Made by a program: the position numbers and the translations under genes. From assembly GCA_036405135.1 (NCBI GenBank), contig DASWYF010000040.1, positions 124,001-188,000 on the forward strand: a stretch of DNA of 64,000 nt, read 5' to 3'. Under the pieces are notes generated by a model. It saw only the letters and a program-made list of their open reading frames with translations, had not been told where the DNA came from and ran no database searches. The DNA comes from Verrucomicrobiia bacterium. GTDB lineage: Bacteria; Verrucomicrobiota; Verrucomicrobiia; Limisphaerales; JAEYXS01. Positions 1-64,000 of this stretch are shown here, one piece after another; the stretch's first letter is position 1; each line of letters opens with the position of its first letter.

Positions 1-380
1 TTACTCGCGCCATTGCCGCCGCACTCCAGCGTGGCCATGATCTCCTTCTGCGGCCGTTTCTTCAGGTCGGCCAACGTGAGAGTCACCGGCTTCTCTACGA
101 ATCCGCTGATCTCTAACTTCCATTTATCCTCTTCCAGCGCGGGCGTGTTGTAGTGGCTCACCAAATACACGCTCTCATTCGGCGTCGTCCACGTCTTGAG
201 TTCCTCCCATTGCACCATTGGCCGGTTCGGATTCTTCGGCTGAGGCGTGGTGAATGGCACCAGCACCGCATCTTCCTCAGGTCCTGCAAAGCCAAATACC
301 GATAACGGCCGCTGTGCAAATGCCAGTGCTGCAAACGCGACACTGCCTTTCAAGACCGATCGACGCGAAATGGTTTTCAT
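1..380 (-). CDS. Sulfite-oxidase-like molybdopterin oxidoreductase (partial, C-terminus outside window)
   Basis: Only the first 126 codons are present; the gene runs off the left edge. It starts with ATG at 380 and encodes a Tat-type leader (ISRRSVLKG followed by a hydrophobic stretch), so the product is probably exported folded with its cofactor. Around residues 117-124 is TLECGGNG, which matches the sulfite oxidase/YedY-family motif carrying the cysteine that ligates molybdenum. The preceding block (SGFVEKPVTLTLADLKK) fits the start of the oxidoreductase molybdopterin-binding domain. Its start lies 10 bp after the stop of the upstream esterase/SMP-30 gene, suggesting co-transcription. The substrate cannot be named; family members include sulfite dehydrogenases and protein-methionine-sulfoxide reductases. 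Confidence 0.8.
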   Translation of the reverse strand, partial: MKTISRRSVLKGSVAFAALAFAQRPLSVFGFAGPEEDAVLVPFTTPQPKNPNRPMVQWEELKTWTTPNESVYLVSHYNTPALEEDKWKLEISGFVEKPVTLTLADLKKRPQKEIMATLECGGNGAS

Positions 381-390
381 ATGTGTTAAA

Positions 391-2154
391 TCACAACCGT
401 GGTGCTTTCGGCATGAAAGGCGTCATAAAGTTCGGGGCACCCTTCACATTGATCTTACGCTTATAGATCACCGGTCCGCACGCCGCATAAACCGTATCGA
501 AATTCTCGCCACCGAAATCCAGATTCGACACGCGGCCATTCGGCGTCGGGATGATGCAATTCACGCGACCCGCCTGATCGCACACTTGCAGGCCCATCGC
601 CGTGGCCACCCATAGGCGACCATCCTTATCCACCCGCATACCATCGGAGCCCGCGTCCTGGCGGTTATCCGGCTCGTGCAACCAGAAATACTTCTGCTTG
701 TGCTGCAACGTGCCATCCGCCTTCACCTGATAGCTATAAACCCAGCGCGTCTTCATATCCGAGACATACAGCAACGTCTGATCCGGCGAGAGCGTGATGC
801 CATTTGCAAAGATCAATCCCGAGTCCACCACACTCTTCGTGCCGTCCGGTTTGATGAGCCACACCTTGCTCGGGCTCACCTTGTCCCAGCTCGATTCCGT
901 CACGTAGATGTTCCCATTATTGGCCACCGTCAGGTCATTACCGCGAAAACCAGAGGCAACCACTGTCGCCTTCCCATCCGCCGCATACGCCACGATGTTA
1001 CTCGTCGCCATCGCCACCGTGTATAGGCGGCCATCTGGTCCGAAGCGCTGGCCATCTCCCAAGTTATTATCCTCCACGAACGTCACCGCCTTGCCATCCA
1101 CCAGCTTCATCGTCTTCTTCATCCCACCCGTGTTGAAGAACACTTCGCCCTTGGCATTCACCGCCACGCCTTCCGTGCCTTTATAACCTTCCGAAGCGAT
1201 CTGCCACTCCTCGCCTGGAATCAGAATCTCCTTCAACTGCGGTGAGCCCTGGCCCTTCTTCACCGGCTCCGGCCAGCCCTTCCACAAGAAGCGCATGCCA
1301 TCCGGGAAGACTGCTGTGCCGTGCTTTCCGTTGTGACCGCCTTCACCCCAGATGAATGAGTGTTCATAGCCCGCGAACGCGAATGACCGCTGCATCGCCT
1401 GATTCACGATCCACCAATCACCAGCATAGATGTTCAAGTCATTGCTGCCGTCCTGCAAAAACACGCGCAACGGCTTCGGCTCCGATTTACGCACCAGAAT
1501 AGGATACTCATCCGCCCCGCGCAGGCCGACGTAAGTGCCCACTACACTGAACACGCGACTGAACGCATCCGGCCGTTCCCACGCCGCCGTGAAGGCACAC
1601 ACCGCACCGCTGCTCGAACCGCCGATCGCCCGGTCATTGCCGTTCTTCGAGAGCACAATCGCCCGCCCATCCGCCGTCTTCTTCGTCTCCACCTCAGGCA
1701 GCAATTCTTCCAAGATCATCTTCGCGTAATCCCCGCCCAACCCATCATATTCATAACTGCGATTGAACCGGTTCAGTGCGTTCGTGCTCGGCGCTTTTAC
1801 CACACCCGGCGTCGCAAAAACACCGATCGTCACCGGCATCTCCTTCTTGTGAATCAGATTGTCGAACACCGTCGCTGTATTCCATCCCTGCGGACCGTCT
1901 TGGTTCACATAAACACACGCGGGCGTCTTGCCATCATACTGCTTCGGCACATAGATCGTCACCTCTCGCGTCGTGGCCGGAAACACCTTGCTCTTCTCGA
2001 AAGTGAACTTGATCAACTCTCCCTGCGGCACCCCTTCCTGCTTCTTGGAATCAGGGTGCGGTGGATACTCATCCGCCGCAAACGAACTGGCCGCAATAAG
2101 CAAAGACGAAGCAAACGCAAAAACAGATGTCAGGCGCATAGATTGAATGCGCAT
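391..2154 (-). CDS. Secreted esterase (esterase-D type) fused to SMP-30/gluconolactonase-like beta-propeller
   Basis: A 587-residue protein with a signal peptide (cleavage after about residue 27, SSFAA). Residues about 45-305 look like an alpha/beta-hydrolase of the enterochelin esterase/esterase D type, with the nucleophile elbow GGSSSG at about 178-183 and a late histidine in WGEGGHNGKHG. Residues about 310-585 resemble an SMP-30/gluconolactonase/LRE-like propeller with repeated phrases such as DGRLYTVAMATSNIVAY, ANNGNIYVTESSWDKV and VDKDGRLWVATAMGLQV. Fusions of this kind are frequent in Verrucomicrobia and Planctomycetes and are thought to act on plant or algal esters and lactones in the periplasm; the real substrate is unknown. 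A second ATG lies five codons in. It sits upstream of, and 10 bp from, the truncated molybdoenzyme. Confidence 0.85.
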   Translation of the reverse strand: MRIQSMRLTSVFAFASSLLIAASSFAADEYPPHPDSKKQEGVPQGELIKFTFEKSKVFPATTREVTIYVPKQYDGKTPACVYVNQDGPQGWNTATVFDNLIHKKEMPVTIGVFATPGVVKAPSTNALNRFNRSYEYDGLGGDYAKMILEELLPEVETKKTADGRAIVLSKNGNDRAIGGSSSGAVCAFTAAWERPDAFSRVFSVVGTYVGLRGADEYPILVRKSEPKPLRVFLQDGSNDLNIYAGDWWIVNQAMQRSFAFAGYEHSFIWGEGGHNGKHGTAVFPDGMRFLWKGWPEPVKKGQGSPQLKEILIPGEEWQIASEGYKGTEGVAVNAKGEVFFNTGGMKKTMKLVDGKAVTFVEDNNLGDGQRFGPDGRLYTVAMATSNIVAYAADGKATVVASGFRGNDLTVANNGNIYVTESSWDKVSPSKVWLIKPDGTKSVVDSGLIFANGITLSPDQTLLYVSDMKTRWVYSYQVKADGTLQHKQKYFWLHEPDNRQDAGSDGMRVDKDGRLWVATAMGLQVCDQAGRVNCIIPTPNGRVSNLDFGGENFDTVYAACGPVIYKRKINVKGAPNFMTPFMPKAPRL

Positions 2155-2205
2155 GATTATGAAGGCCGCCTCGCCAAATTCAATCAGATGTTACTCCCCA
2201 TCACC

Positions 2206-2237
2206 GTAGCCGCCGAGGTGACGAGGCGGAACTAACT
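2206..2237 (+). repeat. Dispersed 32-bp intergenic repeat, copy 1
   Basis: This segment, starting GTAGCCGCCGAGGTGACGAG, is nearly the same as the one at 6614-6645 in the same orientation, with a few mismatches in the centre. Both copies lie in gaps directly flanking coding genes. No coding role is apparent. Confidence 0.6.
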
Positions 2238-2245
2238 TTCCTTCA

Positions 2246-3148
2246 TCATTGCGCAGCCCCCATCTCATCCCCAATCCGCGCATACAATTCCCGGCACTGC
2301 TTCGTATTCTCCACCAAGTCAGCCGATAATTGAATCCGTCCCGGCTCAAAGATTGTGATCGTCGAACTGCCACCAAATTTGAAATACCCCTTCTCATCCC
2401 CCTTCTCCACCTTCTTGCCCGCCTGATAAGTTTGCACGGCAGAACCCACATTCGTCGCGCCGATCTCCAGCAGCAGCACGCGCCCGAAGTTATCTGTCTC
2501 CAATACCGTCAACCAACGACGGTTCTCCCACAAATAAGATAGTTTCTGCCGCAACGCGATCGGGTTCACCGAATACAACGGTCCATTCAACAATTTGGTT
2601 TCCGATGGCACGCCTGCCGCCGTGAAGTGAAACCGATGATAATCCACCGGGCACAGACGCGAGAGAATCAATGTCCCCTTCGCATACTTCGCCGCCAAGG
2701 CCGCATCACTCAAAAGCGCAGGCAGATCAAACTTCTGTCCCTTCACGAAGACCCCATCTACCTGCGACACATCCTGAAAGCCCAAGTGCCGCGCATCTGC
2801 TGGGAACACCACCACATCCGGATCCATCTCGATCGGACGCGCCGACGGCTTCAGCTTCCGGTAAAAAAACTCGTTGAAGGTCTGGTAGGAGTCTGGTGCA
2901 TCCGCGAAGTCCTCAGCCTTCAGTTTGAATTCCTTGATGAACTTGTCCACCTTCTCGCGACTCGCCAGGCTGTCCATCCGCCAGCCATACCAGCGTGAGA
3001 AAAATGCGCGCTTCGCCACCAGCTCCAGCGACAGCTTTCCCAATGGATTGCCATAGGTCCAGTCCAGCCACGCCGCCCCATACACCTGCTCCTGCTCCAA
3101 TTTGCCGGTGTAGCGGTTAAAAAATTCGATTGCTTCAGTCTCAGCCAT
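2246..3148 (-). CDS. psd: Phosphatidylserine decarboxylase proenzyme
   Basis: A 300-residue protein of the PSD-B family, which converts phosphatidylserine to phosphatidylethanolamine at the membrane. The self-processing site is visible near the C-terminus: KFGGSSTITIFE at about 257-268, where cleavage before serine creates the pyruvoyl group of the alpha chain. The GGSST form is that of the chlamydial/clostridial subtype, as opposed to LGST of enterobacteria. Upstream catalytic features include ADARHLGF (about 117-124) and PVDYHRFHF (about 167-175). Length is normal for the subtype. It is the last gene of a four-gene minus-strand run and starts 12 bp after the stop of the alpha-oxoamine synthase gene. 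Confidence 0.93.
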   Translation of the reverse strand: MAETEAIEFFNRYTGKLEQEQVYGAAWLDWTYGNPLGKLSLELVAKRAFFSRWYGWRMDSLASREKVDKFIKEFKLKAEDFADAPDSYQTFNEFFYRKLKPSARPIEMDPDVVVFPADARHLGFQDVSQVDGVFVKGQKFDLPALLSDAALAAKYAKGTLILSRLCPVDYHRFHFTAAGVPSETKLLNGPLYSVNPIALRQKLSYLWENRRWLTVLETDNFGRVLLLEIGATNVGSAVQTYQAGKKVEKGDEKGYFKFGGSSTITIFEPGRIQLSADLVENTKQCRELYARIGDEMGAAQ

Positions 3149-3160
3149 GAGTCTCCAAAC

Positions 3161-4258
3161 CTACACCGGAATAAGCGCCTTCACCAGCTTTTGCAGTTGA
3201 GCGGGCGTATGTTCGCTAGAGATCGCGAAACGAAAATAGCCATTCTTCGGCCCGCCAGGATAATGAATAAACGGCGGATAAATCCCTTCCTCCAGCAACT
3301 TCTTTCTCAATATTTCCGCTTCCGCCTCAGACTTCGGCATAACTGGAAAGATCGGACTTTCATTTTCAGACAAGGCTACCCCTGCAAGGTGCAGAGCCTT
3401 CCGCAACCACCGGATATTTGCGAACAACCGCTTTCTCAATCCCGCATCCCTTGCCCGTTCAGCTATCGCCGCCAGACATCCATTCACCAGCGGTAAGGGC
3501 ATGGGCGTATTCCCCACCAGCAAACGGCTCTTCGTTAAAATCAATTCATGCCATTTCGCCGGGGCCAGAATCGCACCACCATAGACACCGAACGCCTTAC
3601 TCAGCGTCACCGTCTGGATCACGCGATTCCTCGACACCTTGCAATGCTCCACGCTCCCACGTCCCTTCGTGCCTAGCACGCCTGCAGCATGCGCATCATC
3701 CACCAGCACCACACTCTCCTCCGGTAAGATCGTGAGGTAATCCTTCAACGGTGCCAGCGAACCGTCATGCGCGAACATCCCATCCGTCATCACCAGACAA
3801 CGCTGCGGTGAACCCGCATCCCGCCATTTCGTCAGCAATGACCCCGGAGAACGATGCGCGAAGACTGTGATTGGCACCCCCATCAACTGCGCCGCATCTT
3901 TCAATGAAGCATGCGCGAGTTCATCTAGGAACACCCGCTGCACCTCACCCTCGAGTCCTTGCGCCACCGCCAGATTCGTCAGGTAACCATTGGATGTCAG
4001 GACCGCCTCCTTCACGCCAAAGAATTTCGCCAGTGCCCCCTCCAGCTTCCCATACAGCGCATGATTCCCCGTAGTGCGACGCGAGGCGGCGACATTCACG
4101 CCATACTTGCTCACGCCCTCTTTCACCGCGCGCAACACCTTCGGATGACTCGCCAGCCGGAAATAATCGCACCCCGCGAAGTAAATCAGCTTCTTCCCTT
4201 TCCAGCACACATACGTGCGGTCGACTTGTTGCAACTCATCAGACATAAACGAAATCAT
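3161..4258 (-). CDS. PLP-dependent alpha-oxoamine synthase (BioF/KBL/SPT family)
   Basis: A 365-residue fold-type I PLP enzyme of the alpha-oxoamine synthase family, whose members condense an amino acid with an acyl-CoA or acyl-ACP with loss of CO2 (8-amino-7-oxononanoate synthase, 2-amino-3-ketobutyrate CoA ligase, serine palmitoyltransferase). Seen are the cofactor motif VLVDDAHAAGVLG (about 184-196) and the Schiff-base lysine in TLSKAFGVYGGAI (K221). The substrate cannot be deduced; no biotin genes are adjacent. The start overlaps the stop of the upstream 149-residue gene by 4 bp (ATGA), and psd follows 12 bp downstream, so a lipid role is possible but only inferred from context. An alternative ATG is at codon 5. 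Confidence 0.85.
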   Translation of the reverse strand: MISFMSDELQQVDRTYVCWKGKKLIYFAGCDYFRLASHPKVLRAVKEGVSKYGVNVAASRRTTGNHALYGKLEGALAKFFGVKEAVLTSNGYLTNLAVAQGLEGEVQRVFLDELAHASLKDAAQLMGVPITVFAHRSPGSLLTKWRDAGSPQRCLVMTDGMFAHDGSLAPLKDYLTILPEESVVLVDDAHAAGVLGTKGRGSVEHCKVSRNRVIQTVTLSKAFGVYGGAILAPAKWHELILTKSRLLVGNTPMPLPLVNGCLAAIAERARDAGLRKRLFANIRWLRKALHLAGVALSENESPIFPVMPKSEAEAEILRKKLLEEGIYPPFIHYPGGPKNGYFRFAISSEHTPAQLQKLVKALIPV

Positions 4259-4704
4259 CTCTCAACCAAGCTTAGCGTTCTCACAAAACGGTCTACGATG
4301 GAATCATGAACTGAATCTATACGTTTAGCCTTCGTATCGTGCATCACCGAGATCAGAAAATCCCCTCCTCTGAACCGCCAATTCCTGATACGAAACCAAG
4401 CCTCAAAATCTTTGTTCCAAAGCCCACATTCCATATCCGGCTCTCGCAACGTGTCCTCTTCGTCGAGCGTCTTGTAAAGAGAGGTGACAAGCCGCCAATC
4501 TTTCACCGTCACTGGATGTGCTTTGTCCTGATCTTTCTCAAAGTCTGCTTGAGATTTAGTCCAAACAGAAAAGATTTCGCCTCCGGGATTTTTGGCTGCG
4601 AAAGAAATACCATTTCCAAGATCCCTCACAATCCACTCGACCGGCAGCTCCGCCTCCCAGTAATCCTGATACCGGTAGCGGTAAAATCTGACCGGCATTT
4701 CCAT
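4255..4704 (-). CDS. Conserved-looking hypothetical protein
   Basis: A 149-residue soluble protein with no signal peptide or membrane segment. The sequence is aromatic and charged (FYRYRYQDYWEAELPVEW near the start; NWRFRGGDFLISVMHDTKA near residues 110-130), suggesting a compact beta-rich fold, but I do not recognise the family. The first ATG is followed by another at codon 3. It begins 1 bp after the stop of the secreted lyase-like gene and overlaps the oxoamine synthase gene by 4 bp, so it is almost certainly translated as part of that operon. No function is proposed. Confidence 0.7.
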   Translation of the reverse strand: MEMPVRFYRYRYQDYWEAELPVEWIVRDLGNGISFAAKNPGGEIFSVWTKSQADFEKDQDKAHPVTVKDWRLVTSLYKTLDEEDTLREPDMECGLWNKDFEAWFRIRNWRFRGGDFLISVMHDTKAKRIDSVHDSIVDRFVRTLSLVER

Positions 4705-4705
4705 A

Positions 4706-5539
4706 TCATTTCTCCTGCTTTCTAGGCCCGATCGGTTCCCGCGAGATCACCATCTCATCGATGTAAACGTGATAGTCCGCCTTCGCTGTCCACGTCCCGC
4801 CGTAATAGACATTCAGCCACACCATCTCCACCTTCAGCGTATCCACCGCACGCATCCGGATATCGGTTTTCTCGAACGCCAGCTTTCCATCCACCCAGCC
4901 GCGCAGGATGCCATCCGCCTTGCCCACGGTGTTCAACTTCACGTACTGCTCGATGCAATACCAGCGGTTGTTCTCCAGATAACCCAGCTTGTCCTTATCC
5001 CAAATCCATTCCGAGCCATACTGCCCCTTCATATCCATGTGATAGCAATAAAACCCGATAGGCAGCTTCCCTTCGCGACGGCTCGCAAAGAGTCCTCGCG
5101 CCGACCATCCATCCGTGCCATTCACCGGGCGACCGCCCCAACCGGCTTTTCCATAAGTGCCACCCACACCGGGAAATTTGCCGCCCTGCGTTCCCGTCCA
5201 ATCATCTGCTAACCGGATGTAATAGCGGAAATAAACTTCTTCCGGCTCACTGCCCGTCCGTTTCTTGAAAGCATACTCCACACTGGTGCCATAGTGGCCA
5301 TCCTTCTCCACCTTCACCCGCAGCGCCTTGCCGGAGAGCGGCTCGAACTTTCGTGATTCATCGACTGAAACAAGTTCACAATTCTGCGGTAGCTGCTTCT
5401 CACCCCAAGCCTTGAACCAGTCCGCCTGCTCGAAATCTGCCGTAAAATAAACCGCCTTGTTCGTGCTCTGGGAAAAACTCACGCACGGCAACAATAAAAG
5501 TCCGGCGAGACAGAACCACAGTTTGACAATGGTGCTCAT
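4706..5539 (-). CDS. Secreted jelly-roll polysaccharide lyase-like protein (PL14-like)
   Basis: A 277-residue protein with a signal peptide (cleavage near residue 24, SFSQS). The mature part has the pattern of a beta-sandwich carbohydrate-active protein: EVYFRYYIRLADDW, then GGKFPGVGGTYGK, then NNRWYCIEQYVKLN and a C-terminal YHVYIDEMVIS strand. The GKxPGxxG block followed by RGLFASRREGKLPIGFYCY resembles alginate or glucuronan lyase family 14 proteins. This is a family-level resemblance from memory; catalytic residues were not verified. It leads the operon with a 149-residue unknown, an oxoamine synthase and psd. Alternative: a non-catalytic LamG-like lectin. Confidence 0.6.
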   Translation of the reverse strand: MSTIVKLWFCLAGLLLLPCVSFSQSTNKAVYFTADFEQADWFKAWGEKQLPQNCELVSVDESRKFEPLSGKALRVKVEKDGHYGTSVEYAFKKRTGSEPEEVYFRYYIRLADDWTGTQGGKFPGVGGTYGKAGWGGRPVNGTDGWSARGLFASRREGKLPIGFYCYHMDMKGQYGSEWIWDKDKLGYLENNRWYCIEQYVKLNTVGKADGILRGWVDGKLAFEKTDIRMRAVDTLKVEMVWLNVYYGGTWTAKADYHVYIDEMVISREPIGPRKQEK

Positions 5540-5600
5540 AGTTTTGCTGATGAGGATGACGTGAAGGCTATCGCATCCTTTCTAGCATTGCTATCCAAAC

Positions 5601-5634
5601 AAAAACGCCCGGCAGCCATTGGCCACCGGGCGTT
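5601..5634 (-). terminator. Rho-independent terminator of the DUF5069 gene
   Basis: The arms AACGCCCGG (5604-5612) and CCGGGCGTT (5626-5634) form a perfect 9-bp stem. Read on the minus strand it is followed by a run of T residues. It lies about 20 bp after the stop of the 147-residue gene. Confidence 0.85.
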
Positions 5635-5652
5635 CTCTGAAATCACTTCAGC

Positions 5653-6096
5653 TTACTTCAACTCGGCCGACCAGAACTCATACCAGTCGTCCAGGTTGTT
5701 CAGGTTGATCGCGTCAGGCAGCACGCCGCCGTCATCGTTCAAGCCGTTGGCCTTCAGGATGCCCTTGCGGGTGTCGTCAGCATGGATGTAACCGGCGATG
5801 GACACATTCAGCTTGTGGATGTTGCCCTTCGTGAGGTTCACGCCCGGCTGTTGCTTGATCCAGGACTCGAACTGCACGTAGGTCGGCTTGCTTTCCTTGA
5901 TGAATTTCTTCACCGCGTCAGCATTCAGGCCCAGCGCGCTCACGACCATGGAGTCGTAACCAGCACCGATGCCCGGATAGCCGTCAGCCAGCTTGCCAGC
6001 AGCTTCGAGGGAAACCTTCTGCCACAAACGGGGCAGATGCAGAACACCCAGCGGACCGGCTGTGCCGGAGCTGATCAAAGGAACGATTTTGCTCAT
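5653..6096 (-). CDS. DUF5069 domain protein
   Basis: A 147-residue cytosolic protein resembling DUF5069, a family known mainly from Verrucomicrobia and of unknown function. Characteristic parts are the start MSKIVPLISSGTAGPLGVLH, the LPRLWQKVSLEAAGKL segment (about 21-36), GYPGIGAGYD (about 39-48) and a C-terminal LDDWYEFW. It appears to be a single-gene unit with its own promoter candidate and a strong terminator. A second, diverged member of the same family occurs at 10098. The clean flanking signals suggest a well-expressed gene. Confidence 0.8.
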   Translation of the reverse strand: MSKIVPLISSGTAGPLGVLHLPRLWQKVSLEAAGKLADGYPGIGAGYDSMVVSALGLNADAVKKFIKESKPTYVQFESWIKQQPGVNLTKGNIHKLNVSIAGYIHADDTRKGILKANGLNDDGGVLPDAINLNNLDDWYEFWSAELK

Positions 6097-6124
6097 AGAT
6101 TGATAGAGTGGTTAACGGGCCAAA

Positions 6125-6154
6125 ACCATAGTAAAACGGGGCATACAGGGTCAA
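6125..6154 (-). promoter_or_regulatory. Sigma70-like promoter candidate for the DUF5069 gene
   Basis: On the minus strand TTGACC (6154-6149) and TATGGT (6130-6125) are separated by 18 bp, giving a start about 22 nt before the ATG at 6096. There is no clear Shine-Dalgarno sequence in that leader. This is a motif match only. Confidence 0.4.
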
Positions 6155-6288
6155 CGGCATTTTCCCGGTTCACCACATTGTAACGCAGCCCTGAAATCCG
6201 TGTGTCAGGTTAATTTCAGCTTTTCCCGAAGGTTTTTCGCGAATAACCTGCCGCGACCATTGGAGAAAACTACATAACAATTATACTT

Positions 6289-6612
6289 ATGTTCATCCGT
6301 AATTCCCTCGTCGTCGCCGGTCTGCTGGCTGTGGCTGTCGCTTTCGGCGCTACCTTCGCCCAATCGCAGGAACGCGCTGCCGCACAGAAATATGAAGTCG
6401 CCGTCATCAAGTTCGACGGCCCCGACCGCATTGCTTACATCCTTCCCGGCAACACTCAGAAGGCCCGAATCACCGATGAGATCGAGATCCCCAAAGGCGT
6501 GCATGATGAAGCCTTCTGTCTGGCTGTCGCCGCCAACAAACTCGCAAAGGATGGCTGGGAACCCGTCAGCATCGACGGCACCCGCATCATGATGAAGCGT
6601 GCGGTGAAGTGA
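6289..6612 (+). CDS. Small exported protein, DUF4177-like
   Basis: A 107-residue protein with a signal peptide (SLVVAGLLAVAVAFGATFAQ, cleavage near residue 25). The mature part, about 80 residues, contains YEVAVIKFDG at its start and KLAKDGWEPVSIDGTRIMMKR at its end. That arrangement resembles DUF4177, in which a short alpha/beta unit ends with a GWE(L/P)VS phrase. The opposite-strand reading frame here has no such features. The gene stands alone between the DUF5069 gene and the tricorn-like protease. Confidence 0.7.
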   Translation: MFIRNSLVVAGLLAVAVAFGATFAQSQERAAAQKYEVAVIKFDGPDRIAYILPGNTQKARITDEIEIPKGVHDEAFCLAVAANKLAKDGWEPVSIDGTRIMMKRAVK

Positions 6613-6613
6613 T

Positions 6614-6645
6614 GTAGCCGTCGAGGTCAGGAGGCGGAACACACT
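6614..6645 (+). repeat. Dispersed 32-bp intergenic repeat, copy 2
   Basis: Partner of the element at 2206-2237. It starts 1 bp after the stop codon of the small exported protein. Confidence 0.6.
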
Positions 6646-6739
6646 AGCTTCGTCATCTTCTCCCTCGCCAAATCATCTGCTGTCGTTAACCTTTCGGCCA
6701 ATCCCGGAAGGCATGATTGTCTTTCCGGCATGATGATTT

Positions 6740-9700
6740 ATGCCACGTCTTTCACGCATCCTTTTCGCCTTGCTGGTCACCCTTGTCTGCGCCACGTCCC
6801 TGCGCGCCGCTGATCCCCTCTGGCTCCGTTACCCCGCCCTCTCGCCGGATGGCACCAAGATCGTCTTCAGCTATCGCGGTGACCTTTACATCGTCCCGAG
6901 TAAAGGCGGCAGCGCCATTCCGCTCACCATGCACGAGGCGCAGGACTTCATGCCCGTGTGGTCGCCGGATGGTAAGAGCATCGCATTCGCGTCTGATCGT
7001 CATGGGAATTTCGATGTGTTCCTCATCCCCGCTGAAGGCGGAGAAGCCAAGCGCCTCACGTATCATTCTGCGTATGATTACCCCACGGACTTCACGCCGG
7101 ATGGCAAGAACGTGCTCTTCTATTCGCAACGGATGGATTCGCCGCTGAACCAGCAATTCCCGAATCGCACGCTCCAGGAGCTGTATCAAATCCCCATCGA
7201 TGGCGGTCGCCCGTATCAGATCCTCACCACGCCTGCGCAAGATGCGCGCTTCGATAAAGCGGGCACACGCATCCTCTATCATGACCGTAAAGGTTATGAA
7301 AACGAGTGGCGCAAGCATCACACCTCCTCCATCGCGCGTGATGTGTGGATGTATGACAAGGAATCCGGCAAGCACACGCAGTTGACCTCATTCAACGGCG
7401 AAGACCGCAATCCCATCTGGAGCCCGAACGAGAAGGAAGTTTATTACCTCAGCGAAAAGAGCGGTTCGTTCAATGTCTGGAAAATGCCTTTGGCCACTCC
7501 GGATAAAGCCGTCCAAGTCACCGAGCACACGAATCATCCCGTGCGTTTCCTCAGTTCCTCGAAGAAAGGCGACCTCTGCTATAGCTACGATGGCGAGCTT
7601 TACCTCGTGAAAGGCGGGAGCGGTAAACCGCAGAAGGTTTCCATCCAGATCGCCGCTGATCGCAAGCGCAACGATTCGCAATTCGTGAACCTCAGCGGTG
7701 ATGCCACCGAGATGGCGCTCTCGCCGAAGGGCAAGGAGATCGCGTTCGTCGTGCGCGGAGAGATCTTCGTGGTGTCCATTGATCACAAGATCACCAAGCG
7801 CATCACGAACACGCCCGAGCAGGAGCGCTCAATCAGCTTCAGCCCGGATGGCCGCAAACTCCTCTACGCCGGCGAACGCAACGGCAGCTGGAACATTTAC
7901 GAAGCGAGCATCGCGCGCGAGGAAGACCTGCATTTCTACAGCTCCACGCTCATCAATGAAACTGCGCTGCTGGGCGACGCCGCCGAAACCTTCCAGCCAC
8001 GTTATTCGCCGGATGGTAAGGAAGTCGCCTATCTGGAAGAGCGCACCACGCTCAAGGTCTTGAATCTCGCGAGCAAGCAGAGCCGCGTGGTGCTGCCCGG
8101 TGACGCGAATTATTCCTACACGGATGGCGATCAGTGGTTCGATTGGTCACCCGATGGCAAATGGTTCCTCGTCAATTTTCTCGATAAGAACCGCTGGTCC
8201 ATGGAGGTCGGCCTGCTGGATGCCGCTGGTGGCAAACCGCCTGTGAACCTCACGAAGAGCGGTTATGAAGATGAGCGTCCACAATGGATGATGAAAGGCA
8301 AGCTGTTGCTCTGGTTCACCGATCGTCACGGCATGCGTAGTCATGGCAGTTGGGGTGCGAATCAGGACGCCTACGGCATGTTCCTCACGCAGGAAGCCTA
8401 TGATCGTTTCAATCAGACGAAGGCCGAATACGAGCTGCTCCAAGAACGCGAAAAGAAAGATAAGGACAAAGAAAAGGATAAGAAGGACGACGACAAGAAA
8501 CCGGCGGAGGACAAAGACAAAAAGCCGGATGAAGCGAAGAAAGACGAGCCCAAGAAAGAGGCCACCGCTAAGGATGAGAAGAAGGATAAAGATAAAGAAA
8601 AAGTCGAGCCGGTGAAGATCGAATTGGATGGCATCGAGAAGCGCGTCACGCGCCTGACCATTCATTCCTCTGACCTTGCGGATGCGGTCATCACACCGGA
8701 TGGCGAGACGCTCCTCTACCTCGCGAAGTTCGAGAAAGGCTACGATCTCTGGCAGCACAAGCCGCGTGAGAGCGAGACGAAGCTGCTCGTGAAGCTGGGC
8801 GCGGACTCCGGTCGGCTGCACATGGATGAGGAAGGCAAAAACGTCTTTGTGCTCGCTGGCGGCAAGATCACGAAGGTGGAGATCAGCGGAGCCAAGCAGA
8901 CGGGCATCAACTTCAGTGCGGAGATGGAATTGAATCGCGCAGCGGAACGCGCCTACATCTTCGAGCACGCGTGGCGTCAGGTGTTGAAGAAATTTTACGT
9001 GAAGGATCTGCACAAGGTGGATTGGGCCTTGTATGAAAAGGCTTACGCCCGCTTCCTCCCGCACATCGATAATAACTGGGACTTCGCCGAGATGCTGAGC
9101 GAGATGCTCGGTGAATTGAATGCCTCCCACACGGGCAGCGGTTATCGCCCCTCCACGCCGAATGGCGACAGCACGGCGAACTTGGGCGCGTTCTTCGAGA
9201 ACACGCCGAAGGGCCCCGGCTGGAAGATTCTGGAAGTGATCGAGAACGGTCCCTTGGACAAGTCCGGCATGAAGATCAAGGCGGGCCAGGTCATCGAGAA
9301 GATCGATGGCGTGACCATCGACGAGAACACGAATCCTTACGCCCTGCTGAACCGCAAGGCGAACAAGCCGGTGCTGCTCTCGCTGCTCGATCCGGCCAAC
9401 AACACGCGCTGGGATGAAACGGTGAAACCCATCACGCAAGGTGATGAGGATGAACTGCTCTACCAACGCTGGATCAAGTCACGCCGCGAGATGGTGGATA
9501 AACTCTCCGGCGGCAAGATCGGTTACGCGCACATCCGCAGCATGGGTGACACCGCTTTCCGTGATTTCTACTCGGAAGTCTTGGGTCGCAACACGGACAA
9601 GCAAGCCATCGTGATCGACACGCGCTTCAACGGTGGCGGCTGGTTGCATGATGACCTCACGGACCTCTTGAGCGGCAAGAGCTACTTCACCTATATCCCG

Positions 9701-10057
9701 CGTGATAACGTCATCGGCCACGACCCCATGCAGAAGTGGCAGAAGAAAACGGCCGTTGTGATGGGCGAGAGCAATTACTCGAACGCGCACATGTTCCCCC
9801 TGCTCTACAAGACGCTGGGCATCGGTGAACTCGTCGGCATGCCCGTCCCCGGCACCGGCACGGCTGTCTGGTGGGAAACGCAGATGGACAAGACGATCTA
9901 CTTCGGCATCCCGCAAGTGGGCATCAAAGACCGCCAAGGCAAGTATCTGGAGAATCAACAACTGGAACCGGATCACCGCGTCAGCAACGACCCGGAATCC
10001 GTCGCGAAGGGCAAGGATTTGCAGTTGGAGAAGGCGGTGGAGGTGTTGTTGAAGTAA
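6740..10057 (+). CDS. Periplasmic tricorn-like S41 peptidase
   Basis: A 1105-residue exported protein with a signal peptide (about 1-24). Residues about 25-560 carry TolB/tricorn-type beta-propeller repeats (LSPDGTKIVFSYRGDLYIV, WSPDGKSIAFASD, FSPDGRKLLYAGE). Residues about 565-630 are a highly charged K/E/D-only linker. After a second propeller part come a PDZ-like domain (about 800-900, DKSGMKIKAGQVIEKIDG) and the S41 protease core with IRSMGDTAFRDFYSE and DTRFNGGGWLHDDL. The expected nucleophile is Ser1014 in GESNYSNAHMFP, where classical tricorn has S-D-G-D; the flanking acidic residues are missing. Such enzymes degrade peptides; periplasmic location is inferred. No obvious partner genes are adjacent. 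Confidence 0.88.
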   Translation: MPRLSRILFALLVTLVCATSLRAADPLWLRYPALSPDGTKIVFSYRGDLYIVPSKGGSAIPLTMHEAQDFMPVWSPDGKSIAFASDRHGNFDVFLIPAEGGEAKRLTYHSAYDYPTDFTPDGKNVLFYSQRMDSPLNQQFPNRTLQELYQIPIDGGRPYQILTTPAQDARFDKAGTRILYHDRKGYENEWRKHHTSSIARDVWMYDKESGKHTQLTSFNGEDRNPIWSPNEKEVYYLSEKSGSFNVWKMPLATPDKAVQVTEHTNHPVRFLSSSKKGDLCYSYDGELYLVKGGSGKPQKVSIQIAADRKRNDSQFVNLSGDATEMALSPKGKEIAFVVRGEIFVVSIDHKITKRITNTPEQERSISFSPDGRKLLYAGERNGSWNIYEASIAREEDLHFYSSTLINETALLGDAAETFQPRYSPDGKEVAYLEERTTLKVLNLASKQSRVVLPGDANYSYTDGDQWFDWSPDGKWFLVNFLDKNRWSMEVGLLDAAGGKPPVNLTKSGYEDERPQWMMKGKLLLWFTDRHGMRSHGSWGANQDAYGMFLTQEAYDRFNQTKAEYELLQEREKKDKDKEKDKKDDDKKPAEDKDKKPDEAKKDEPKKEATAKDEKKDKDKEKVEPVKIELDGIEKRVTRLTIHSSDLADAVITPDGETLLYLAKFEKGYDLWQHKPRESETKLLVKLGADSGRLHMDEEGKNVFVLAGGKITKVEISGAKQTGINFSAEMELNRAAERAYIFEHAWRQVLKKFYVKDLHKVDWALYEKAYARFLPHIDNNWDFAEMLSEMLGELNASHTGSGYRPSTPNGDSTANLGAFFENTPKGPGWKILEVIENGPLDKSGMKIKAGQVIEKIDGVTIDENTNPYALLNRKANKPVLLSLLDPANNTRWDETVKPITQGDEDELLYQRWIKSRREMVDKLSGGKIGYAHIRSMGDTAFRDFYSEVLGRNTDKQAIVIDTRFNGGGWLHDDLTDLLSGKSYFTYIPRDNVIGHDPMQKWQKKTAVVMGESNYSNAHMFPLLYKTLGIGELVGMPVPGTGTAVWWETQMDKTIYFGIPQVGIKDRQGKYLENQQLEPDHRVSNDPESVAKGKDLQLEKAVEVLLK

Positions 10058-10097
10058 AATCAGTGGCGAAATCGGAAATCACAATTAAGTTATTCGT

Positions 10098-10625
10098 ATG
10101 CAGAATTATATTTGGGCCGACCGGTTTAAGCAGGTCTATGACGCGGGCGTGTTGCGCTACAACAACGGCACGCAGGATGCCAAGAGCCTTTTCAGCAAGG
10201 AAGAGGTGGAGTTTCTGGCGTCCATCGGCTGCACTGCGCAGGAGTTGTTCGATTTTGTGGAAGATTTCTGCCGGTGGAATGAACCCGTTTATTCCGATGT
10301 GCTGCTGGTGACGGCTGTGCGGCGTGAATATTTTCTGACGGTTCAGAAAGGGAAGCATAGCAACCACGTCATCGATTCGGACAAGCTACCGGCCAAGTCG
10401 GCGGCCATCGGACGTATCACATGGTTACCGCGCATCATCGAGAAGGCGAAAGCGAAGTTGCGTGGGGAGATGCCGCCGGAGTTGATGTATGGGTGTGGCG
10501 GGGATCGGCCGTTCTTAAGGAGTGTGAATATCAGTCTGGCGGATTTTCTCCGCTACACTTGGGAAGTAAATGGCGACGAACAAAAAATCCTCGCCTACGT
10601 GAACGAACAAAAAGCGAAAGTATAG
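10098..10625 (+). CDS. DUF5069-like protein
   Basis: A 175-residue cytosolic protein. The C-terminal half (LPRIIEKAKAKLRGEMPPEL at about 111-130, then PFLRSVNISLADFLRYTWE) matches the DUF5069 pattern also seen at 5653. The N-terminal 90 residues (FKQVYDAGVLRYNNGTQDAK) are an extension that the shorter paralogue lacks. Function is unknown. It starts 40 bp after the protease gene on the same strand; a palindromic composite repeat begins 16 bp after its stop. Confidence 0.7.
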   Translation: MQNYIWADRFKQVYDAGVLRYNNGTQDAKSLFSKEEVEFLASIGCTAQELFDFVEDFCRWNEPVYSDVLLVTAVRREYFLTVQKGKHSNHVIDSDKLPAKSAAIGRITWLPRIIEKAKAKLRGEMPPELMYGCGGDRPFLRSVNISLADFLRYTWEVNGDEQKILAYVNEQKAKV

Positions 10626-10640
10626 CAGGAAGGCCGAGCA

Positions 10641-10781
10641 CCCCTCACCCCAGCCCTCTCCCCTCCAAGGGGCGAGGGAGATGGGAGCGGTAGGTTTCGA
10701 CGATGGCAAGTCGAGGTTATTACGTGGCCTTGACGAAAAGAGTCAGGGCTCAAGAGACTTTCGCCCTACCGGGATATCGGT
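10641..10781 (+). repeat. Composite palindromic intergenic repeat, copy 1
   Basis: Two parts. The first is a pyrimidine-rich arm (CCCTCACCCCAGCCCTCTCC from 10642) with its complement GGGGCGAGGGAG (10669-10680). The second carries GCCTTGACG (10727) and ends in CGCCCTACCGG (10762-10772), the other half of a second inverted repeat opening with AGGGC. The same two-part layout recurs at 15751-15910. It may act as a terminator or be a non-autonomous mobile element; only the recurrence is seen. Confidence 0.6.
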
Positions 10782-11606
10782 TCACCCTCTGAGGCCTACG
10801 ATATCCATGCGCTTGGCGGTTTCGCGGTAGGCTTCTTCGACCCATTCGACGATGCGTTTTGGGTCAGGAGAGTATTCTAGTTCGATGGAGACGACGCCGT
10901 TGGGGATCGCGAGTTCTTTGATGGCTTGGAGGTAGGGTTCGAATTTCACGACACCGCGGCCGGGCGGGAGATCGCCGTGGACTTTGCCGTCGCAATCACT
11001 GAGGTGGACGTGGATGGCTTTGTTTTTGAGTTTGAGGACGTCGCTCGGGCAGGTGTCGGATAAGACGAGGTGGCTGATGTCGATGTTCGCTTTCACGCGC
11101 GGGTGATTCACTTCATCGACGAAGCGGACCATCTCAGGGATATTGTTCAGGAGGCTGAGGCGGAAGGGTTCAAGTTCCAAGGCGATATCGATCTTTTTTT
11201 TCGCGGCGTAATCGCCGAGCTCGCGGCAGGTATCAACGGCGTATTGCCACTGGGCGGCAGCAGGGATGACTTCGCGTTGCCAGATGTATTCACCGAGGAC
11301 GAGGAGGATGTTTTTCGCGCCCCAGGTTTTGGCGAGGTCGATGAACTTTTTGGTGCGCTCGACGTGATAGGCGCGGACGGGATCGTTGAAATCGATGAGG
11401 CCCACGGAGACGACGGGTAAAGAGATGATGGGCAGCTCGAGTTTTTCGCAGGTGTTCGCCACGAGGCTCACTTCTTTTTTCGAGATGCCGACGGCTTCCG
11501 TGAAGATGTCCACGCAATCAAAGCCGATGCGGGAGATGTGCTTGAGGCCGGTGGCGGTATCGACGCCTGCTTGCTGAAATGCGCTGTTGATGATGCCGAG
11601 CTTCAT
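10782..11606 (-). CDS. Sugar phosphate isomerase/epimerase family protein (TIM barrel)
   Basis: The reading frame is open to 11693, but the ATG at 11606 (MKLGIINSAFQQAGVD) fits the family start and gives 274 residues. It belongs to the xylose-isomerase-like/AP endonuclease 2 TIM-barrel superfamily. Metal-ligand candidates are E in IALELEPFRLSLL, D/H in KANIDISHLVLS, H in IHVHLSDCDGKVHGDLPPG and E near the end in VVSIELEYSPDP. HGDLPPGRG is typical of hydroxypyruvate isomerase/inosose dehydratase-like enzymes. No signal peptide remains with this start. Substrate unknown; it is isolated from other sugar genes, between repeats. Confidence 0.82.
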   Translation of the reverse strand: MKLGIINSAFQQAGVDTATGLKHISRIGFDCVDIFTEAVGISKKEVSLVANTCEKLELPIISLPVVSVGLIDFNDPVRAYHVERTKKFIDLAKTWGAKNILLVLGEYIWQREVIPAAAQWQYAVDTCRELGDYAAKKKIDIALELEPFRLSLLNNIPEMVRFVDEVNHPRVKANIDISHLVLSDTCPSDVLKLKNKAIHVHLSDCDGKVHGDLPPGRGVVKFEPYLQAIKELAIPNGVVSIELEYSPDPKRIVEWVEEAYRETAKRMDIVGLRG

Positions 11607-11760
11607 AGGAATGGGCGCGAAACTAAACCGTTCCCGAGTGAATGAAAACATTGATTTGAGCGAGAAGGAGAAATCCCGAATCCAAAGTTCCAAGCTCCAG
11701 AGAAAATTTAAACATCAAGGAGTTTTCGCGCACAGGCCCAAATTCGAGAACCTGTGGGTG

Positions 11761-11807
11761 CTCTCACCCCTCACCCCTGCCCTCTCCCCGTTGAGGGGAG
11801 AGGGAGA
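11761..11807 (+). repeat. Palindromic pyrimidine/purine repeat
   Basis: TGCCCTCTCCCCGTTG followed by GAGGGGAGAGGGAG forms an almost perfect hairpin. Its pyrimidine arm (CACCCCTCACCC) is the same type as at 10641. It lies in the 542-bp gap between the epimerase and EamA genes. Confidence 0.65.
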
Positions 11808-11903
11808 ACATTTGTCGCTGCTGGCTGAAGTTGGAAGTCACAGGCGGGCGAAACTTTAAATGCATTGTGTGGATGCAGCTAAATCTCGCACTTCCGCGCA
11901 TAG

Positions 11904-12108
11904 TTGACATAGGGAAACACTACTGACACCTTCGCGGGCGTGTTCGTAAATCTGCCGAAAGTTAGCAAGCGTCCGGTATGCGTAAAGGCATGCTGGCCGG
12001 TTGCCATTTGGGCAGCCAAGCGTCCGGTGACGCCACGGCAGGATTCGCGAATGTAGCATTATAAACTTTCCGAAACCCGCCGTGATATTCGCGGCGGGTT
12101 TTCTTTTT
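11904..12108 (+). ncRNA. Candidate structured leader RNA or riboswitch upstream of the EamA exporter
   Basis: A noncoding stretch with several nested helices. A closing helix pairs TTCG..AATC.TGCC (11943-11956) with GGCA.GATT..CGAA (12037-12051). Inside are hairpins ATGC/GCAT (11978-11991), TGCC/GGCA (12002-12014) and GCGTC-CGGT-GACGC (12020-12033). The 11-mer AAGCGTCCGGT occurs twice (11967, 12018). GAAAGTT (11957-11963) is exactly complementary to AACTTTC (12064-12070), just before the terminator hairpin, as an attenuator would need. A TTGACA lies at 11904-11909 but no good -10 follows. I do not recognise a known class. Confidence 0.4.
12073..12108 (+). terminator. Strong rho-independent terminator upstream of the EamA gene
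   Basis: AAACCCGCCG (12073-12082) and CGGCGGGTTT (12092-12101) make a perfect 10-bp stem with a 9-nt loop, followed by TCTTTTT. No coding gene precedes it on this strand, so it either ends a small RNA or is the expression platform of a leader controlling the exporter whose ATG is at 12149. Confidence 0.85.
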
Positions 12109-12148
12109 CCGCTGCGATGCTACACCGGGTCACTCGGGAGGCATAAAC

Positions 12149-13114
12149 ATGAGCACCAATACTAACGCCTCCGCTCCGTCTCGCAGCCTGTTGATCGCGG
12201 CCTTCATCGCGCTCTACACAGTCTGGGGTTCCACGTATCTCGCCATTCGCGTGGCGGTGGAATCGTTGCCGCCGTTTCTGATGGCGGGGGCGCGCTTTGT
12301 GATCGCGGGCGCCCTGCTCTATCTGTTCATGCGCCTGCGGGGTGATGCGCGGCCTACGTTGCAGCATTGGAAGAATTCTTTTATCTCCGGAACGCTTTTG
12401 CTGCTGGGTGGTAACGGATTGGTGGTGTGGGCGGAGCAATATGTCACCAGTGGATTGGCGGCGCTCATCATCGCGATTGTGCCGTTGTGGATCGCGTTGT
12501 TGGATTGGGCGCGACCGCAGGGGGAACGTCCGAGCGGGAAGAATATTCTCGGCATCGCGATCGGGTTTGCGGGCGTCATCCTCTTGGTGATGGGTCAGGG
12601 TAAAGATGTGCATGGGGCGGGCGTCCATGTGGGCGGGATCATCGCGCTCGTCTTTGCGTGCATCCTCTGGGCATGGGGCTCGCTCTTCATGAAACACAAC
12701 GCGCGGCCGACGTCACCATTGCTCGGCGTGGGCATGCAGATGTTGTGCGGGGGCGCGACGCAATTGCTCGTGGGCCTGATGCGCGGGGAGATGGCGCAGA
12801 CGGATTTCAGCGCGTTCACGAACCGTTCGCTGATCGCGTTTGTGTATCTGGTGGTGGTGGGTTCCTGGATCGGTTTCAGCGCTTACATCTGGCTGTTGCA
12901 AGTGTGCAATCCTTCGCTGGTGGCGACGTATGCGTATGTGAATCCGATCGTGGCAGTGTTCCTCGGATGGTGGTTGCTGGATGAGCATTTGAATGGGCAG
13001 ACCATCATGGCGGCAGCGGTCATTGTGGTGGGCGTGTGCGTGATCACGTTGCCGAAGAATTTCGGGGAGATGGTGAACCGCGGAATACGCAGACTACGCG
13101 GAAACTGGGGATGA
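12149..13114 (+). CDS. yedA: EamA-family drug/metabolite exporter (YedA-like)
   Basis: A 321-residue inner-membrane protein with about ten hydrophobic helices arranged as two EamA repeats. Typical phrases are YTVWGSTYLAIRVAVESLPP (about 22-41), GGNGLVVWAEQYVTSGLAAL (about 87-106) and ATYAYVNPIVAVFLGWWLLDE (about 258-278). These match the YedA/RhaT-like subgroup; the exported compound is not known. A good Shine-Dalgarno (GGGAGG, 12136-12141) sets the start. The last codons (NRGIRRLRGNWG) come from a simple repeat, CGCGGAATACGCAGACTACGC, running over the end of the gene. A structured leader with a terminator lies immediately upstream. Confidence 0.9.
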   Translation: MSTNTNASAPSRSLLIAAFIALYTVWGSTYLAIRVAVESLPPFLMAGARFVIAGALLYLFMRLRGDARPTLQHWKNSFISGTLLLLGGNGLVVWAEQYVTSGLAALIIAIVPLWIALLDWARPQGERPSGKNILGIAIGFAGVILLVMGQGKDVHGAGVHVGGIIALVFACILWAWGSLFMKHNARPTSPLLGVGMQMLCGGATQLLVGLMRGEMAQTDFSAFTNRSLIAFVYLVVVGSWIGFSAYIWLLQVCNPSLVATYAYVNPIVAVFLGWWLLDEHLNGQTIMAAAVIVVGVCVITLPKNFGEMVNRGIRRLRGNWG

Positions 13115-13123
13115 GGTTTTGTA

Positions 13124-13696
13124 TCAGAGAGAATGTGTGGAGTCTTTTTTGGGAATACGGAGATAATGAGCTATCTCCTTGGTTCGCCCTGTGCGTTCCA
13201 TCAATTCATACCAGATCGTCTCACGAATGGTGTCCAGTTCTTTGCCAAGCTGGTTGTTCCAGAAGCGCATAACTTTGATGCCTTGGCTGGCCAGATATTC
13301 GTCGCGAACAACGTCTTTCATCTGCTGGCCGGGAAAACCGTGACTACTGCCATCCAGTTCCACAGCGAGACGGGCATCTGGGCAATAGAAATCCAAGAAG
13401 TAGTTACCGCATGCATATTGCCTGCGAAATTTGAATTCATTGAACCGGCGGTCTCGCGATAGACGCCAAAGTTGTTTTTCGGCATCGGTTGGTTTTTTTA
13501 CGAAGTCGGCGGGCGAGGTTTTTGGCTTTGGTGGTGCGGGTGCGATATTTCTCTTGGGTTGTGTAAGGCAGTTTTGTTTTGGGGTGGGTCGAGGGGCACC
13601 CTCATCCTCAATCCTTCTCCCGTTAGGGAGAAGGAGGTTTTTAGCTGCGTTGCTATCGAACTCTCCCTTGAGTGATTTGTTCTGCTCGGTTGGCAT
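13124..13696 (-). CDS. DUF559 (Vsr-like) endonuclease-fold protein with a repeat-derived N-terminal segment
   Basis: A 190-residue protein. Residues about 66-170 are a DUF559 domain, related to very-short-patch-repair endonucleases: EKQLWRLSRDRRFNEFKFRR, then YFLDFYCPDARLAVELDGSSH with the acidic pair and Q of the PD-(D/E)XK fold, then KVMRFWNNQLGKELD. No function has been shown for most such proteins. Residues about 21-35 (LLLPNGRRIEDEGAP) are the translation of a palindromic repeat also found outside genes at 16205. It stands alone, convergent with the EamA gene. The first part of the protein may be dispensable or the true start may be internal. Confidence 0.7.
   Translation of the reverse strand: MPTEQNKSLKGEFDSNAAKNLLLPNGRRIEDEGAPRPTPKQNCLTQPKRNIAPAPPKPKTSPADFVKKPTDAEKQLWRLSRDRRFNEFKFRRQYACGNYFLDFYCPDARLAVELDGSSHGFPGQQMKDVVRDEYLASQGIKVMRFWNNQLGKELDTIRETIWYELMERTGRTKEIAHYLRIPKKDSTHSL
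13591..13636 (+). repeat. Dispersed palindromic repeat embedded in the DUF559 gene
   Basis: The first 33 bp, 13591-13623, are identical to 16205-16237; both then continue into an arm (GGGAGAAGGA or GGAGAAGGA) complementary to the preceding TCCTTCTCCC. Here the element lies in frame within a coding sequence on the opposite strand. Confidence 0.8.
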
Positions 13697-13749
13697 TGGG
13701 CTGAAAAGATTTTTGAACTTGGTTTCGTTGAAAATTCAGCCCGCTAGAA

Positions 13750-15201
13750 TCACTCTGAGCTGTCTTTGAGTTCTTTGAGGAGGATGGCGGTGACTTTTTC
13801 GCAGTCTATTTTTGTTTTGTTGAAGAAATCGACCAGGCTGACAGCGTCTGAGCGCAGGATGGCCAGTAAAAGATGCTCTGCGCCGGTGAAGGAAAACCCC
13901 GCTTTTTTCGCCTCTTGATGGGCTGCTTCCAGCATGGCATGGGCGTTCAGGGTATAGGGAATTGGCGCGGTGCTTTCGGGTGAGACCTTATCCTGATAGA
14001 TCGCTGTAATCTCATTTCTCACCAGCTCCAGAGTTAGCCCTTGGCGATGCATTACTTGCACGGCTACCCCACTACCCAACGTCATAAGACCGGCCAGCAC
14101 TTGCAGAGTTCCCACGGTGGAGAGTGCCACGGTTCTGGATTCAGTCTGAGCTGCTTGTAAGGCTTTGAGCACGCGCGGAGAGAACTCATTTCCGTGCGCG
14201 TTTATAGGTTCGTTGGTGAAGGTACGATCCCACATATCCTCTGCAGGACCGGCAGAGAAGTTCGGGTCCAGTTCCCGCAAGATGGCTTCCCGCACTTGTT
14301 TGATGTCCAACTCGGTAGAGCAGATGATTTTTGCGGCAGGTCCTCCGGCTTGCAGCAGTCCCAAGAAAACGTGTTCCGTGCCGAAATACGTGTGATAGAG
14401 GGCCTTTTGCTCTTGGTGCCCGACGGCAAAAACAGTTTTCAAACGGGGGCCTTCAGGAAGGACTGTCGCATCTGGCTGGCGTGGAATCTCGTCCAGAGCC
14501 GCGATTATCTTTTTCTCGATCTCACCCCAATCTCCGCCGAGATGCTGCATCACGTTCACGGCCACGCCCTGCCCCAACTGGCACAATCCGAAGAGCAGAT
14601 GGAGATCGTCAATAGCTTGCCCCCTGCGCTGTGCTTCGGCACGCGCCAGAGAGAGGACCTGACGGGCCCGAGGTGTAAAATCTATGTCATCTGGAAAAGA
14701 CCCGGATTTAGGCTGGGTGAACAGATTCAAAATACGACGCACCCATCCCGGAGATTCGGATTCATTCGGCCCAGAAGCGAAACCAGTCGGAATCTGCTCC
14801 AACAGTCTGTTGGAGATGTTTTCGGGCTTAACCCCGATTTCATCAAACCATTTCGTCACCTGCCCTTTCGTTTTCAGGATCCCCAACAGGAGATGTTCTG
14901 TGCCGACGAAATCATGACGCAAGCTGGCCGCCTCTGCTGAGGCCAGGTCGAGGATCTGCTGGGCTATGGGGGCATAAGAGATTTCCTTGCGATTATCAGC
15001 GGGATTTAGATCAGAGGCGAAAATCAATTTAAGTCCATCAGGATCAATCGAAAAATCTTTCAAGACTGCATGCGCGGCGCCATCTCCGCTCTCGAACAGG
15101 CCGAGAAACAAGTGCACATCACTGATCTCAGCATGGCCGCGGCTTTCTGCCTCATGGCGGGCTGAGGCCAAAACCGTTTTCGCGCGAGGAGTGAAGGTCA
15201 T
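13750..15201 (-). CDS. Protein of three tandem Clp-N modules without an AAA+ domain
   Basis: A 483-residue soluble protein. Three copies of the double Clp amino-terminal repeat domain are seen at about 1-140, 173-315 and 335-480. Each has the FTPRA(K/R)xVLxxA(R)xEA start and a second-half phrase such as FVGTEHLLLGILKT, YFGTEHVFLGLLQAG or FTGAEHLLLAILRSD. In ClpA/ClpC this domain receives substrates and adaptors, but the ATPase modules (Walker A/B) are entirely absent and the gene ends after the third copy. A plausible role is an adaptor or decoy binding Clp substrates. Shine-Dalgarno AAGGA precedes the start at suitable spacing. No clp gene is in the window. Confidence 0.85.
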   Translation of the reverse strand: MTFTPRAKTVLASARHEAESRGHAEISDVHLFLGLFESGDGAAHAVLKDFSIDPDGLKLIFASDLNPADNRKEISYAPIAQQILDLASAEAASLRHDFVGTEHLLLGILKTKGQVTKWFDEIGVKPENISNRLLEQIPTGFASGPNESESPGWVRRILNLFTQPKSGSFPDDIDFTPRARQVLSLARAEAQRRGQAIDDLHLLFGLCQLGQGVAVNVMQHLGGDWGEIEKKIIAALDEIPRQPDATVLPEGPRLKTVFAVGHQEQKALYHTYFGTEHVFLGLLQAGGPAAKIICSTELDIKQVREAILRELDPNFSAGPAEDMWDRTFTNEPINAHGNEFSPRVLKALQAAQTESRTVALSTVGTLQVLAGLMTLGSGVAVQVMHRQGLTLELVRNEITAIYQDKVSPESTAPIPYTLNAHAMLEAAHQEAKKAGFSFTGAEHLLLAILRSDAVSLVDFFNKTKIDCEKVTAILLKELKDSSE

Positions 15202-15750
15202 TCGCAGGTTCCTTTCCCGGTTTGGATGATTGCAACTGTGTAGAGGAAAACCGGTAGCAACAGGAAATACAAAACAGAAATTCCAACCGAATGGGTCAAC
15301 GGAATGGAGGAGATTTTGACAGGATCAACAGAGGGACAGGATGGGGAAACTCACCACGGAGACACAGATTTACGCTTTTGGACCCCGACCAAAAGGTGCG
15401 GGGTAAATTTACGATTTACGAGGAAAGGCAGCTTCAAATGTTAAGTTACGTGGATTGGGATTTTTGGATGTTCTTGTCAGTGAAAAGGTTGGGGTTTCAT
15501 CACAAATTTTAGCGAAAAGTGGTGGTTTTCTTGAGAGGTTTGTGACATAGATTTAGATGCTGGCAGCTCGCTGCTGGTAAAGGAGAGGCTGCAAGCCTGT
15601 TTCGGGTTCCTAGTTTTGAGTTTCGAGTTGGGAACATGAAAGGTTCAACATCCTCAAGCCAATGGTTCGTTGGAATTATTTGGCAATCCTTATGGAATCA
15701 TCAGGGCCGAGGTTCGGCTTCCGAGCGGGGGGAATGAGTGAGGTGTAGTG

Positions 15751-15915
15751 CCTCCTCTCCCCGTGTCCTCTCCTCCAGCTAGCCGAAGTTCGGCTTCCAA
15801 CTGGAGGAGAGGGGGATGGGAAGCGATGGGCTTTCGGCGGTGGTGGGGTGTGGTTATCACGGTGCCTTGACGTAAAGAGTTAGGGCGGCGGAGCACCACC
15901 GCCCTACCGGATTAG
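15751..15915 (+). repeat. Composite palindromic intergenic repeat, copy 2
   Basis: Same layout as 10641-10781: a pyrimidine arm (CCTCTCCTCC, 15767-15776) with its complement GGAGGAGAGG (15803-15812), then GGGATGGGA, GCCTTGACG (15864) and a terminal inverted repeat AGGGCGGCGG / CCACCGCCCT ending in ACCGG (15910). A small palindrome (AGCCGAAGTTCGGCT) sits in the loop of the first hairpin. Confidence 0.6.
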
Positions 15916-16204
15916 GATAGGATCTGTGGGTGGATCGGGCGCTGGATCAGGGCTCGTAAGCCGGAGGGGGAACGGGACGTCGACCGTGATTGTGTCGGGG
16001 AATCCCAAGTAGCCACTGCGGAACCGGCCGGGTGCTGACTGGCGTCAGGTGAAGTCCAAAGTTTTAACTTTGGAGTTCGGCGTCGAATCGACTTCTTTGA
16101 TTAGGAGGGTTGGGCGGGATAGCTCACAGGGGTCGGATGGTTTCATTGCTCTTTGACATAGTTTCTGAAGCCGAAGGCTGAAGGAAGAAGGCAGAATGAA
16201 GAAT

Positions 16205-16250
16205 GAGGGGCACCCTCATCCTCAATCCTTCTCCCGTGAAGGAGAAGGAA
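16205..16250 (+). repeat. Dispersed palindromic repeat, intergenic copy
   Basis: Identical over 33 bp to 13591-13623, followed by GAAGGAGAAGGA, complementary to the preceding TCCTTCTCCC. Intergenic here. Confidence 0.8.
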
Positions 16251-16469
16251 GAAGGGGCGGCGTGCTTCCTCAGAATGCTCCGCCTTTTTCTCAAGCTTTT
16301 GGCGTGGAGTGGCTGGCGAGGGTTTGGTTCGGGAGGAAAAGGCCGGATGCTAGAGTACCGCAGGACAGGATGCATCGACGGAGTCGCGCTGAACGGATCG
16401 GATGGAAGCTGCTTCAGGGGAATGTAGAATTAAGAAGGTTGAATGAAGAAAACAGGGAAGTGGGGAAAC

Positions 16470-16531
16470 ATCGAACATCCAACATCGAACATCCAACATC
16501 GAACATCCAACATCGAACTCCGAACATCGAG
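16470..16531 (+). repeat. 14-bp tandem repeat (three perfect units plus a diverged end)
   Basis: The unit ATCGAACATCCAAC is repeated perfectly at 16470, 16484 and 16498, with a partial diverged fourth unit to 16531. It is noncoding and lies just downstream of the ABC permease gene end. Confidence 0.9.
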
Positions 16532-16541
16532 AGGGGGAAGG

Positions 16542-17345
16542 TTAGGAGCTGGCGCTGGTGTAGCGGCTGACGGAGAAGCGCCAGAAGGCGACGGAGGCGA
16601 GCCAGCAGAGAAGTGCCATCACGAGCATGAGGGTAAGTTGGCCGGGTGAGCCGAGTTTCTGGATAAGGACGCGCACGGGGACGTTCACGACGAGCATCAT
16701 GGGCAGGACGAAGGTGAAGAAGGTCTTGAAGAGGCCTTTGAAGGCTTCGTCCGGCTGACGGGAGATGTTGAAGAGGTTGTAGTAACCCCAGACGATGCCT
16801 TGCGCGCGGACGGTCCAGAAGCTGACGCTGGTGAGCAGAAACATGAGTGAGTAATGGATGATAAGGCCCACGATGCTGAGCAGGAGGAAGCCAATGATGT
16901 GGGCGGCTTCGGGCATGATACCAAGCTTCCGGCAGGCGTAGATCATCACGGCGATGCCTGTCGCCGCGCTGATGAAGCCACCAAGGTCCACTTGCTTAAA
17001 CGAGATGAGGAAGCGGGTGTTCACGGGCAAAAGCATCATGAAGTCCAGCTTTCCGGTGCGGATGAGTTCGGAGACGTTCGCCAAGTTCACGAGAAAGAAG
17101 GCGGTGAAGAGTTGCTGGATGAAATGGCTCGCACCGAAGAGCATGACGACTTCCCACTTGCTCCAGGTGCCGATGTGCTCGGTGTGCATGTAGAGCACGC
17201 CGACGAAGATGAGTTGCAGGGCGAACCACAAGAGTTCGACGATGAGCCAGAGGATGAAGTTCGACTTGAAGCCCATCTCGCGCACGACGGAGTTACGCCA
17301 GAGCATGACGTAAATTCCCCAGTAACGTTTGATGGTTTCAGTCAT
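16542..17345 (-). CDS. ABC-2 type transporter permease (ABC2_membrane_6/DUF990)
   Basis: A 267-residue integral membrane protein with about six helices. The segment ELIRTGKLDFMMLLPVNTRF (about 89-108) is the hallmark of this ABC-2 permease family, where a G-x-(L/I)-D-x-x-L-x-x-P loop follows the second or third helix. Members usually act as a heterodimer with a second permease of the same family and a separate ATPase, exporting lipids, drugs or polysaccharides. The partner permease lies 9 bp upstream. No ATP-binding gene is next to the pair in the window. Substrate unknown. Confidence 0.85.
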   Translation of the reverse strand: MTETIKRYWGIYVMLWRNSVVREMGFKSNFILWLIVELLWFALQLIFVGVLYMHTEHIGTWSKWEVVMLFGASHFIQQLFTAFFLVNLANVSELIRTGKLDFMMLLPVNTRFLISFKQVDLGGFISAATGIAVMIYACRKLGIMPEAAHIIGFLLLSIVGLIIHYSLMFLLTSVSFWTVRAQGIVWGYYNLFNISRQPDEAFKGLFKTFFTFVLPMMLVVNVPVRVLIQKLGSPGQLTLMLVMALLCWLASVAFWRFSVSRYTSASS

Positions 17346-17354
17346 CTTAATGCA

Positions 17355-18161
17355 TCAGCCGCCGACGGCGGAGTAGTGTTTGATGCCGCGCGCCCAAACG
17401 GCGCGGGCGAGCATATAAGCCATCACGACCCAGAAGGCTTGCATGGCAAGACCGGCCCAGAGTTCGGAGCCGTTCATCTTCCCGAGATAAACATTCACGG
17501 GGAAGAACATGAGGTATGGGAACGGGGTGAAGAACATGAGCTTCGTGATCAAGGGCGGCAGGATGTCGAGCGGATAGAGCTGGCCGCTGGCGGCGTATTC
17601 CACAGCGAAGGCGATGAAGATGAAGGTGGAAACTTCCAGCACCCAAAAAGCGAGCAACGCCAACGTGTAGGAAATCAAGAACTGCAACAGCGCGGTGAGC
17701 ACCAGTGAGATCATGAACACTCCGAAGTGTGTGCCACTGGCGGGGCCGACGAAAAAGTCTCGCTGGAAAAAGATGAAGATGGACACAGGTATGATAGCCA
17801 CCAAGGTGTAAATGAGCCGACCGGAAGCGAACAGGACGAGGCGGTAGCTGAGATAATCGATGGGCTTCAGCAGGAATTGGCTGATGTTGCCGTCCTTGAT
17901 ATCGGCGGCAATCTGCCAGTCGTCCTCGGTGACGGCGGTGAAGGTGTTCACCAAAGTCACAATGAGGTAGTAAGAAATCATCTCGGCCAAGGAGTAGCCC
18001 GCGACATCATCACCGGACGTCTTCCCCTCATAGACGGCGCGCCAGATGAAGATGGTGGCCATCAACGGCACGAGTCCGAAGGCGGCGCGAAAAAAGAAGT
18101 TCACGCGGTAAACGAGCGTGTTCTGCAAACCGACATTCGCGACGTGGAGATACTTCTTCAC
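17355..18161 (-). CDS. ABC-2 type transporter permease (ABC2_membrane_6/DUF990), partner subunit
   Basis: A 268-residue membrane protein with about six helices, starting with GTG at 18161 (MKKYLHVANVGLQNTLVYRV). The phrase AADIKDGNISQFLLKPIDYL (about 90-109) corresponds to the same family loop as in its downstream partner, and a polar-aromatic ITKLMFFTPFPYLMFFPV stretch lies near residue 205. The two genes are 9 bp apart and surely co-transcribed. The upstream neighbour is divergent (RlmD), so the ATPase that should energise this pair must be encoded elsewhere. Confidence 0.85.
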   Translation of the reverse strand: MKKYLHVANVGLQNTLVYRVNFFFRAAFGLVPLMATIFIWRAVYEGKTSGDDVAGYSLAEMISYYLIVTLVNTFTAVTEDDWQIAADIKDGNISQFLLKPIDYLSYRLVLFASGRLIYTLVAIIPVSIFIFFQRDFFVGPASGTHFGVFMISLVLTALLQFLISYTLALLAFWVLEVSTFIFIAFAVEYAASGQLYPLDILPPLITKLMFFTPFPYLMFFPVNVYLGKMNGSELWAGLAMQAFWVVMAYMLARAVWARGIKHYSAVGG

Positions 18162-18392
18162 AGTATGACGGGCACTGCTGTAATGGTTTAATGCAGGTTA
18201 GTAAATGATGAAGCTGAGGAATGACGAATGACCAAATCCCAATGACGAAGGAATGAGCAATGTCCAAACCCGAATGATACATAATCGCGGAGCAATGTAA
18301 GTGAGAGTTCCCGGGTCATTCGGGCTTCGACATTCGTCATTTCGAAGATTCCCCCTTGCCCATCGGCGCGGGTTTTGCGATGAAGGCCGTTC

Positions 18393-19550
18393 ATGTTGGA
18401 TGTTTCGCAATTAAAACCGGGTTCGCGCCATGTCGTGACGGTGCAGGATGTCGCTTTCGGCGGCGAGGGTGTCGCGCGGCTGGATGAGTTCGTGATCTTC
18501 GTGCCGTTCGTCCTCACGGGCGAAGAAGTGGAAGTGGAGTTGACGGAGGTGAAGAAGAAATTCGGACGCGCGAATCTGGTGCGAGTCATCAAGCCATCGC
18601 CCGAGCGCGTGAAGCCGGAATGCCAATACTACATGGACTGCGGCGGGTGCCAGTATCAGCACATCAGTTACGCAGCGCAGCTTGAGATCAAGCACAAGCA
18701 GATATCCGATCTCTTGCAGCGGTTGGGCAATATCGCTCCAGAACGCGTCACGCCAGTCATCCCCTGCCCTGAGCCGTATGGTTACCGGAATCGCATCATG
18801 ATCCGCAGCCAGTGGAACGGGCGGTTGAAGAAATTGCACATCGGTTACGTGGCGCAGGACAGCCGGTTCGTGGTGGATGTGGAGGAGTGCAAGATCGCGG
18901 AGAAAGTCTTGAGCGATCAGATTCCGGCGGTGCGAGCGAATCCGCCGCCGAAGGGTGGATTGAAGGTCGTGCTGCGCATCCCGCCGGAAGGTTGGGAAGT
19001 GCCGGAGAATTCGTTCTTTCAGAACAATTTCTTCCTACTGCCGAAGCTAATCGAAGCAGTGCGCGATCGCATCAAGGATGCGGGCACGAGTCATTTGGTG
19101 GATGCGTATTGCGGCGTGGGCTTCTTCGGCATCGAACTGGCGAAGTATGTGGAGAGTTTCGCGGGTGTGGAACTCGATATCCCGGCGATCAAGGCGGCGC
19201 GCAAGAATCTGGCGAATCGCGGATTGACGAATGGCGAGTTCATCGCGGGTCAAACAGAGGTGGAATTGCCGAAGCTGATGGCGAAGTTCGACGCAGCCAA
19301 GACCACAGTGATCATTGATCCGCCGCGCAAGGGTTGTCATCCAGGTGCGATCACGTGCTTGAGGGAAAATCGTCCGGCACAAATCCTCTACGTCTCTTGC
19401 CATCCGGCCACATTGGCACGAGATTTGAACTTATTGTGCGCGGACGGGGTCTATGAAGTGGTGCAAGTAGTGCCGCTGGACATGTTCCCGCAGACGCAAC
19501 ATGTGGAATGCGTGGCGGATTTGCGCCTGTGCAAATCTGTAGAAGTGTAA
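18393..19550 (+). CDS. rlmD: 23S rRNA (uracil-C5)-methyltransferase RlmD/RumA family
   Basis: A 385-residue SAM-dependent RNA methyltransferase of the TrmA/RumA family. It begins with a TRAM domain (about 1-65), then the 4Fe-4S cysteine set C77, C83, C86 (ECQYYMDCGGCQYQ) and C166 (DVEECK). The Rossmann methyltransferase part has VDAYCGVGFFGIELA (about 236-250), VIIDPPRKGC (about 306-315) and the catalytic YVSCHPATLARD with C336; the late E in QHVECVADL is the general base. Which uridine it modifies (1939 or 747 in E. coli numbering, or a tRNA) cannot be told from sequence alone. It is divergent from the ABC permeases. Confidence 0.9.
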   Translation: MLDVSQLKPGSRHVVTVQDVAFGGEGVARLDEFVIFVPFVLTGEEVEVELTEVKKKFGRANLVRVIKPSPERVKPECQYYMDCGGCQYQHISYAAQLEIKHKQISDLLQRLGNIAPERVTPVIPCPEPYGYRNRIMIRSQWNGRLKKLHIGYVAQDSRFVVDVEECKIAEKVLSDQIPAVRANPPPKGGLKVVLRIPPEGWEVPENSFFQNNFFLLPKLIEAVRDRIKDAGTSHLVDAYCGVGFFGIELAKYVESFAGVELDIPAIKAARKNLANRGLTNGEFIAGQTEVELPKLMAKFDAAKTTVIIDPPRKGCHPGAITCLRENRPAQILYVSCHPATLARDLNLLCADGVYEVVQVVPLDMFPQTQHVECVADLRLCKSVEV

Positions 19551-19629
19551 GGGAATTGTAACGTTGCTGGCGGTCCAATGGGCTTGTCAGCAAGCTGATG
19601 TTCGCGTCAACTGAGGCCACAGAAATCTT

Positions 19630-22416
19630 ATGACCGTGACGGAAAAACCGCCCCTGCGATTTTCGCTAAAGATTCTTCCGTGGCTGATCGCGCTGGCAGC
19701 ACTCGGTGTGTATCTTGCCACCGCGAGCGGCTGGGTGACGTCGAAAAGCCTGCCCATCACCAGCAAACTTCTTGGCTGGGACTGGTGGTCTATACAAGCC
19801 CTGCCTCCCTTGCTGTATCTTGTCACGCTACCGATTGCATGGCTGCCCGCAGGCAGCGCCCCTGCGGTGATGAACGCGTTGACGGCCATACTGGCCGCGT
19901 TGACTCTGAGCACGCTAACCAGGACAGTGGCCTTGCTGCCGCAAGATCGCACCCGGGAACAACGTCAAAAAGAGCGCACCACAAACGGTCTGTTAAGCAT
20001 TCCGACAAACTGGATCCCCCCGCTCTTTGCCGCTCTAACCTTGGGTTTGCAGATGAGCTTTTGGGAGCACGCCACAGCCTTGACGGGTGAAATGCTGAAC
20101 CTGCTGCTGTTCGGTCACATCATCCGCTGCCTGCTGGAGTACCGTCAGGAAAAGAAAACAACTTGGCTCTACCAGTTCGTATTTTTCTACGGTCTGGCGA
20201 CGACGAACAACTGGGCGATGATCGGTTTTTTCCCCTTCTTCCTGATCACACTCATCTGGTTTCAGGGCAAATCGTTCTTCAAGCTCAGGTTACTGGCCAA
20301 GTTTGCCGGCTTCGGTTTGCTTGGCCTTTCGCTCTACCTGCTCATGCCGCTAGTGGAAAGTTTGAGAGGAAACGGCGATTTTGTGACGCTGCTGCACGAA
20401 CAACTCGGCCAGCAAAAACTCGCTCTCCGCACCATCCCCCCCTGGCTTCCGCTGATCCTTTCCCTCGTCGTGTTCCTGCCTTTGATTTCCATCGGCATCC
20501 GGTGGCCATCGAACATGGGTGAAGCCAACCCCATCGCCTCATTTCTCACGTTACTGATGTTCTACCTCGTCCACGCGATGTTTTTAGGATTCAGCATATG
20601 GGTGATGTTTGACCCGGTTTACAGCCCGCGGGGAATGGCGATGGGCGTAGGAATCCCTCAGCTCACTTTTCTGACCTTCAATTACTTGATCGCCCTGAAC
20701 ATCGGCTACTACAGCGGCTATTTCCTGCTCATTTTCCGCCAAGGGGACCAACGCGGCTGGAAACGGCAATCATCCTTGAATTCCGCTTTGGGCTGGCTGA
20801 TCACCATACTGATGTGGACAGGTCCCTTTGTCACTGCGGGAGCGTTAGCCTATCGTAATTTTCCGACCATCCGGGGAAACAACACCCAAGCGTTAAAAGA
20901 ATACGCACAACGCATGGCCGCACAACTGCCCGAAACTAGCGCCATACTGCTCAGCAGCGATCCCCAGTTGATCCTCCTGCTGGAAGCCCACTTTGCATCG
21001 GAAGGGAAAAATCCCCATCTGATGCTGGACACACGGTTTCTCCCCGAATCCAGATATCAGGAAACCCTCTCCCGTCATTATCCGGGACGCTGGAGCAACC
21101 TGATCAAAGAGAAAAACTTGCCCGATCCTCTGCCCTCGCCTTTAGTTGGAGAAGTCATCAAATTCCACTCACAAAGCAACCGCCTCTGTTATCTTCATCC
21201 TGTGAGCGGACCGCACCTGCTGGAATCGTTCCATCTGCGGCCCAAAGGTCTGATTTACGAACTTGTCCCTTATCAGCCAGACCAGATACTGGCGCCTGTC
21301 CTGACAGAATCAGAAAAAAAGCTGAACGAGGCATTCTGGCAGGAACAGCGGGACTATCTGAACCGGCTGCAACCCTACACCCACCACCCCTATAGTGATG
21401 CAGCCATGGTAGCCCGCCACCTCTCCCGATGCCTTGATACCTGGGGTGTATATCTGCACAACTCCGGCAAGGTCAATGAGGGGGCAAAAGCCTTTGATGA
21501 CGCCTTGATGCTGAACCCTCAGAACACCATTGCCGCCATAAACCGCTCGGGCAAAATAGAATCAGATGATTGGGGGCGGGGGCAAACTTGGAGCACCCTC
21601 ATGAGGGAGTATGGTCTGGTCTGTGCACCTCAATTGCAATACGAGCTGGGCCGCACCCTGGTCTCCTTTGGTCTGCTCAGGCAAGCTGCGGAGCAAATCG
21701 CGTACGCAGTGAAAGCAAAACCCGGGCAAACGGAGTATTTACTCGCTTATACGGAAGTCTTATTGCGCGGACAGGCCCCCAAACAGGCGCTCGCCTTGTT
21801 GGCTTCGGCGCAACGTTCACCTGACTTCCCCAAACTTTCCCTGCCCATCCGGATGGAATTCATTCATCAAGAATCGCGAGCCAACGCAGCAATGGGGAAT
21901 TATGCACAGGCAGAGCAGGCATTGCTCGCTGCACAAAAAGAATATCCGAAAGAAAAACTTCCTCTCGTCGGCCTCTTCAATCTCTATCTCGCCCAGAAAG
22001 ATTATCCCAAGGCCATCGCCATCACCCAACAGCAGCTCACCCTCAACACGAACAATGCGGAAACCCTGATGAACCTGGGCGCACTATACCTTCAGACGGG
22101 TGAAGACGCAAAAGCCATCGCACCCTTGGAACAGGCGGTAAAACTGCGCCCGGAGCATCCTGTCATACTGATGAACCATGCGAATGCAAAATTGCGGATG
22201 AATGACCTGGCGGCTGCCGAAAAAGGCTTTCTCAAAGTAGCAGTGCTGCAAACCAACAATCCTGCGCCCCTGTTCTATCTGGGTGAAATTGCCGCTCGAA
22301 AGGACAAAAAAGATGAGGCCATCCGCCATTATGAAACATTCCTGGCCAAAGTGCCTGCCAACTCTGCGGATGCCCAGCAAGCCAGACAACGGCTGCAGCA
22401 ATTGAAAGGCAACTGA
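19630..22416 (+). CDS. Membrane protein with DUF2723-like GT-C part fused to TPR repeats
   Basis: A 928-residue protein. The N-terminal 400 residues have about ten hydrophobic helices and a loop pattern like DUF2723 (a GT-C type fold related to protein O-mannosyltransferases), though the usual acidic motif near the first loop is weak. Residues about 400-590 are a soluble periplasmic part. Residues about 600-925 are tetratricopeptide repeats (ALMLNPQNTIAAINRSGKIE, TLMNLGALYLQTGEDAKAIA, PLFYLGEIAARKDKKDEAIR). It likely anchors or glycosylates envelope components; no substrate can be named. The gene leads into glycosyltransferase genes on the same strand. Confidence 0.75.
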   Translation: MTVTEKPPLRFSLKILPWLIALAALGVYLATASGWVTSKSLPITSKLLGWDWWSIQALPPLLYLVTLPIAWLPAGSAPAVMNALTAILAALTLSTLTRTVALLPQDRTREQRQKERTTNGLLSIPTNWIPPLFAALTLGLQMSFWEHATALTGEMLNLLLFGHIIRCLLEYRQEKKTTWLYQFVFFYGLATTNNWAMIGFFPFFLITLIWFQGKSFFKLRLLAKFAGFGLLGLSLYLLMPLVESLRGNGDFVTLLHEQLGQQKLALRTIPPWLPLILSLVVFLPLISIGIRWPSNMGEANPIASFLTLLMFYLVHAMFLGFSIWVMFDPVYSPRGMAMGVGIPQLTFLTFNYLIALNIGYYSGYFLLIFRQGDQRGWKRQSSLNSALGWLITILMWTGPFVTAGALAYRNFPTIRGNNTQALKEYAQRMAAQLPETSAILLSSDPQLILLLEAHFASEGKNPHLMLDTRFLPESRYQETLSRHYPGRWSNLIKEKNLPDPLPSPLVGEVIKFHSQSNRLCYLHPVSGPHLLESFHLRPKGLIYELVPYQPDQILAPVLTESEKKLNEAFWQEQRDYLNRLQPYTHHPYSDAAMVARHLSRCLDTWGVYLHNSGKVNEGAKAFDDALMLNPQNTIAAINRSGKIESDDWGRGQTWSTLMREYGLVCAPQLQYELGRTLVSFGLLRQAAEQIAYAVKAKPGQTEYLLAYTEVLLRGQAPKQALALLASAQRSPDFPKLSLPIRMEFIHQESRANAAMGNYAQAEQALLAAQKEYPKEKLPLVGLFNLYLAQKDYPKAIAITQQQLTLNTNNAETLMNLGALYLQTGEDAKAIAPLEQAVKLRPEHPVILMNHANAKLRMNDLAAAEKGFLKVAVLQTNNPAPLFYLGEIAARKDKKDEAIRHYETFLAKVPANSADAQQARQRLQQLKGN

Positions 22417-22502
22417 CCGCTTTGCGTTGGACGCCTCCCCCGCACATCGCTACCTTGCCGCGCAAACTAACTCCGGCCAATGATAATACGCCGGAACCGT
22501 GA

Positions 22503-23675
22503 ATGCGGGTCACGCACATCATCACACGATTGATCGTTGGCGGCGCACAGGAGAACACCGTCTCCAGTGTGTTGGGCCTGCGCTCGCGTCATGGATTGGA
22601 CTGCGATCTCGTCAGCGGTCCCACAGCAGGGCCGGAAGGCTCACTGGAACGTCTCTTCGTCAATTTTCCCGGAGTGCTCTCGCACAATGAACATTTGGTG
22701 CGCCCGGTATCCCCCTTGCAGGATTGGAAAGCACTGACGACACTCACTGAATATCTCAAACAACGAAAACCGGACGTAGTCCACACCCACAGCGGTAAAG
22801 CAGGCGTGCTGGGACGATTAGCCGCAAAACGAGCCGGTGTGCCGGTCATCATCCACACCATCCACGGGCCATCCTTTGGTAAATTTCAAGGGGCACTCGC
22901 CAATTTTGTTTTTACTAATGCAGAGCGTTATGCAGCAAGGGTCACGGATCATTTCATAGTCGTGGCGAATGCGATGACTGAGCAATACCTTGCCGCAGGC
23001 ATTGGACTGCCGGAGCAATACACCCGCGTTTTCAGCGGCTTCGATCTGCAGCCTTATCTGACGGCTAAAAACGACCAAGCCCTGCGCCAAAAACTTGGCA
23101 TCGCTCCAGGTGATTTCGTCATCGGAAAAATCGCACGCTTGTTCGAACTGAAGGGCCATGATGATTTGCTGACCGTTGCCCCCAAGATTGTCAGTGCCTG
23201 TCCCCAGGTGAAGTTCCTCCTCGTGGGCGATGGCGTGCTGCGCCCCTCACTTGAGGAACAGATCAAGCGCATGGGCTTAGAGAAGCAATTCGTCTTCACC
23301 GGATTAGTTCCCCCGAAAGAAGTAGCACGTTATGTCGGCATCATGGATGCACTGGCTCACCTATCTCTGCGTGAGGGATTGCCCCGCGCCCTGCCCCAAG
23401 CCTTGGCCGCAGGCAAACCCGTGGTCGCATATGACTGCGATGGAGCCAAGGAAGTTTGCCTGCCTGAGCAGACTGGTTTCCTCATCCAGCCGAAAGATTT
23501 TCCGCGCCTAGAACACGCGCTCGTTTCGCTGGCGAAAGACGCGGCCTTGTGCCGGCGACTCGGCTTACACGGGCAGGCGTTGGTTCGCAATTGGTTCCCC
23601 GTCGAAAGGATGGTGGATGATTTGTTTCACTTGTATCAAAAGCTGCTAAAGACTGGAGGCGGGCCTAAGGGCTGA
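22503..23675 (+). CDS. Glycosyltransferase family 4 (GT-B)
   Basis: A 390-residue GT-B fold enzyme. The N-terminus (MRVTHIITRLIVGGAQENTV) is typical of GT4 with the glycine-rich acceptor loop, and HTHSGKAGVLGRLAAKRAGV follows at about 95-115. The C-terminal donor domain has GKIARLFELKGHDDLL (about 207-222) and the EGLPRALPQALAAGKPVVAYD block (about 288-308), corresponding to the E-x7-E nucleotide-sugar site. It adds a sugar to a lipid-linked or polymer acceptor at the cytoplasmic membrane. The next gene, a WecA/TagO-like transferase, starts 2 bp after the stop, so the two act in one envelope glycan pathway. Confidence 0.92.
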   Translation: MRVTHIITRLIVGGAQENTVSSVLGLRSRHGLDCDLVSGPTAGPEGSLERLFVNFPGVLSHNEHLVRPVSPLQDWKALTTLTEYLKQRKPDVVHTHSGKAGVLGRLAAKRAGVPVIIHTIHGPSFGKFQGALANFVFTNAERYAARVTDHFIVVANAMTEQYLAAGIGLPEQYTRVFSGFDLQPYLTAKNDQALRQKLGIAPGDFVIGKIARLFELKGHDDLLTVAPKIVSACPQVKFLLVGDGVLRPSLEEQIKRMGLEKQFVFTGLVPPKEVARYVGIMDALAHLSLREGLPRALPQALAAGKPVVAYDCDGAKEVCLPEQTGFLIQPKDFPRLEHALVSLAKDAALCRRLGLHGQALVRNWFPVERMVDDLFHLYQKLLKTGGGPKG

Positions 23676-23677
23676 TT

Positions 23678-24691
23678 GTGGAATTTCCGCTGAACATCTA
23701 TCTGCTTTCGCTGATCACAGCCGCACTCGTCAGCGCGATCAGCTTGCCGCTCTGGCGCACATGGTGTCGCCGCACGAATCATGTCGATGATCCCGGCCAT
23801 CGGAAGATTCACACTGAACCGGTTGCCTTGGCGGGTGGATTGGCCGTCGCCACGGGTTTGTTCGTGCCGATTCTTTTCGGGTGTCTGCTGCTCTTTGGCG
23901 GCAGCTGGGCGAACTCTTTGGCCTCAACCCTGGGACTGAATCTGGATGCGTTGGAGGCGATGCGTTACGGCATCGAGAAACGCGCCTTGCAGCTCGGCAC
24001 CATTCTGTTGGGCGCATTCGGCATGCTGACTCTGGGCTGGTGGGATGACCGATATGAGATGAAAGCCGCGCCCAAGTTCATCGGGCAATTGCTTATTGCA
24101 TCGCTCGTTGCCGCAGTTGGTGTGCGCGTGACTCTGTTCGTCCCGATCCCGCTTTTCGGATTCATCATCACGGTGCTTTGGATACTTACGCTCATCAACG
24201 CACTGAATTTCATGGATAACATGAACGGCCTGTGCGGTGGCCTTGGGTTGAATGGCGCTTGGTTTCTGGGGATGAGCGCAGCGATTCACGGGCAATATCT
24301 CGTAGCAGCTCTTGCCGCATTGAGTGTGGGCGCATTGCTCGGATTTCTCCCCTACAACTTTCCGAAAGCCAGTGTGTTCCTCGGAGATGCAGGCAGTCAC
24401 TTGGTCGGCTATCTGCTGGCCGTGCTGGCAATTCTACCTTCCTTCCACACGCCAGAGCATCCGAACACTCTGGCGGTACTGGTGCCTTTAGTCATCCTCG
24501 CTGTCCCCTTGGGCGATCTCCTCTGCGTGGTCATCATCCGCTACCGCTTGGGCAAACCGTTCTGGATTGGGGATAACAATCACCTATCTCACCGGTTAGT
24601 CAGGCGCGGATTGAGCAAGCCCACGGCCGTGCTGGTGATCTGGTTGTTGGCTGGACTGGCGGGGATATTGGGGTTGCTGATGCTAGGATAA
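23678..24691 (+). CDS. Undecaprenyl-phosphate N-acetylhexosamine-1-phosphate transferase (WecA/TagO/MraY family)
   Basis: A 337-residue polytopic membrane enzyme starting with GTG, 2 bp after the stop of the GT4 gene. It carries the family signatures: VDDPGHRKIHTEPVALAGGL near residues 28-47, GWWDDRYEMKAAPKFIGQLL around 118-137, the catalytic NALNFMDNMNGLCGG (about 172-186) and PYNFPKASVFLGDAGSH (about 226-242). The HRKIHTEP form and GDAGS are typical of the WecA/TagO group that starts O-antigen, teichoic-acid-like or capsule glycans by moving a sugar-1-phosphate onto undecaprenyl phosphate. It complements the PF02397-type initiating enzyme at 59881. Confidence 0.92.
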   Translation: MEFPLNIYLLSLITAALVSAISLPLWRTWCRRTNHVDDPGHRKIHTEPVALAGGLAVATGLFVPILFGCLLLFGGSWANSLASTLGLNLDALEAMRYGIEKRALQLGTILLGAFGMLTLGWWDDRYEMKAAPKFIGQLLIASLVAAVGVRVTLFVPIPLFGFIITVLWILTLINALNFMDNMNGLCGGLGLNGAWFLGMSAAIHGQYLVAALAALSVGALLGFLPYNFPKASVFLGDAGSHLVGYLLAVLAILPSFHTPEHPNTLAVLVPLVILAVPLGDLLCVVIIRYRLGKPFWIGDNNHLSHRLVRRGLSKPTAVLVIWLLAGLAGILGLLMLG

Positions 24692-24751
24692 ATCCCCACT
24701 ACGCAAGCAGTTGCCAATCGTCTCCTCCTCCTCCATGCTCCCTTTGTTCGA

Positions 24752-26323
24752 ATGAATAAACGGTTCTATATTACTACGGCCATCGATTACGTGAACGGGC
24801 AGCCTCACTTGGGGCATGCCTATGAAAAAGTGATCTCAGATGTGATCAACCGCGCACAACACAGCTTGGGGAACGAGTCTTTCTTCCTCACCGGTCTGGA
24901 TGAGCACGGGCAAAAGGTCCAGCAAGCCGCGATGGCGGAGGGCAAAGGCCCGCAAACTTACACTGATGAACTGGCCACCAGCTGGCAGTCCTTCGTCCGC
25001 AAGCTGGAGCTGTCCAACAACGATTTCGTCCGCACGTCTTCGCCGCAACATAAAAAAGTGGTGCAGGCGATCCTGAGCAAGCTGCATGCGGAAGGGCATT
25101 TTTATAAGCAGACTTATTCCGGCTTCTATTCCGCACGGCAGGAAACATTCCTGACCGAAAAAGACCGTCTGCCCGACGGCACGTTTGACGCGATTTACGG
25201 CGAGGTCACGAAGCTGGAAGAGGACAACTGGTATTTCAAGATGCAGTCGCATCAGCAATGGCTGATCGAGTACATCGAAGCCAATCCCTCATTCATCGAA
25301 CCAAGCTATCGCCGCAATGAAGTACTAGGCTTCCTCAAGAACAACACGCTGGAAGATTTGTGCATCACGCGTCCGGCAGCGCGCTTGAGCTGGGGCATCC
25401 CCCTGCCCTTCGCGCCGGATTTCGTGACATATGTCTGGTTCGATGCCTTGGTGAACTACATCAGCATCCCCGCCGCCCACGGTGATCCCGTGGTCTGCCA
25501 GGCACTCGGATCGAAGCCGGAAGAGTTCTCTCAAGGCAGCGAACATCTCTCACTCTGGCCCGCTAACATTCACGTCATCGGCAAGGACATCCTGAAATTC
25601 CACGCGGTCTATTGGCCCATCATGTTGAAGGCGATGGGCCTGCCGATGCCGAAGCAGATCCTCGTGCATGGCTGGTGGCAAAAGAACGGCGAGAAGATCG
25701 CCAAGTCCACCGGCAACATCGTCGATCCCGTCGCCGTCATTGATGACTGGGGGCTGGATGCGTTCCGCTATTATGTGGTGCGCGAACTGGCGATTGGCCC
25801 GGATGGCAACTGGACGGATGAAGGTTTCAGCCAGCGTTATCATGCGGATTTGGCCAAGAACATCGGCAACCTGCTGAACCGTTCGGTGTCCATGCTCAAG
25901 AACTATAACAGCGGTTTGGTTCCGGCTATCTCACGAGAACTGGCCGCGGAAGCCGAAGCAGCGATGACGAAGTTCAAAGCGCAATTGCAGGCGAATGAAT
26001 TGCAGGACGCGCTCGAGACGATGCTGGCCTATTCCACCCGCTGCAATGTTTACATCGAGCAGACGGCCCCGTTCAAATTGAAAGATGCCGCTCAAAAGGA
26101 ACGGCGCGATGAGATCATGTATAATCTCATTGAGAGTTGCCGCATCATCGCCGTGCTGCTCTGGCCGTTCATCCCGAACTCCGCCGGACGAATCTATCAG
26201 CAGCTCGGGCTTACCGGTCAGCCGGACAAACTGGCGGACGCCGTCTGGGGCAAGCTGCCGCAAGGTCATCAATGCGGTGATCCCGTCGCTCTCTTCCCGC
26301 GCCGGGACCAGCCGAAGAAATGA
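24752..26323 (+). CDS. metG: Methionyl-tRNA synthetase
   Basis: A 523-residue class I synthetase that charges tRNA-Met in the cytoplasm. The HIGH motif is HLGH (19-22) and the KMSKS equivalent is KIAKS at about 315-319 (GEKIAKSTGN). The connective insertion between them carries no C-x-x-C pairs, so it belongs to the zinc-free MetRS group (YSGFYSARQETFL where zinc forms have cysteines). The C-terminal EMAP-II-like tRNA-binding domain found in many bacterial forms is absent. It lies 60 bp after the WecA-like gene; a Sel1 gene follows 60 bp downstream with its own promoter candidate. Confidence 0.95.
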   Translation: MNKRFYITTAIDYVNGQPHLGHAYEKVISDVINRAQHSLGNESFFLTGLDEHGQKVQQAAMAEGKGPQTYTDELATSWQSFVRKLELSNNDFVRTSSPQHKKVVQAILSKLHAEGHFYKQTYSGFYSARQETFLTEKDRLPDGTFDAIYGEVTKLEEDNWYFKMQSHQQWLIEYIEANPSFIEPSYRRNEVLGFLKNNTLEDLCITRPAARLSWGIPLPFAPDFVTYVWFDALVNYISIPAAHGDPVVCQALGSKPEEFSQGSEHLSLWPANIHVIGKDILKFHAVYWPIMLKAMGLPMPKQILVHGWWQKNGEKIAKSTGNIVDPVAVIDDWGLDAFRYYVVRELAIGPDGNWTDEGFSQRYHADLAKNIGNLLNRSVSMLKNYNSGLVPAISRELAAEAEAAMTKFKAQLQANELQDALETMLAYSTRCNVYIEQTAPFKLKDAAQKERRDEIMYNLIESCRIIAVLLWPFIPNSAGRIYQQLGLTGQPDKLADAVWGKLPQGHQCGDPVALFPRRDQPKK

Positions 26324-26346
26324 GCTTCGGCGGGTTGATTCATGTC

Positions 26347-26376
26347 TTGAAAAAAGAGCGTAAAAGGTTCTAACAT
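26347..26376 (+). promoter_or_regulatory. Sigma70-like promoter candidate, possibly giving a leaderless mRNA
   Basis: TTGAAA (26347-26352) and TAACAT (26371-26376) are 18 bp apart. The ATG of the Sel1 gene at 26384 falls 8 nt after the -10, about where transcription would begin, and no Shine-Dalgarno sequence is present. Confidence 0.45.
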
Positions 26377-26383
26377 CGCCACC

Positions 26384-27169
26384 ATGAAAGGCCGCAACCT
26401 TCTCCCCAAAACAGCAGCCGCACTTGTCCTCGGCACCGGGCTGCTGCTCACGACCGGATTCGATGCTTCTGCGCAAGGCCAGTTGCCGCCCGTGGACCAG
26501 CTGCTGAACGCCGCCAAAAAAGAACCCCTCGCCCAATACCAGTTGGGCCTGTGCTATGAGCTGGGTATCGGCGTGCCAGCGGATGCAAAGGAAGCAGTGA
26601 AATGGTACACACGCGCCGCCAAGACGAATCCGGACGCGATGCATCAAATGGGTTTTCTGGAGGCCCTCGGTGTGGGAACGGCAAAGCCGGACGACAAGGA
26701 AGCTCTGAAATGGTATCTCAAAGCCGCCGAGGCTGGTCATCTACAGAGCATATACAAGGTGGCCCTGTACTATGAAAAGGGTATGGGTTTGAAGGCCCCC
26801 GACCTGGCCGAATCTTTCAACTGGTATAAGAAAGCCGCCGACCAAAATGTTCTGGAAGCACAATTGCAAGTCGGCAGGATGCTGCAAAATGGCATCGGCA
26901 CGACCCAGGACTACGCCGAAGCAGTCCGGTGGTTCCGCAAAGCGGCTGATGCTGGCTACGCACCCGCACAGTATGCCTTGGGAAGCTCCTACTCCCTCGG
27001 CCAAGGTGTGCCCCGTGATTTTGTGGAATCCTACAAATGGCTCGTCATCGCCGCCAACACGGGCAGTGATGACGCAGCCAAGCGTCGAGATTCCATGGTG
27101 GGCCTCTATAAAATGACCCCCGATCAAGTGGCTGAAGGCCTGAAACGGGCAAGTACCTATAAGAAGTAA
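26384..27169 (+). CDS. Secreted Sel1-like repeat protein
   Basis: A 261-residue protein with a signal peptide (about 1-31, cleavage near DASAQ). The rest is Sel1-type TPR repeats of about 36 residues: ALKWYLKAAEAGHLQSIYKV, SFNWYKKAADQNVLEAQLQV, AVRWFRKAADAGYAPAQYAL and others, six or so in all. Such solenoids bind other proteins, often in the periplasm; no partner is evident. A perfect hairpin terminator follows the stop, and a promoter candidate lies just before the ATG, so it forms a single-gene unit. Confidence 0.85.
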   Translation: MKGRNLLPKTAAALVLGTGLLLTTGFDASAQGQLPPVDQLLNAAKKEPLAQYQLGLCYELGIGVPADAKEAVKWYTRAAKTNPDAMHQMGFLEALGVGTAKPDDKEALKWYLKAAEAGHLQSIYKVALYYEKGMGLKAPDLAESFNWYKKAADQNVLEAQLQVGRMLQNGIGTTQDYAEAVRWFRKAADAGYAPAQYALGSSYSLGQGVPRDFVESYKWLVIAANTGSDDAAKRRDSMVGLYKMTPDQVAEGLKRASTYKK

Positions 27170-27189
27170 GATTTAAACTGTTGCAGACC

Positions 27190-27224
27190 AAGCCTTGGCT
27201 TCTCGGCCAAGGCTTTTCTTTATC
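27190..27224 (+). terminator. Rho-independent terminator of the Sel1 gene
   Basis: AAGCCTTGG (27190-27198) pairs with CCAAGGCTT (27207-27215), followed by TTCTTTAT. Confidence 0.85.
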
Positions 27225-27247
27225 TGCACTTACGGATTTCAGGAAAA

Positions 27248-27272
27248 GAAAAAGGCGGCCGAAGCCGCCTTT
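27248..27272 (-). terminator. Rho-independent terminator of the kinase-FGE gene
   Basis: AAAGGCGGC (27251-27259) and GCCGCCTTT (27264-27272) form a 9-bp stem with a CGAA loop. On the minus strand it is followed by TTCTTTTCC. It sits 23 bp after the stop of the downstream-reading kinase-like gene. Confidence 0.85.
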
Positions 27273-27294
27273 TAATTCCCTTCGAAAGTTCCGC

Positions 27295-29685
27295 CTACTT
27301 CGCAGGTATCAAAACCAGACGGAAACCTACATCCGTCTTACGCTCAGCAGAACCAAAAGCCTTCCGTGTGCTGGAGAAAAGCAATCCTGGCTCATAACCC
27401 TGCCATGAACCTCCGCGCACCACTTTACCGTTGTTCATCACATCCTCGCACCACTCCCAGACATTCCCGCCCAAGTCATAGATGCCATTCGGATTTGCCG
27501 GAAAACTCGCCACCGGTGAAGTGTGTTCGTAACGGTCATATGCGATGCGGTTCTCGTAATTGCCCGCCCCCGCCGGAGGCGGCCACGCATTGCCCCAAGG
27601 ATAAACTCCCGTGATCTTGCGATCGCGCTCTGCCGGAGTGCCACCCGCCTCACCCGAAAGCAACGCCGCCGCGCTCCATTCTTGATCCGTCGGCAGGCGA
27701 TACTTGTAACCGCTGATCAACGTCTCCTTGCCTTCCTTCTCCGTCAGCCATTTGCAGAACGCTTGTGCGTCATCCCAGCTCACATTCACCACCGGATCAG
27801 AAGTATCCTGCTTGAAGCCTGGGCTCTTCCAGCCCGTGCCGCCAGCATACTTGGAATCACGGATGAACGCATCGTAATCGCTATAACGAACTTCCCAGAT
27901 GGCCACCATCGTCTGCCCCACGGGAACAAATTTGATGCCCAAGCTGTTGAACCATGGCTTGCCCGCCGTGAAACGTCGTGCGGCCAATGCTGCTGCCTGC
28001 GCCTTCTTCTCTGCCTCGATCCGTGCAGCCTCCTGCTGCGCCCTCGCTTCCGCCATCGCCTTCTCCTCGGCATCGCGCTTGGCCTTCTCTGCCGCCATCG
28101 CCATCTGACGTATCCTGTTCTCCTCCTGCAACGAAGCCATGCGCTTGGCCTCGGCTTCAGCCGCCTTGCGCTTCGCCTCAGTGTCTTCGGTCATCTTCTT
28201 CGCATTCGCGATGCGTTTGGCCTCATCATCCTTCAACTTTTGGGCTTCGGCCAGCATTTGCTTGGCCCGTTCTTCGGCGGCTTTTACCTTGGCCGCGCTC
28301 TCGGCCTCCGCTTTCTTGCTGGCCTCGGTGGCCTCAGTTGCCGCTTTCTTCTTCAGCAGCTCCGTCTGTTCTTGCAAAAGTTTCAACTCCTCTTCAGCCG
28401 CTTTGCGTTTGGCCTCCGCTTCAGCCGCCATCTTCTTTGCCGCTTCCGCCTGCTTGGCCTGTTCCGCTTTCAACTTTTCAGCATCAGCCTTGAGTTTCTT
28501 CTCCAGATCCTCGGCCTGTTTTCGCTTGGCCTCCAGATCGCGCTGCGCCTTGGCAGCCTCTTCTTCCAGTTTCTTTTTCTGATCGAGAGCCGCCTGGCTT
28601 GGCTGGGATGGTGTTTGCACGGCCACCACCACGGGATCCTTCTTCTTCATCTTCCCCGCCAGCACACCACCCACCGCCCCCACCAGCACAATCACCGCCA
28701 CGGCGATGAACAAAGTCTTATTGCTGTTCGCTGCCGGCTGTGGAGCCGCCGCCGGCGCTTCTTGCATCTCCGCGCTCGGCGGCGCTTCCAGCTCCAGTCC
28801 TTCAACCAGCTTCGAGATGGATTGCGGACGCTGCGTAGGATCTTTAGCCAGACATGCGGCAATCGTCTCCTCCCACACGCGCGGGATCGGTTCGCCGATC
28901 ACGCGCAGCTCCTTACGCCGATGCACCATCGGGGGCGGAACCTTTTGATTCACCTGCAATATCAGATCACCCGTGTAGAACGGCGGGCGGCTCGTCAGCA
29001 GTTCGTACATCGTGGAGCCCAGCTCGTAAATCTCATCCGTCAGCGTGTGTGGAGCTCCATTGGCCTTTTGCGGACTGATGTAAGAAAGATTCCGGTTCGC
29101 CACCCGGATCTCCGAAGTACGGCTGATGAAATCCACCAGCACCGAATTCAAGCCATAGTCAGCGATCTTCAGCTGTCCTTTTTGAGTCACCAGCAAATTC
29201 GTCGGCTTGATATTCCCATGCAGGATATGGGTTTCATTGTGGGCTTGTTCCAGCACTGTGCAAAGCTGCTGCAACATATCGGCCAGTTCCTGCGGCGCGA
29301 AACACTTGTTCTTCTTCTGTTCCCGCAATATCGCCAGCGTGTTGCCTTCGACATACTCCGTTGCCAGGGCCACCACGAGACCGTCTATCTCCACATCATA
29401 TATCGCCACAAGTTGCGGCCCCTTGATCTCATCCTGTAACTTCTTGATCTCCCGCTTCAGATTCGCGACCGCAGAAGGATCCTCCTTGCCCATTACCGGC
29501 AGGAACTTTAACGCCACATCCCGGTTCTGCTTCTCATCCCAAGCCAGCCATGAAACTGAATACAGGCTGCGGCCGACGATCTTCATCAAGGTGTAGCGAC
29601 CACCAAAAACCTTCTGCCCTTCGGACAGCTTGTTTATCGCTTCACCGAGATCGTACTGTTGATTTCCAGGAGCTGGAGTAGACAT
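27295..29685 (-). CDS. Membrane-anchored pseudokinase fused to coiled coil and FGE-sulfatase (SUMF1-like) domain
   Basis: A 796-residue protein. Residues about 30-295 have a Ser/Thr kinase fold: VALKF with K60, and DYG at 176-178. The catalytic loop reads HGNIKPTN (156-163), so the HRD aspartate is replaced by N158, and the glycine loop is degenerate (VGRSLYSVSW), which points to a pseudokinase. One membrane helix lies at about 324-346. Residues about 365-595 are an Ala/Lys/Glu-rich coiled coil. Residues about 600-795 are an FGE-sulfatase domain (YRLPTDQEWSAAALL, GGNVWEWCEDV, VVRGGSWQGYE) lacking the two active cysteines of true FGE. Shine-Dalgarno AAGGAA supports the start. Probably a sensor or scaffold rather than an enzyme. 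Confidence 0.85.
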   Translation of the reverse strand: MSTPAPGNQQYDLGEAINKLSEGQKVFGGRYTLMKIVGRSLYSVSWLAWDEKQNRDVALKFLPVMGKEDPSAVANLKREIKKLQDEIKGPQLVAIYDVEIDGLVVALATEYVEGNTLAILREQKKNKCFAPQELADMLQQLCTVLEQAHNETHILHGNIKPTNLLVTQKGQLKIADYGLNSVLVDFISRTSEIRVANRNLSYISPQKANGAPHTLTDEIYELGSTMYELLTSRPPFYTGDLILQVNQKVPPPMVHRRKELRVIGEPIPRVWEETIAACLAKDPTQRPQSISKLVEGLELEAPPSAEMQEAPAAAPQPAANSNKTLFIAVAVIVLVGAVGGVLAGKMKKKDPVVVAVQTPSQPSQAALDQKKKLEEEAAKAQRDLEAKRKQAEDLEKKLKADAEKLKAEQAKQAEAAKKMAAEAEAKRKAAEEELKLLQEQTELLKKKAATEATEASKKAEAESAAKVKAAEERAKQMLAEAQKLKDDEAKRIANAKKMTEDTEAKRKAAEAEAKRMASLQEENRIRQMAMAAEKAKRDAEEKAMAEARAQQEAARIEAEKKAQAAALAARRFTAGKPWFNSLGIKFVPVGQTMVAIWEVRYSDYDAFIRDSKYAGGTGWKSPGFKQDTSDPVVNVSWDDAQAFCKWLTEKEGKETLISGYKYRLPTDQEWSAAALLSGEAGGTPAERDRKITGVYPWGNAWPPPAGAGNYENRIAYDRYEHTSPVASFPANPNGIYDLGGNVWEWCEDVMNNGKVVRGGSWQGYEPGLLFSSTRKAFGSAERKTDVGFRLVLIPAK

Positions 29686-29822
29686 GTGTGTTCCTTAGAA
29701 GGTTCCGGGCACCTGCCACACGGTCCGGGAACTGCCTTCCGATGCGTTTCTAAACTCTTGGAGCAGAATGGGCAATCGAATTTTAAGCCCAGACCGACTC
29801 CCTTTATCGATTCTTTTCTGCT

Positions 29823-32800
29823 TCATTGCGGTTTCCTCAAAAAGGCGAGCAAATCCGCCATGGCCTGAATATCCATCACCGCCTCTAATCCTTCCGGCAT
29901 CAGAGACAGTCCTGAACTGCGTAAACCCTTCAAACGGGAACGGCTTACCACCACTTCAGTGCCAGCCGCCGTCTTGATTGTTATGGCCGCTGGGGTCTCC
30001 GCGACCACCACCCCGTTCACTTCCTCCCCATCCGTCATTTCCGCCGTGTAAGCCGTGTAACGTTCTTCCATCACCTGATTCGGGTCTAATATGGACGTCA
30101 GTAAGGCATCTGTCGCCTTGCCTCCCACCATTCCCAAATCCGGCCCGATTTCCTGCCCCAAGCCTGCCAACCGATGACACGCGGCGCAATTCTGCTCAAA
30201 AAGCTGCTTCCCCTTGTCGCCTCGCCCTACTAACCGATCCGCCGCCAAGTATTTCTTCACCAGCGCTTGCCGGTCCTGATTGGTTGGCTTGAACAACTGC
30301 TCAGCCCGATGCTTCACCTCCAACGCTGGGAAGTTCAGCAACTGCTGCCTCTGCGCCGGAGTGATCTGAGCCATGGGAATCTTTCCCGCCTGCACACCAT
30401 CCAGAAACGTCCCCAACCAATCACGCCGTCCCACGAACGCCTCAAACGCCAATCCACGCAACGCCGGACTTAGCGACGACCACGACGTCACCAACGTCTC
30501 CGCACCAGCCGAGCCATTGATGCGCCGCATCGCCAGCAAAGCCGCCTTTTGGATCGCTTGCGATTCCTGTGGCACCAACAGGCCGCTCAGTAATTTACTT
30601 TCCGCTTCCGCCGCACCCGCATCTTGCCCGCAAAGTTCTAACGCCACCAATCGCTCCGTCTCACTGGCATCTCGCTTCACCGCCAACTGCCTCGCCGAGA
30701 CAAACGCCCGTGCAAACAAGTCCATCACTTCCTTTTCAGCGATAGTTAGTTGAAATTGGGCCCAAGAGACTTTGCGCTGGCGCAATCCTTCCAATGTTCC
30801 CGCCACAATACCCATCGTTGTGGGGCCTCGAACATTTCCCGATTCCTTTAACATTTTATTCAATGCTGTCGCATCGTGATTCACCGCCGCTGTTGCAAAA
30901 ACTGCTCGCAAAACTGGTTCATTAGACGGCGATTGCTTCAAAAACACTCCCGCTACAGTTTCCACATGCTTAGGTAATGACGACATCAGTGCGATGCGCA
31001 TGGAATTATTCTCAAAATCGCGCTTAACCAGCTCAGCCAGCACCACTCCACTATTTTCCATTTCCCCCAACGCAAACGCCAACTGATACCTCACCCGCAC
31101 CGAATCATCCTTCACCAACGCACCCAGCTCTGATAATCCACTCGCACTCACATCCCCCGCCCTGCCCTCAGCCAGCTTCACCGCATACTCCCGCACCATC
31201 TCGTGCTGATCTTTCCATCCGGCCTTTAGCATCGCCAAATCCACCGCGCCCAATCCCTCTAACGTCCCCAACGCCTGCAACCGCACCTTCGCCGACTTAT
31301 TCTCCATCATTATTTTCTTCAGCAACTCCACCGCTTCCTTATCCTGCCTCTGCACCAACAACCGCTGCACCGTATCCCGCTGCCACCCATTCGAACTGTC
31401 CATCGCTGCGACCAATTCCGCCGTGTTCAATTTGTCCAATCGCGGTACCACCCGCAGCTTCGCATTCTCCGGATACACGCGATAGATGCGTCCCTTGTCC
31501 TCACCCGCGCGTAAGTCCAATGCCTTCTGCGCCTCTGGTGAGATCCACTCCGGATGCTCCAGCACGAACCGGTAAAAATCCGCCACATACACCGCTCCAT
31601 CTGGCCCCGTCTTGATCATCGTCGGGCGGAACCAATGATCTGTAGACGCCAGAAACTCCTTCTGCTCTTCACCTTTCGCCCGCTGGCTCGTGAAGCTCAC
31701 TCCGCTCGGCGTCAGCACTTCGCGATGCACCACGTTATGCACCGGCTCACTCGCGAACACACTCGTCGCGAAGTCCGGTCCGAACAGGTCATCGCGATAT
31801 GGCGATGGACTATTGCCCGAGGTCACATAGTTCATCGACTGCGGCTGATTCACGCGCGTCATCGGCTTGCTGATCGGATACACCCGCTTCGAGTCATTGT
31901 AATTTGCCAGGTAATTCCGCGTCTCTCGCACAGTCACCAACGGATTGCGCCCCAGATACTGCTCCGGGATATGATAATGCCACAGCCAGTTCGGATTATT
32001 GTTCCCGAACCAATTGCCCCAATCATCCCGCACTCGTCCATACTGAGTCTGCCCCGCCTGCGTCTCGAATTCCCCAGTGTCCGGCTTGAACCGGAAATCG
32101 CGCCGGTTGATATCCACCACCTTGCCCGTTATCTCTGATTTGATCTGTCCACCGCTATCGCCGTTCGCGCCATAGATCCAATTATCCAAACCCATCGCAA
32201 ACCCGTTCACGCGATGCTGCTGGTTCCCTTCCTTGAAACCCGTGAACAGCACCTTGCGCACATCCGCTTTGCCATCGCCATCCGTATCCTCTGCATAAAA
32301 CAAATCCGGCGCTGCAATCACCAATACACCTTTCCGCCAAGGCATCACGCCCGTAGGAAACGGCAGCTTATCGAGGAACACCGTCGCCTTGTCATAGCGT
32401 CCATCACCATTCGTATCCTCCAAATATTTCACATGCCCGCCCGGCGCACCTTTCCCATCCATGCCCAGAGGATAATCATTCATCTCCACCACCCACAGTT
32501 TGCCATCTTCACTCCACTCAAACGCCACCGGATCACGCACCAACGGCTCGCTCGCCACCAGCTCTATCTTAAATCCCGGTAACGTCTGGAACGTCTTCAA
32601 TGCTTCCTCTGGCGATTTCGGCGGCGGCGTTTCCCAAGCCAGCAGTTGCTGATACGACCGCCGATCCACCACATCCGGCAACTGCGACGTATCCTCATTT
32701 TGTATCCACATGTGACCCGAATGAAACCAAGCGCCGTTATTCCTGAACTCACCACCGCGCACGATCATCGGTATCTCACCTGCTTCACCGCGCTTACCCG

Positions 32801-34553
32801 CACGCGATTGATACGACCACCCCGAGAGCCATCCCAACCTCGGCACTGGATTCGTCACATAAAGATTCAGCGAATACCGCTCCGCATTGGAAAAGATCAC
32901 ATCCTCAAACCCATCCTCATTGATATCCACGAACCGCAACCCATTGTCCTTCCCCTGCGCATCCACAATGGATGTCTCCCGCGGCAGATTAAAATCCCGG
33001 CGCTCCCAAGTCTTTTTGCCTTCGTTCCAGGAAAACACTGCATTCTGGGTCGCATTCCCCACGATCAATTCACAGCTCCCGTCCTTATCCACATCACGGA
33101 ATCGCACACCGCGATCCACGCCCTTCGCTTTCGTGAACACCGCTTCCCCTTCCACTTGCAAGCCCGTCAGCAACGCCGGTTCACTCACCCAAGAATCCTC
33201 CCCAAAAGTGTAAACCTTCGTCTCAGTTTCACTCCGCACAAAACCCACCACCCTGTTTGGCTTACCCACAATGCCAAACCGCACACCCGTTTCCACTGAA
33301 TTCCCTTTGCGATCCTTTGTTACCAACGGCGTGAAGAATCCTGTATTCACCCACACCTTGCTCTCCTTGTCCCATATGCGCGATGTGATGAAATCGTCAT
33401 TCGCGATGACCACATCCTGATACCCGTCATTATTCAAATCGAGCAACCGCACGCCGTTGTCCTGCCCGTTTGCTGCGCGCAGCGGTTGATCCATCAGCAG
33501 ATTCTTGTTCAATCGCTCTAGGCACTCCTTGAACGTCAGGAACTTCACCTTCTTCCCGTACGTCTTATGCGCGTAATCGATCAATTCAACAATCTGCGTA
33601 TTCCGTATCCACCCATGCGGATGAAACACCAAGTTATACGTCCCTTGCTTGCGCACCGCGATGTCCATCGCCGCTTTCATATCCGCCAGCGTCTCGTCCT
33701 GGTTCGCTCCTCGCAGATTGAACGCCTCCCAATCACTCGGCACCGTCGGTGGAAACTCCCAACACAATTTCCCGATCACATACGGATACGGATAATCCTC
33801 AATCGTCGTCGAAAAAGATTTCAGACTCTTCTGCCCTTGCCGCACCGGTAGCTCCACCTTGTAGCGATAGAATCGTGATGAACCATCCGGCATCTCCACC
33901 AACTCCTTAGGTAACGATGCATCTTTCACCGTCGGGAAATTCATCACCGATGTATCGATCTGCAAGAAACGTCCATCCGCGCTCGTGCGATTGAATATCT
34001 CCGCATAGAAGCGCGGACTCGGCGTGTTCATCGAATCACAGCACGGCATGCGATACGCCACCGGCTTGTTCCCCAATATCTGCGAAAGCAGGTCCGTCCC
34101 CCCATGCACCGCATTCGTCGCTGTCTCAAACTTCCCGCCATTCAACAACGGACAAGGATGCGTGAGCGTATGCACCTCGATGGACAACCCCTCCTTCAAC
34201 CACGACTGCAATAACGGATGCGTCGGCGTCACATTCACCGTGAGAATGCTCACCGGTGCCCGCCCATCGATCTCCTTTAACTTCTGCAAGATCGGACGCA
34301 AAAACGCCTCATACTTCTCCGGCTCCCGCATATCATCGATGCCCAGCGTGATCACCGCCTCAACGCCATCCTCACCCACCCATTGCGGCGTGATCAGCTT
34401 CGGAAACTCGCGATGCACATAAAACGGCTCCGACTCATCCAGATACGTGAACCGGTTCGCCGACGTCTCCGCCGCCGAAACCGAAATCCCCACCCCGCCA
34501 GCCACCAAAGCCAGCCACCCCATCAAAACAAAAGCATATCTACCTGGGTTCAT
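29823..34553 (-). CDS. PVC-type mosaic: NodB-like deacetylase, VCBS repeats, membrane-bound dehydrogenase, HEAT repeats, CxxCH cytochrome
   Basis: The frame is open to 34892, but the ATG at 34553 (MNPGRYAFVLMGWLALVAGG) gives a proper signal peptide and 1576 residues; the upstream part crosses a dispersed repeat. Domains in order: polysaccharide-deacetylase-like (about 55-360; TLGIDDM, EVHTLTHPCP, YRMPCC), FG-GAP/VCBS repeats (about 370-620; LDLNNDGYQDVVIAND, RFRDVDKDGSCELIVGN), the PVC membrane-bound dehydrogenase propeller (about 665-1070; FKIELVASEPLVRDPVAFEW), HEAT-type repeats (about 1080-1430), and a C-terminal cytochrome with NCAACH at about 1453-1458. The last three units are a common PVC arrangement; the deacetylase and VCBS parts fused in front are less usual. 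Probably periplasmic polysaccharide oxidation or deacetylation. Confidence 0.85.
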   Translation of the reverse strand: MNPGRYAFVLMGWLALVAGGVGISVSAAETSANRFTYLDESEPFYVHREFPKLITPQWVGEDGVEAVITLGIDDMREPEKYEAFLRPILQKLKEIDGRAPVSILTVNVTPTHPLLQSWLKEGLSIEVHTLTHPCPLLNGGKFETATNAVHGGTDLLSQILGNKPVAYRMPCCDSMNTPSPRFYAEIFNRTSADGRFLQIDTSVMNFPTVKDASLPKELVEMPDGSSRFYRYKVELPVRQGQKSLKSFSTTIEDYPYPYVIGKLCWEFPPTVPSDWEAFNLRGANQDETLADMKAAMDIAVRKQGTYNLVFHPHGWIRNTQIVELIDYAHKTYGKKVKFLTFKECLERLNKNLLMDQPLRAANGQDNGVRLLDLNNDGYQDVVIANDDFITSRIWDKESKVWVNTGFFTPLVTKDRKGNSVETGVRFGIVGKPNRVVGFVRSETETKVYTFGEDSWVSEPALLTGLQVEGEAVFTKAKGVDRGVRFRDVDKDGSCELIVGNATQNAVFSWNEGKKTWERRDFNLPRETSIVDAQGKDNGLRFVDINEDGFEDVIFSNAERYSLNLYVTNPVPRLGWLSGWSYQSRAGKRGEAGEIPMIVRGGEFRNNGAWFHSGHMWIQNEDTSQLPDVVDRRSYQQLLAWETPPPKSPEEALKTFQTLPGFKIELVASEPLVRDPVAFEWSEDGKLWVVEMNDYPLGMDGKGAPGGHVKYLEDTNGDGRYDKATVFLDKLPFPTGVMPWRKGVLVIAAPDLFYAEDTDGDGKADVRKVLFTGFKEGNQQHRVNGFAMGLDNWIYGANGDSGGQIKSEITGKVVDINRRDFRFKPDTGEFETQAGQTQYGRVRDDWGNWFGNNNPNWLWHYHIPEQYLGRNPLVTVRETRNYLANYNDSKRVYPISKPMTRVNQPQSMNYVTSGNSPSPYRDDLFGPDFATSVFASEPVHNVVHREVLTPSGVSFTSQRAKGEEQKEFLASTDHWFRPTMIKTGPDGAVYVADFYRFVLEHPEWISPEAQKALDLRAGEDKGRIYRVYPENAKLRVVPRLDKLNTAELVAAMDSSNGWQRDTVQRLLVQRQDKEAVELLKKIMMENKSAKVRLQALGTLEGLGAVDLAMLKAGWKDQHEMVREYAVKLAEGRAGDVSASGLSELGALVKDDSVRVRYQLAFALGEMENSGVVLAELVKRDFENNSMRIALMSSLPKHVETVAGVFLKQSPSNEPVLRAVFATAAVNHDATALNKMLKESGNVRGPTTMGIVAGTLEGLRQRKVSWAQFQLTIAEKEVMDLFARAFVSARQLAVKRDASETERLVALELCGQDAGAAEAESKLLSGLLVPQESQAIQKAALLAMRRINGSAGAETLVTSWSSLSPALRGLAFEAFVGRRDWLGTFLDGVQAGKIPMAQITPAQRQQLLNFPALEVKHRAEQLFKPTNQDRQALVKKYLAADRLVGRGDKGKQLFEQNCAACHRLAGLGQEIGPDLGMVGGKATDALLTSILDPNQVMEERYTAYTAEMTDGEEVNGVVVAETPAAITIKTAAGTEVVVSRSRLKGLRSSGLSLMPEGLEAVMDIQAMADLLAFLRKPQ

Positions 34554-35293
34554 GCCCCAAAACCCTATCTTAACTAAGTAAACGAACCAACCCCATTCGT
34601 CACCAATCATGGTGGGGCAAAGCTGCCGCTTTGCCCTAACTTCGGTCTTCACCACCGAACTCATAAATTGAACCGGCCCTGGAAAAACACCATTCGCCAT
34701 GTCCTCAATTGGATCATTCCAGACTTTATAGACTTGAGGGTAATAGTCAGCCCTAGCGCCGGTAAGGATGACTTCCACGCCGTCCCAAGCCCTTTCCGCA
34801 ACCGCTCTACCAAACCTCATCGGCAGCCCCATCTCCCAAAAACCATTTGCTCGCTTATCATTCATCACGCTTACCCTCTCACCTAATCCCATTCCCCGTT
34901 ACCCCAATCTCGCTATTCCCCACTATTCTCGGGAAAAATCTCATATCCATGCCGTCACCCTACCCCGATCCGCTCTCATTCCGTGAGCCCTATATGCACT
35001 ACATGCGTTATATGGAACCAAAATCATCCATTTCCCAATGTTGGCTATCGGCTATTCGCCTATTGGCTATTTTCCCATATCTTCTCCTTAACTCTCTATG
35101 TTCGATGTTTCCCTCTCCCCATTCGTCATTGATTGCCGGTTCCTTCGTTATTTGCGTTTCGTCATTCGTCATTTATTTTCCTCATCAGCGTTATCCGTGT
35201 TCAATCCGTGGCTAAAAATCCCCTCATAAACCTACATCGCCTCCGCGAGATTCTTCCATTGGACAACCGCCTCTCTGTGCTAAGCTTCCTCAC
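34554..35293. other. 740-bp spacer between divergent genes, repeat-rich
   Basis: No gene is supported. The segment holds the dispersed repeat at 34607-34677, simple variants of GGCTATTGG (about 35040-35075) and of CATTCGTCATT (about 35127-35170). The open minus-strand frame from 34554 to 34892 is read through repeat DNA and is not credited as coding. Confidence 0.6.
34607..34677 (+). repeat. Dispersed about 70-bp repeat, copy 1
   Basis: Begins TCATGGTGGGGCAAAGCTGC and continues GCTTTGCCCTAACTTCGG, ending near AACCGGC. GGGCAAAGC/GCTTTGCCC forms a hairpin with loop TGCC. The second copy is at 47138-47207 in the same orientation. Confidence 0.75.
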
Positions 35294-38200
35294 GTGACCA
35301 CGCTGTTGCCGAAAAGACTTAGCCTTTTGCTGACACTCGTTGCTGCCCATCTGGCAGGCAACACCTTCGCCGCTGCCCCAGCCAAGATCGATTATCAGCG
35401 CGATGTCCGGCCCATTCTCTCAGGCACTTGCTTCAAATGCCACGGCCCTGATGAAGGCACCCGCAAAGGCGGCCTGCGTCTCGACCTCCGCGATGAAGCC
35501 CTGAAACCCGCCAAGTCCGGTGAACGCGCCATCGTCCCTGGCAAGATCAAGGAAAGCGAACTCATCACCCGCGTCCTCACCACCGATGAAGACGACGTGA
35601 TGCCCCCACCCTCCGCCAAGCATCCGCTCACCGACGCACAGAAAGAGATACTCAAACAATGGGTCGCTCAAGGTGCCGAATACCAACCACACTGGTCTTT
35701 CATCGCCCCCAAGCAATCTCCATTACCTCGCGTCAAAGACCGCAAATGGTCCCGCAACCCTATCGATAACTTCATCCTCGCCCGCCTCGAACAGGAAAAG
35801 CTGAAGCCATCTAAGGAAGCCGACCGCTACACACTCATCCGCCGCGTTTACCTCGATCTCATCGGTCTCCCACCCTCGCCGGAGCAAGTCGATGCGTTCG
35901 TAAAAGATAAATCTCCGAAAGCCTACGAGAAGGTCGTCGATGAACTTCTCGCCTCACCTCACTACGGCGAACGCTGGGCGCGTCGCTGGCTCGACCTCGC
36001 TCGCTACGCCGATACGAACGGCTACGAGAAAGATCGCCCCCGCTCCATCTGGCCATACCGCGATTGGGTCATCAACGCCCTCAATGCCGACATGCCTTTC
36101 GATGAATTCACCATCGAGCAGATCGCTGGCGACATGCTCCCGAATGCTACCATGGATCAACTCGTCGCCACCGGTTTCCATCGTAACACCATGTTGAACG
36201 AGGAAGGCGGCATCGACCCTCTCGAGTTTCGCTTCTACGCCACTGTTGATCGCATCGCCACCACCGGCACCACGTGGCTCGGACTCACTATCGGTTGCGC
36301 CCAATGCCACACGCATAAATACGACCCCATCACGCACACTGAGTATTACCAGATGATGTCGTTCCTCAATAACGCGAACGAACCCGATCAAGACCTCCCC
36401 GACACCAAGATCGACCAGCAACGCAAAGACCACGCAGCCAAACTCGCCACGATGGTTTCCGGCCTCGCCGAGAAATTCCCTATCACCAACAAAGCCGCCT
36501 CCGATGACCGCCCTGCCGCCATTATCCGCGAAGAACTCATCGAGAAAGGCTTCGCTGAATGGCTCAAAGTCGAACGCAACCGCACTGTTGGTTGGCAGGT
36601 GCTGAAACCTGCCACGTTAAAAGCCAATCTCGCCCTGCTCACCTTGCAGGAAGACAACTCCATCTTCGCCACCGGCGACCAATCTAAAGCCGACACTTAT
36701 GAACTCACCTATAAGCTTCCCAAAGGCACCACCGCACTCCGTCTCGAAGCTATCCCAGATAAACGCCTCCCCGCTCACGGCCCCGGCGCGACCTTCTACG
36801 AAGGTCCGAAAGGCGATTTCTTCCTCAGCGAATTCACCGCCACGGCGAACGGCCAACCGCTGAAGTTCAGCGATGCCACCCACAGCTTCGGCAAACCCGG
36901 CATCGGTCGCGGCACCGCCACAGCGAAGAACTGCATCGATGGCGATCAACAATCCGGCTGGTCCGTAAATGGTGGCCAAGGCGAACGCCACATCGCCGTC
37001 TTCAATTTCGAAAAGCCGCTCGAAGCCGATAGCGAGGTGAAGATCGCCATGCTCTTCGAGAAACACTACGCCGCCCCGCTCGGCCGCTTCCGCCTCTCCG
37101 CAACGACTGCGTCCACGAAAGCTGAAGCCCGCGACTTCGCCGAAAACATTGACTCACTTCTGCTCAAATCCGATGACGCACTCACCAAAGAAAATCGCAC
37201 CGCTTTGCGCCAACTCTATCTCTTGAACGCCCCCGAACTCGCCGCGCATCGCACCGAGATCGACAAGCTCCGCCGCTCCGAACCCGATTTCCCGACAACA
37301 CTCGTCATGCGCGAACGTCCCGCGACCAATCCACGCGCCACCTTCCGCTACCATCGCGGCGAATTCCTACAACCCAAGGAACCCGTCACACCCGGCGTCA
37401 TCAGCGTATTGCATAAGCTACCCGCTGATCAAAAACGCGATCGTCTCACCTTCGCTCGCTGGCTCGTCTCCACGGAAAACCCCCTCGTCGGTCGCGTGAC
37501 CGTGAATCGCCACTGGGCCGCGTTCTTCGGTCGCGGTCTCGTCCGCACCACCGAGGACTTCGGCCTCCAAGGCGAACTCCCCACGCACCCTGCCCTGCTC
37601 GATTGGCTCGCCGTGGAATTCGAAAAACAAGGCTGGTCCATGAAAAAGCTCCACCGCCTCATCGTCACCAGCGCAACGTATCGCCAAGACTCCACCGTCA
37701 CACCACAACTTCTCGCGAAGGACGCCGAAAACAAACTGCTCGCCCACGGCCCACGCGTGCGCCTTGAGGCCGAGCAGATCCGAGACTCCGTGCTGAAAGT
37801 CTCCGGCCTGCTTTCATCGAAGCTCGGCGGCCCCAGCGTCTACCCGCCGCAGCCCGCCAGCGTCACCTCGGAAGGTACCTACGGCAAACTCTCCTGGACC
37901 ACCAGCACCGGTGAAGACCGGTATCGTCGCGGCCTCTACACCTTCACGAAACGCACCGCGCCCTACGCCATGTTCAACACCTTCGACGCTCCCAGCGGCG
38001 AAGCATGTGTCGCCCGTCGCGATGTCTCCAACACTCCGCTCCAAGCGCTCACGCTCCTGAACGACACCGTCTTCCTCGAAGCCGCCCAAGCCCTCGGCCG
38101 CGATTGGGCCAAGGAAACTGGCAGCGTTGAAACCAAGCTCCAAAAACTCTTCCAACGCTGCCTCACTCGTTCCGCCACCAGCGAAGAGATCACTCGTTTG

Positions 38201-38356
38201 AAAAACTTCTACGATACCCAACGCGCCCGACTCGAAGCCAAAGAACTGAACGCCACCGAACTCAGCGGCAACAAAGACGGCACCGTGGAACAAGCCGCAT
38301 GGACGATCGTAGCCCGCGCCCTGATAAACTTGGATGAAATGGTGACGAAACAGTGA
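35294..38356 (+). CDS. PVC cytochrome/DUF1549/DUF1553 protein
   Basis: A 1020-residue exported protein starting with GTG (MTTLLPKRLSLLLTLVAAHL, signal peptide to about residue 27). A PSCyt1-type cytochrome domain comes first, with haem motif C46-F-K-C49-H50. DUF1549 follows at about 155-360 (NPIDNFILARLEQEKL, DLIGLPPSPEQVDAF, GCAQCHTHKYDPI, a second CxxCH). A beta-sandwich region lies around 430-620, and DUF1553 at about 710-970 (TFARWLVSTENPLVGRVTVNRHW, FGLQGELPTHPALLDWLA, SNTPLQALTLLND). Such proteins are nearly always paired with a DUF1501 gene, as here (38430), and are thought to oxidise or break down polysaccharide-derived compounds; biochemistry is lacking. Confidence 0.92.
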   Translation: MTTLLPKRLSLLLTLVAAHLAGNTFAAAPAKIDYQRDVRPILSGTCFKCHGPDEGTRKGGLRLDLRDEALKPAKSGERAIVPGKIKESELITRVLTTDEDDVMPPPSAKHPLTDAQKEILKQWVAQGAEYQPHWSFIAPKQSPLPRVKDRKWSRNPIDNFILARLEQEKLKPSKEADRYTLIRRVYLDLIGLPPSPEQVDAFVKDKSPKAYEKVVDELLASPHYGERWARRWLDLARYADTNGYEKDRPRSIWPYRDWVINALNADMPFDEFTIEQIAGDMLPNATMDQLVATGFHRNTMLNEEGGIDPLEFRFYATVDRIATTGTTWLGLTIGCAQCHTHKYDPITHTEYYQMMSFLNNANEPDQDLPDTKIDQQRKDHAAKLATMVSGLAEKFPITNKAASDDRPAAIIREELIEKGFAEWLKVERNRTVGWQVLKPATLKANLALLTLQEDNSIFATGDQSKADTYELTYKLPKGTTALRLEAIPDKRLPAHGPGATFYEGPKGDFFLSEFTATANGQPLKFSDATHSFGKPGIGRGTATAKNCIDGDQQSGWSVNGGQGERHIAVFNFEKPLEADSEVKIAMLFEKHYAAPLGRFRLSATTASTKAEARDFAENIDSLLLKSDDALTKENRTALRQLYLLNAPELAAHRTEIDKLRRSEPDFPTTLVMRERPATNPRATFRYHRGEFLQPKEPVTPGVISVLHKLPADQKRDRLTFARWLVSTENPLVGRVTVNRHWAAFFGRGLVRTTEDFGLQGELPTHPALLDWLAVEFEKQGWSMKKLHRLIVTSATYRQDSTVTPQLLAKDAENKLLAHGPRVRLEAEQIRDSVLKVSGLLSSKLGGPSVYPPQPASVTSEGTYGKLSWTTSTGEDRYRRGLYTFTKRTAPYAMFNTFDAPSGEACVARRDVSNTPLQALTLLNDTVFLEAAQALGRDWAKETGSVETKLQKLFQRCLTRSATSEEITRLKNFYDTQRARLEAKELNATELSGNKDGTVEQAAWTIVARALINLDEMVTKQ

Positions 38357-38429
38357 AGAACCAAACTCAGCTCGAATGTTTAAGCTGCTTAGTGACCTTA
38401 GACATGAGACCTGAAACCTGAGACTGAAA

Positions 38430-39884
38430 ATGAACTGCCAATCTTATCTGCAACAGCGCGAACATCCCGACCTCGTCTCGCGCCGCTGGTTCTTCAAGGA
38501 ATGCGGCGTCGGCCTCGGCAAGCTCGCCCTCGCCGGTCTGCTCACGAATTCCTTCACGCGCAACGCCCTCGCGCAGCAAGCTACCAACCCGCTCGCGCCC
38601 AAGCTTCCGCATTTCAAACCCAAGGCCAAACGCGTCATCCACCTCTTCATGGCCGGGGCCCCCAGCCAGCTCGACCTCTTCGATTACAAGCCCAAGCTCG
38701 TGCAGTATGAAGGCAAGCCCATCCCGCCCGAAGTCATCGGTGGCCAACGCTACGCCTTCATCCGCCCTGATGCTGCCGTGATGGCCCCACGCTTCAAATT
38801 CGCCAAGCACGGCCAGAGCGGCGCTGAAATCTCAGAAGCATTACCGCATCTCGGCCAGATCGTGGACGACATCTGCATGGTGAAGTCCGTGCACACGGAT
38901 CAGTTCAATCACGCCCCCGCGCAGATTTTCCTGAACACCGGTTTCTCGCAACCCGGTCGCCCCAGCCTCGGTTCTTGGGTCACCTATGGACTTGGTTCCG
39001 AGAGCCAGGACTTGCCCGCTTATGTCGTCATGTCCACCGGCAGCGGCATCAGCGGCGGCTCGGCGAATTGGTCCAGCGGCTTCCTCCCCACCGTTTACAC
39101 CGGTGTACGTTTCCGCAATGAGGGCGACCCCATCCTGAACGTTTCCAGCCCGAAAGGTGTGGACGCCAAATTACAGCGCGATTCCCTCGACCTCGTCGCT
39201 GAGATGAACCGCCAACGCCTCGGCACTGCGGGCGATCCCGAGATCGCCACCCGCATGGCTTCCTATGAGATGGCCTATCGCCTCCAATCCTCCGCACCCG
39301 AGTTGATGAATCTGAAAGGCGAGAGCAAAGCCACGTTGGAAAGCTACGGTTGCGATCCAGACAAACCCTCCTTCGCCCGCGCCTGTCTCCTCGCCCGCCG
39401 CATGATCGAACGCGGCGTCCGTTTCGTGAACATCTATCACGAAGGCTGGGACGCCCATAGCGATGTCGTGGGTAATCACAAAAAGAATTGCGAAGCCACC
39501 GACCAAGCCTCTGCCGCGCTCGTGAAAGACCTGAAAGAACGCGGCCTTCTAGACGACACCCTCGTCATCTGGGGCGGTGAATTCGGTCGCACCCCCATGG
39601 TGGAGACGAACGCCTCCCTCGGTCGCAGCATGGGCCGCGATCACCATCCGCAGGCCTACACGATGTGGCTCGCCGGTGGCGGCGTGAAGTCCGGTCTCAC
39701 CTACGGAGCCACTGACGAACTCGGCTTCCATGTTGTGGACAAACCCGTCCACACGCACGATCTGCAGGCCACCATCTTGCACTTGCTCGGCTTCGATCAC
39801 GAACGCCTCACCTTCACGCATCAAGGACGCCAGTTCCGTCTCACCGATGTCCACGGCCACGTCGTGAAGGATTTGCTCGCATAA
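38430..39884 (+). CDS. DUF1501 protein (alkaline-phosphatase/sulfatase-like fold, Tat-exported)
   Basis: A 484-residue protein. A Tat-like leader is present ([20 protein letters not shown], residues about 16-36). The rest is DUF1501: [20 protein letters not shown] (about 69-88), [18 protein letters not shown] (about 152-169), [12 protein letters not shown] (about 335-346), [13 protein letters not shown] (about 378-390) and [19 protein letters not shown]. Family members resemble the alkaline-phosphatase superfamily and are encoded next to DUF1549/DUF1553 cytochromes. It begins 73 bp after that partner, in the same direction. The actual reaction is unknown. Confidence 0.93.
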
Positions 39885-39911
39885 AACCAATCCTGCGCAA
39901 ATCCTCTCTGC

Positions 39912-40610
39912 GTGTCAGAGAATGTTGTATCGGATTGGTTGATCTTGGATTCAGGCGCCTGCGCTCCCGCAGAGAACATGGCGTTGGATGAAACCTTGCT
40001 GGAGCAAGTTGACAGCTTGGGCAAACCCGTCCTGCGCTTCTACGGCTGGACTGAACCCGCCGCCACCTTCGGCTATTTTCAGAAATACGCCGAGGTCGAA
40101 ATCATGACCGGCCTGCGCCCGCTTATCCGTCGTCCCACCGGCGGTGGACTCGTGCCACACAAGAACGACTGGACCTACAGCGCTGCCTTCCCGCCCGGCC
40201 ACGAATGGTATCAGTTGAAGGCAGAAGACAGCTACCGCCGCATCCACGAATGGATCCGTGACGCCTTCACCCAACTCGGCCTGAACACCGAACTCTCCCC
40301 CTGCTGCCAGAAAGACCTGCCTGGCCAATGCTTCATCGGTGCCGAAAAATACGACCTCCTTCATGGCGGCAAAAAAATCGCCGGAGCCGCCCAGCGCCGC
40401 AACAAACACGGCCTACTTATCCAAGGCTCTGTCCAACCCCCACCGTCCAAAATCACCCGCGACCAATGGCAACACGCGATGAAATCCATCTCCGAAAAAT
40501 TCTGGTCAGTGAATTGGAAATCCCTCTCCGTTGATCAAGCCATCTCCACTTCCATCAACAAGCTCACCGCTGAAAAATACCATCAGGAAAGTTACAATCA
40601 AAAACGGTGA
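39912..40610 (+). CDS. Lipoate/octanoyl transferase-like protein (LplA/LipM family)
   Basis: A 232-residue protein of the biotin/lipoate A/B protein ligase family, starting with GTG. Family marks are GWTEPAATFGYFQ (about 45-57), the RRPTGGGLV loop (about 73-81) and GGKKIAGAAQRR (about 152-163) with the substrate-binding lysine. A cysteine precedes it in GQCFIGAEKYDLL (C140), at the place where LipM-type octanoyltransferases carry their nucleophile, and there is no C-terminal accessory domain of E. coli LplA. So an octanoyl or lipoyl transfer to lipoyl domains is likely, with the exact reaction uncertain. It starts 27 bp after the DUF1501 gene but is probably unrelated in function. Confidence 0.8.
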   Translation: MSENVVSDWLILDSGACAPAENMALDETLLEQVDSLGKPVLRFYGWTEPAATFGYFQKYAEVEIMTGLRPLIRRPTGGGLVPHKNDWTYSAAFPPGHEWYQLKAEDSYRRIHEWIRDAFTQLGLNTELSPCCQKDLPGQCFIGAEKYDLLHGGKKIAGAAQRRNKHGLLIQGSVQPPPSKITRDQWQHAMKSISEKFWSVNWKSLSVDQAISTSINKLTAEKYHQESYNQKR

Positions 40611-40627
40611 ACGCCGCAGAAAGAAGA

Positions 40628-40703
<76 letters not shown>

Positions 40704-40794
40704 TTGAATTGGGAGCCAACTCGACCAGATCAGACACACGGAGTGAAACGGAAATTTCCTCCCTTGTATAGAGCAATTACGCGGGGTTTGAAAA

Positions 40795-42153
40795 TCACCC
40801 CAAATCTGTCAACGCCGTCTCCGCATCACCAAAGCGATCCATGTTCACTCCCATGCGGTCCATCACCGCCATATGCAGACGGCACAGCTTGCGATTCTCC
40901 TGCCCCGTGAAATCCAGTAAACGTCCACCCCGGATCGTCCCGCCACCACCACCCGCCATCACGATCGGCAATTGATTCGAGTCATGCGCATTACCGTCGA
41001 ACAGACTCGAGCAGAACATCACCATGCTGTTATCCAGCAACGTGCGCTCACCCTCATTCGTCTGCTGCATCTTCTGCAACGCCTCGGACCAGAGCTGGAT
41101 GTGATACTGATTCGCCTTTTGATACATCGCCAGACGCTCCGCGTCATTCGAGTGATGCGACAGCTCATGAAGACCGCCTTTGATGCCGCCAAGGAAGCTC
41201 AAGTTCATCTGCGAAAGATCGTTGTTCAGCATCAGCGTGGCCACGCGCGTGCGATCCATTTGGAATGCCAGCACAAGAATGTCCAGCATGAGCTTCAGAT
41301 GCTCATCCGCACGGGCTGGAATGCCTGCATTGGGCCGCGCAAAAGTCGGAGCCTTCACCGATGGCTGCCAGCCCTGCCCGTTGTTCTCCTTCTTGCTGAA
41401 CTCCTCCGCACGCTCGATGCGCTGCTCCAATTCTCGAACCGACGTCAGATACTCATCCAGCTTGTTCGTATCACGACGGCTTAGCTTCGTGCGCAAGCTG
41501 TTCGCATCATTCATCACCAGATCCAGCACGCTCTTGTCACGGCGACGCTGGCTCCCGTCATCGAACAACTGGTCGAACGCCTGTTGCGGATAAATCTCTT
41601 TCGGTGCTGGTGTCGTCGGGCTGCTCCACGAGACATACGCCGAGTAAATGGACGTATAACCGCTATCCGTGCTGTAACTCGGCCCTTCTGTCCCCAAGAC
41701 AAGATTCTGCACCGGCGTGGCACGTCCGACCGAGCGCGCGATGATCTGGTCCATCGTGATGCCCACCTCCACATCCGTCGTCGTCTGCTTCACCTTCAAC
41801 CCGGAGAGAATGTTCATCTTCGGATAATGCCCGCCCGGCCCCATCGCCGTCGTCGGATTCCAAAGCCCCTTGAACACCAGCACCTTGTCCTTCACCGGTT
41901 CCAAAGGGCTCAAAGTCTGCAGGAATTCCATCCCGTTCGGGCCATTCTTCGCGCCCCAATGATGCGGATTCACACCATTGCCCATGAAGATCGTAGCGCT
42001 ACGCCGCGGAGCCGTCGTTGCTCCAGATATGGACGCCGGCTTGCCCGCCTCAGCGCCCCACACGTTGAACGATTCCAACCATGGCAGACCGAGCGCCACG
42101 CCCATGCCGCGCAAAAAGAAGCGTCGTGAAAATTGGTTGTTATCGTTCTTCAT
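40795..42153 (-). CDS. DUF1552 protein (Tat-exported)
   Basis: A 452-residue protein with a Tat-type leader (FSRRFFLRGMGVALGLPWLE, residues about 8-27). The body matches DUF1552: SATIFMGNGVNPHHWGAK (about 52-69), VLVFKGLWNPTTAMGPGGHY (about 91-110), MDQIIARSVG, a central LDEYLTSVRELEQRIERAEE helix, and a C-terminal MVMFCSSLFDGNAHDSNQLP followed by VMAGGGGGTIRGGR. In PVC bacteria DUF1552 genes follow DUF1592-type cytochromes, as here, 85 bp downstream of that gene. Probably periplasmic; function unproven. Confidence 0.92.
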   Translation of the reverse strand: MKNDNNQFSRRFFLRGMGVALGLPWLESFNVWGAEAGKPASISGATTAPRRSATIFMGNGVNPHHWGAKNGPNGMEFLQTLSPLEPVKDKVLVFKGLWNPTTAMGPGGHYPKMNILSGLKVKQTTTDVEVGITMDQIIARSVGRATPVQNLVLGTEGPSYSTDSGYTSIYSAYVSWSSPTTPAPKEIYPQQAFDQLFDDGSQRRRDKSVLDLVMNDANSLRTKLSRRDTNKLDEYLTSVRELEQRIERAEEFSKKENNGQGWQPSVKAPTFARPNAGIPARADEHLKLMLDILVLAFQMDRTRVATLMLNNDLSQMNLSFLGGIKGGLHELSHHSNDAERLAMYQKANQYHIQLWSEALQKMQQTNEGERTLLDNSMVMFCSSLFDGNAHDSNQLPIVMAGGGGGTIRGGRLLDFTGQENRKLCRLHMAVMDRMGVNMDRFGDAETALTDLG

Positions 42154-42238
42154 CTTTTAATCTTCGTTTTGACCCGCACCAGTTTCAAGGCTGCGAGTCG
42201 GTTTTCATCACTTTTCGCCCGTTTCTCACGACACACTG

Positions 42239-45200
42239 TTACTCATTGCGCCGGTTCAGGAACTGCTTGCTGTGAACCACCGTCAGCACAGCCGCGGAGA
42301 AACGTCCTTCCGATGCATTTAAATTTTTCTGCATCTCTTCGATCAACAGTTTGTCCGTCGGCAACACCGGACGACCCAGCGCAAAACCCACCAGCTTCCG
42401 GCACATCAACGCATTGAACTCCGCCTGCCGCCCTTCCAGATGTTGCTTCAATCCGGCGAAGTCATCGAACTTCGTCCCATCCTTGAACTGCGCAGACGCA
42501 TCTACGGAAACCCCCACTTCATCCACCATGCGACGACGCCCCACCGCATCAAATCGCTCCAGCGCGAAGCCCAGCGGATCGATCTTGTCATGGCACGAAG
42601 CACACGCCTTGTCTGCGCGATGCCGCTCCAACCGCTCACGCAGGCTCTTCGGCTTCGTCGCATCCTCATCCAGCTTCGGTACATCATTCGGCGGCGGCGG
42701 CACCGGCGTGCCCAATACCGACTTCAACAACCAGTTACCCCGCACCACCGGACTCGTACGTTGTGGATAAGAAGTCTTCGTCAACACACTGCCCATGCCG
42801 AGCAAACCACCACGTTGATAGGCGGACACGGAGATCTTTTGAAACTCCCCGCCCTTCACATTCGGGATGCCGTAATACGTCGCCAACCGCTCATTCAAGA
42901 ACGTGTAATCACCCAGCAAAATCTCCCGCACCGGCCGGTCTTCCTGCACGATGTAGCTGAAGAATTTTAACGCCTCCTCCTGCATATCCGCCCGTATCTC
43001 ACTGGTGAATTGCGGATACTTGTTTTGATCCACAGACTTATGCTCATCGAAACCGTGGAACTCCAACCATTGCCCGCCGAACTCCCGCGCCATCGCCACC
43101 GTTCGCGGATCTTTCAACATCCGCTTCACTTCCCGATCCAGCACTTCCGGCTTCGCGAGACTGCCATCCGCCGCGGCCTTGCGCAGTGCTTCATCCGGCA
43201 TGGATGACCACAGGAAGTAACTGAGCCTGCTCGCCAATTCCCACGATGTCACCGGATGCACATCCGTCGGCCCAACCGATTCCTCCAGCTTGAAGAGGAA
43301 GTTCGGCGACACCATCACGCGCACCAACACCTCGCGCGCCGACGATTCCTGATCCAGCTCCCGCTTCCGCGCATCATTATAGATCTTCGCGAGCTCTTGC
43401 TTCTCCGCATCCACCAAAGGCCGCCGCCAAGCCTGCGCCGTGAACTTCTCCAGATGCGCGCGCAATTTCTCATCCCACTCCGCCGTTTGCTTCGCCGGCA
43501 GATTCTTGTTCCGCACGAAACGCCAGTCCTCCAGCATCTCCACCATGTGCTTCTTCTCCGCATCCGGCAGTAACGCAGACAACTGTGCATCACTGAAATA
43601 ATAAACGCCCGGTCCTTTCCCACCACGATGGAAATTCCGCGCCACTTCCTCCATACGCCGGTCGAAGATATCCGGGAAAACATTCTTCATCCGCTCAAAC
43701 TCGCCCATCAACTTATGATGCACCGGCGTCGAACGCTTCCACACCGTCAATACCCCCGGCAATACATTGGTCGGATTAAGCGGAGCACCCACCGTCGCCA
43801 TCCATTGCACCGATGCCGCTTCCGCCTCCGGCGAATAGATATCCAACTTGCCACTCCCACGCAGCCGCGCTGCATCTTCCGGGAACGGCAACGTCATCAC
43901 CACGGGTGCTTTCACACTGATGACATTCGCTTCGACTTTCTTCCCCTGCGGATCTTTGCCAAAATACCCCGCCACTTTCTCCCCCTCCGTAATCCGCGCC
44001 TTCAACTTCTCAGCCGATAACACATTCGTCCCCTGCGCCTTCCCCGCTTCCACCGCCGTCAATGCCTCACGATCCCCCTTCAACCGCTCCTGCAACCACG
44101 CAAAATAATTCTTCTGCTTCTGTCGTGACCACTCGATGTTCAGATTCTCCAGGGTCACGAAGTCGCCCACATTCCCATCCGCCACATCACCGATGACGAT
44201 GTGAACCTGATTGCTCCCCTTTGTCTCCACCAGCAGCGGCCACGCCTGGATACCATCAGAATCCTGCTGCACCCGTTGGATGCTCGCCCAGCTCCGCTTC
44301 GGATCATACCAAGACTTCCGCTGCTCATCGATCTCTGCCAACGCCGCCTTCACCGCCTCCGGCACCACTTTCAGATTCTTTGCATCCGGCCCCGGCAACT
44401 GCTGCCACGGAATACGCGTCAAATCGAGATAGCGCGATTGTGGCTCCTTGCTGTTCAGCGTGCTCCACCAATTCTCCAAAAACGCCGGATAAAGATTCCC
44501 CTCCTTCGCCAACTGCTCTAGGGACTGCGCTCCCGTTAGCTCCTTATGTTTGAACTTCCAGCACGCCAGCATGTAATCCGCCTCCCGCAGATTCTCCTCA
44601 TCCTTCGGCAGATGCGGTGCCGCCATCTTCTGATACCACACATACAAAGACTGCTCTCCCTGCGCCCGCAACTGATCCGGCCCGCGCAATCCCACTCGAG
44701 AATTTTGGAAAACGATGCCCGAGCCCGGCAGAATCGTCGCATGATCCGCCAGCTTGCGCGCCGCCGTCAGATACTTGTCGAGCTGCTGCGGACTCGTGAA
44801 CAGCACATCCCCGATATTCGAGAACCCCTCACCACCGCCACCATCCGGCAGAAACTCTTTTCCCAGATTATAGGAAATGCCCGTCAGATCGCGGATCGTA
44901 TAATCATACTCCGCATTCGTCAGGCGACGGAGTGTCACCGGCCCCGGATCACCCGCATTCGCGCGAACCGCCTCATCCAGTGAGGCTACCAACCACTGCT
45001 GCACCTTCTTTTTATCCGCTGACTTGAGCTGCGGCTTGTTATCCGGCGGCATCTCCCCCTTTTCCATCGCGATGTTCACCCGGTTCCACAGATCGAACTC
45101 CTTCGCCACCGTCGGATCGGCGGAAAGCCGTTTAAGATCCACATCCCCCTTCGTCTTCGCGCCACCGTGACAATCGTAGCAATACTTCTCCAACGCAGGC

Positions 45201-45370
45201 TGAATGCTCTTCCAATCCGGCCCCTTGCCCTTGGCATCAGCAGCGGACACATCCCTAGAAACCATCATCAATACCGCGGCAAATCCGACCAATACCGCTG
45301 CAAACCGGCATCCAGCCAGTCTTTGATGGTTTTTCCATCCCGCTGTTTTTCTATCAAAATCCATGCGCAT
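42239..45370 (-). CDS. PVC cytochrome protein with DUF1587/DUF1592/DUF1588/DUF1585 domains
   Basis: A 1043-residue exported protein (hydrophobic leader about 22-44). A cytochrome c motif is near the N-terminus (C64-Y-D-C67-H68). DUF1587 follows (LRRLTNAEYDYTIRDLTGI, about 145-165), then a long middle part to about 650, DUF1592 and DUF1588 (SPNFLFKLEE, ELASRLSYFLWSSMPDEALR, GLLGMGSVLTKTSYPQRTSP), and DUF1585 at the C-terminus. Just before the latter is a second haem motif CASCH in DKACASCHDKIDPLGFALE. The family is paired with DUF1552 and is thought to work in periplasmic electron transfer linked to carbohydrate breakdown. Two alternative ATGs lie close together at the start. Confidence 0.92.
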   Translation of the reverse strand: MRMDFDRKTAGWKNHQRLAGCRFAAVLVGFAAVLMMVSRDVSAADAKGKGPDWKSIQPALEKYCYDCHGGAKTKGDVDLKRLSADPTVAKEFDLWNRVNIAMEKGEMPPDNKPQLKSADKKKVQQWLVASLDEAVRANAGDPGPVTLRRLTNAEYDYTIRDLTGISYNLGKEFLPDGGGGEGFSNIGDVLFTSPQQLDKYLTAARKLADHATILPGSGIVFQNSRVGLRGPDQLRAQGEQSLYVWYQKMAAPHLPKDEENLREADYMLACWKFKHKELTGAQSLEQLAKEGNLYPAFLENWWSTLNSKEPQSRYLDLTRIPWQQLPGPDAKNLKVVPEAVKAALAEIDEQRKSWYDPKRSWASIQRVQQDSDGIQAWPLLVETKGSNQVHIVIGDVADGNVGDFVTLENLNIEWSRQKQKNYFAWLQERLKGDREALTAVEAGKAQGTNVLSAEKLKARITEGEKVAGYFGKDPQGKKVEANVISVKAPVVMTLPFPEDAARLRGSGKLDIYSPEAEAASVQWMATVGAPLNPTNVLPGVLTVWKRSTPVHHKLMGEFERMKNVFPDIFDRRMEEVARNFHRGGKGPGVYYFSDAQLSALLPDAEKKHMVEMLEDWRFVRNKNLPAKQTAEWDEKLRAHLEKFTAQAWRRPLVDAEKQELAKIYNDARKRELDQESSAREVLVRVMVSPNFLFKLEESVGPTDVHPVTSWELASRLSYFLWSSMPDEALRKAAADGSLAKPEVLDREVKRMLKDPRTVAMAREFGGQWLEFHGFDEHKSVDQNKYPQFTSEIRADMQEEALKFFSYIVQEDRPVREILLGDYTFLNERLATYYGIPNVKGGEFQKISVSAYQRGGLLGMGSVLTKTSYPQRTSPVVRGNWLLKSVLGTPVPPPPNDVPKLDEDATKPKSLRERLERHRADKACASCHDKIDPLGFALERFDAVGRRRMVDEVGVSVDASAQFKDGTKFDDFAGLKQHLEGRQAEFNALMCRKLVGFALGRPVLPTDKLLIEEMQKNLNASEGRFSAAVLTVVHSKQFLNRRNE

Positions 45371-45493
45371 CCAGTTTATTTGACGAAACTTGCAATAAAA
45401 CCTTCAACTGACGTTTCCTGCGTGATCGTTATTCACAATTCATCCAAGAACTTCCATTAAATCACGCTCCATGAGTCCTGTTCAACCTGTGAT

Positions 45494-45520
45494 TTAGAGT
45501 GTTTTTAAAAACCACTCTAA
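45494..45520. promoter_or_regulatory. Perfect 8-bp inverted repeat upstream of the sulfatase gene
   Basis: TTAGAGTG (45494-45501) and CACTCTAA (45513-45520) are separated by 11 bp of T- then A-rich sequence. It lies between divergent genes, about 110 bp before the sulfatase ATG, so it may be an operator or a hairpin; there is no further evidence. Confidence 0.35.
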
Positions 45521-45630
45521 GTGTGTCCCGCAGAGGTATTGGTGGGCTGTTTTTATGGTCAATTTGACGCAAACCTGTATCTTTGGCCAACATCACAATG
45601 CTCATTGCGGTCGTTGCCCGCTATAATCCG

Positions 45631-47100
45631 ATGAAAAAATCATCTTTGCTGCTTTTTGCACTTCTCCTAGTAGGATTTGGTCCCAGCGTCAGCACCTTCG
45701 CCGCCGAATCAAAACCCGCCAAACCCAACGTCATCCTCATACTCATCGATGATATGGGCTGGGGCGATTTCTCCTGCTTCGGCAACAAAGACGCGAAGAC
45801 CCCAAACATCGACCGCCTCGCCTCCGAAGGCATCCGCTTCACCCAATTCTACGTCAATTCCCCCATCTGCTCCCCCTCTCGCTGCGCGCTGATGACCGGC
45901 CAATACCCGCAACGCTGGAAGATCACTTCCTTCCTCAATAACCGCGCGGATAATGCCCGCCGCGGCGTCGCCAACTGGCTCGATCCCCAAGCCCCCTTCC
46001 TCGCCCGCACCTTGCGTGACGCCGGTTATGCCACCGGCCACTTCGGCAAATGGCACCTCGGCGGGCAGCGCGATGTCGATGAAGCCCCACCCATCAGTGC
46101 TTACGGTATCGACGAATCCCTCACCAATTTCGAAGGCATGGGCCCCAAGCTCCTCCCCCTCACCCTCAAGCCCGGCGATACCGAACCCGCCCGCATCTGG
46201 GGCGATGCCGAACGCCTCGGCGGCCCCGTCGTCTGGATGCAACGCTCCCGCATCACCACCGGTTTTATCGAAGCCGCCATCCCCTTCATGAACCGCGCCT
46301 CCGCCGCTGGAAAACCATTTTATGTGAACCTCTGGCCTGATGACGTCCACAGCCCCTTCTGGCCACCCGTCGATAAATGGAAACAAACCAAACGCGAGAT
46401 ATACTGCTCCGTGCTTGAAGAGATGGACCGCCAATTCGGCAAACTCTTCGACCACATCCGCAACACTCCCGCCCTGCGTGATAACACCCTCATCCTCATG
46501 TGCTCCGATAACGGCCCCGAGCCCGGCGCAGGCAGTGCTGGTCCTTTCCGCGGCACCAAAGGCACCTTGTATGAAGGCGGCACCCGCTCTCCACTCATCG
46601 CTTGGGCTCCCGGCCTTCAAGCAAAAGCCAAAGTCGGCACTGAGAATCAAACCTCCGTCTTCGCCGCCTTCGACCTCGCCCCTTCCATCCTCTCCCTCGC
46701 CAAAGTTCCTTTGCCCGCGAACGCAAAACTCGATGGCGAAAACATCGCCCCCATTCTCCTCGGCGAAAGCACCGCTTCAAGAACCGCCTCCATCCACTGG
46801 CGTCGCCCGCCCGATCGCAAAACCGTCGGCCCCGCCAATCCTCAACCCCTCCCCGACCTCGCCATCCGCGAAGGCGATTGGAAACTCCTCTGCAATTACG
46901 ACGGCACCAAACCAGAACTCTACAATCTCGCCACTGACCACATCGAATCCACCAACGTCGCCGAACAAAACCCCGAGATCGTCGCCCGCCTCACCAAAGC
47001 CGCCGTCACCTGGCACCAATCCCTTCCACCCGATAACGGCCCCGCTCTAGGCGACCCAGCCAACGCCCCCTCCCCCAAAGCAAAAAAGAAAAATAAGTAG
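45631..47100 (+). CDS. S1-family sulfatase (arylsulfatase)
   Basis: The frame opens at 45583, but the ATG at 45631 (MKKSSLLLFALLLVGFG) gives a clean signal peptide and 489 residues. It is a formylglycine-dependent sulfatase: metal ligands D40-D41 in ILIDDMGWGD, and C80-S-P-S-R as the cysteine-type site to be turned into formylglycine. Also present are HFGKWHLGG (about 147-155), a late LMCSDNGPEPG (about 290-300) and GTLYEGGTRSPLIAWAPG. It is periplasmic and removes sulfate from an unknown ester, most likely a sulfated polysaccharide given the lineage. Maturation needs an FGE or anSME encoded elsewhere; the FGE-like domain at 27295 lacks the cysteines. Confidence 0.93.
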   Translation: MKKSSLLLFALLLVGFGPSVSTFAAESKPAKPNVILILIDDMGWGDFSCFGNKDAKTPNIDRLASEGIRFTQFYVNSPICSPSRCALMTGQYPQRWKITSFLNNRADNARRGVANWLDPQAPFLARTLRDAGYATGHFGKWHLGGQRDVDEAPPISAYGIDESLTNFEGMGPKLLPLTLKPGDTEPARIWGDAERLGGPVVWMQRSRITTGFIEAAIPFMNRASAAGKPFYVNLWPDDVHSPFWPPVDKWKQTKREIYCSVLEEMDRQFGKLFDHIRNTPALRDNTLILMCSDNGPEPGAGSAGPFRGTKGTLYEGGTRSPLIAWAPGLQAKAKVGTENQTSVFAAFDLAPSILSLAKVPLPANAKLDGENIAPILLGESTASRTASIHWRRPPDRKTVGPANPQPLPDLAIREGDWKLLCNYDGTKPELYNLATDHIESTNVAEQNPEIVARLTKAAVTWHQSLPPDNGPALGDPANAPSPKAKKKNK

Positions 47101-47137
47101 CCACCCCGCCGTAGCACAATACCCCGTGCCCCGGCGC

Positions 47138-47207
47138 TCATGGTGAGGCAAAGCTGCCGCTTTGCCCTAACTTCGGCCTTCACCGCAGCGCTCACGAAAG
47201 AACCGGC
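47138..47207 (+). repeat. Dispersed about 70-bp repeat, copy 2
   Basis: Same orientation and content as 34607-34677, including the GGCAAAGC-TGCC-GCTTTGCC hairpin. It lies in the 279-bp gap after the sulfatase gene, in which nothing else is recognised. Confidence 0.75.
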
Positions 47208-47379
47208 GCTATGGATAACGTGACAGATGCCAGTTCCGCTTTAATGCAAAACCAGCTTAGTGAATAGCAGCCTAGGGTTCACACCTCTCTAGCCCATTGG
47301 TCAAAAATACCGCATCAGTTCTTCAGAATTAATTGCTTATCCGATTCTGAAAAACAAAAAGCACATTCCGGCTGACGAT

Positions 47380-48369
47380 TTGAACACTTTGGGCATCCAC
47401 CGCTCCCACAACACCCATTCCCCCACCTACACCCAAAACGGCAAACTCCTCCATAACCTTCCGACCCTCACCCGCATCAAATCCCTCGCCATCCCGCCCG
47501 CTTGGCGCGATGTCTGGATAAATCCTTCCCCCACCGCCCCGCTCCAAGCCACCGGCCGCGATGCCCGTGGCCGCAAGCAATACATCTATCACCCCGACTG
47601 GCGCGCCTCCCGTGAACGCCACAAATACCGCCGCATCCTTCGCTTCGCCACGCAACTTCCTCACATCCGCCGCCGTGTCCGACACGATCTGAAACTCAAA
47701 ACTCCCACGCTGCTTAAAGTCCAGGCCACCATCGTATCCCTGCTCGACCGCAGCCTCATCCGCATCGGCAATCCCGAATACGCCCGTCAGAACCGCTCCT
47801 ACGGACTCACCACCCTGCGCGATTCCCAAGTCAGCATCTCCGCTCACAAGATCGCCTTCCATTTCCGTGGCAAAAGCAAAAAGATTCACGACATCGAATT
47901 GAAAGACCGCAAACTCGCCGGCATCGTCCGCCAATGCCGCGACCTCCCCGGTGAACACCTCTTCCAATACCTTGATGAAGACGGCAACCGCCACAAGATC
48001 ACCTCATCCGATGTGAACCACTACCTTCGCGAACTCAGTGATGCCGAATTCAGCGCCAAAGATTTCCGCACCTGGTCGGCCACTGTCTTGATGATCTCAG
48101 AACTCCTGAAAACTGAACCCTGCACCAACATCTCCGCCACGAAGCGTACCCTGAAAGCCTGCCTCAGCTCCGTCGCCGAACGCCTCGGCAACACCCCCGC
48201 CATCTGTCGCAAATCCTACATCCACCCCATAATCCTTAAAACCTACTTAAGTAAAAACAAACTCCCCTCTCTCAAAAATACTGGCCCCATCCCTCGCGGC
48301 TTCACCAAACCAGAATCCACCGCCTTCCACCTCCTCACTAAACTCCTGCGCAAACGCGTTAAGAGTTAA
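47380..48369 (+). CDS. Type IB DNA topoisomerase (poxvirus-like)
   Basis: A 329-residue eukaryote/poxvirus-type topoisomerase IB, which relaxes supercoils through a 3'-phosphotyrosine. Seen are SLAIPPAWRDVWINP (about 35-49), the hallmark LQATGRDARGRKQYIYH (about 55-71), LLDRSLIRIGNPEYA with the active-site arginine (R124), DFRTWSAT (about 228-235) and the nucleophile tyrosine in CRKSYIHP (Y280). The annotated start is TTG; the frame is open back to a stop at 47290, and no ATG or GTG exists in it, so the true start is TTG or another rare codon. It stands alone. Confidence 0.9.
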   Translation: MNTLGIHRSHNTHSPTYTQNGKLLHNLPTLTRIKSLAIPPAWRDVWINPSPTAPLQATGRDARGRKQYIYHPDWRASRERHKYRRILRFATQLPHIRRRVRHDLKLKTPTLLKVQATIVSLLDRSLIRIGNPEYARQNRSYGLTTLRDSQVSISAHKIAFHFRGKSKKIHDIELKDRKLAGIVRQCRDLPGEHLFQYLDEDGNRHKITSSDVNHYLRELSDAEFSAKDFRTWSATVLMISELLKTEPCTNISATKRTLKACLSSVAERLGNTPAICRKSYIHPIILKTYLSKNKLPSLKNTGPIPRGFTKPESTAFHLLTKLLRKRVKS

Positions 48370-48520
48370 GCGTAGATCATCATCAGCGCTGGAAATGCTA
48401 CCTCTCGAACTCGCGAGACTTTCAAAGCTCAATGAGGGAGAGGTCGGTTCCGCCCCAAGCAGAACCGGGTGAGGAGTCAGCAGTAGCACTGGGCATCCAA
48501 AAGTTATCAATCACTTTCCT

Positions 48521-49006
48521 TCACAACTCCACCAGCTTCTTCAACCTCTCCAAACTGTCCTCGATCTCATGCCCCGGATCTTTCCCCACCATCTTCGCCA
48601 GCACATTTGTGAATCTTCCACCCGGCGGATCATACTCCACTGTCACTGTGACCGCCGTCGCTGTTCCACCTGCCACAGGATCGAAACGCACCGTTCCTGC
48701 ATGCGCCATCTTAGTTCCTAGTTTCGTCTGCCACGCGATTAACCGTCCTGAAGTCTCATTGATGATTTCCGCATCCCAGCCGATCTCGTTTCCCATCGGT
48801 CCTTTCGCAATCCAGTGCGAGTCTGTTTGCGACTTTTGCGTCACCGATATCAGATCCGGCATGAACTTCGGAAGGTTGTCGAGTTTCCTCCAAAAGTTAT
48901 ACAATTCATGCGCTGGCCGATGGATGACGATGGTCCGCACCACTTTGATACCCTCCCCGCTTTCAATCACGGGAGGCCGCTCATGGGAAGTTTTTGTTGC
49001 TGGCAT
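48521..49006 (-). CDS. SRPBCC/polyketide-cyclase-like protein
   Basis: A 161-residue cytosolic protein with the START-like helix-grip fold. Signs are VVRTIVIHRPAHELYNFWRK (about 22-41), NLPKFMPDLISVT (about 44-56), NEIGWDAEIINETSGRLIAW (about 73-92) and AGTVRFDPV with a long C-terminal helix (about 142-160). This form is common among SRPBCC proteins that bind hydrophobic ligands, often linked to stress or membrane functions; the ligand is not known. It is convergent with the topoisomerase gene and otherwise isolated. Confidence 0.8.
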   Translation of the reverse strand: MPATKTSHERPPVIESGEGIKVVRTIVIHRPAHELYNFWRKLDNLPKFMPDLISVTQKSQTDSHWIAKGPMGNEIGWDAEIINETSGRLIAWQTKLGTKMAHAGTVRFDPVAGGTATAVTVTVEYDPPGGRFTNVLAKMVGKDPGHEIEDSLERLKKLVEL

Positions 49007-49240
49007 CCCAAATAATCAGCGAAAAACATGCCAAACCTCTGTTCACGCATCCCCGTTGCCCATGTAAGCAATTATAGAAATCAGACCTTCAGCACGTCAG
49101 GAATGATGCAATCAATCTCCTTCAAGAAAACGCAATCTGCATCAACGCGACCATGTCCACCAATGAAATGCATCCATGATTCTACTCCGTGCGAGCTTGG
49201 AAACCAGCCTCTCCGCACCACCCAACCTCATCATACATTT

Positions 49241-50434
49241 TCACCTCACCTGCTCCCACATCCGGGTGTACGCGTGTACCAAAGCTTCCGGAGTCGTCGC
49301 AAACGTCTGCAACTGCTCCTGCAGATGATCCATCAGTTTCAAATCATCTTCAGGAAGAGATTCCCACAATAACAGCGGCAACGTATTGAAAAGCCTCTCA
49401 CGCGGGTATCTCAACGCCTCCTGACGCATCGCGATTTCTGGTCCGAAGCGGATCACATTGATCACCCAGTTCCGATACCACTTCGTCTTTGGATACTTGT
49501 TCACCGGGCTCATCGCATACTCGCGCGCCGTCGCAAAAGACTGGTTCAACCGCCGGTTCTCCAGCCACAACCACACCTTGAGCGAAAGATTTGCCAGCTC
49601 ATTGAACAACGCTTTGATCTCCTTCTCGTCATTCACATTCCGCGTCGGATGCAGTTTGAATTCAACCCCTGCCGCATGATGCCTCTTCACTTCGTCCAAC
49701 CACGGAAAATCCGGCAACGATTGCAACTGCTGCACACGTTCCCCGCGCTCAAGGCAGCTGCTATGATAACGCCCATACGCCGTCAGCAACGCGTCACCCA
49801 TTGCAAGTTGCAACTTGGCCAGATTCCTTCCCGCAAAATCTTGTAAGAGCGTTCCATGCCGCATCCGCTCTTTCATCAGCAGTAATCCCGTGCAGCGGTT
49901 CATCAAAAGCCGCGTCCCTTCCACCATCGGGATATTGCCGGGATTTTTGTGATGCAGGCAGTTCTTGAAAAGCTCCTCCTGCCCGTAGAGCCATTTGTGC
50001 CCGACGGCAAGATCATAGAAAAACATGCTCGCCTCGCTGTTGCGAAATTTGGCCAGAGACAGGATTTTAAAGTCCACATCCACACCGGCCTGCTCACCCA
50101 GTTTTTCGCCCAATTCCCTCAATTTATCGCCGTAAAGCTTCTCATTCAGCAGTGTCACCCCGGAGATGAACACGTAAAACTCCATGTCGTTGTAGAGCGT
50201 GTCATGGTCTTGCGCATGGAAGACACCGCCCTCACCGCGGCCATATCCGCCTCCCAGCAAAACCGCCTGCAATTTCCTCAGCGGCACGATATGCCGGATT
50301 CCCTCCATCACCCCTTGGCAGATCTTCCGGATCTGGTTCTCCATCTCCATGCTGCCATCGCGGGTGAAGGTGTGTGTACTACCGGAGAGATCCGGTCCCG
50401 CGAGGCCCAGCTTGTCCATCTCAAGCGTTTGCAT
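49241..50434 (-). CDS. Nucleotidyltransferase-like protein at the edge of the exopolysaccharide cluster
   Basis: A 397-residue soluble protein. Residues about 57-92 read AVLLGGGYGRGEGG then YNDMEFYVF, the glycine-rich and D-x-E pattern of Pol-beta-type nucleotidyltransferases. The remaining 300 residues are helical and resemble no family I can name. There is no signal peptide. A strong Shine-Dalgarno (AGGAGT, 6 nt before ATG) supports the start, and it follows a GT2 gene by 9 bp on the same strand, so it probably modifies a sugar or lipid intermediate of the polysaccharide, or regulates its synthesis. The assignment rests on a short motif; no better candidate was found. Confidence 0.5.
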   Translation of the reverse strand: MQTLEMDKLGLAGPDLSGSTHTFTRDGSMEMENQIRKICQGVMEGIRHIVPLRKLQAVLLGGGYGRGEGGVFHAQDHDTLYNDMEFYVFISGVTLLNEKLYGDKLRELGEKLGEQAGVDVDFKILSLAKFRNSEASMFFYDLAVGHKWLYGQEELFKNCLHHKNPGNIPMVEGTRLLMNRCTGLLLMKERMRHGTLLQDFAGRNLAKLQLAMGDALLTAYGRYHSSCLERGERVQQLQSLPDFPWLDEVKRHHAAGVEFKLHPTRNVNDEKEIKALFNELANLSLKVWLWLENRRLNQSFATAREYAMSPVNKYPKTKWYRNWVINVIRFGPEIAMRQEALRYPRERLFNTLPLLLWESLPEDDLKLMDHLQEQLQTFATTPEALVHAYTRMWEQVR

Positions 50435-50443
50435 TTTTTACTC

Positions 50444-51388
50444 CTAGCTCGAAATAGCAGTTGGCATGCCATCAGCCCTGCTATTGCCACGATAAACGGT
50501 CCACCCCTCGTGGAACCCGTCATACTTCGCCTTCCGCTGCTGCCAGCGGATGCCCACCGCATGTGGCCACTCCTTCAACCGTCCATTTCGTAGGCAGTAT
50601 TTGAGATCTTTGCGGCTGTCATTTGCCCAACCGAACAACACCTTCCCTGCCCAGCCGTAATCTTCCGCAGTGCCCGGCCAGACACCCGCCAACGCCTTGC
50701 CTTCACCGAAGCTCCGTTTGTAAGCCTGTGCCGTCGTGTAATTGTGCGAATGCATCGCCACCGATTCCGGCACATACACCACCTCATAGCCTTTGCTCCG
50801 GCACCAGCGCGTATACTCATCATCCTCTGAATACTGAAAACGTTCACTGAATCCGCGCTTGGCCCAAATATCTTTCCGGATGCCGCTATTCGCCATGCTG
50901 AAGAAATGATCCCACTTGTCCGCCTCACGATTCAGCCCGAAGCACCGTTCGTAATCATGCGCATACACCGCCTGACAATCAGGACGCGGTATCTGCCGCC
51001 CATACACCGCTGCCACCTGAGGATTTTGCAATCCATTCACTAGCGGCCTCAACCAGTTGTTCCCCTGTGGTGTCGCATCCGCATTGATGAATATCCCGAA
51101 CTCCGAACGCGCCAGTTCCATGCCCATGTTCATGACACGAGAAGGATTATATTCGTGCGGTGCTATCTGGATAAATGTCCTCGGCTGCGCCGCCTTGATC
51201 AAATCCGCTGAACCATCCGTCGAGCCTGAATCGATCACGATCAATTCCCAATTTTGATAATCCTGGGCCTTCAACGCAGGCAACGTGTCCCGCAACGCCC
51301 ACGCTTCGTTGTAAGAACGCATGATGATCGTGACCAATGGCGCATCCATTTGCATGGCCCCAATGTAATTCAATCGCTCCACCCGCAT
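50444..51388 (-). CDS. Glycosyltransferase family 2
   Basis: A GT-A fold glycosyltransferase of up to 314 residues. The family start LVTIIMRSYNEAWALRDTLP lies at about residues 18-37, with DSGSTDGSADL (about 52-62), the metal-binding FGIFINADATPQG (about 94-106) and RNGRLKEWPH late. An ATG at codon 14 (51349, MDAPLVTIIMR) is an equally good start, preceded by GGGG. It uses a nucleotide-sugar donor to extend a lipid-linked glycan on the cytoplasmic side. It is followed 9 bp later by the nucleotidyltransferase-like gene; the neighbour at 51513 is divergent. Confidence 0.88.
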   Translation of the reverse strand: MRVERLNYIGAMQMDAPLVTIIMRSYNEAWALRDTLPALKAQDYQNWELIVIDSGSTDGSADLIKAAQPRTFIQIAPHEYNPSRVMNMGMELARSEFGIFINADATPQGNNWLRPLVNGLQNPQVAAVYGRQIPRPDCQAVYAHDYERCFGLNREADKWDHFFSMANSGIRKDIWAKRGFSERFQYSEDDEYTRWCRSKGYEVVYVPESVAMHSHNYTTAQAYKRSFGEGKALAGVWPGTAEDYGWAGKVLFGWANDSRKDLKYCLRNGRLKEWPHAVGIRWQQRKAKYDGFHEGWTVYRGNSRADGMPTAISS

Positions 51389-51512
51389 ATGGGGTCTTTC
51401 GCCAATGCCCTTTTAGCAATTGACCCACTTACTGCATCTCCCTTTCTAAACTACAAGTTGCGTGTCGATTTTACTGAATGTGAATGCAGTTGTGATTGAG
51501 CCGAACACACAC

Positions 51513-52649
51513 ATGAGGAACACGCCCCATATTTCCATCGGCATCATTGCGTGGAATGAAGAAGAGTCCATTGAGGCGACTCTCGACTCCCTCTTTCGTC
51601 AATCCCTCTTCAGCCGCTTGGCGGAACAATGCCTGAGCGTGGAGATCATCTGCGCCGCCAATGGTTGCACGGATCGCACTGTGGAACTCGCCGACGCCTT
51701 CTTCAAGAAGCAGCAGGAGACCCACCCCTTCCGGCATACATTCACCACCTTGACCGCAAATCTCACCACTCGCGGCAAGACCAATGCCTGGAACGTTTTC
51801 GTCCATCAGCTCTCTGACCGGCAATCCTTTTATCTGATGCTGATGGATGCAGACATCGTCATCACCAGCCCCGATACGCTGTGGAACATGTACATGACGC
51901 TTCAGAAAAACTCTGAAGCGTCCGTTTCCGTGGATCAGCCCATCAAAGACATCGCAGTGAAAGGCCATCGCGATCTCTTCTCTCACATTTCCCTGACCAC
52001 CTCGCAGATGACGCAAGCCAGCTCTGTACAGCTCACCGGTCAGCTCTACTGCATCCGTGCTGAAGTCGCCCGCCGCATCTATCTCCCGCGCGATCTCATC
52101 ATTGATGACGGCTTCATCAAGAATCTCGTCTGCACCGATTTTCTCACCGTTCCATCCAATCCCAACCGCGTTGTTCTCGCTCCCGAAGCCGCCCACATCT
52201 TCGAGGCTTACATGTCTCCCTCGGCGGTGTTCCGCAATCAGAAGCGTCAGATGATCGGCCAGACCATCTTGCATGTATTAGTGGATAAAGAACTCAAAGG
52301 CTTGGCGCCGCAATGCGCTCCCGACTTCGCCACATATTTGAAAGAACGCGAACAGACCGAGCCCGATTGGCTGAAGATCGCCATTGGCGAACACATCCGC
52401 AGCCTCACGTTCTTTTGGCAGATTTTTCCTGATGCCATCAGCTTCCGCTTTAAACGCTGGCTGCGCTTGCGTCCCCTCGCTCGCATCAAGGCGTTCCCCG
52501 CCACCTGTGCCGGTTTCCTCATCAGCTTGGCGGCGACATGGTGCGCCTATCGCTTTCTCAAGAACGGTTACACCTCCTACTGGCCGGATACCCGAAGCCA
52601 GGGACTTAAAACTTTGACGCTAAACAACAACCCAAATCCTGCCGGCTAA
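51513..52649 (+). CDS. Glycosyltransferase family 2, membrane-associated
   Basis: The frame allows a GTG start at 51462 (395 residues), but the ATG at 51513 (MRNTPHISIGIIAWNEEESI) sits right before the conserved GT2 fold and gives 378 residues; neither has a good ribosome site. Motifs are ISIGIIAWNEE, ICAANGCTDRT, LMLMDADIVI (DAD metal site) and LIIDDGFIKNL. A hydrophobic segment near the C-terminus (FPATCAGFLISLAATWCAYR) may tie it to the membrane. It begins a plus-strand run of five exopolysaccharide genes ending at 56835. Confidence 0.85.
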   Translation: MRNTPHISIGIIAWNEEESIEATLDSLFRQSLFSRLAEQCLSVEIICAANGCTDRTVELADAFFKKQQETHPFRHTFTTLTANLTTRGKTNAWNVFVHQLSDRQSFYLMLMDADIVITSPDTLWNMYMTLQKNSEASVSVDQPIKDIAVKGHRDLFSHISLTTSQMTQASSVQLTGQLYCIRAEVARRIYLPRDLIIDDGFIKNLVCTDFLTVPSNPNRVVLAPEAAHIFEAYMSPSAVFRNQKRQMIGQTILHVLVDKELKGLAPQCAPDFATYLKEREQTEPDWLKIAIGEHIRSLTFFWQIFPDAISFRFKRWLRLRPLARIKAFPATCAGFLISLAATWCAYRFLKNGYTSYWPDTRSQGLKTLTLNNNPNPAG

Positions 52650-52687
52650 ACCGGCAAAAACAGACCCAACACACCAAGGAAAACAAT

Positions 52688-53317
52688 ATGAACGGAACCC
52701 TCTCACAAAAAGTTGGCCGCATCGTTTGCGATTTCGCTCTTCACCCGAACTATGTCCCCCGCTACATGACCCGCAGCATCATGCCGGGCCAGTCGCCTCT
52801 GGACATGGAAATCCCCTGGTTCTCTTTCGCCGCCATCGATTTTCTCGACACTTATCTGCGTCCCGACATGACCGTGTGTGAATATGGTTCCGGCGGCTCC
52901 ACGGTGTTCTTCGCCCGCCGTGTCAAATCCGTCTACTCCATCGAGGACAACGCCGAATGGTTCAATCGCGTGCAAGCCAGCATTCAGCAAAAAGGACTGA
53001 CGAATGCCACGATGACGTTGCAGCCCTATGATTTCAAAGATGCTGTAGACTTCGATAAATCCGGCTACCTCCATGCCATCCCTGATCAAAAATTCGATGT
53101 GATCGTGGTCGATGGCGCCGAAGAATGGACGCCGGTCCGTCCCACCTGCTTTAACCTCGCACAAAAGCACATCAAGCCCGGCGGCATCATCGTGGTGGAT
53201 GATTCCTGGCGCTATGTGGCTCTGCGTGAAAGCAGCTTGGCCAAGGACATTCGCGTGTTTGAGAGTGTCGGCCCCTGCCGCCCCGGTGTGACCAGCACGG
53301 ACATCTACTTCTACTAA
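52688..53317 (+). CDS. SAM-dependent methyltransferase of the exopolysaccharide cluster
   Basis: A 209-residue class I methyltransferase. SAM-binding parts are VCEYGSGGSTVFFARRV (about 60-76), SIEDNAEWFNRVQ (about 81-93) and FDVIVVDGAEEW (about 136-147), with PGGIIVVDDSWRY at about 166-178. It resembles small methyltransferases found in polysaccharide gene clusters (class I MTs of the FkbM/TylF type). It may methylate a sugar or lipid precursor. AAGGA 8 nt before the ATG makes the start clear. Confidence 0.8.
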   Translation: MNGTLSQKVGRIVCDFALHPNYVPRYMTRSIMPGQSPLDMEIPWFSFAAIDFLDTYLRPDMTVCEYGSGGSTVFFARRVKSVYSIEDNAEWFNRVQASIQQKGLTNATMTLQPYDFKDAVDFDKSGYLHAIPDQKFDVIVVDGAEEWTPVRPTCFNLAQKHIKPGGIIVVDDSWRYVALRESSLAKDIRVFESVGPCRPGVTSTDIYFY

Positions 53318-53327
53318 GTCAGCGGAC

Positions 53328-54779
53328 ATGGACGCCAAGGACCTAATCGGACTGACCATTGCCACATTGGCAACGGCATTGGGGACTGTGCTGTGCAGCT
53401 TGTCACAGCGCATCCGGGAACTGGCGTTCTTCTTTCTCATCGCGGGCACCGTCGTCACAGACCGCATTGATATCAACTTCGTGAGCCACTACTGGTACCG
53501 CGGCACCACGCGTGGCTTCGAGTTCTCTCTATTGGATGTGCTGGCCATCAGCCTGCTGCTTGGCCAGCTCTTCCATCTTTTCTCCACGCGAGGACGCATA
53601 TTCTGGCCCGCCAGTTTGGCTTTCATGCTCCTCTACGTCTCCTTTGCGGGGATTTCCATCCTCTTCGCTGATCCGAAGATCTATGGCCTATTTGAATTGT
53701 CCAAGATGCTGCGCTGCATCGTCGTATTCACCGCTACCGCTCTCTTCGTACGCAGTGAACGCGAATTGATGATCCTCGTCTTTGCCCTGTGTTGTATCAT
53801 GGGTTTGGAGTGTCTCTTATCTATCAAGCAGCGTTATCTGAATGGAGTCTACCGTGCCACCGGCACCTTGGAACATCCGAACAGCCTCTCGATGTATGTC
53901 TGCATGGTCACCCCGTTGCTAGTGGCTGCTTACACATCGAACATCACAAAATACCTTCGCTGGATGTGTTTCGCGGCCATTGGTTGCGCCTGCCTTTCCA
54001 TACTCCTCACTCTTTCGCGAGCTGGGATTCCCATCTTTGCGATGATCATGCTGGGTACTATGGCTCTGTGCGGTTCGTGGAAGATCACGATCCAAAAAAT
54101 CGCCATCGGTGTTGCCGCCCTGATGGTCGTCAGTTTCATCACCTACAAGTCATGGGACTCGCTGCAAGCTCGCTTCGGTGAAGCCTCCTTTCACGACGAG
54201 TATCTGGATACGGAAAAAGAAGGACGCGGCGTTTACCTGCGCATCGCCTGGACCATTCTACAAGACAAGCCTTTCGGCGTCGGCCTGAACAACTGGTCAT
54301 ACTGGGTCAGCAAAACTTACGGTGAACAGGTCGGCCTGTGGTATGAAGACTACGATGACCTCGAATACCAGCCGGATAAGGTGAACCTCCCCAGCTTCCA
54401 CTACGCCGCTCCCGCCCACAATCTCATGGCTCTCACTGCCGGTGAACTGGGCTTCATCGGTCTAGGACTCTTCTTGCTGCTTTGGGCTCGCTGGTTCTGG
54501 ATGGGGCAAGTCTTCATCTGGCGTCGCGCTCAGACCACCATTCATCGCTTTGGTGTAGGGCTGTTCTTCGGCGTAATGGGCGTCTTCTTGCAAAGCGTTA
54601 CTGAATGGACCTATCGCCAGACCGCCATCGCTTTCGCTTTCCATATTTTCCTCGGAACTTTGGCCAGTCTCTACTACTGGCGGAAACACACAACACCAGC
54701 ACCAACTCGTCGCGTCGCCGTTCGACAGGCTCCGCGTGAAGAGGAATATGAATTGGTGACTGCGGGTGAAAGGGAATGA
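53328..54779 (+). CDS. O-antigen ligase/polymerase-like membrane protein (Wzy/WaaL type)
   Basis: A 483-residue protein with about twelve hydrophobic helices and a large periplasmic loop at about 285-350 (ARFGEASFHDEYLDTEKEGR and PFGVGLNNWSYWVSKTYGEQ). The GVGLNNW phrase and the TGTLEHPNSLSMYVCMVTPL block at about 180-199 are typical of the O-antigen ligase (PF04932) family, which joins or polymerises lipid-linked glycan units on the outer face of the inner membrane. Cluster position between a methyltransferase and a GT4 supports a polymerase role. The C-terminus is a charged cytoplasmic tail. Confidence 0.85.
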   Translation: MDAKDLIGLTIATLATALGTVLCSLSQRIRELAFFFLIAGTVVTDRIDINFVSHYWYRGTTRGFEFSLLDVLAISLLLGQLFHLFSTRGRIFWPASLAFMLLYVSFAGISILFADPKIYGLFELSKMLRCIVVFTATALFVRSERELMILVFALCCIMGLECLLSIKQRYLNGVYRATGTLEHPNSLSMYVCMVTPLLVAAYTSNITKYLRWMCFAAIGCACLSILLTLSRAGIPIFAMIMLGTMALCGSWKITIQKIAIGVAALMVVSFITYKSWDSLQARFGEASFHDEYLDTEKEGRGVYLRIAWTILQDKPFGVGLNNWSYWVSKTYGEQVGLWYEDYDDLEYQPDKVNLPSFHYAAPAHNLMALTAGELGFIGLGLFLLLWARWFWMGQVFIWRRAQTTIHRFGVGLFFGVMGVFLQSVTEWTYRQTAIAFAFHIFLGTLASLYYWRKHTTPAPTRRVAVRQAPREEEYELVTAGERE

Positions 54780-54782
54780 CCT

Positions 54783-56045
54783 ATGCGCATCGCTCACGTC
54801 TTGCGTAAATACAATCCGGCGGAATGGGGCGGCACAGAAACCGCCCTTCAACGTCTCTTCAACTCACTGCGCCATCAGCACATCGACTCCGTAGTCTACT
54901 GTCCCAAGATCGAGACCGGCCAGCTTCCGGACCCTTTCAAGGAATGCGGCTGCGAAGTGAAGCGTTTCAATGCCTGCGTGCCTGTCTGGGGCATCTCACG
55001 TCAGCGCCGTTGCCAGCTCGTTTCCGTGGGCGGCAACCTCATGTCCTTCGATCTGCTTGGCTCATTGTGGCAAGATCGCGACCTCGCACTCGTGCATGCG
55101 CATACCATGGGCCGCATCGGGGCCATCGGCAACCTTGTTGCTAAACGCCGCAAGATCCCTTTCGTCATCACCGTGCACGGTGGTCTTTTGGATTTGCCTC
55201 CGCAATTGAAAGCCAGCTTCGAAAATCCTCAATCTGATGGTGTGGAATGGGGCAAAGCCTTCGGTTTCTTTCTGCGCACACGGCATCTCGTGGATGAAGC
55301 GGATGCCATTGTCACGTGCAATCCACGTGAAGCTGAGCTGCTCAAAGCCAAGCACCCCAAGCAACGCATCATCACCCAGCCGCACGGCGTGGTGGCAGAA
55401 GCCTATCGTGTGAATCATCGCGATGCCGCTCTCATGGCCTTCCCTCAGATCCATTGCAAAGAAATCCTGCTTTGTGTCGGCCGGGTCGATCCGGTGAAGA
55501 ACCAAGGCTGGCTCACCCAGCAAGCCCCGGAGTTTCTTAAACGTCATCCTGGCGCCGTTCTCGTATTCCTTGGCTCTTGCACGGATGCCGCTTATGGCGA
55601 ACAGATTGATCGCGATATCAAGCAACTTGGCCTGCAAGACCGAGTGTTCATGTTCGGTGGGTTTCAACCGCAAGACCCGCGCTTGATCGGCCTTCTCCAA
55701 CTCGCCCAGGTCGTCTTGGTTCCTTCCGTTTCCGAAACCTTCGGCATCGTTATTTTGGAAGCATGGGCCGCAGGTGCCCCCGTGATTGCCAGTCGCACCT
55801 CCGGTGCTCTATCCCTGATGAAAGATCATGAAAACGGCTGGTTGTTCGACCTGCAAAAACCGGAGGAATTCCATGCCGCCTTGGACGAAGCCATGCTGAA
55901 GCCCGACCTCGCTGCGGAATACGCCGCCAAAGGTGGGCAGCTCGTGGATGAGAAATATGATGCCGGCGTCCTCGCTTTGGGCATGAAACGTTTTTACGAA
56001 ACCCTGATCGAAGAAAAACATGCACTACGTGATTCTTCGCGATGA
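54783..56045 (+). CDS. Glycosyltransferase family 4 (GT-B)
   Basis: A 420-residue GT-B enzyme. It begins MRIAHVLRKYNPAEWGGTET with the glycine-containing acceptor loop; ALVHAHTMGRIGAIGNLVAK lies at about 100-119. The donor part has CVGRVDPVKNQGWL (about 231-244) and PSVSETFGIVILEAWAAGAPVIAS (about 312-335), the E-x7-E nucleotide-sugar motif. AAGGGA precedes the ATG. The next gene overlaps its end by 26 bp, showing tight coupling. It builds the repeating unit of the polysaccharide; the specific linkage is not known. Confidence 0.9.
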   Translation: MRIAHVLRKYNPAEWGGTETALQRLFNSLRHQHIDSVVYCPKIETGQLPDPFKECGCEVKRFNACVPVWGISRQRRCQLVSVGGNLMSFDLLGSLWQDRDLALVHAHTMGRIGAIGNLVAKRRKIPFVITVHGGLLDLPPQLKASFENPQSDGVEWGKAFGFFLRTRHLVDEADAIVTCNPREAELLKAKHPKQRIITQPHGVVAEAYRVNHRDAALMAFPQIHCKEILLCVGRVDPVKNQGWLTQQAPEFLKRHPGAVLVFLGSCTDAAYGEQIDRDIKQLGLQDRVFMFGGFQPQDPRLIGLLQLAQVVLVPSVSETFGIVILEAWAAGAPVIASRTSGALSLMKDHENGWLFDLQKPEEFHAALDEAMLKPDLAAEYAAKGGQLVDEKYDAGVLALGMKRFYETLIEEKHALRDSSR

Positions 56046-56835
56046 CGATACAAACGCGTTTACTCCGGTCGAGTATCTGGAAAGGCTCTATCGCCCTTTC
56101 CTAAATCGCGGCCTGCCAGTGAACTTGGCCACTATTCCGTCCGTTCGCAGTGATGTCACTTTGCCCGATGGTTCTCCGGAAGGTTATCTGCTGGCAAAAG
56201 GCCAGAACTCTCCCCCCTTCGCACCGCTGACGGATAATCCTAAGCTCGTTGACTACCTGCACAAGAACGACGGTTACCAAGTCTTGCAGCACGGCTGTCA
56301 TCACGACACTTGGGAGTTCGATCTCAAGAACCGCAGTGAAATCATCTCACGTCTGCAACATGGAGCCAAATGCCTCGCGGATGCGGGCTTCTCCCAACCA
56401 AGCACATTCGTCGCTCCACACGATAAACTCTCCAAAGAATCTTACGAAGAACTGGTGAAACGCTTCTCCGTCGTTTCCACCGGTTGGTTCGAGCTGCGCC
56501 GACTGCCCACCGTTTGGTGGCCGCAATTTCTTTGGAAGAAAGTGAATCGCCATCCCCATTGGCAGGTGGATCAAACCCTCCTTCTCTCCCATCCCGGCTG
56601 CCTGCTTTCCTGCTACCGTTCTTACGATACCATGCTGGATCGCATTGGTGAAGCTATCGATCGCCAACCCGTTACTGTCCTAGTGACTCACTGGTGGGAA
56701 TACTTTCGCAATAATACCCCAGACGATCGTTTTATCGAAGTCCTCCATCGTACGGCAGATTACCTCGCCAGCCGGTCCGATGTCCGCGTGATCTCCTTCA
56801 GCGAACTGGCCAAGAACCGCCCAGTGTTAAACTGA
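56020..56835 (+). CDS. Polysaccharide-deacetylase-like (NodB/DUF2334-type) protein
   Basis: A 271-residue protein overlapping the GT4 gene by 26 bp. The N-terminus MHYVILRDDDTNAFTP has the metal-binding acidic cluster (D8-D10), and HGCHHDTWEF at about 91-100 supplies the histidine pair. Further down STFVAPHDKLSKESYEELVK corresponds to the R-x-P-x-G region of NodB enzymes (here A-P-H). There is no signal peptide, so it may be cytoplasmic or act on a lipid-linked intermediate. It may deacetylate the polymer; family assignment is moderate because no full catalytic set was checked. Confidence 0.7.
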   Translation: MHYVILRDDDTNAFTPVEYLERLYRPFLNRGLPVNLATIPSVRSDVTLPDGSPEGYLLAKGQNSPPFAPLTDNPKLVDYLHKNDGYQVLQHGCHHDTWEFDLKNRSEIISRLQHGAKCLADAGFSQPSTFVAPHDKLSKESYEELVKRFSVVSTGWFELRRLPTVWWPQFLWKKVNRHPHWQVDQTLLLSHPGCLLSCYRSYDTMLDRIGEAIDRQPVTVLVTHWWEYFRNNTPDDRFIEVLHRTADYLASRSDVRVISFSELAKNRPVLN

Positions 56836-56932
56836 AGCGCTCCCCTTCAAGGCGGACAGATCTTCATTTGTCATTCGACATTACTCATTCCTTGGTCATT
56901 CGACCTTCGTCATCGGTCATTCCAAAATACAC

Positions 56933-56962
56933 CGGCCCGGCAGACCTCATTGTCTGCCGGGC
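56933..56962 (-). terminator. Hairpin between convergent genes
   Basis: GGCCCGGCAGA (56933-56943) and TCTGCCGGGCC (56952-56962) make a perfect 11-bp stem with an 8-nt loop. On the minus strand it is followed by a short T-rich stretch (GTATTTT). It most likely ends the minus-strand unit that reads towards it. Confidence 0.7.
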
Positions 56963-56982
56963 CCGACTTCCGCAAAGACATT

Positions 56983-58185
56983 TTAAGCCGCGACCGGCAC
57001 ACGCACCGGCTCCGCTGCACGTCCGCTATTCGCCGCGTGTGCTTCCAAGGCGTCTCGCTCCATCAAGTTATACATATGCGGAATGGCATTGATACGATCC
57101 GGCACTTCATCCTGATTCGTGAACATGGCCGCATAACTGTGCTTGTCATCCGGATGATATCCATGCATCGCGCGGATCGGCCTCTCGCCCATATGGCTCG
57201 GCACGATCAAGACACCTTCCTGCACGAGGAAGATCATCTCACCGAATTGATGATCCGGGAAGTACGTCCCCAAAGTCTGCAGCTCGACGTTCGTAAGAAT
57301 GCGCCCTTCCTGCACTTCATTCAGCGCATTGGTGACAAAGCGTTTCGCCTGGTCGTTGAAGAACCAGAAACGCGCCATCGTGGAGTCATACACCACCGCA
57401 TAGTCCTTCTCCATCTTGATGGGCAGCTTGTTGATCACTGCTTGCAGGTCGAGGTGTTTGTCGCAATTCGCCATGCCATGATCGCTGAAAACGTAGAGAC
57501 GCACTTCGTCGTAATTCGCCTCCGCTTCCTTCATCAAGCGGTCCATCCACAATTCATAGGCGCGCAGCTTCTCGGGGACTTTGGGCGAATTATTTCCCAC
57601 CATGTGCATCAAACCATCCAGCGCCGGCCAATAAAGGAATGCGAAATCAATGCTCTGCTTGCGGATATCCACCAGCAGGTCCTCAAGATTCTGTTCCTCG
57701 GTCTGCTCCGGCTTGCTCACATGATACGGGATGCCCTGCCCGCTCAGGAAATCGAAGATGTTGCTTCCCTGGTTCATCCCCTTCGGCTGCAGCGGACTCT
57801 TCTTCTCCGTGAAATCAAAGAGCGAGATGTATTTGAACGGGATGTTGTAGAGATCAAAGTAGCCTTTGAAATCCAGCTTCCACTTCACCAGCTTGCTCAG
57901 CCAGCGGCGGAAGATGCGGCGGCTGGTGACCGCTTTCGGCAGCCAGCTCAAAGGTTTCAAGAACTTGAACGGCGAATTCACCGGATCATGGACGAAGTAG
58001 CACCAGTTACGATGTGCTGAAGGCCATGCGCCGGAAAGGATCGAAGGGATGCACGCCGAGCTGTATCCGAATACAGAAGTCAGCGGACGCCGGTACGGCG
58101 CGTGCAATCGCAGGAACGGATCCTTCTTCACGATCTCCCACCCGCATGCGTCGATGAATACAAACAGGGGCAGTATCTTTTTCAT
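56983..58185 (-). CDS. Alkaline-phosphatase-superfamily protein (type I phosphodiesterase/nucleotide pyrophosphatase-like)
   Basis: A 400-residue protein of the phosphodiesterase/sulfatase superfamily. The first metal-binding aspartate is in LPLFVFIDACGWEI (D12), the nucleophile region is FGYSSACIPSILSGAWPS (about 39-56), and later parts are IDFAFLYWPALDGLMHMVGN (about 174-193) and LYVFSDHGMANCD (about 231-243) with D/H ligands. There is no clear signal peptide, so it may act inside the cell, for example cleaving a lipid or nucleotide phosphate linked to glycan synthesis. It is the last gene of the STAS-type block, starting 20 bp after the stop of the STAS gene. Confidence 0.75.
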   Translation of the reverse strand: MKKILPLFVFIDACGWEIVKKDPFLRLHAPYRRPLTSVFGYSSACIPSILSGAWPSAHRNWCYFVHDPVNSPFKFLKPLSWLPKAVTSRRIFRRWLSKLVKWKLDFKGYFDLYNIPFKYISLFDFTEKKSPLQPKGMNQGSNIFDFLSGQGIPYHVSKPEQTEEQNLEDLLVDIRKQSIDFAFLYWPALDGLMHMVGNNSPKVPEKLRAYELWMDRLMKEAEANYDEVRLYVFSDHGMANCDKHLDLQAVINKLPIKMEKDYAVVYDSTMARFWFFNDQAKRFVTNALNEVQEGRILTNVELQTLGTYFPDHQFGEMIFLVQEGVLIVPSHMGERPIRAMHGYHPDDKHSYAAMFTNQDEVPDRINAIPHMYNLMERDALEAHAANSGRAAEPVRVPVAA

Positions 58186-58205
58186 GTGTGTTTTGATGTA
58201 TGGGA

Positions 58206-58553
58206 TTAACGGCTGTGAGCTTCCGCCATTTCGACGGTCAATACCGGACGCTTCACAATCTCGAAGATGCGATGCATCCTAGTAAGTTCGAGGATTTGTT
58301 GCACGGACGGCTGTGGATTCACCACGCGCAACGGTACATCGCCATGACGGTTGCAAGCGGTCTTGTGGATCATGAGCAAGGCACCCAGGCCGTGACTGTC
58401 CACGAAGCTGGTTTCGGAGAAATCCACTTCGATCGCTTTCAAGTCAGCCGCCATGGCTGATTGCATTTCCTCTTGGAAGAGATCGGCGTTGGTGGCGCCC
58501 AATTGTTGCAACTTAGTGGCATTCAGTGTGCCGTCTTGTTGTGATATTTTCAT
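58206..58553 (-). CDS. STAS-domain protein (anti-sigma-factor-antagonist-like)
   Basis: A 115-residue protein consisting of one STAS domain. The phosphorylation-site loop is intact: FSETSFVDSHGLGALL (about 45-60), with the serine at 53. In SpoIIAA/RsbV-type proteins this serine is phosphorylated by an anti-sigma kinase. No kinase or sigma gene lies next to it; instead it sits between a phosphodiesterase-like gene and the sugar-transferase genes, so it may regulate polysaccharide synthesis by protein interaction. Similar STAS genes occur inside exopolysaccharide clusters of other bacteria. Confidence 0.88.
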   Translation of the reverse strand: MKISQQDGTLNATKLQQLGATNADLFQEEMQSAMAADLKAIEVDFSETSFVDSHGLGALLMIHKTACNRHGDVPLRVVNPQPSVQQILELTRMHRIFEIVKRPVLTVEMAEAHSR

Positions 58554-58571
58554 ACGACTTAAAGTTCAGGT

Positions 58572-59879
58572 TCAGCTTTGGCTAGGTTCCGCATAACGCA
58601 CGGGAAACGGTATGATTTCCCGGAACGTTGAACGGATCGCATTGAGCGGCCGGCCAAATACGACCGCATAAAAGATTGAAACATCCATCTGGCGCGTGCT
58701 GCGCACAGCGTAGTAGCAAGAATGTGCCCGGGCCTTTTCACCGAAGCGCTCGGTGTTGGGCGCTGCATCAGCGAGGGAGATGACGCCTGTAGGAACAGTC
58801 AGCCACAGTTTCTCAAAATCACGATTCAACTCATTCGCGTCATCTGGACTGAGGGGCCGATTGCCGATGAGCGCGAAGCGCCCGCATACAGCATCCCAAA
58901 GCTGCGGCCAACGGCGAATCCATCCGAAACGGCTTGGCACTTCAAAGTAGCTCATTGTCTCGCCCGGCCGGTCAGCCGGTGTCAGACAAGGTTTCACTGC
59001 AATTTTCATGCGCAGATACGCACGCCCATTTACAATCGACCGCGCCATCGCCAGAAAGGCACACGGAGCGATGGCTGCGAGCAATCCCGCCGCAGCTGCC
59101 CTGCCCCACAAAGATGGCTCCACAGGCTGGATTTCCTCTTCATCTAAAGAACTCAAAAGAAACTCATCAGGCACCTTTGCTACCGTGCCATCAGGCATGT
59201 GTATCAAGGTGTTGCCATGCGCGATGGATTTCTTGATCTCGGTGAATTCACCCACGAGCGTTTCATTCATTACCACGCTATGCGCCACCTCCGCCCCCTT
59301 CTCCACGCACACCCCATCTTCGATGATTGCATACGGCCCTACCACGGCATCTTCCTCGATCACCACATTCGCACCGATCCAGCAAGGGGCGACGATCTGA
59401 GCCTTCGGCGATATCGCATCATGCAATCCTGTCCACACACCAGGTTGCGTTTCGCGCACGCCGATACGCGGTTCAGTGGCCGTCTTCGGCATCAGTTTCA
59501 AAATTGCCGCGAACCAAGTCTCATAATCCATGAAGAGCTTTTCAGCAGTGGCTGATGGCATTGCATCCATCACTTCCACGAGTGTGGCCTCATTGCTTTG
59601 AGCAATGAATTGTTTGGCCTCCTCCCCTGTCAGCTCATGCGTCACCGGGCAAACCTCAGTCTTCACCCCCCAACGTTCCCCTTCACCCACATATTCCCGC
59701 ACTGCGCTCGGACGATCCGCCACCAGCAATATGGCCTCGGTGATGTTGCTGGAGGACAGATGCTCCATCCAGTAATCCAGCAGGCTCTTTCCCAGCATCG
59801 GAACCAGCACGAGCGGCTTGGTTTCGTGAAGGGCCGCGACTGCGGCGCGTTCAGCAGGGCATATGAGGATGGCTTTCAT
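58572..59879 (-). CDS. Fusion of degenerate NTP-transferase, left-handed beta-helix and degenerate sugar-transferase domains
   Basis: A 435-residue protein. Residues about 1-75 look like a nucleotidyltransferase start (AILICPAERAAV, then TKPLVLVPMLGKSLLDYWME), but the G-x-G-T-R-L loop is lost. Residues about 130-245 are hexapeptide repeats (AQIVAPCWIGANVVIEEDAV, CVEKGAEVAHSVV, GEFTEIKKSIAHGNTLI). A hydrophobic helix lies at about 268-288. The end resembles the PF02397 sugar transferase (RRWPQLWDAVCGRFALIGNR, SLADAAPNTERFGEK), but the D-E of the active site is replaced (WIRRWPQL) and its membrane part is missing. A non-catalytic partner of the intact sugar transferase, whose stop is 1 bp upstream, is likely. 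Confidence 0.7.
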   Translation of the reverse strand: MKAILICPAERAAVAALHETKPLVLVPMLGKSLLDYWMEHLSSSNITEAILLVADRPSAVREYVGEGERWGVKTEVCPVTHELTGEEAKQFIAQSNEATLVEVMDAMPSATAEKLFMDYETWFAAILKLMPKTATEPRIGVRETQPGVWTGLHDAISPKAQIVAPCWIGANVVIEEDAVVGPYAIIEDGVCVEKGAEVAHSVVMNETLVGEFTEIKKSIAHGNTLIHMPDGTVAKVPDEFLLSSLDEEEIQPVEPSLWGRAAAAGLLAAIAPCAFLAMARSIVNGRAYLRMKIAVKPCLTPADRPGETMSYFEVPSRFGWIRRWPQLWDAVCGRFALIGNRPLSPDDANELNRDFEKLWLTVPTGVISLADAAPNTERFGEKARAHSCYYAVRSTRQMDVSIFYAVVFGRPLNAIRSTFREIIPFPVRYAEPSQS

Positions 59880-59880
59880 C

Positions 59881-60594
59881 TTAGCACGCTCCCTTTCCAG
59901 TCAGCACGGCCGGAACGGTTTTGGCGATGATCTTGATATCCACCCAGAAGCTTTGGCTCTCGATGTATTCCACGTCCAGCTTCACCTGGCCTGAGAAGTC
60001 GATCTCACTGCGGCCACCGATCTGCCAGAAGCAGGTCAATCCGGGCTTCACCACGAGGCGGCGGCGATCTGCCAGCGAGTAGAGCTTCACTTCACGCGGC
60101 ACGGGAGGACGCGGACCCACCATCGACATATCACCGATGAACACGTTGTAGAACTGCGGAAACTCATCGAGCGAGAACTTGCGGAGCCATTTGCCAATGC
60201 GCGTCAGGCGCGGATCATTCTTCATCTTGAAGGTGACGCCCTGCTGATGCTGGTTCTGCTTCAGGATCGCGGCGAGCTTCGCTTCCGCATCCATGCACAT
60301 GGAGCGAAACTTGTACATCTTGAACTCGCGACCGTCTTTGCCCACGCGCTTCTGGCAGAAGAACACCGGACCGCGATCTTCGAGTTTGATGAGAATGGCG
60401 ATCAGCGCGAAGACAGGCGCGAGCACGATCAGCGCGATGAAACTCAGCACAATGTCGAGCAGGCGTTTGGCGATCTGCGCGTTCTTCAAGAAGAAGCGCC
60501 ACATGATGCGGCGCCAAGCGACGTGGAGGTTGGCGCGCCACCGTCCCCAAGGATTCTGAATGGCAGTGTAGTGTTCAATCAGCAAGGCATTCAT
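59881..60594 (-). CDS. Undecaprenyl-phosphate sugar phosphotransferase (PF02397, WbaP/WcaJ-type catalytic core)
   Basis: A 237-residue initiating sugar transferase: it moves a sugar-1-phosphate from UDP-sugar onto undecaprenyl phosphate at the inner membrane. It has one membrane segment (LDIVLSFIALIVLAPVFALI, about 46-65), VFFCQKRVGKDGREFKMYKF (about 77-96), the catalytic FSLDEFPQFYNVFIGDMSMV (about 157-176) with the D-E pair, and the GPRPPVPREV end. The N-terminal four-helix part of long WbaP is absent, as in PglC-like short forms, although about 40 soluble residues precede the helix. It overlaps the uridine-kinase-like gene by 20 bp and precedes the degenerate fusion gene by 1 bp. Confidence 0.92.
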   Translation of the reverse strand: MNALLIEHYTAIQNPWGRWRANLHVAWRRIMWRFFLKNAQIAKRLLDIVLSFIALIVLAPVFALIAILIKLEDRGPVFFCQKRVGKDGREFKMYKFRSMCMDAEAKLAAILKQNQHQQGVTFKMKNDPRLTRIGKWLRKFSLDEFPQFYNVFIGDMSMVGPRPPVPREVKLYSLADRRRLVVKPGLTCFWQIGGRSEIDFSGQVKLDVEYIESQSFWVDIKIIAKTVPAVLTGKGAC

Positions 60595-61285
60595 AGCATT
60601 TCAAGTTAAGAGGTTCACTGGACCACATGGAAAATTTCTTGGCGGAGGCTTTCACTGAACCGGCCTTCACTTTCTCCGCCAGGTGAAGGACATCTGTTTC
60701 TGCCGGTGGCGAGCAGATCACCGTATCCGCCCATTTCGCCTGTGGCTGCACGTGCTTTTCATGCATCGGAAGCACCGTCGCCTTGAACTGCTCCGTCACC
60801 GAATCAGCAGTCCTGCCTCGTTCTAGCACGTCCCGTTCCATCCTGCGGCAGAAGCGCAAATCATTCGGGCATTCGACAAAAATCTTCAGATCGAACATCG
60901 CCCGCAGAGCCATGCGATGGAAAAGCCACAGTCCATCCACGATCACCACCGGCTTCACGGGCAGCACGCTCACCTCGTCCATGCGTGTATGCGTTGCAAA
61001 ATCGTAACGGGGAACGTGCAAAAGACTTTCCCCACGCTTGCATTGCGCGAGGGCATTCTTCAAAGCACGCCAATCAATGGCACTGGGAGTGTCGAAATTG
61101 ATGATTCCCCGTTCATTTTCAGGCAAATCCGAGCGATCCAGGTAAAAATCATCGAGCGCAAGGTGCGTCGCCTCACCTCCCAGCGATTGACGCAAGGAAT
61201 TGGCCAGCCAGGTCTTGCCCGATCCGCTACCGCCTGCGATGGCGATGATAAAGACCCCGTTATGAGTTGTGCCGTTGGTGTTCAC
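60575..61285 (-). CDS. Uridine-kinase-like P-loop kinase
   Basis: A 236-residue P-loop kinase of the uridine kinase/phosphoribulokinase family. The Walker A motif is IAGGSGSGKTWLAN (about 16-29), the Walker B-like segment is VVIVDGLWLF, and DDFYLDRSDLPENE follows at about 41-54. The start is GTG at 61285, overlapping the upstream GT4 stop by 4 bp. It phosphorylates a nucleoside or other small alcohol. Sitting in a glycan cluster, it could supply UMP for nucleotide sugars or phosphorylate a sugar; the actual substrate is not known. Confidence 0.82.
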   Translation of the reverse strand: MNTNGTTHNGVFIIAIAGGSGSGKTWLANSLRQSLGGEATHLALDDFYLDRSDLPENERGIINFDTPSAIDWRALKNALAQCKRGESLLHVPRYDFATHTRMDEVSVLPVKPVVIVDGLWLFHRMALRAMFDLKIFVECPNDLRFCRRMERDVLERGRTADSVTEQFKATVLPMHEKHVQPQAKWADTVICSPPAETDVLHLAEKVKAGSVKASAKKFSMWSSEPLNLKCYECLAD

Positions 61286-62463
61286 GCTTTTTGATGTTTG
61301 ATGACCCGGTCGAACATGCTTTCAAGGCCATCGACATAGTTGGAAAAATTGAAAACTTCATTGGCGAGTTGCTTTCCGCAATGTCCCATCTTCTCCGCCA
61401 GCGGCTTGTTGATCAGCAATTCCTCCACCCGGGCCGCATATTCTTTCGTATCCATCCATGGAACGAGAAAGCCATTGTAACCATCGATCAACCATTCCTT
61501 GATGCCTCCTGCATCAAAAGCCACAACAGGTAGTGCATGATGCATTCCTTCCAAGCCAACTGCACCGAACGGTTCCGGCCAGACTGAGCTCACCACCATC
61601 ACGCTTGCCTGACCGTAATACTTTTGCAGTTCATCCTGGCTGACGTAGCCTTTGAATTGCACCCGATCATTGAGTCCAAGCTCGCGGCAAAGCGATTCGC
61701 AATAGGAACGATGACCGCCATCACCAAAGATCAGACACTGGAAATCACACTTCACTTGCTTCAACGCCTGCAGAAGCACATCCACGCCTTTACCGCGAAT
61801 GATCTGACCACTGAAGAGGATCAGGTTCGTTTGCTTTGTCTCCTTCCGCTCAACAGCCTCGGTGCGCGGAGGCGTAGGCGCATGAATCTCAATCTTGTTT
61901 TCATCGAATTCATTCAGGAGCAATTCCTCCTTCATGTAATTCGTGGCCACGATCAAGCGATCGAACTGACGATTGATCTCCATCTCCTTCTTGCGCTGAA
62001 AATAATTGATCAGGCGCACAGGAAGGCCGCCACCATTGCTCTTGGCGATGAATCCTCCGCACGGAAAAAGGCAATAGGCCGAGAGCGGACGAGTGCAGAT
62101 GTCGCGGCTCAGATGACCGTAGCGGCAGCCACGCAGGCAATACGTCTCGTGGTCATGAACCATCCGCACCACCGGCGTGCGAGAAGCCAGCATTTCTTCC
62201 AATGGTTGAATTTCCGCGAGCTTGTGGACGTAGATCGAATCCGGCTGAAAGCGGCGGACGGCTGAGGTCAACGTTTCCGATTCATTGAGAGGAAAGCGTT
62301 CATCGAAAAGCTGCTCCCACTTCTCCACTCCTTTACCGGTCGAAGGACCATGCACGATCGCAACAGAATGTCCGCGGCGCTTCAACTCAGTGGCCGTGTG
62401 GAACAAGTTTGATTCCGCACCGCCAAAGGCACCAAAACATTCGTGAGCAAATAACAGCTTCAT
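61282..62463 (-). CDS. Glycosyltransferase family 4 (GT-B)
   Basis: A 393-residue GT-B enzyme. It starts MKLLFAHECFGAFGGAESNL, with the acceptor glycine loop; residues about 93-140 include MVHDHETYCLRGCRYGHLSR and a cluster of cysteines (C109, C113, C122). The donor part has LFSGQIIRGKGVDVLLQAL (about 212-230) and PEPFGAVGLEGMHHALPVVAFD (about 299-320). It is the first gene of a minus-strand run reading through the uridine-kinase-like gene, the sugar transferase, the degenerate fusion, STAS and the phosphodiesterase-like gene. It adds a sugar to the growing repeating unit. Confidence 0.9.
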   Translation of the reverse strand: MKLLFAHECFGAFGGAESNLFHTATELKRRGHSVAIVHGPSTGKGVEKWEQLFDERFPLNESETLTSAVRRFQPDSIYVHKLAEIQPLEEMLASRTPVVRMVHDHETYCLRGCRYGHLSRDICTRPLSAYCLFPCGGFIAKSNGGGLPVRLINYFQRKKEMEINRQFDRLIVATNYMKEELLLNEFDENKIEIHAPTPPRTEAVERKETKQTNLILFSGQIIRGKGVDVLLQALKQVKCDFQCLIFGDGGHRSYCESLCRELGLNDRVQFKGYVSQDELQKYYGQASVMVVSSVWPEPFGAVGLEGMHHALPVVAFDAGGIKEWLIDGYNGFLVPWMDTKEYAARVEELLINKPLAEKMGHCGKQLANEVFNFSNYVDGLESMFDRVIKHQKA

Positions 62464-62688
62464 AGCCGGTGTGTTTTACCAAATTGTCACTTGCGATTGC
62501 CGCTTCACAGGTCACTGATAGAGAACGAAGCGTGCCTGACCTGAGTAGGTAAAAACCTCCAAGAAACGTGCGTTTAACCCGCGCTAGGGCAAACCCTCAA
62601 AGCGGTGGATAAAACGGAGAACCACAAGCGGCAAAAGGACTTATTGGAGCAGGTGAAAACCACGTTGAAGCGGTTTTCTGAGAGAAGC

Positions 62689-64000
62689 TTACTTGTTTTT
62701 TGCCCCGGAGACAAAATTGGTGACGGCCACAATCCTTTTCCCATCCATCGTGACCGCTTCCACCTCGATCCAATCGGGCAAATCCTTCGGCAATTCGTAC
62801 GTTTGAGAGAGTTTCGGCGCACTGTTGGTATTAGAAGTCTCCCAAATGATACGAGCCGTCCCCGGTTTGATGCTTTTTGCAACCAGACGTGCAATCGGCG
62901 GATTAGAAGATTTATCGATCTGTATCTGGCCGACCTCTCCACGCCACGGCTCGCTCTTCAACGAAGTTTGTGCCATGAGAAAAGCAGAGGCCGCCAAAGC
63001 CCGCGCTTGGTTCACCACCACAAACTCCGCCTGCACATTGAAGCTATCCCCCCAACGGTCATAAATCGGGAATGGATCATTGGCCGCCCCATCGAGCGGA
63101 TACGTCAAAGCTCCCAGCTCTGTCTTGTAAAAATCCAGCCAACCAAAACCGCTTTGCAAATTGCCTATCGGAATGCCGCTCAGTGGTAAAGCGCGTTGGT
63201 CATTCTGGGCGTAGTGATGAACAATCTCTTGTTGCGGTTTGAAGCCCAGACCAGTGACAAAGGAAACATTAACCGGATTGCAACCAAGCTCGTAATTGAA
63301 GTTCGCCAACAACGCTTCCAAAAATTTCGGACGCAGATCCTTGTTCACCGGATAACTGATCTGCATACCGACCGCTAGGTCGAATGCCGCACCGGACGAG
63401 AAATACCACCCGGCAGCACGGACACGTTTCGTCTCCACAGGAAAACTGGTTCCGTATGCGCTTTGTTGGTAGCGTTGCAATTGATCTTCGGCAGCCTTGG
63501 CTACTTCATTCTCGCACTTGGTCATCATCAACGGATTGGTCTGCTGAGATTTAAGCCGCCCGCTCTTCACCGCAAAGGCGTAACTGCGAGCAGCATTGCC
63601 ATAACCATCATAAAGCCGCCACCAGCCCCACTTCCGCGTGTTCGCATCATCGGGGCGATACCAGTCCATGAACTTCTTCTGATATTTGGAATCACCCGTA
63701 GCTAGATAGAGTTCGCACGCTGCCCATGCCAATTCGTCATCGTGCATAAAATCATCACCGTAATGCGTGATCTTCTGATACGCGCCGTCCTTGCCGTGTT
63801 GCTCGATGGCACGTTCGAGGAAAGCCCAACCCGCTTCAGCCTTCTTCAGATAAATCTTGGCTGCTTCAGGAAACTGCTTCTTGAAAAGTGGTGATGAAGA
63901 TATCTGTGCCAAGGCAGCAACAGCAGCTCCAGTCGCAGCCGTAGTTTTAGGCCAGACGATCTGTTTATCACCGAACTCCGGCAGGACATTGTGTTCATAG
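62689..64000 (-). CDS. Glycoside hydrolase family 9 (endoglucanase-like), N-terminus outside window
   Basis: The frame is open from the right edge of the window (reading YEHNVLPEFGDKQIVWPKTT at the edge) to a stop at 62689, 436 residues of the C-terminal part; the start lies beyond the window. GH9 marks are VWPKTTAATGAAVAALAQ, DFMHDDELAWAACELYLATG, the GCNPVNVSFVTGLGFK segment and a final YDRWGDSFNVQAEFVVVNQA with the candidate acid Glu. The last 90 residues form an Ig-like or beta-sandwich tail. It hydrolyses beta-glucan chains in the periplasm or outside the cell. It could serve the neighbouring exopolysaccharide cluster or plant-polymer digestion. Confidence 0.88.
   Translation of the reverse strand, partial: YEHNVLPEFGDKQIVWPKTTAATGAAVAALAQISSSPLFKKQFPEAAKIYLKKAEAGWAFLERAIEQHGKDGAYQKITHYGDDFMHDDELAWAACELYLATGDSKYQKKFMDWYRPDDANTRKWGWWRLYDGYGNAARSYAFAVKSGRLKSQQTNPLMMTKCENEVAKAAEDQLQRYQQSAYGTSFPVETKRVRAAGWYFSSGAAFDLAVGMQISYPVNKDLRPKFLEALLANFNYELGCNPVNVSFVTGLGFKPQQEIVHHYAQNDQRALPLSGIPIGNLQSGFGWLDFYKTELGALTYPLDGAANDPFPIYDRWGDSFNVQAEFVVVNQARALAASAFLMAQTSLKSEPWRGEVGQIQIDKSSNPPIARLVAKSIKPGTARIIWETSNTNSAPKLSQTYELPKDLPDWIEVEAVTMDGKRIVAVTNFVSGAKNK

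Follow-up and report, generated by a model that had tools for sequence, protein, structure and literature searches.

TnaC, a leader peptide, stalls at its own stop codon and acts through Rho. Its basic leader with an important Trp is matched by the one described here, where Trp-related regulation is likewise possible (PMC8429421); a ribosome stalled at the stop codon would, however, hide the antiterminator arm at our locus, and this anatomy argues against stop-codon arrest. In the attenuators of trp operons (trpL; peTrpL of Sinorhizobium), a short leader with Trp codons is combined with mutually exclusive antiterminator and terminator structures, and the position of the ribosome sets the outcome (PMC7298713). 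Attenuation dependent on an upstream ORF also acts on efflux and resistance genes, including mef/mel (PMC4335068), VmlR (PMC9226507), and MexXY (PMC13041342). The locus analyzed here shares the anatomy of the trp attenuators, but its target is an exporter rather than Trp synthesis, its Trp residues are single or spaced instead of arranged in runs, the residues around them are conserved, and trpE in leader-bearing genomes is without such a leader. With mef/mel, VmlR, and MexXY it shares the use of an upstream ORF for the control of export or resistance, while differing in that Trp occurs in every leader and in having no known sequence relation to them. Attenuation of this kind is well known as a mechanism. 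The leader family, the exporter target, and the near-leaderless start appear undescribed, and a literature search on leader peptides of EamA genes, like one on leader peptides and attenuation in Verrucomicrobia, turned up nothing relevant.

Within the 64,000-nt stretch that was analyzed (the window), positions 11904-12108 very probably constitute a ribosome-mediated transcription attenuator of an EamA exporter, as judged from sequence comparison and folding (Table 1). The anatomy is that of an attenuator: a short ORF lies between promoter and terminator, antiterminator and terminator are mutually exclusive, and the control codons precede an antiterminator arm that a ribosome at the stop would cover. 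Of the ligand control by attenuation proposed in the preliminary description, transcription attenuation of the exporter is well supported and a ligand-sensing RNA is not. That description located the terminator and the exporter ATG correctly; we count 14 pairs including A-T ends, followed by a T tract, for the former and place the latter at 12149. It was wrong in denying an upstream coding gene on this strand, as a 38-codon ORF spans all of the structured region; besides this leader ORF, it overlooked the alternative pairing and the TTGACA box.

Table 1. Features of the predicted attenuator and its target gene in the window.
Feature	Positions	Strand	Basis or remark
-35-like box TTGACA	11904..11909	+	TTGA[CA] spacing across family
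Weak, putative -10-like hexamer CACCTT	11927..11932	+	placed by family alignment at TTGAC
Predicted leader ORF, 38 codons, GTG...TAG, MFVNLPKVSKRPVCVKACWPVAIWAAKRPVTPRQDSRM	11940..12056	+	near-leaderless
9-bp hairpin ending at first Trp codon; possible pause hairpin	11973..11997	+	
Trp codon 19 of leader	11994..11996	+	invariant alignment column
Trp codon 24 of leader	12009..12011	+	25 nt before antiterminator arm
Antiterminator 5' arm, 3' end of leader ORF	12034..12054	+	fold with 12065-12084; family test
Antiterminator 3' arm, overlapping terminator 5' arm	12065..12084	+	fold with 12034-12054; family test
Intrinsic terminator: stem-loop 12072-12102, then CTTTTT	12072..12108	+	equivalents before orthologs
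EamA/YedA-like exporter gene, the predicted regulated gene	12149..13114	+	Pfam EamA, NCBIfam NF008432

The exporter matches Pfam EamA (1.8e-38) and narrowly passes the cut-off of NCBIfam NF008432, YedA (272.5 bits vs. 270); no solved structure matched it by sequence. Being EamA/YedA-like, the regulated gene lies outside Trp synthesis and uptake, which sets the locus apart from trp leaders. The intergenic region that holds the leader is shared with a divergent minus-strand gene at 10782-11606, sugar-epimerase/isomerase-like (AP_endonuc_2). A dispersed, REP-like palindromic element, CCCTCACCCC..CCCTCTCCCC...GGGGAGAGGG, has two copies nearby (10642-10680 and 11768-11804), and its motif CCCTCTCCCC is enriched in the window (16 occurrences vs. 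6.2 expected).

A DNA similarity search of 58 relatives returned a single true homologue, in the nearest genome (G001), where the region is 71% identical and the leader frame is intact with one 3-nt deletion. Searches with the exporter protein covered 293 genomes of the order, 384 of the class, and three families, and gave a set of 37 upstream regions with a common layout; L033, L189, L190, and L194, checked later, share it. The unit precedes orthologous EamA exporters in about 40 genomes of one class of Verrucomicrobiota, in the order promoter, short basic Ala/Lys-rich ORF with Trp in every case, antiterminator arm at the ORF end, terminator, exporter. Nucleotide sequences of the 37 upstream regions cannot be aligned as a whole; the terminator upstream of the exporter is of the type AACCCGCC...GGCGGGTTTT, and it lies 15-40 nt beyond the leader stop. 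L194, examined once the set was fixed, fits too, reading MRSIQQLPTKPIRLMAASVSLVAWRHHVMAKVAWQTGRRVEA. Curation of the set was visual, and the relatives are not independent. Loci were kept if an ORF was found, making terminator-bearing loci the fair denominator; among those of the order, all except L044 and L053 have a convincing leader. On a tree of 137 exporters, presence of the leader required 8 changes, compared with 27 for shuffled labels, and the 8 are an upper bound, as L080, L189, L190, and L194 were scored leader-less although they carry a leader. A contig scan with the single exporter protein found no match. A profile of the exporter reached 80 loci from many phyla, among which a clear leader was seen solely at L080 (the L065 record), from a Verrucomicrobia bacterium, and this record places the group in Verrucomicrobiota; exporter homologues in other phyla were without a leader. 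Confident matches to a profile of the leader peptide (E ≤ 2.3e-5) occurred exclusively before this exporter, and matches with weak E-values were inspected and rejected as leaders. Two local peculiarities were seen: L054, L189, and L190, all of one genus, have a leader C-terminal part NWWAKANVMAELASGH with tandem Trp-Trp, identical in DNA and peptide, and at L046 (G035:C42, about 1190-1400, + strand) CRISPR-like repeats GTCGCTCCTGACCTCGGTCAGGAGCGCGGATTGAAAC adjoin the downstream end of the exporter gene.

The predicted leader ORF is conserved as a reading frame with Trp codons. Its placement relative to promoter and terminator is correct in 31/31 testable loci (2.9 expected), and all 31 of these ORFs have an in-frame Trp (1.2 expected); when upstream regions were shuffled with dinucleotides preserved, an ORF with the observed placement arose in 9%. 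The window leader scores E 9e-13 against the peptide profile, of which it is itself a member. Trp is found in 37/37 leaders and in 22/22 clusters at <50% identity, making up 4.9% of leader residues, and TGG occurs 68 times in frame vs. 41 and 30 times in the other two frames. Relative to base composition, Ala, Lys, Met, Asn, and Trp are in excess and Glu, Asp, Tyr, and Cys are depleted (z of 7.2 for Ala, 7.4 for Lys, and 5.7 for Trp; -3.8 for Glu and -3.6 for Tyr). Ala directly precedes 18 of 41 Trp residues, and as all four Ala codons are used there, the peptide rather than the RNA alone appears to be under selection. Third codon positions change most (109/95/152), and the pooled pN/pS of 0.59 gives mild support, with the caveat that some pairs are barely <1 and that the alignments were peptide-guided.

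TTGA[CA] was found 34-47 nt upstream of the leader start in 32/37 loci, compared with 0.03 expected per locus, and A-rich -10 positions follow at +24/+25. In the window the leader GTG comes about 36 nt after TTGACA; a sigma-70 consensus scan misses the -10-like CACCTT. From this spacing we infer that transcription starts near 11939, with the GTG at or beside the 5' end. Across the family the leader starts 35-46 nt after the -35-like box in 32/37 loci, a promoter geometry that would leave some 0-10 nt of 5' untranslated sequence.

Pairing of the two antiterminator arms in the window is worth -20.4 kcal/mol (2/200 shuffles as good) and is mutually exclusive with the terminator, which wins once its 3' arm is included (-30.1 kcal/mol). 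Averaged over 36 loci, the antiterminator reaches -23.3 kcal/mol with a ribosome placed at the first Trp codon, vs. -19.4 for the terminator, and drops to -1.5 kcal/mol with the ribosome at the stop codon. Arms from the same genome pair better than swapped arms (0/20,000 permutations as good). The cores covary, CCCGCC going with GGCGG-type arms in 18/21 cases, CCCACC with GGTGG in 7/10, and CCCATC-type with GATGG in 3/4, counts that are inflated by shared ancestry although the switches fall in separate families. The antiterminator arm usually begins 6-38 nt before the leader stop, and Trp codons mostly lie 12-54 nt upstream of the arm. Because the arm sits within coding sequence, constraint on the peptide is confounded with constraint on the RNA.

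We propose that a ribosome starts on the GTG of a transcript beginning near 11939. Moving unhindered to the leader stop, it would cover the antiterminator arm, the terminator would form, and the exporter would stay off. If it were instead detained on the Trp codons or close to them, 25-40 nt before the arm, it would leave the arm free to pair first, and the antiterminator so formed would let RNA polymerase read into the exporter. When the leader is not translated, the closing helix could mask the arm and keep the exporter off, the weakest step of the scheme.

Several structures named in the preliminary description were recovered in folds. The likely transcript, 11939-12108, folds at -75.8 kcal/mol (z -5.1; 0/200 shuffles as good), and its minimum-energy fold contains the closing helix, formed by about 11942-11956 and 12035-12052, as well as the hairpin GCGTC-CGGT-GACGC and the 9-bp hairpin. 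The last is re-formed in G001 through compensating changes (CCGGCCTGC/GCAGGTTGG). Hairpins at the Trp codon had a mean z of -0.8 against synonymous-codon shuffles, with 28/34 leaders negative, and may act as pause hairpins. A conserved masking (protector) helix, equivalent to the closing helix, was rejected: it is seen in the window and drawable in G001, and family-wide 1131/20,000 permutations were as good, so that conservation among relatives is not supported. The duplicated 11-mer is present (11967-11977 and 12018-12028), both copies being in-frame codons for Lys-Arg-Pro-Val of the leader. The complement GAAAGTT (11957-11963)/AACTTTC (12064-12070) also exists, but only AAAG/CTTT is kept in the sister genome, and it is not needed by the attenuator model. 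The supposedly SAM-IV-like GCTGGCCGG turned out to be part of the leader codons for Cys-Trp-Pro-Val. As had been said, the RNA matches no known class: Rfam covariance models at gathering and permissive thresholds gave sub-threshold matches only, driven by the terminator, the best being rnk_leader (25.3 bits vs. 50).

As the trigger of the proposed attenuator we rank low charged tRNA-Trp above a compound-induced stall on the basic Ala-Ala-Trp chain, and this above a TnaC-like response to free Trp. Low charged tRNA-Trp, from Trp shortage or a TrpRS inhibitor, is the simplest reading, which we hold with a little less than even confidence. Such a trigger would be understandable if the transporter exported a TrpRS inhibitor; in Streptomyces, indolmycin induces a TrpRS gene by an attenuation mechanism. 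Against it, Trp shortage would be an unexpected reason to turn on an exporter, and the conservation of residues around Trp resembles that of arrest peptides. The trpE genes of 16 leader-bearing genomes (L209-L228) also speak against it: no terminator-bearing Trp leader was found there, and Trp synthesis in these genomes apparently lacks attenuation of this kind.

A variant of the same attenuator, with another trigger, is a serious if less favored possibility: the basic Ala-Ala-Trp chain would arrest the ribosome together with a ribosome-targeting drug or a substrate of the exporter, which could be free Trp, the ligand of TnaC. Such sensing by the nascent peptide would account for the conservation of residues around Trp despite varied codons and for a basic chain almost devoid of Asp, Glu, and Tyr; induction by substrate suits an exporter, and drug-induced leader attenuation of efflux has precedent (PMC4335068, PMC13041342). 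However, no residue keeps a constant spacing to one stall site, the distance from Trp to stop varies from 4 to 34 codons, and 15/22 diverse leaders have at least two Trp, as in ordinary codon control. The fuller claim of a new, near-leaderless arrest-peptide family with an Ala-Ala-Trp core, which senses a substrate or translation inhibitor and activates the exporter through antitermination, we regard as rather unlikely.

The promoter, ORF, and terminator could also belong to an independent gene for a small protein or small RNA that adjoins the exporter by chance, a reading with which the selected peptide composition agrees; it is improbable, as neither the complementarity of each ORF end to the terminator arm of its own genome, nor the constant position before one exporter clade, nor a stop-to-terminator distance that stays within 15-40 nt would be expected. 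Control of the terminator by a metabolite-binding riboswitch, the view first taken of this stable fold with a terminator ahead of an exporter, is very improbable given that Rfam offers no match, that about 40 relatives conserve a reading frame and Trp codons in place of an RNA core, and that the antiterminator arm lies within the ORF just before its stop.

The ribosome-mediated attenuator thus preferred serves as a reminder that, where a genome is GC-rich, a leader that encodes a peptide can resemble a riboswitch. Its near-leaderless start allows one to ask how leaderless translation couples to attenuation. An apparently undescribed family of leader peptides very likely controls a drug/metabolite exporter in Verrucomicrobiota, and knowledge of the trigger would give a clue to what this uncharacterized exporter transports.
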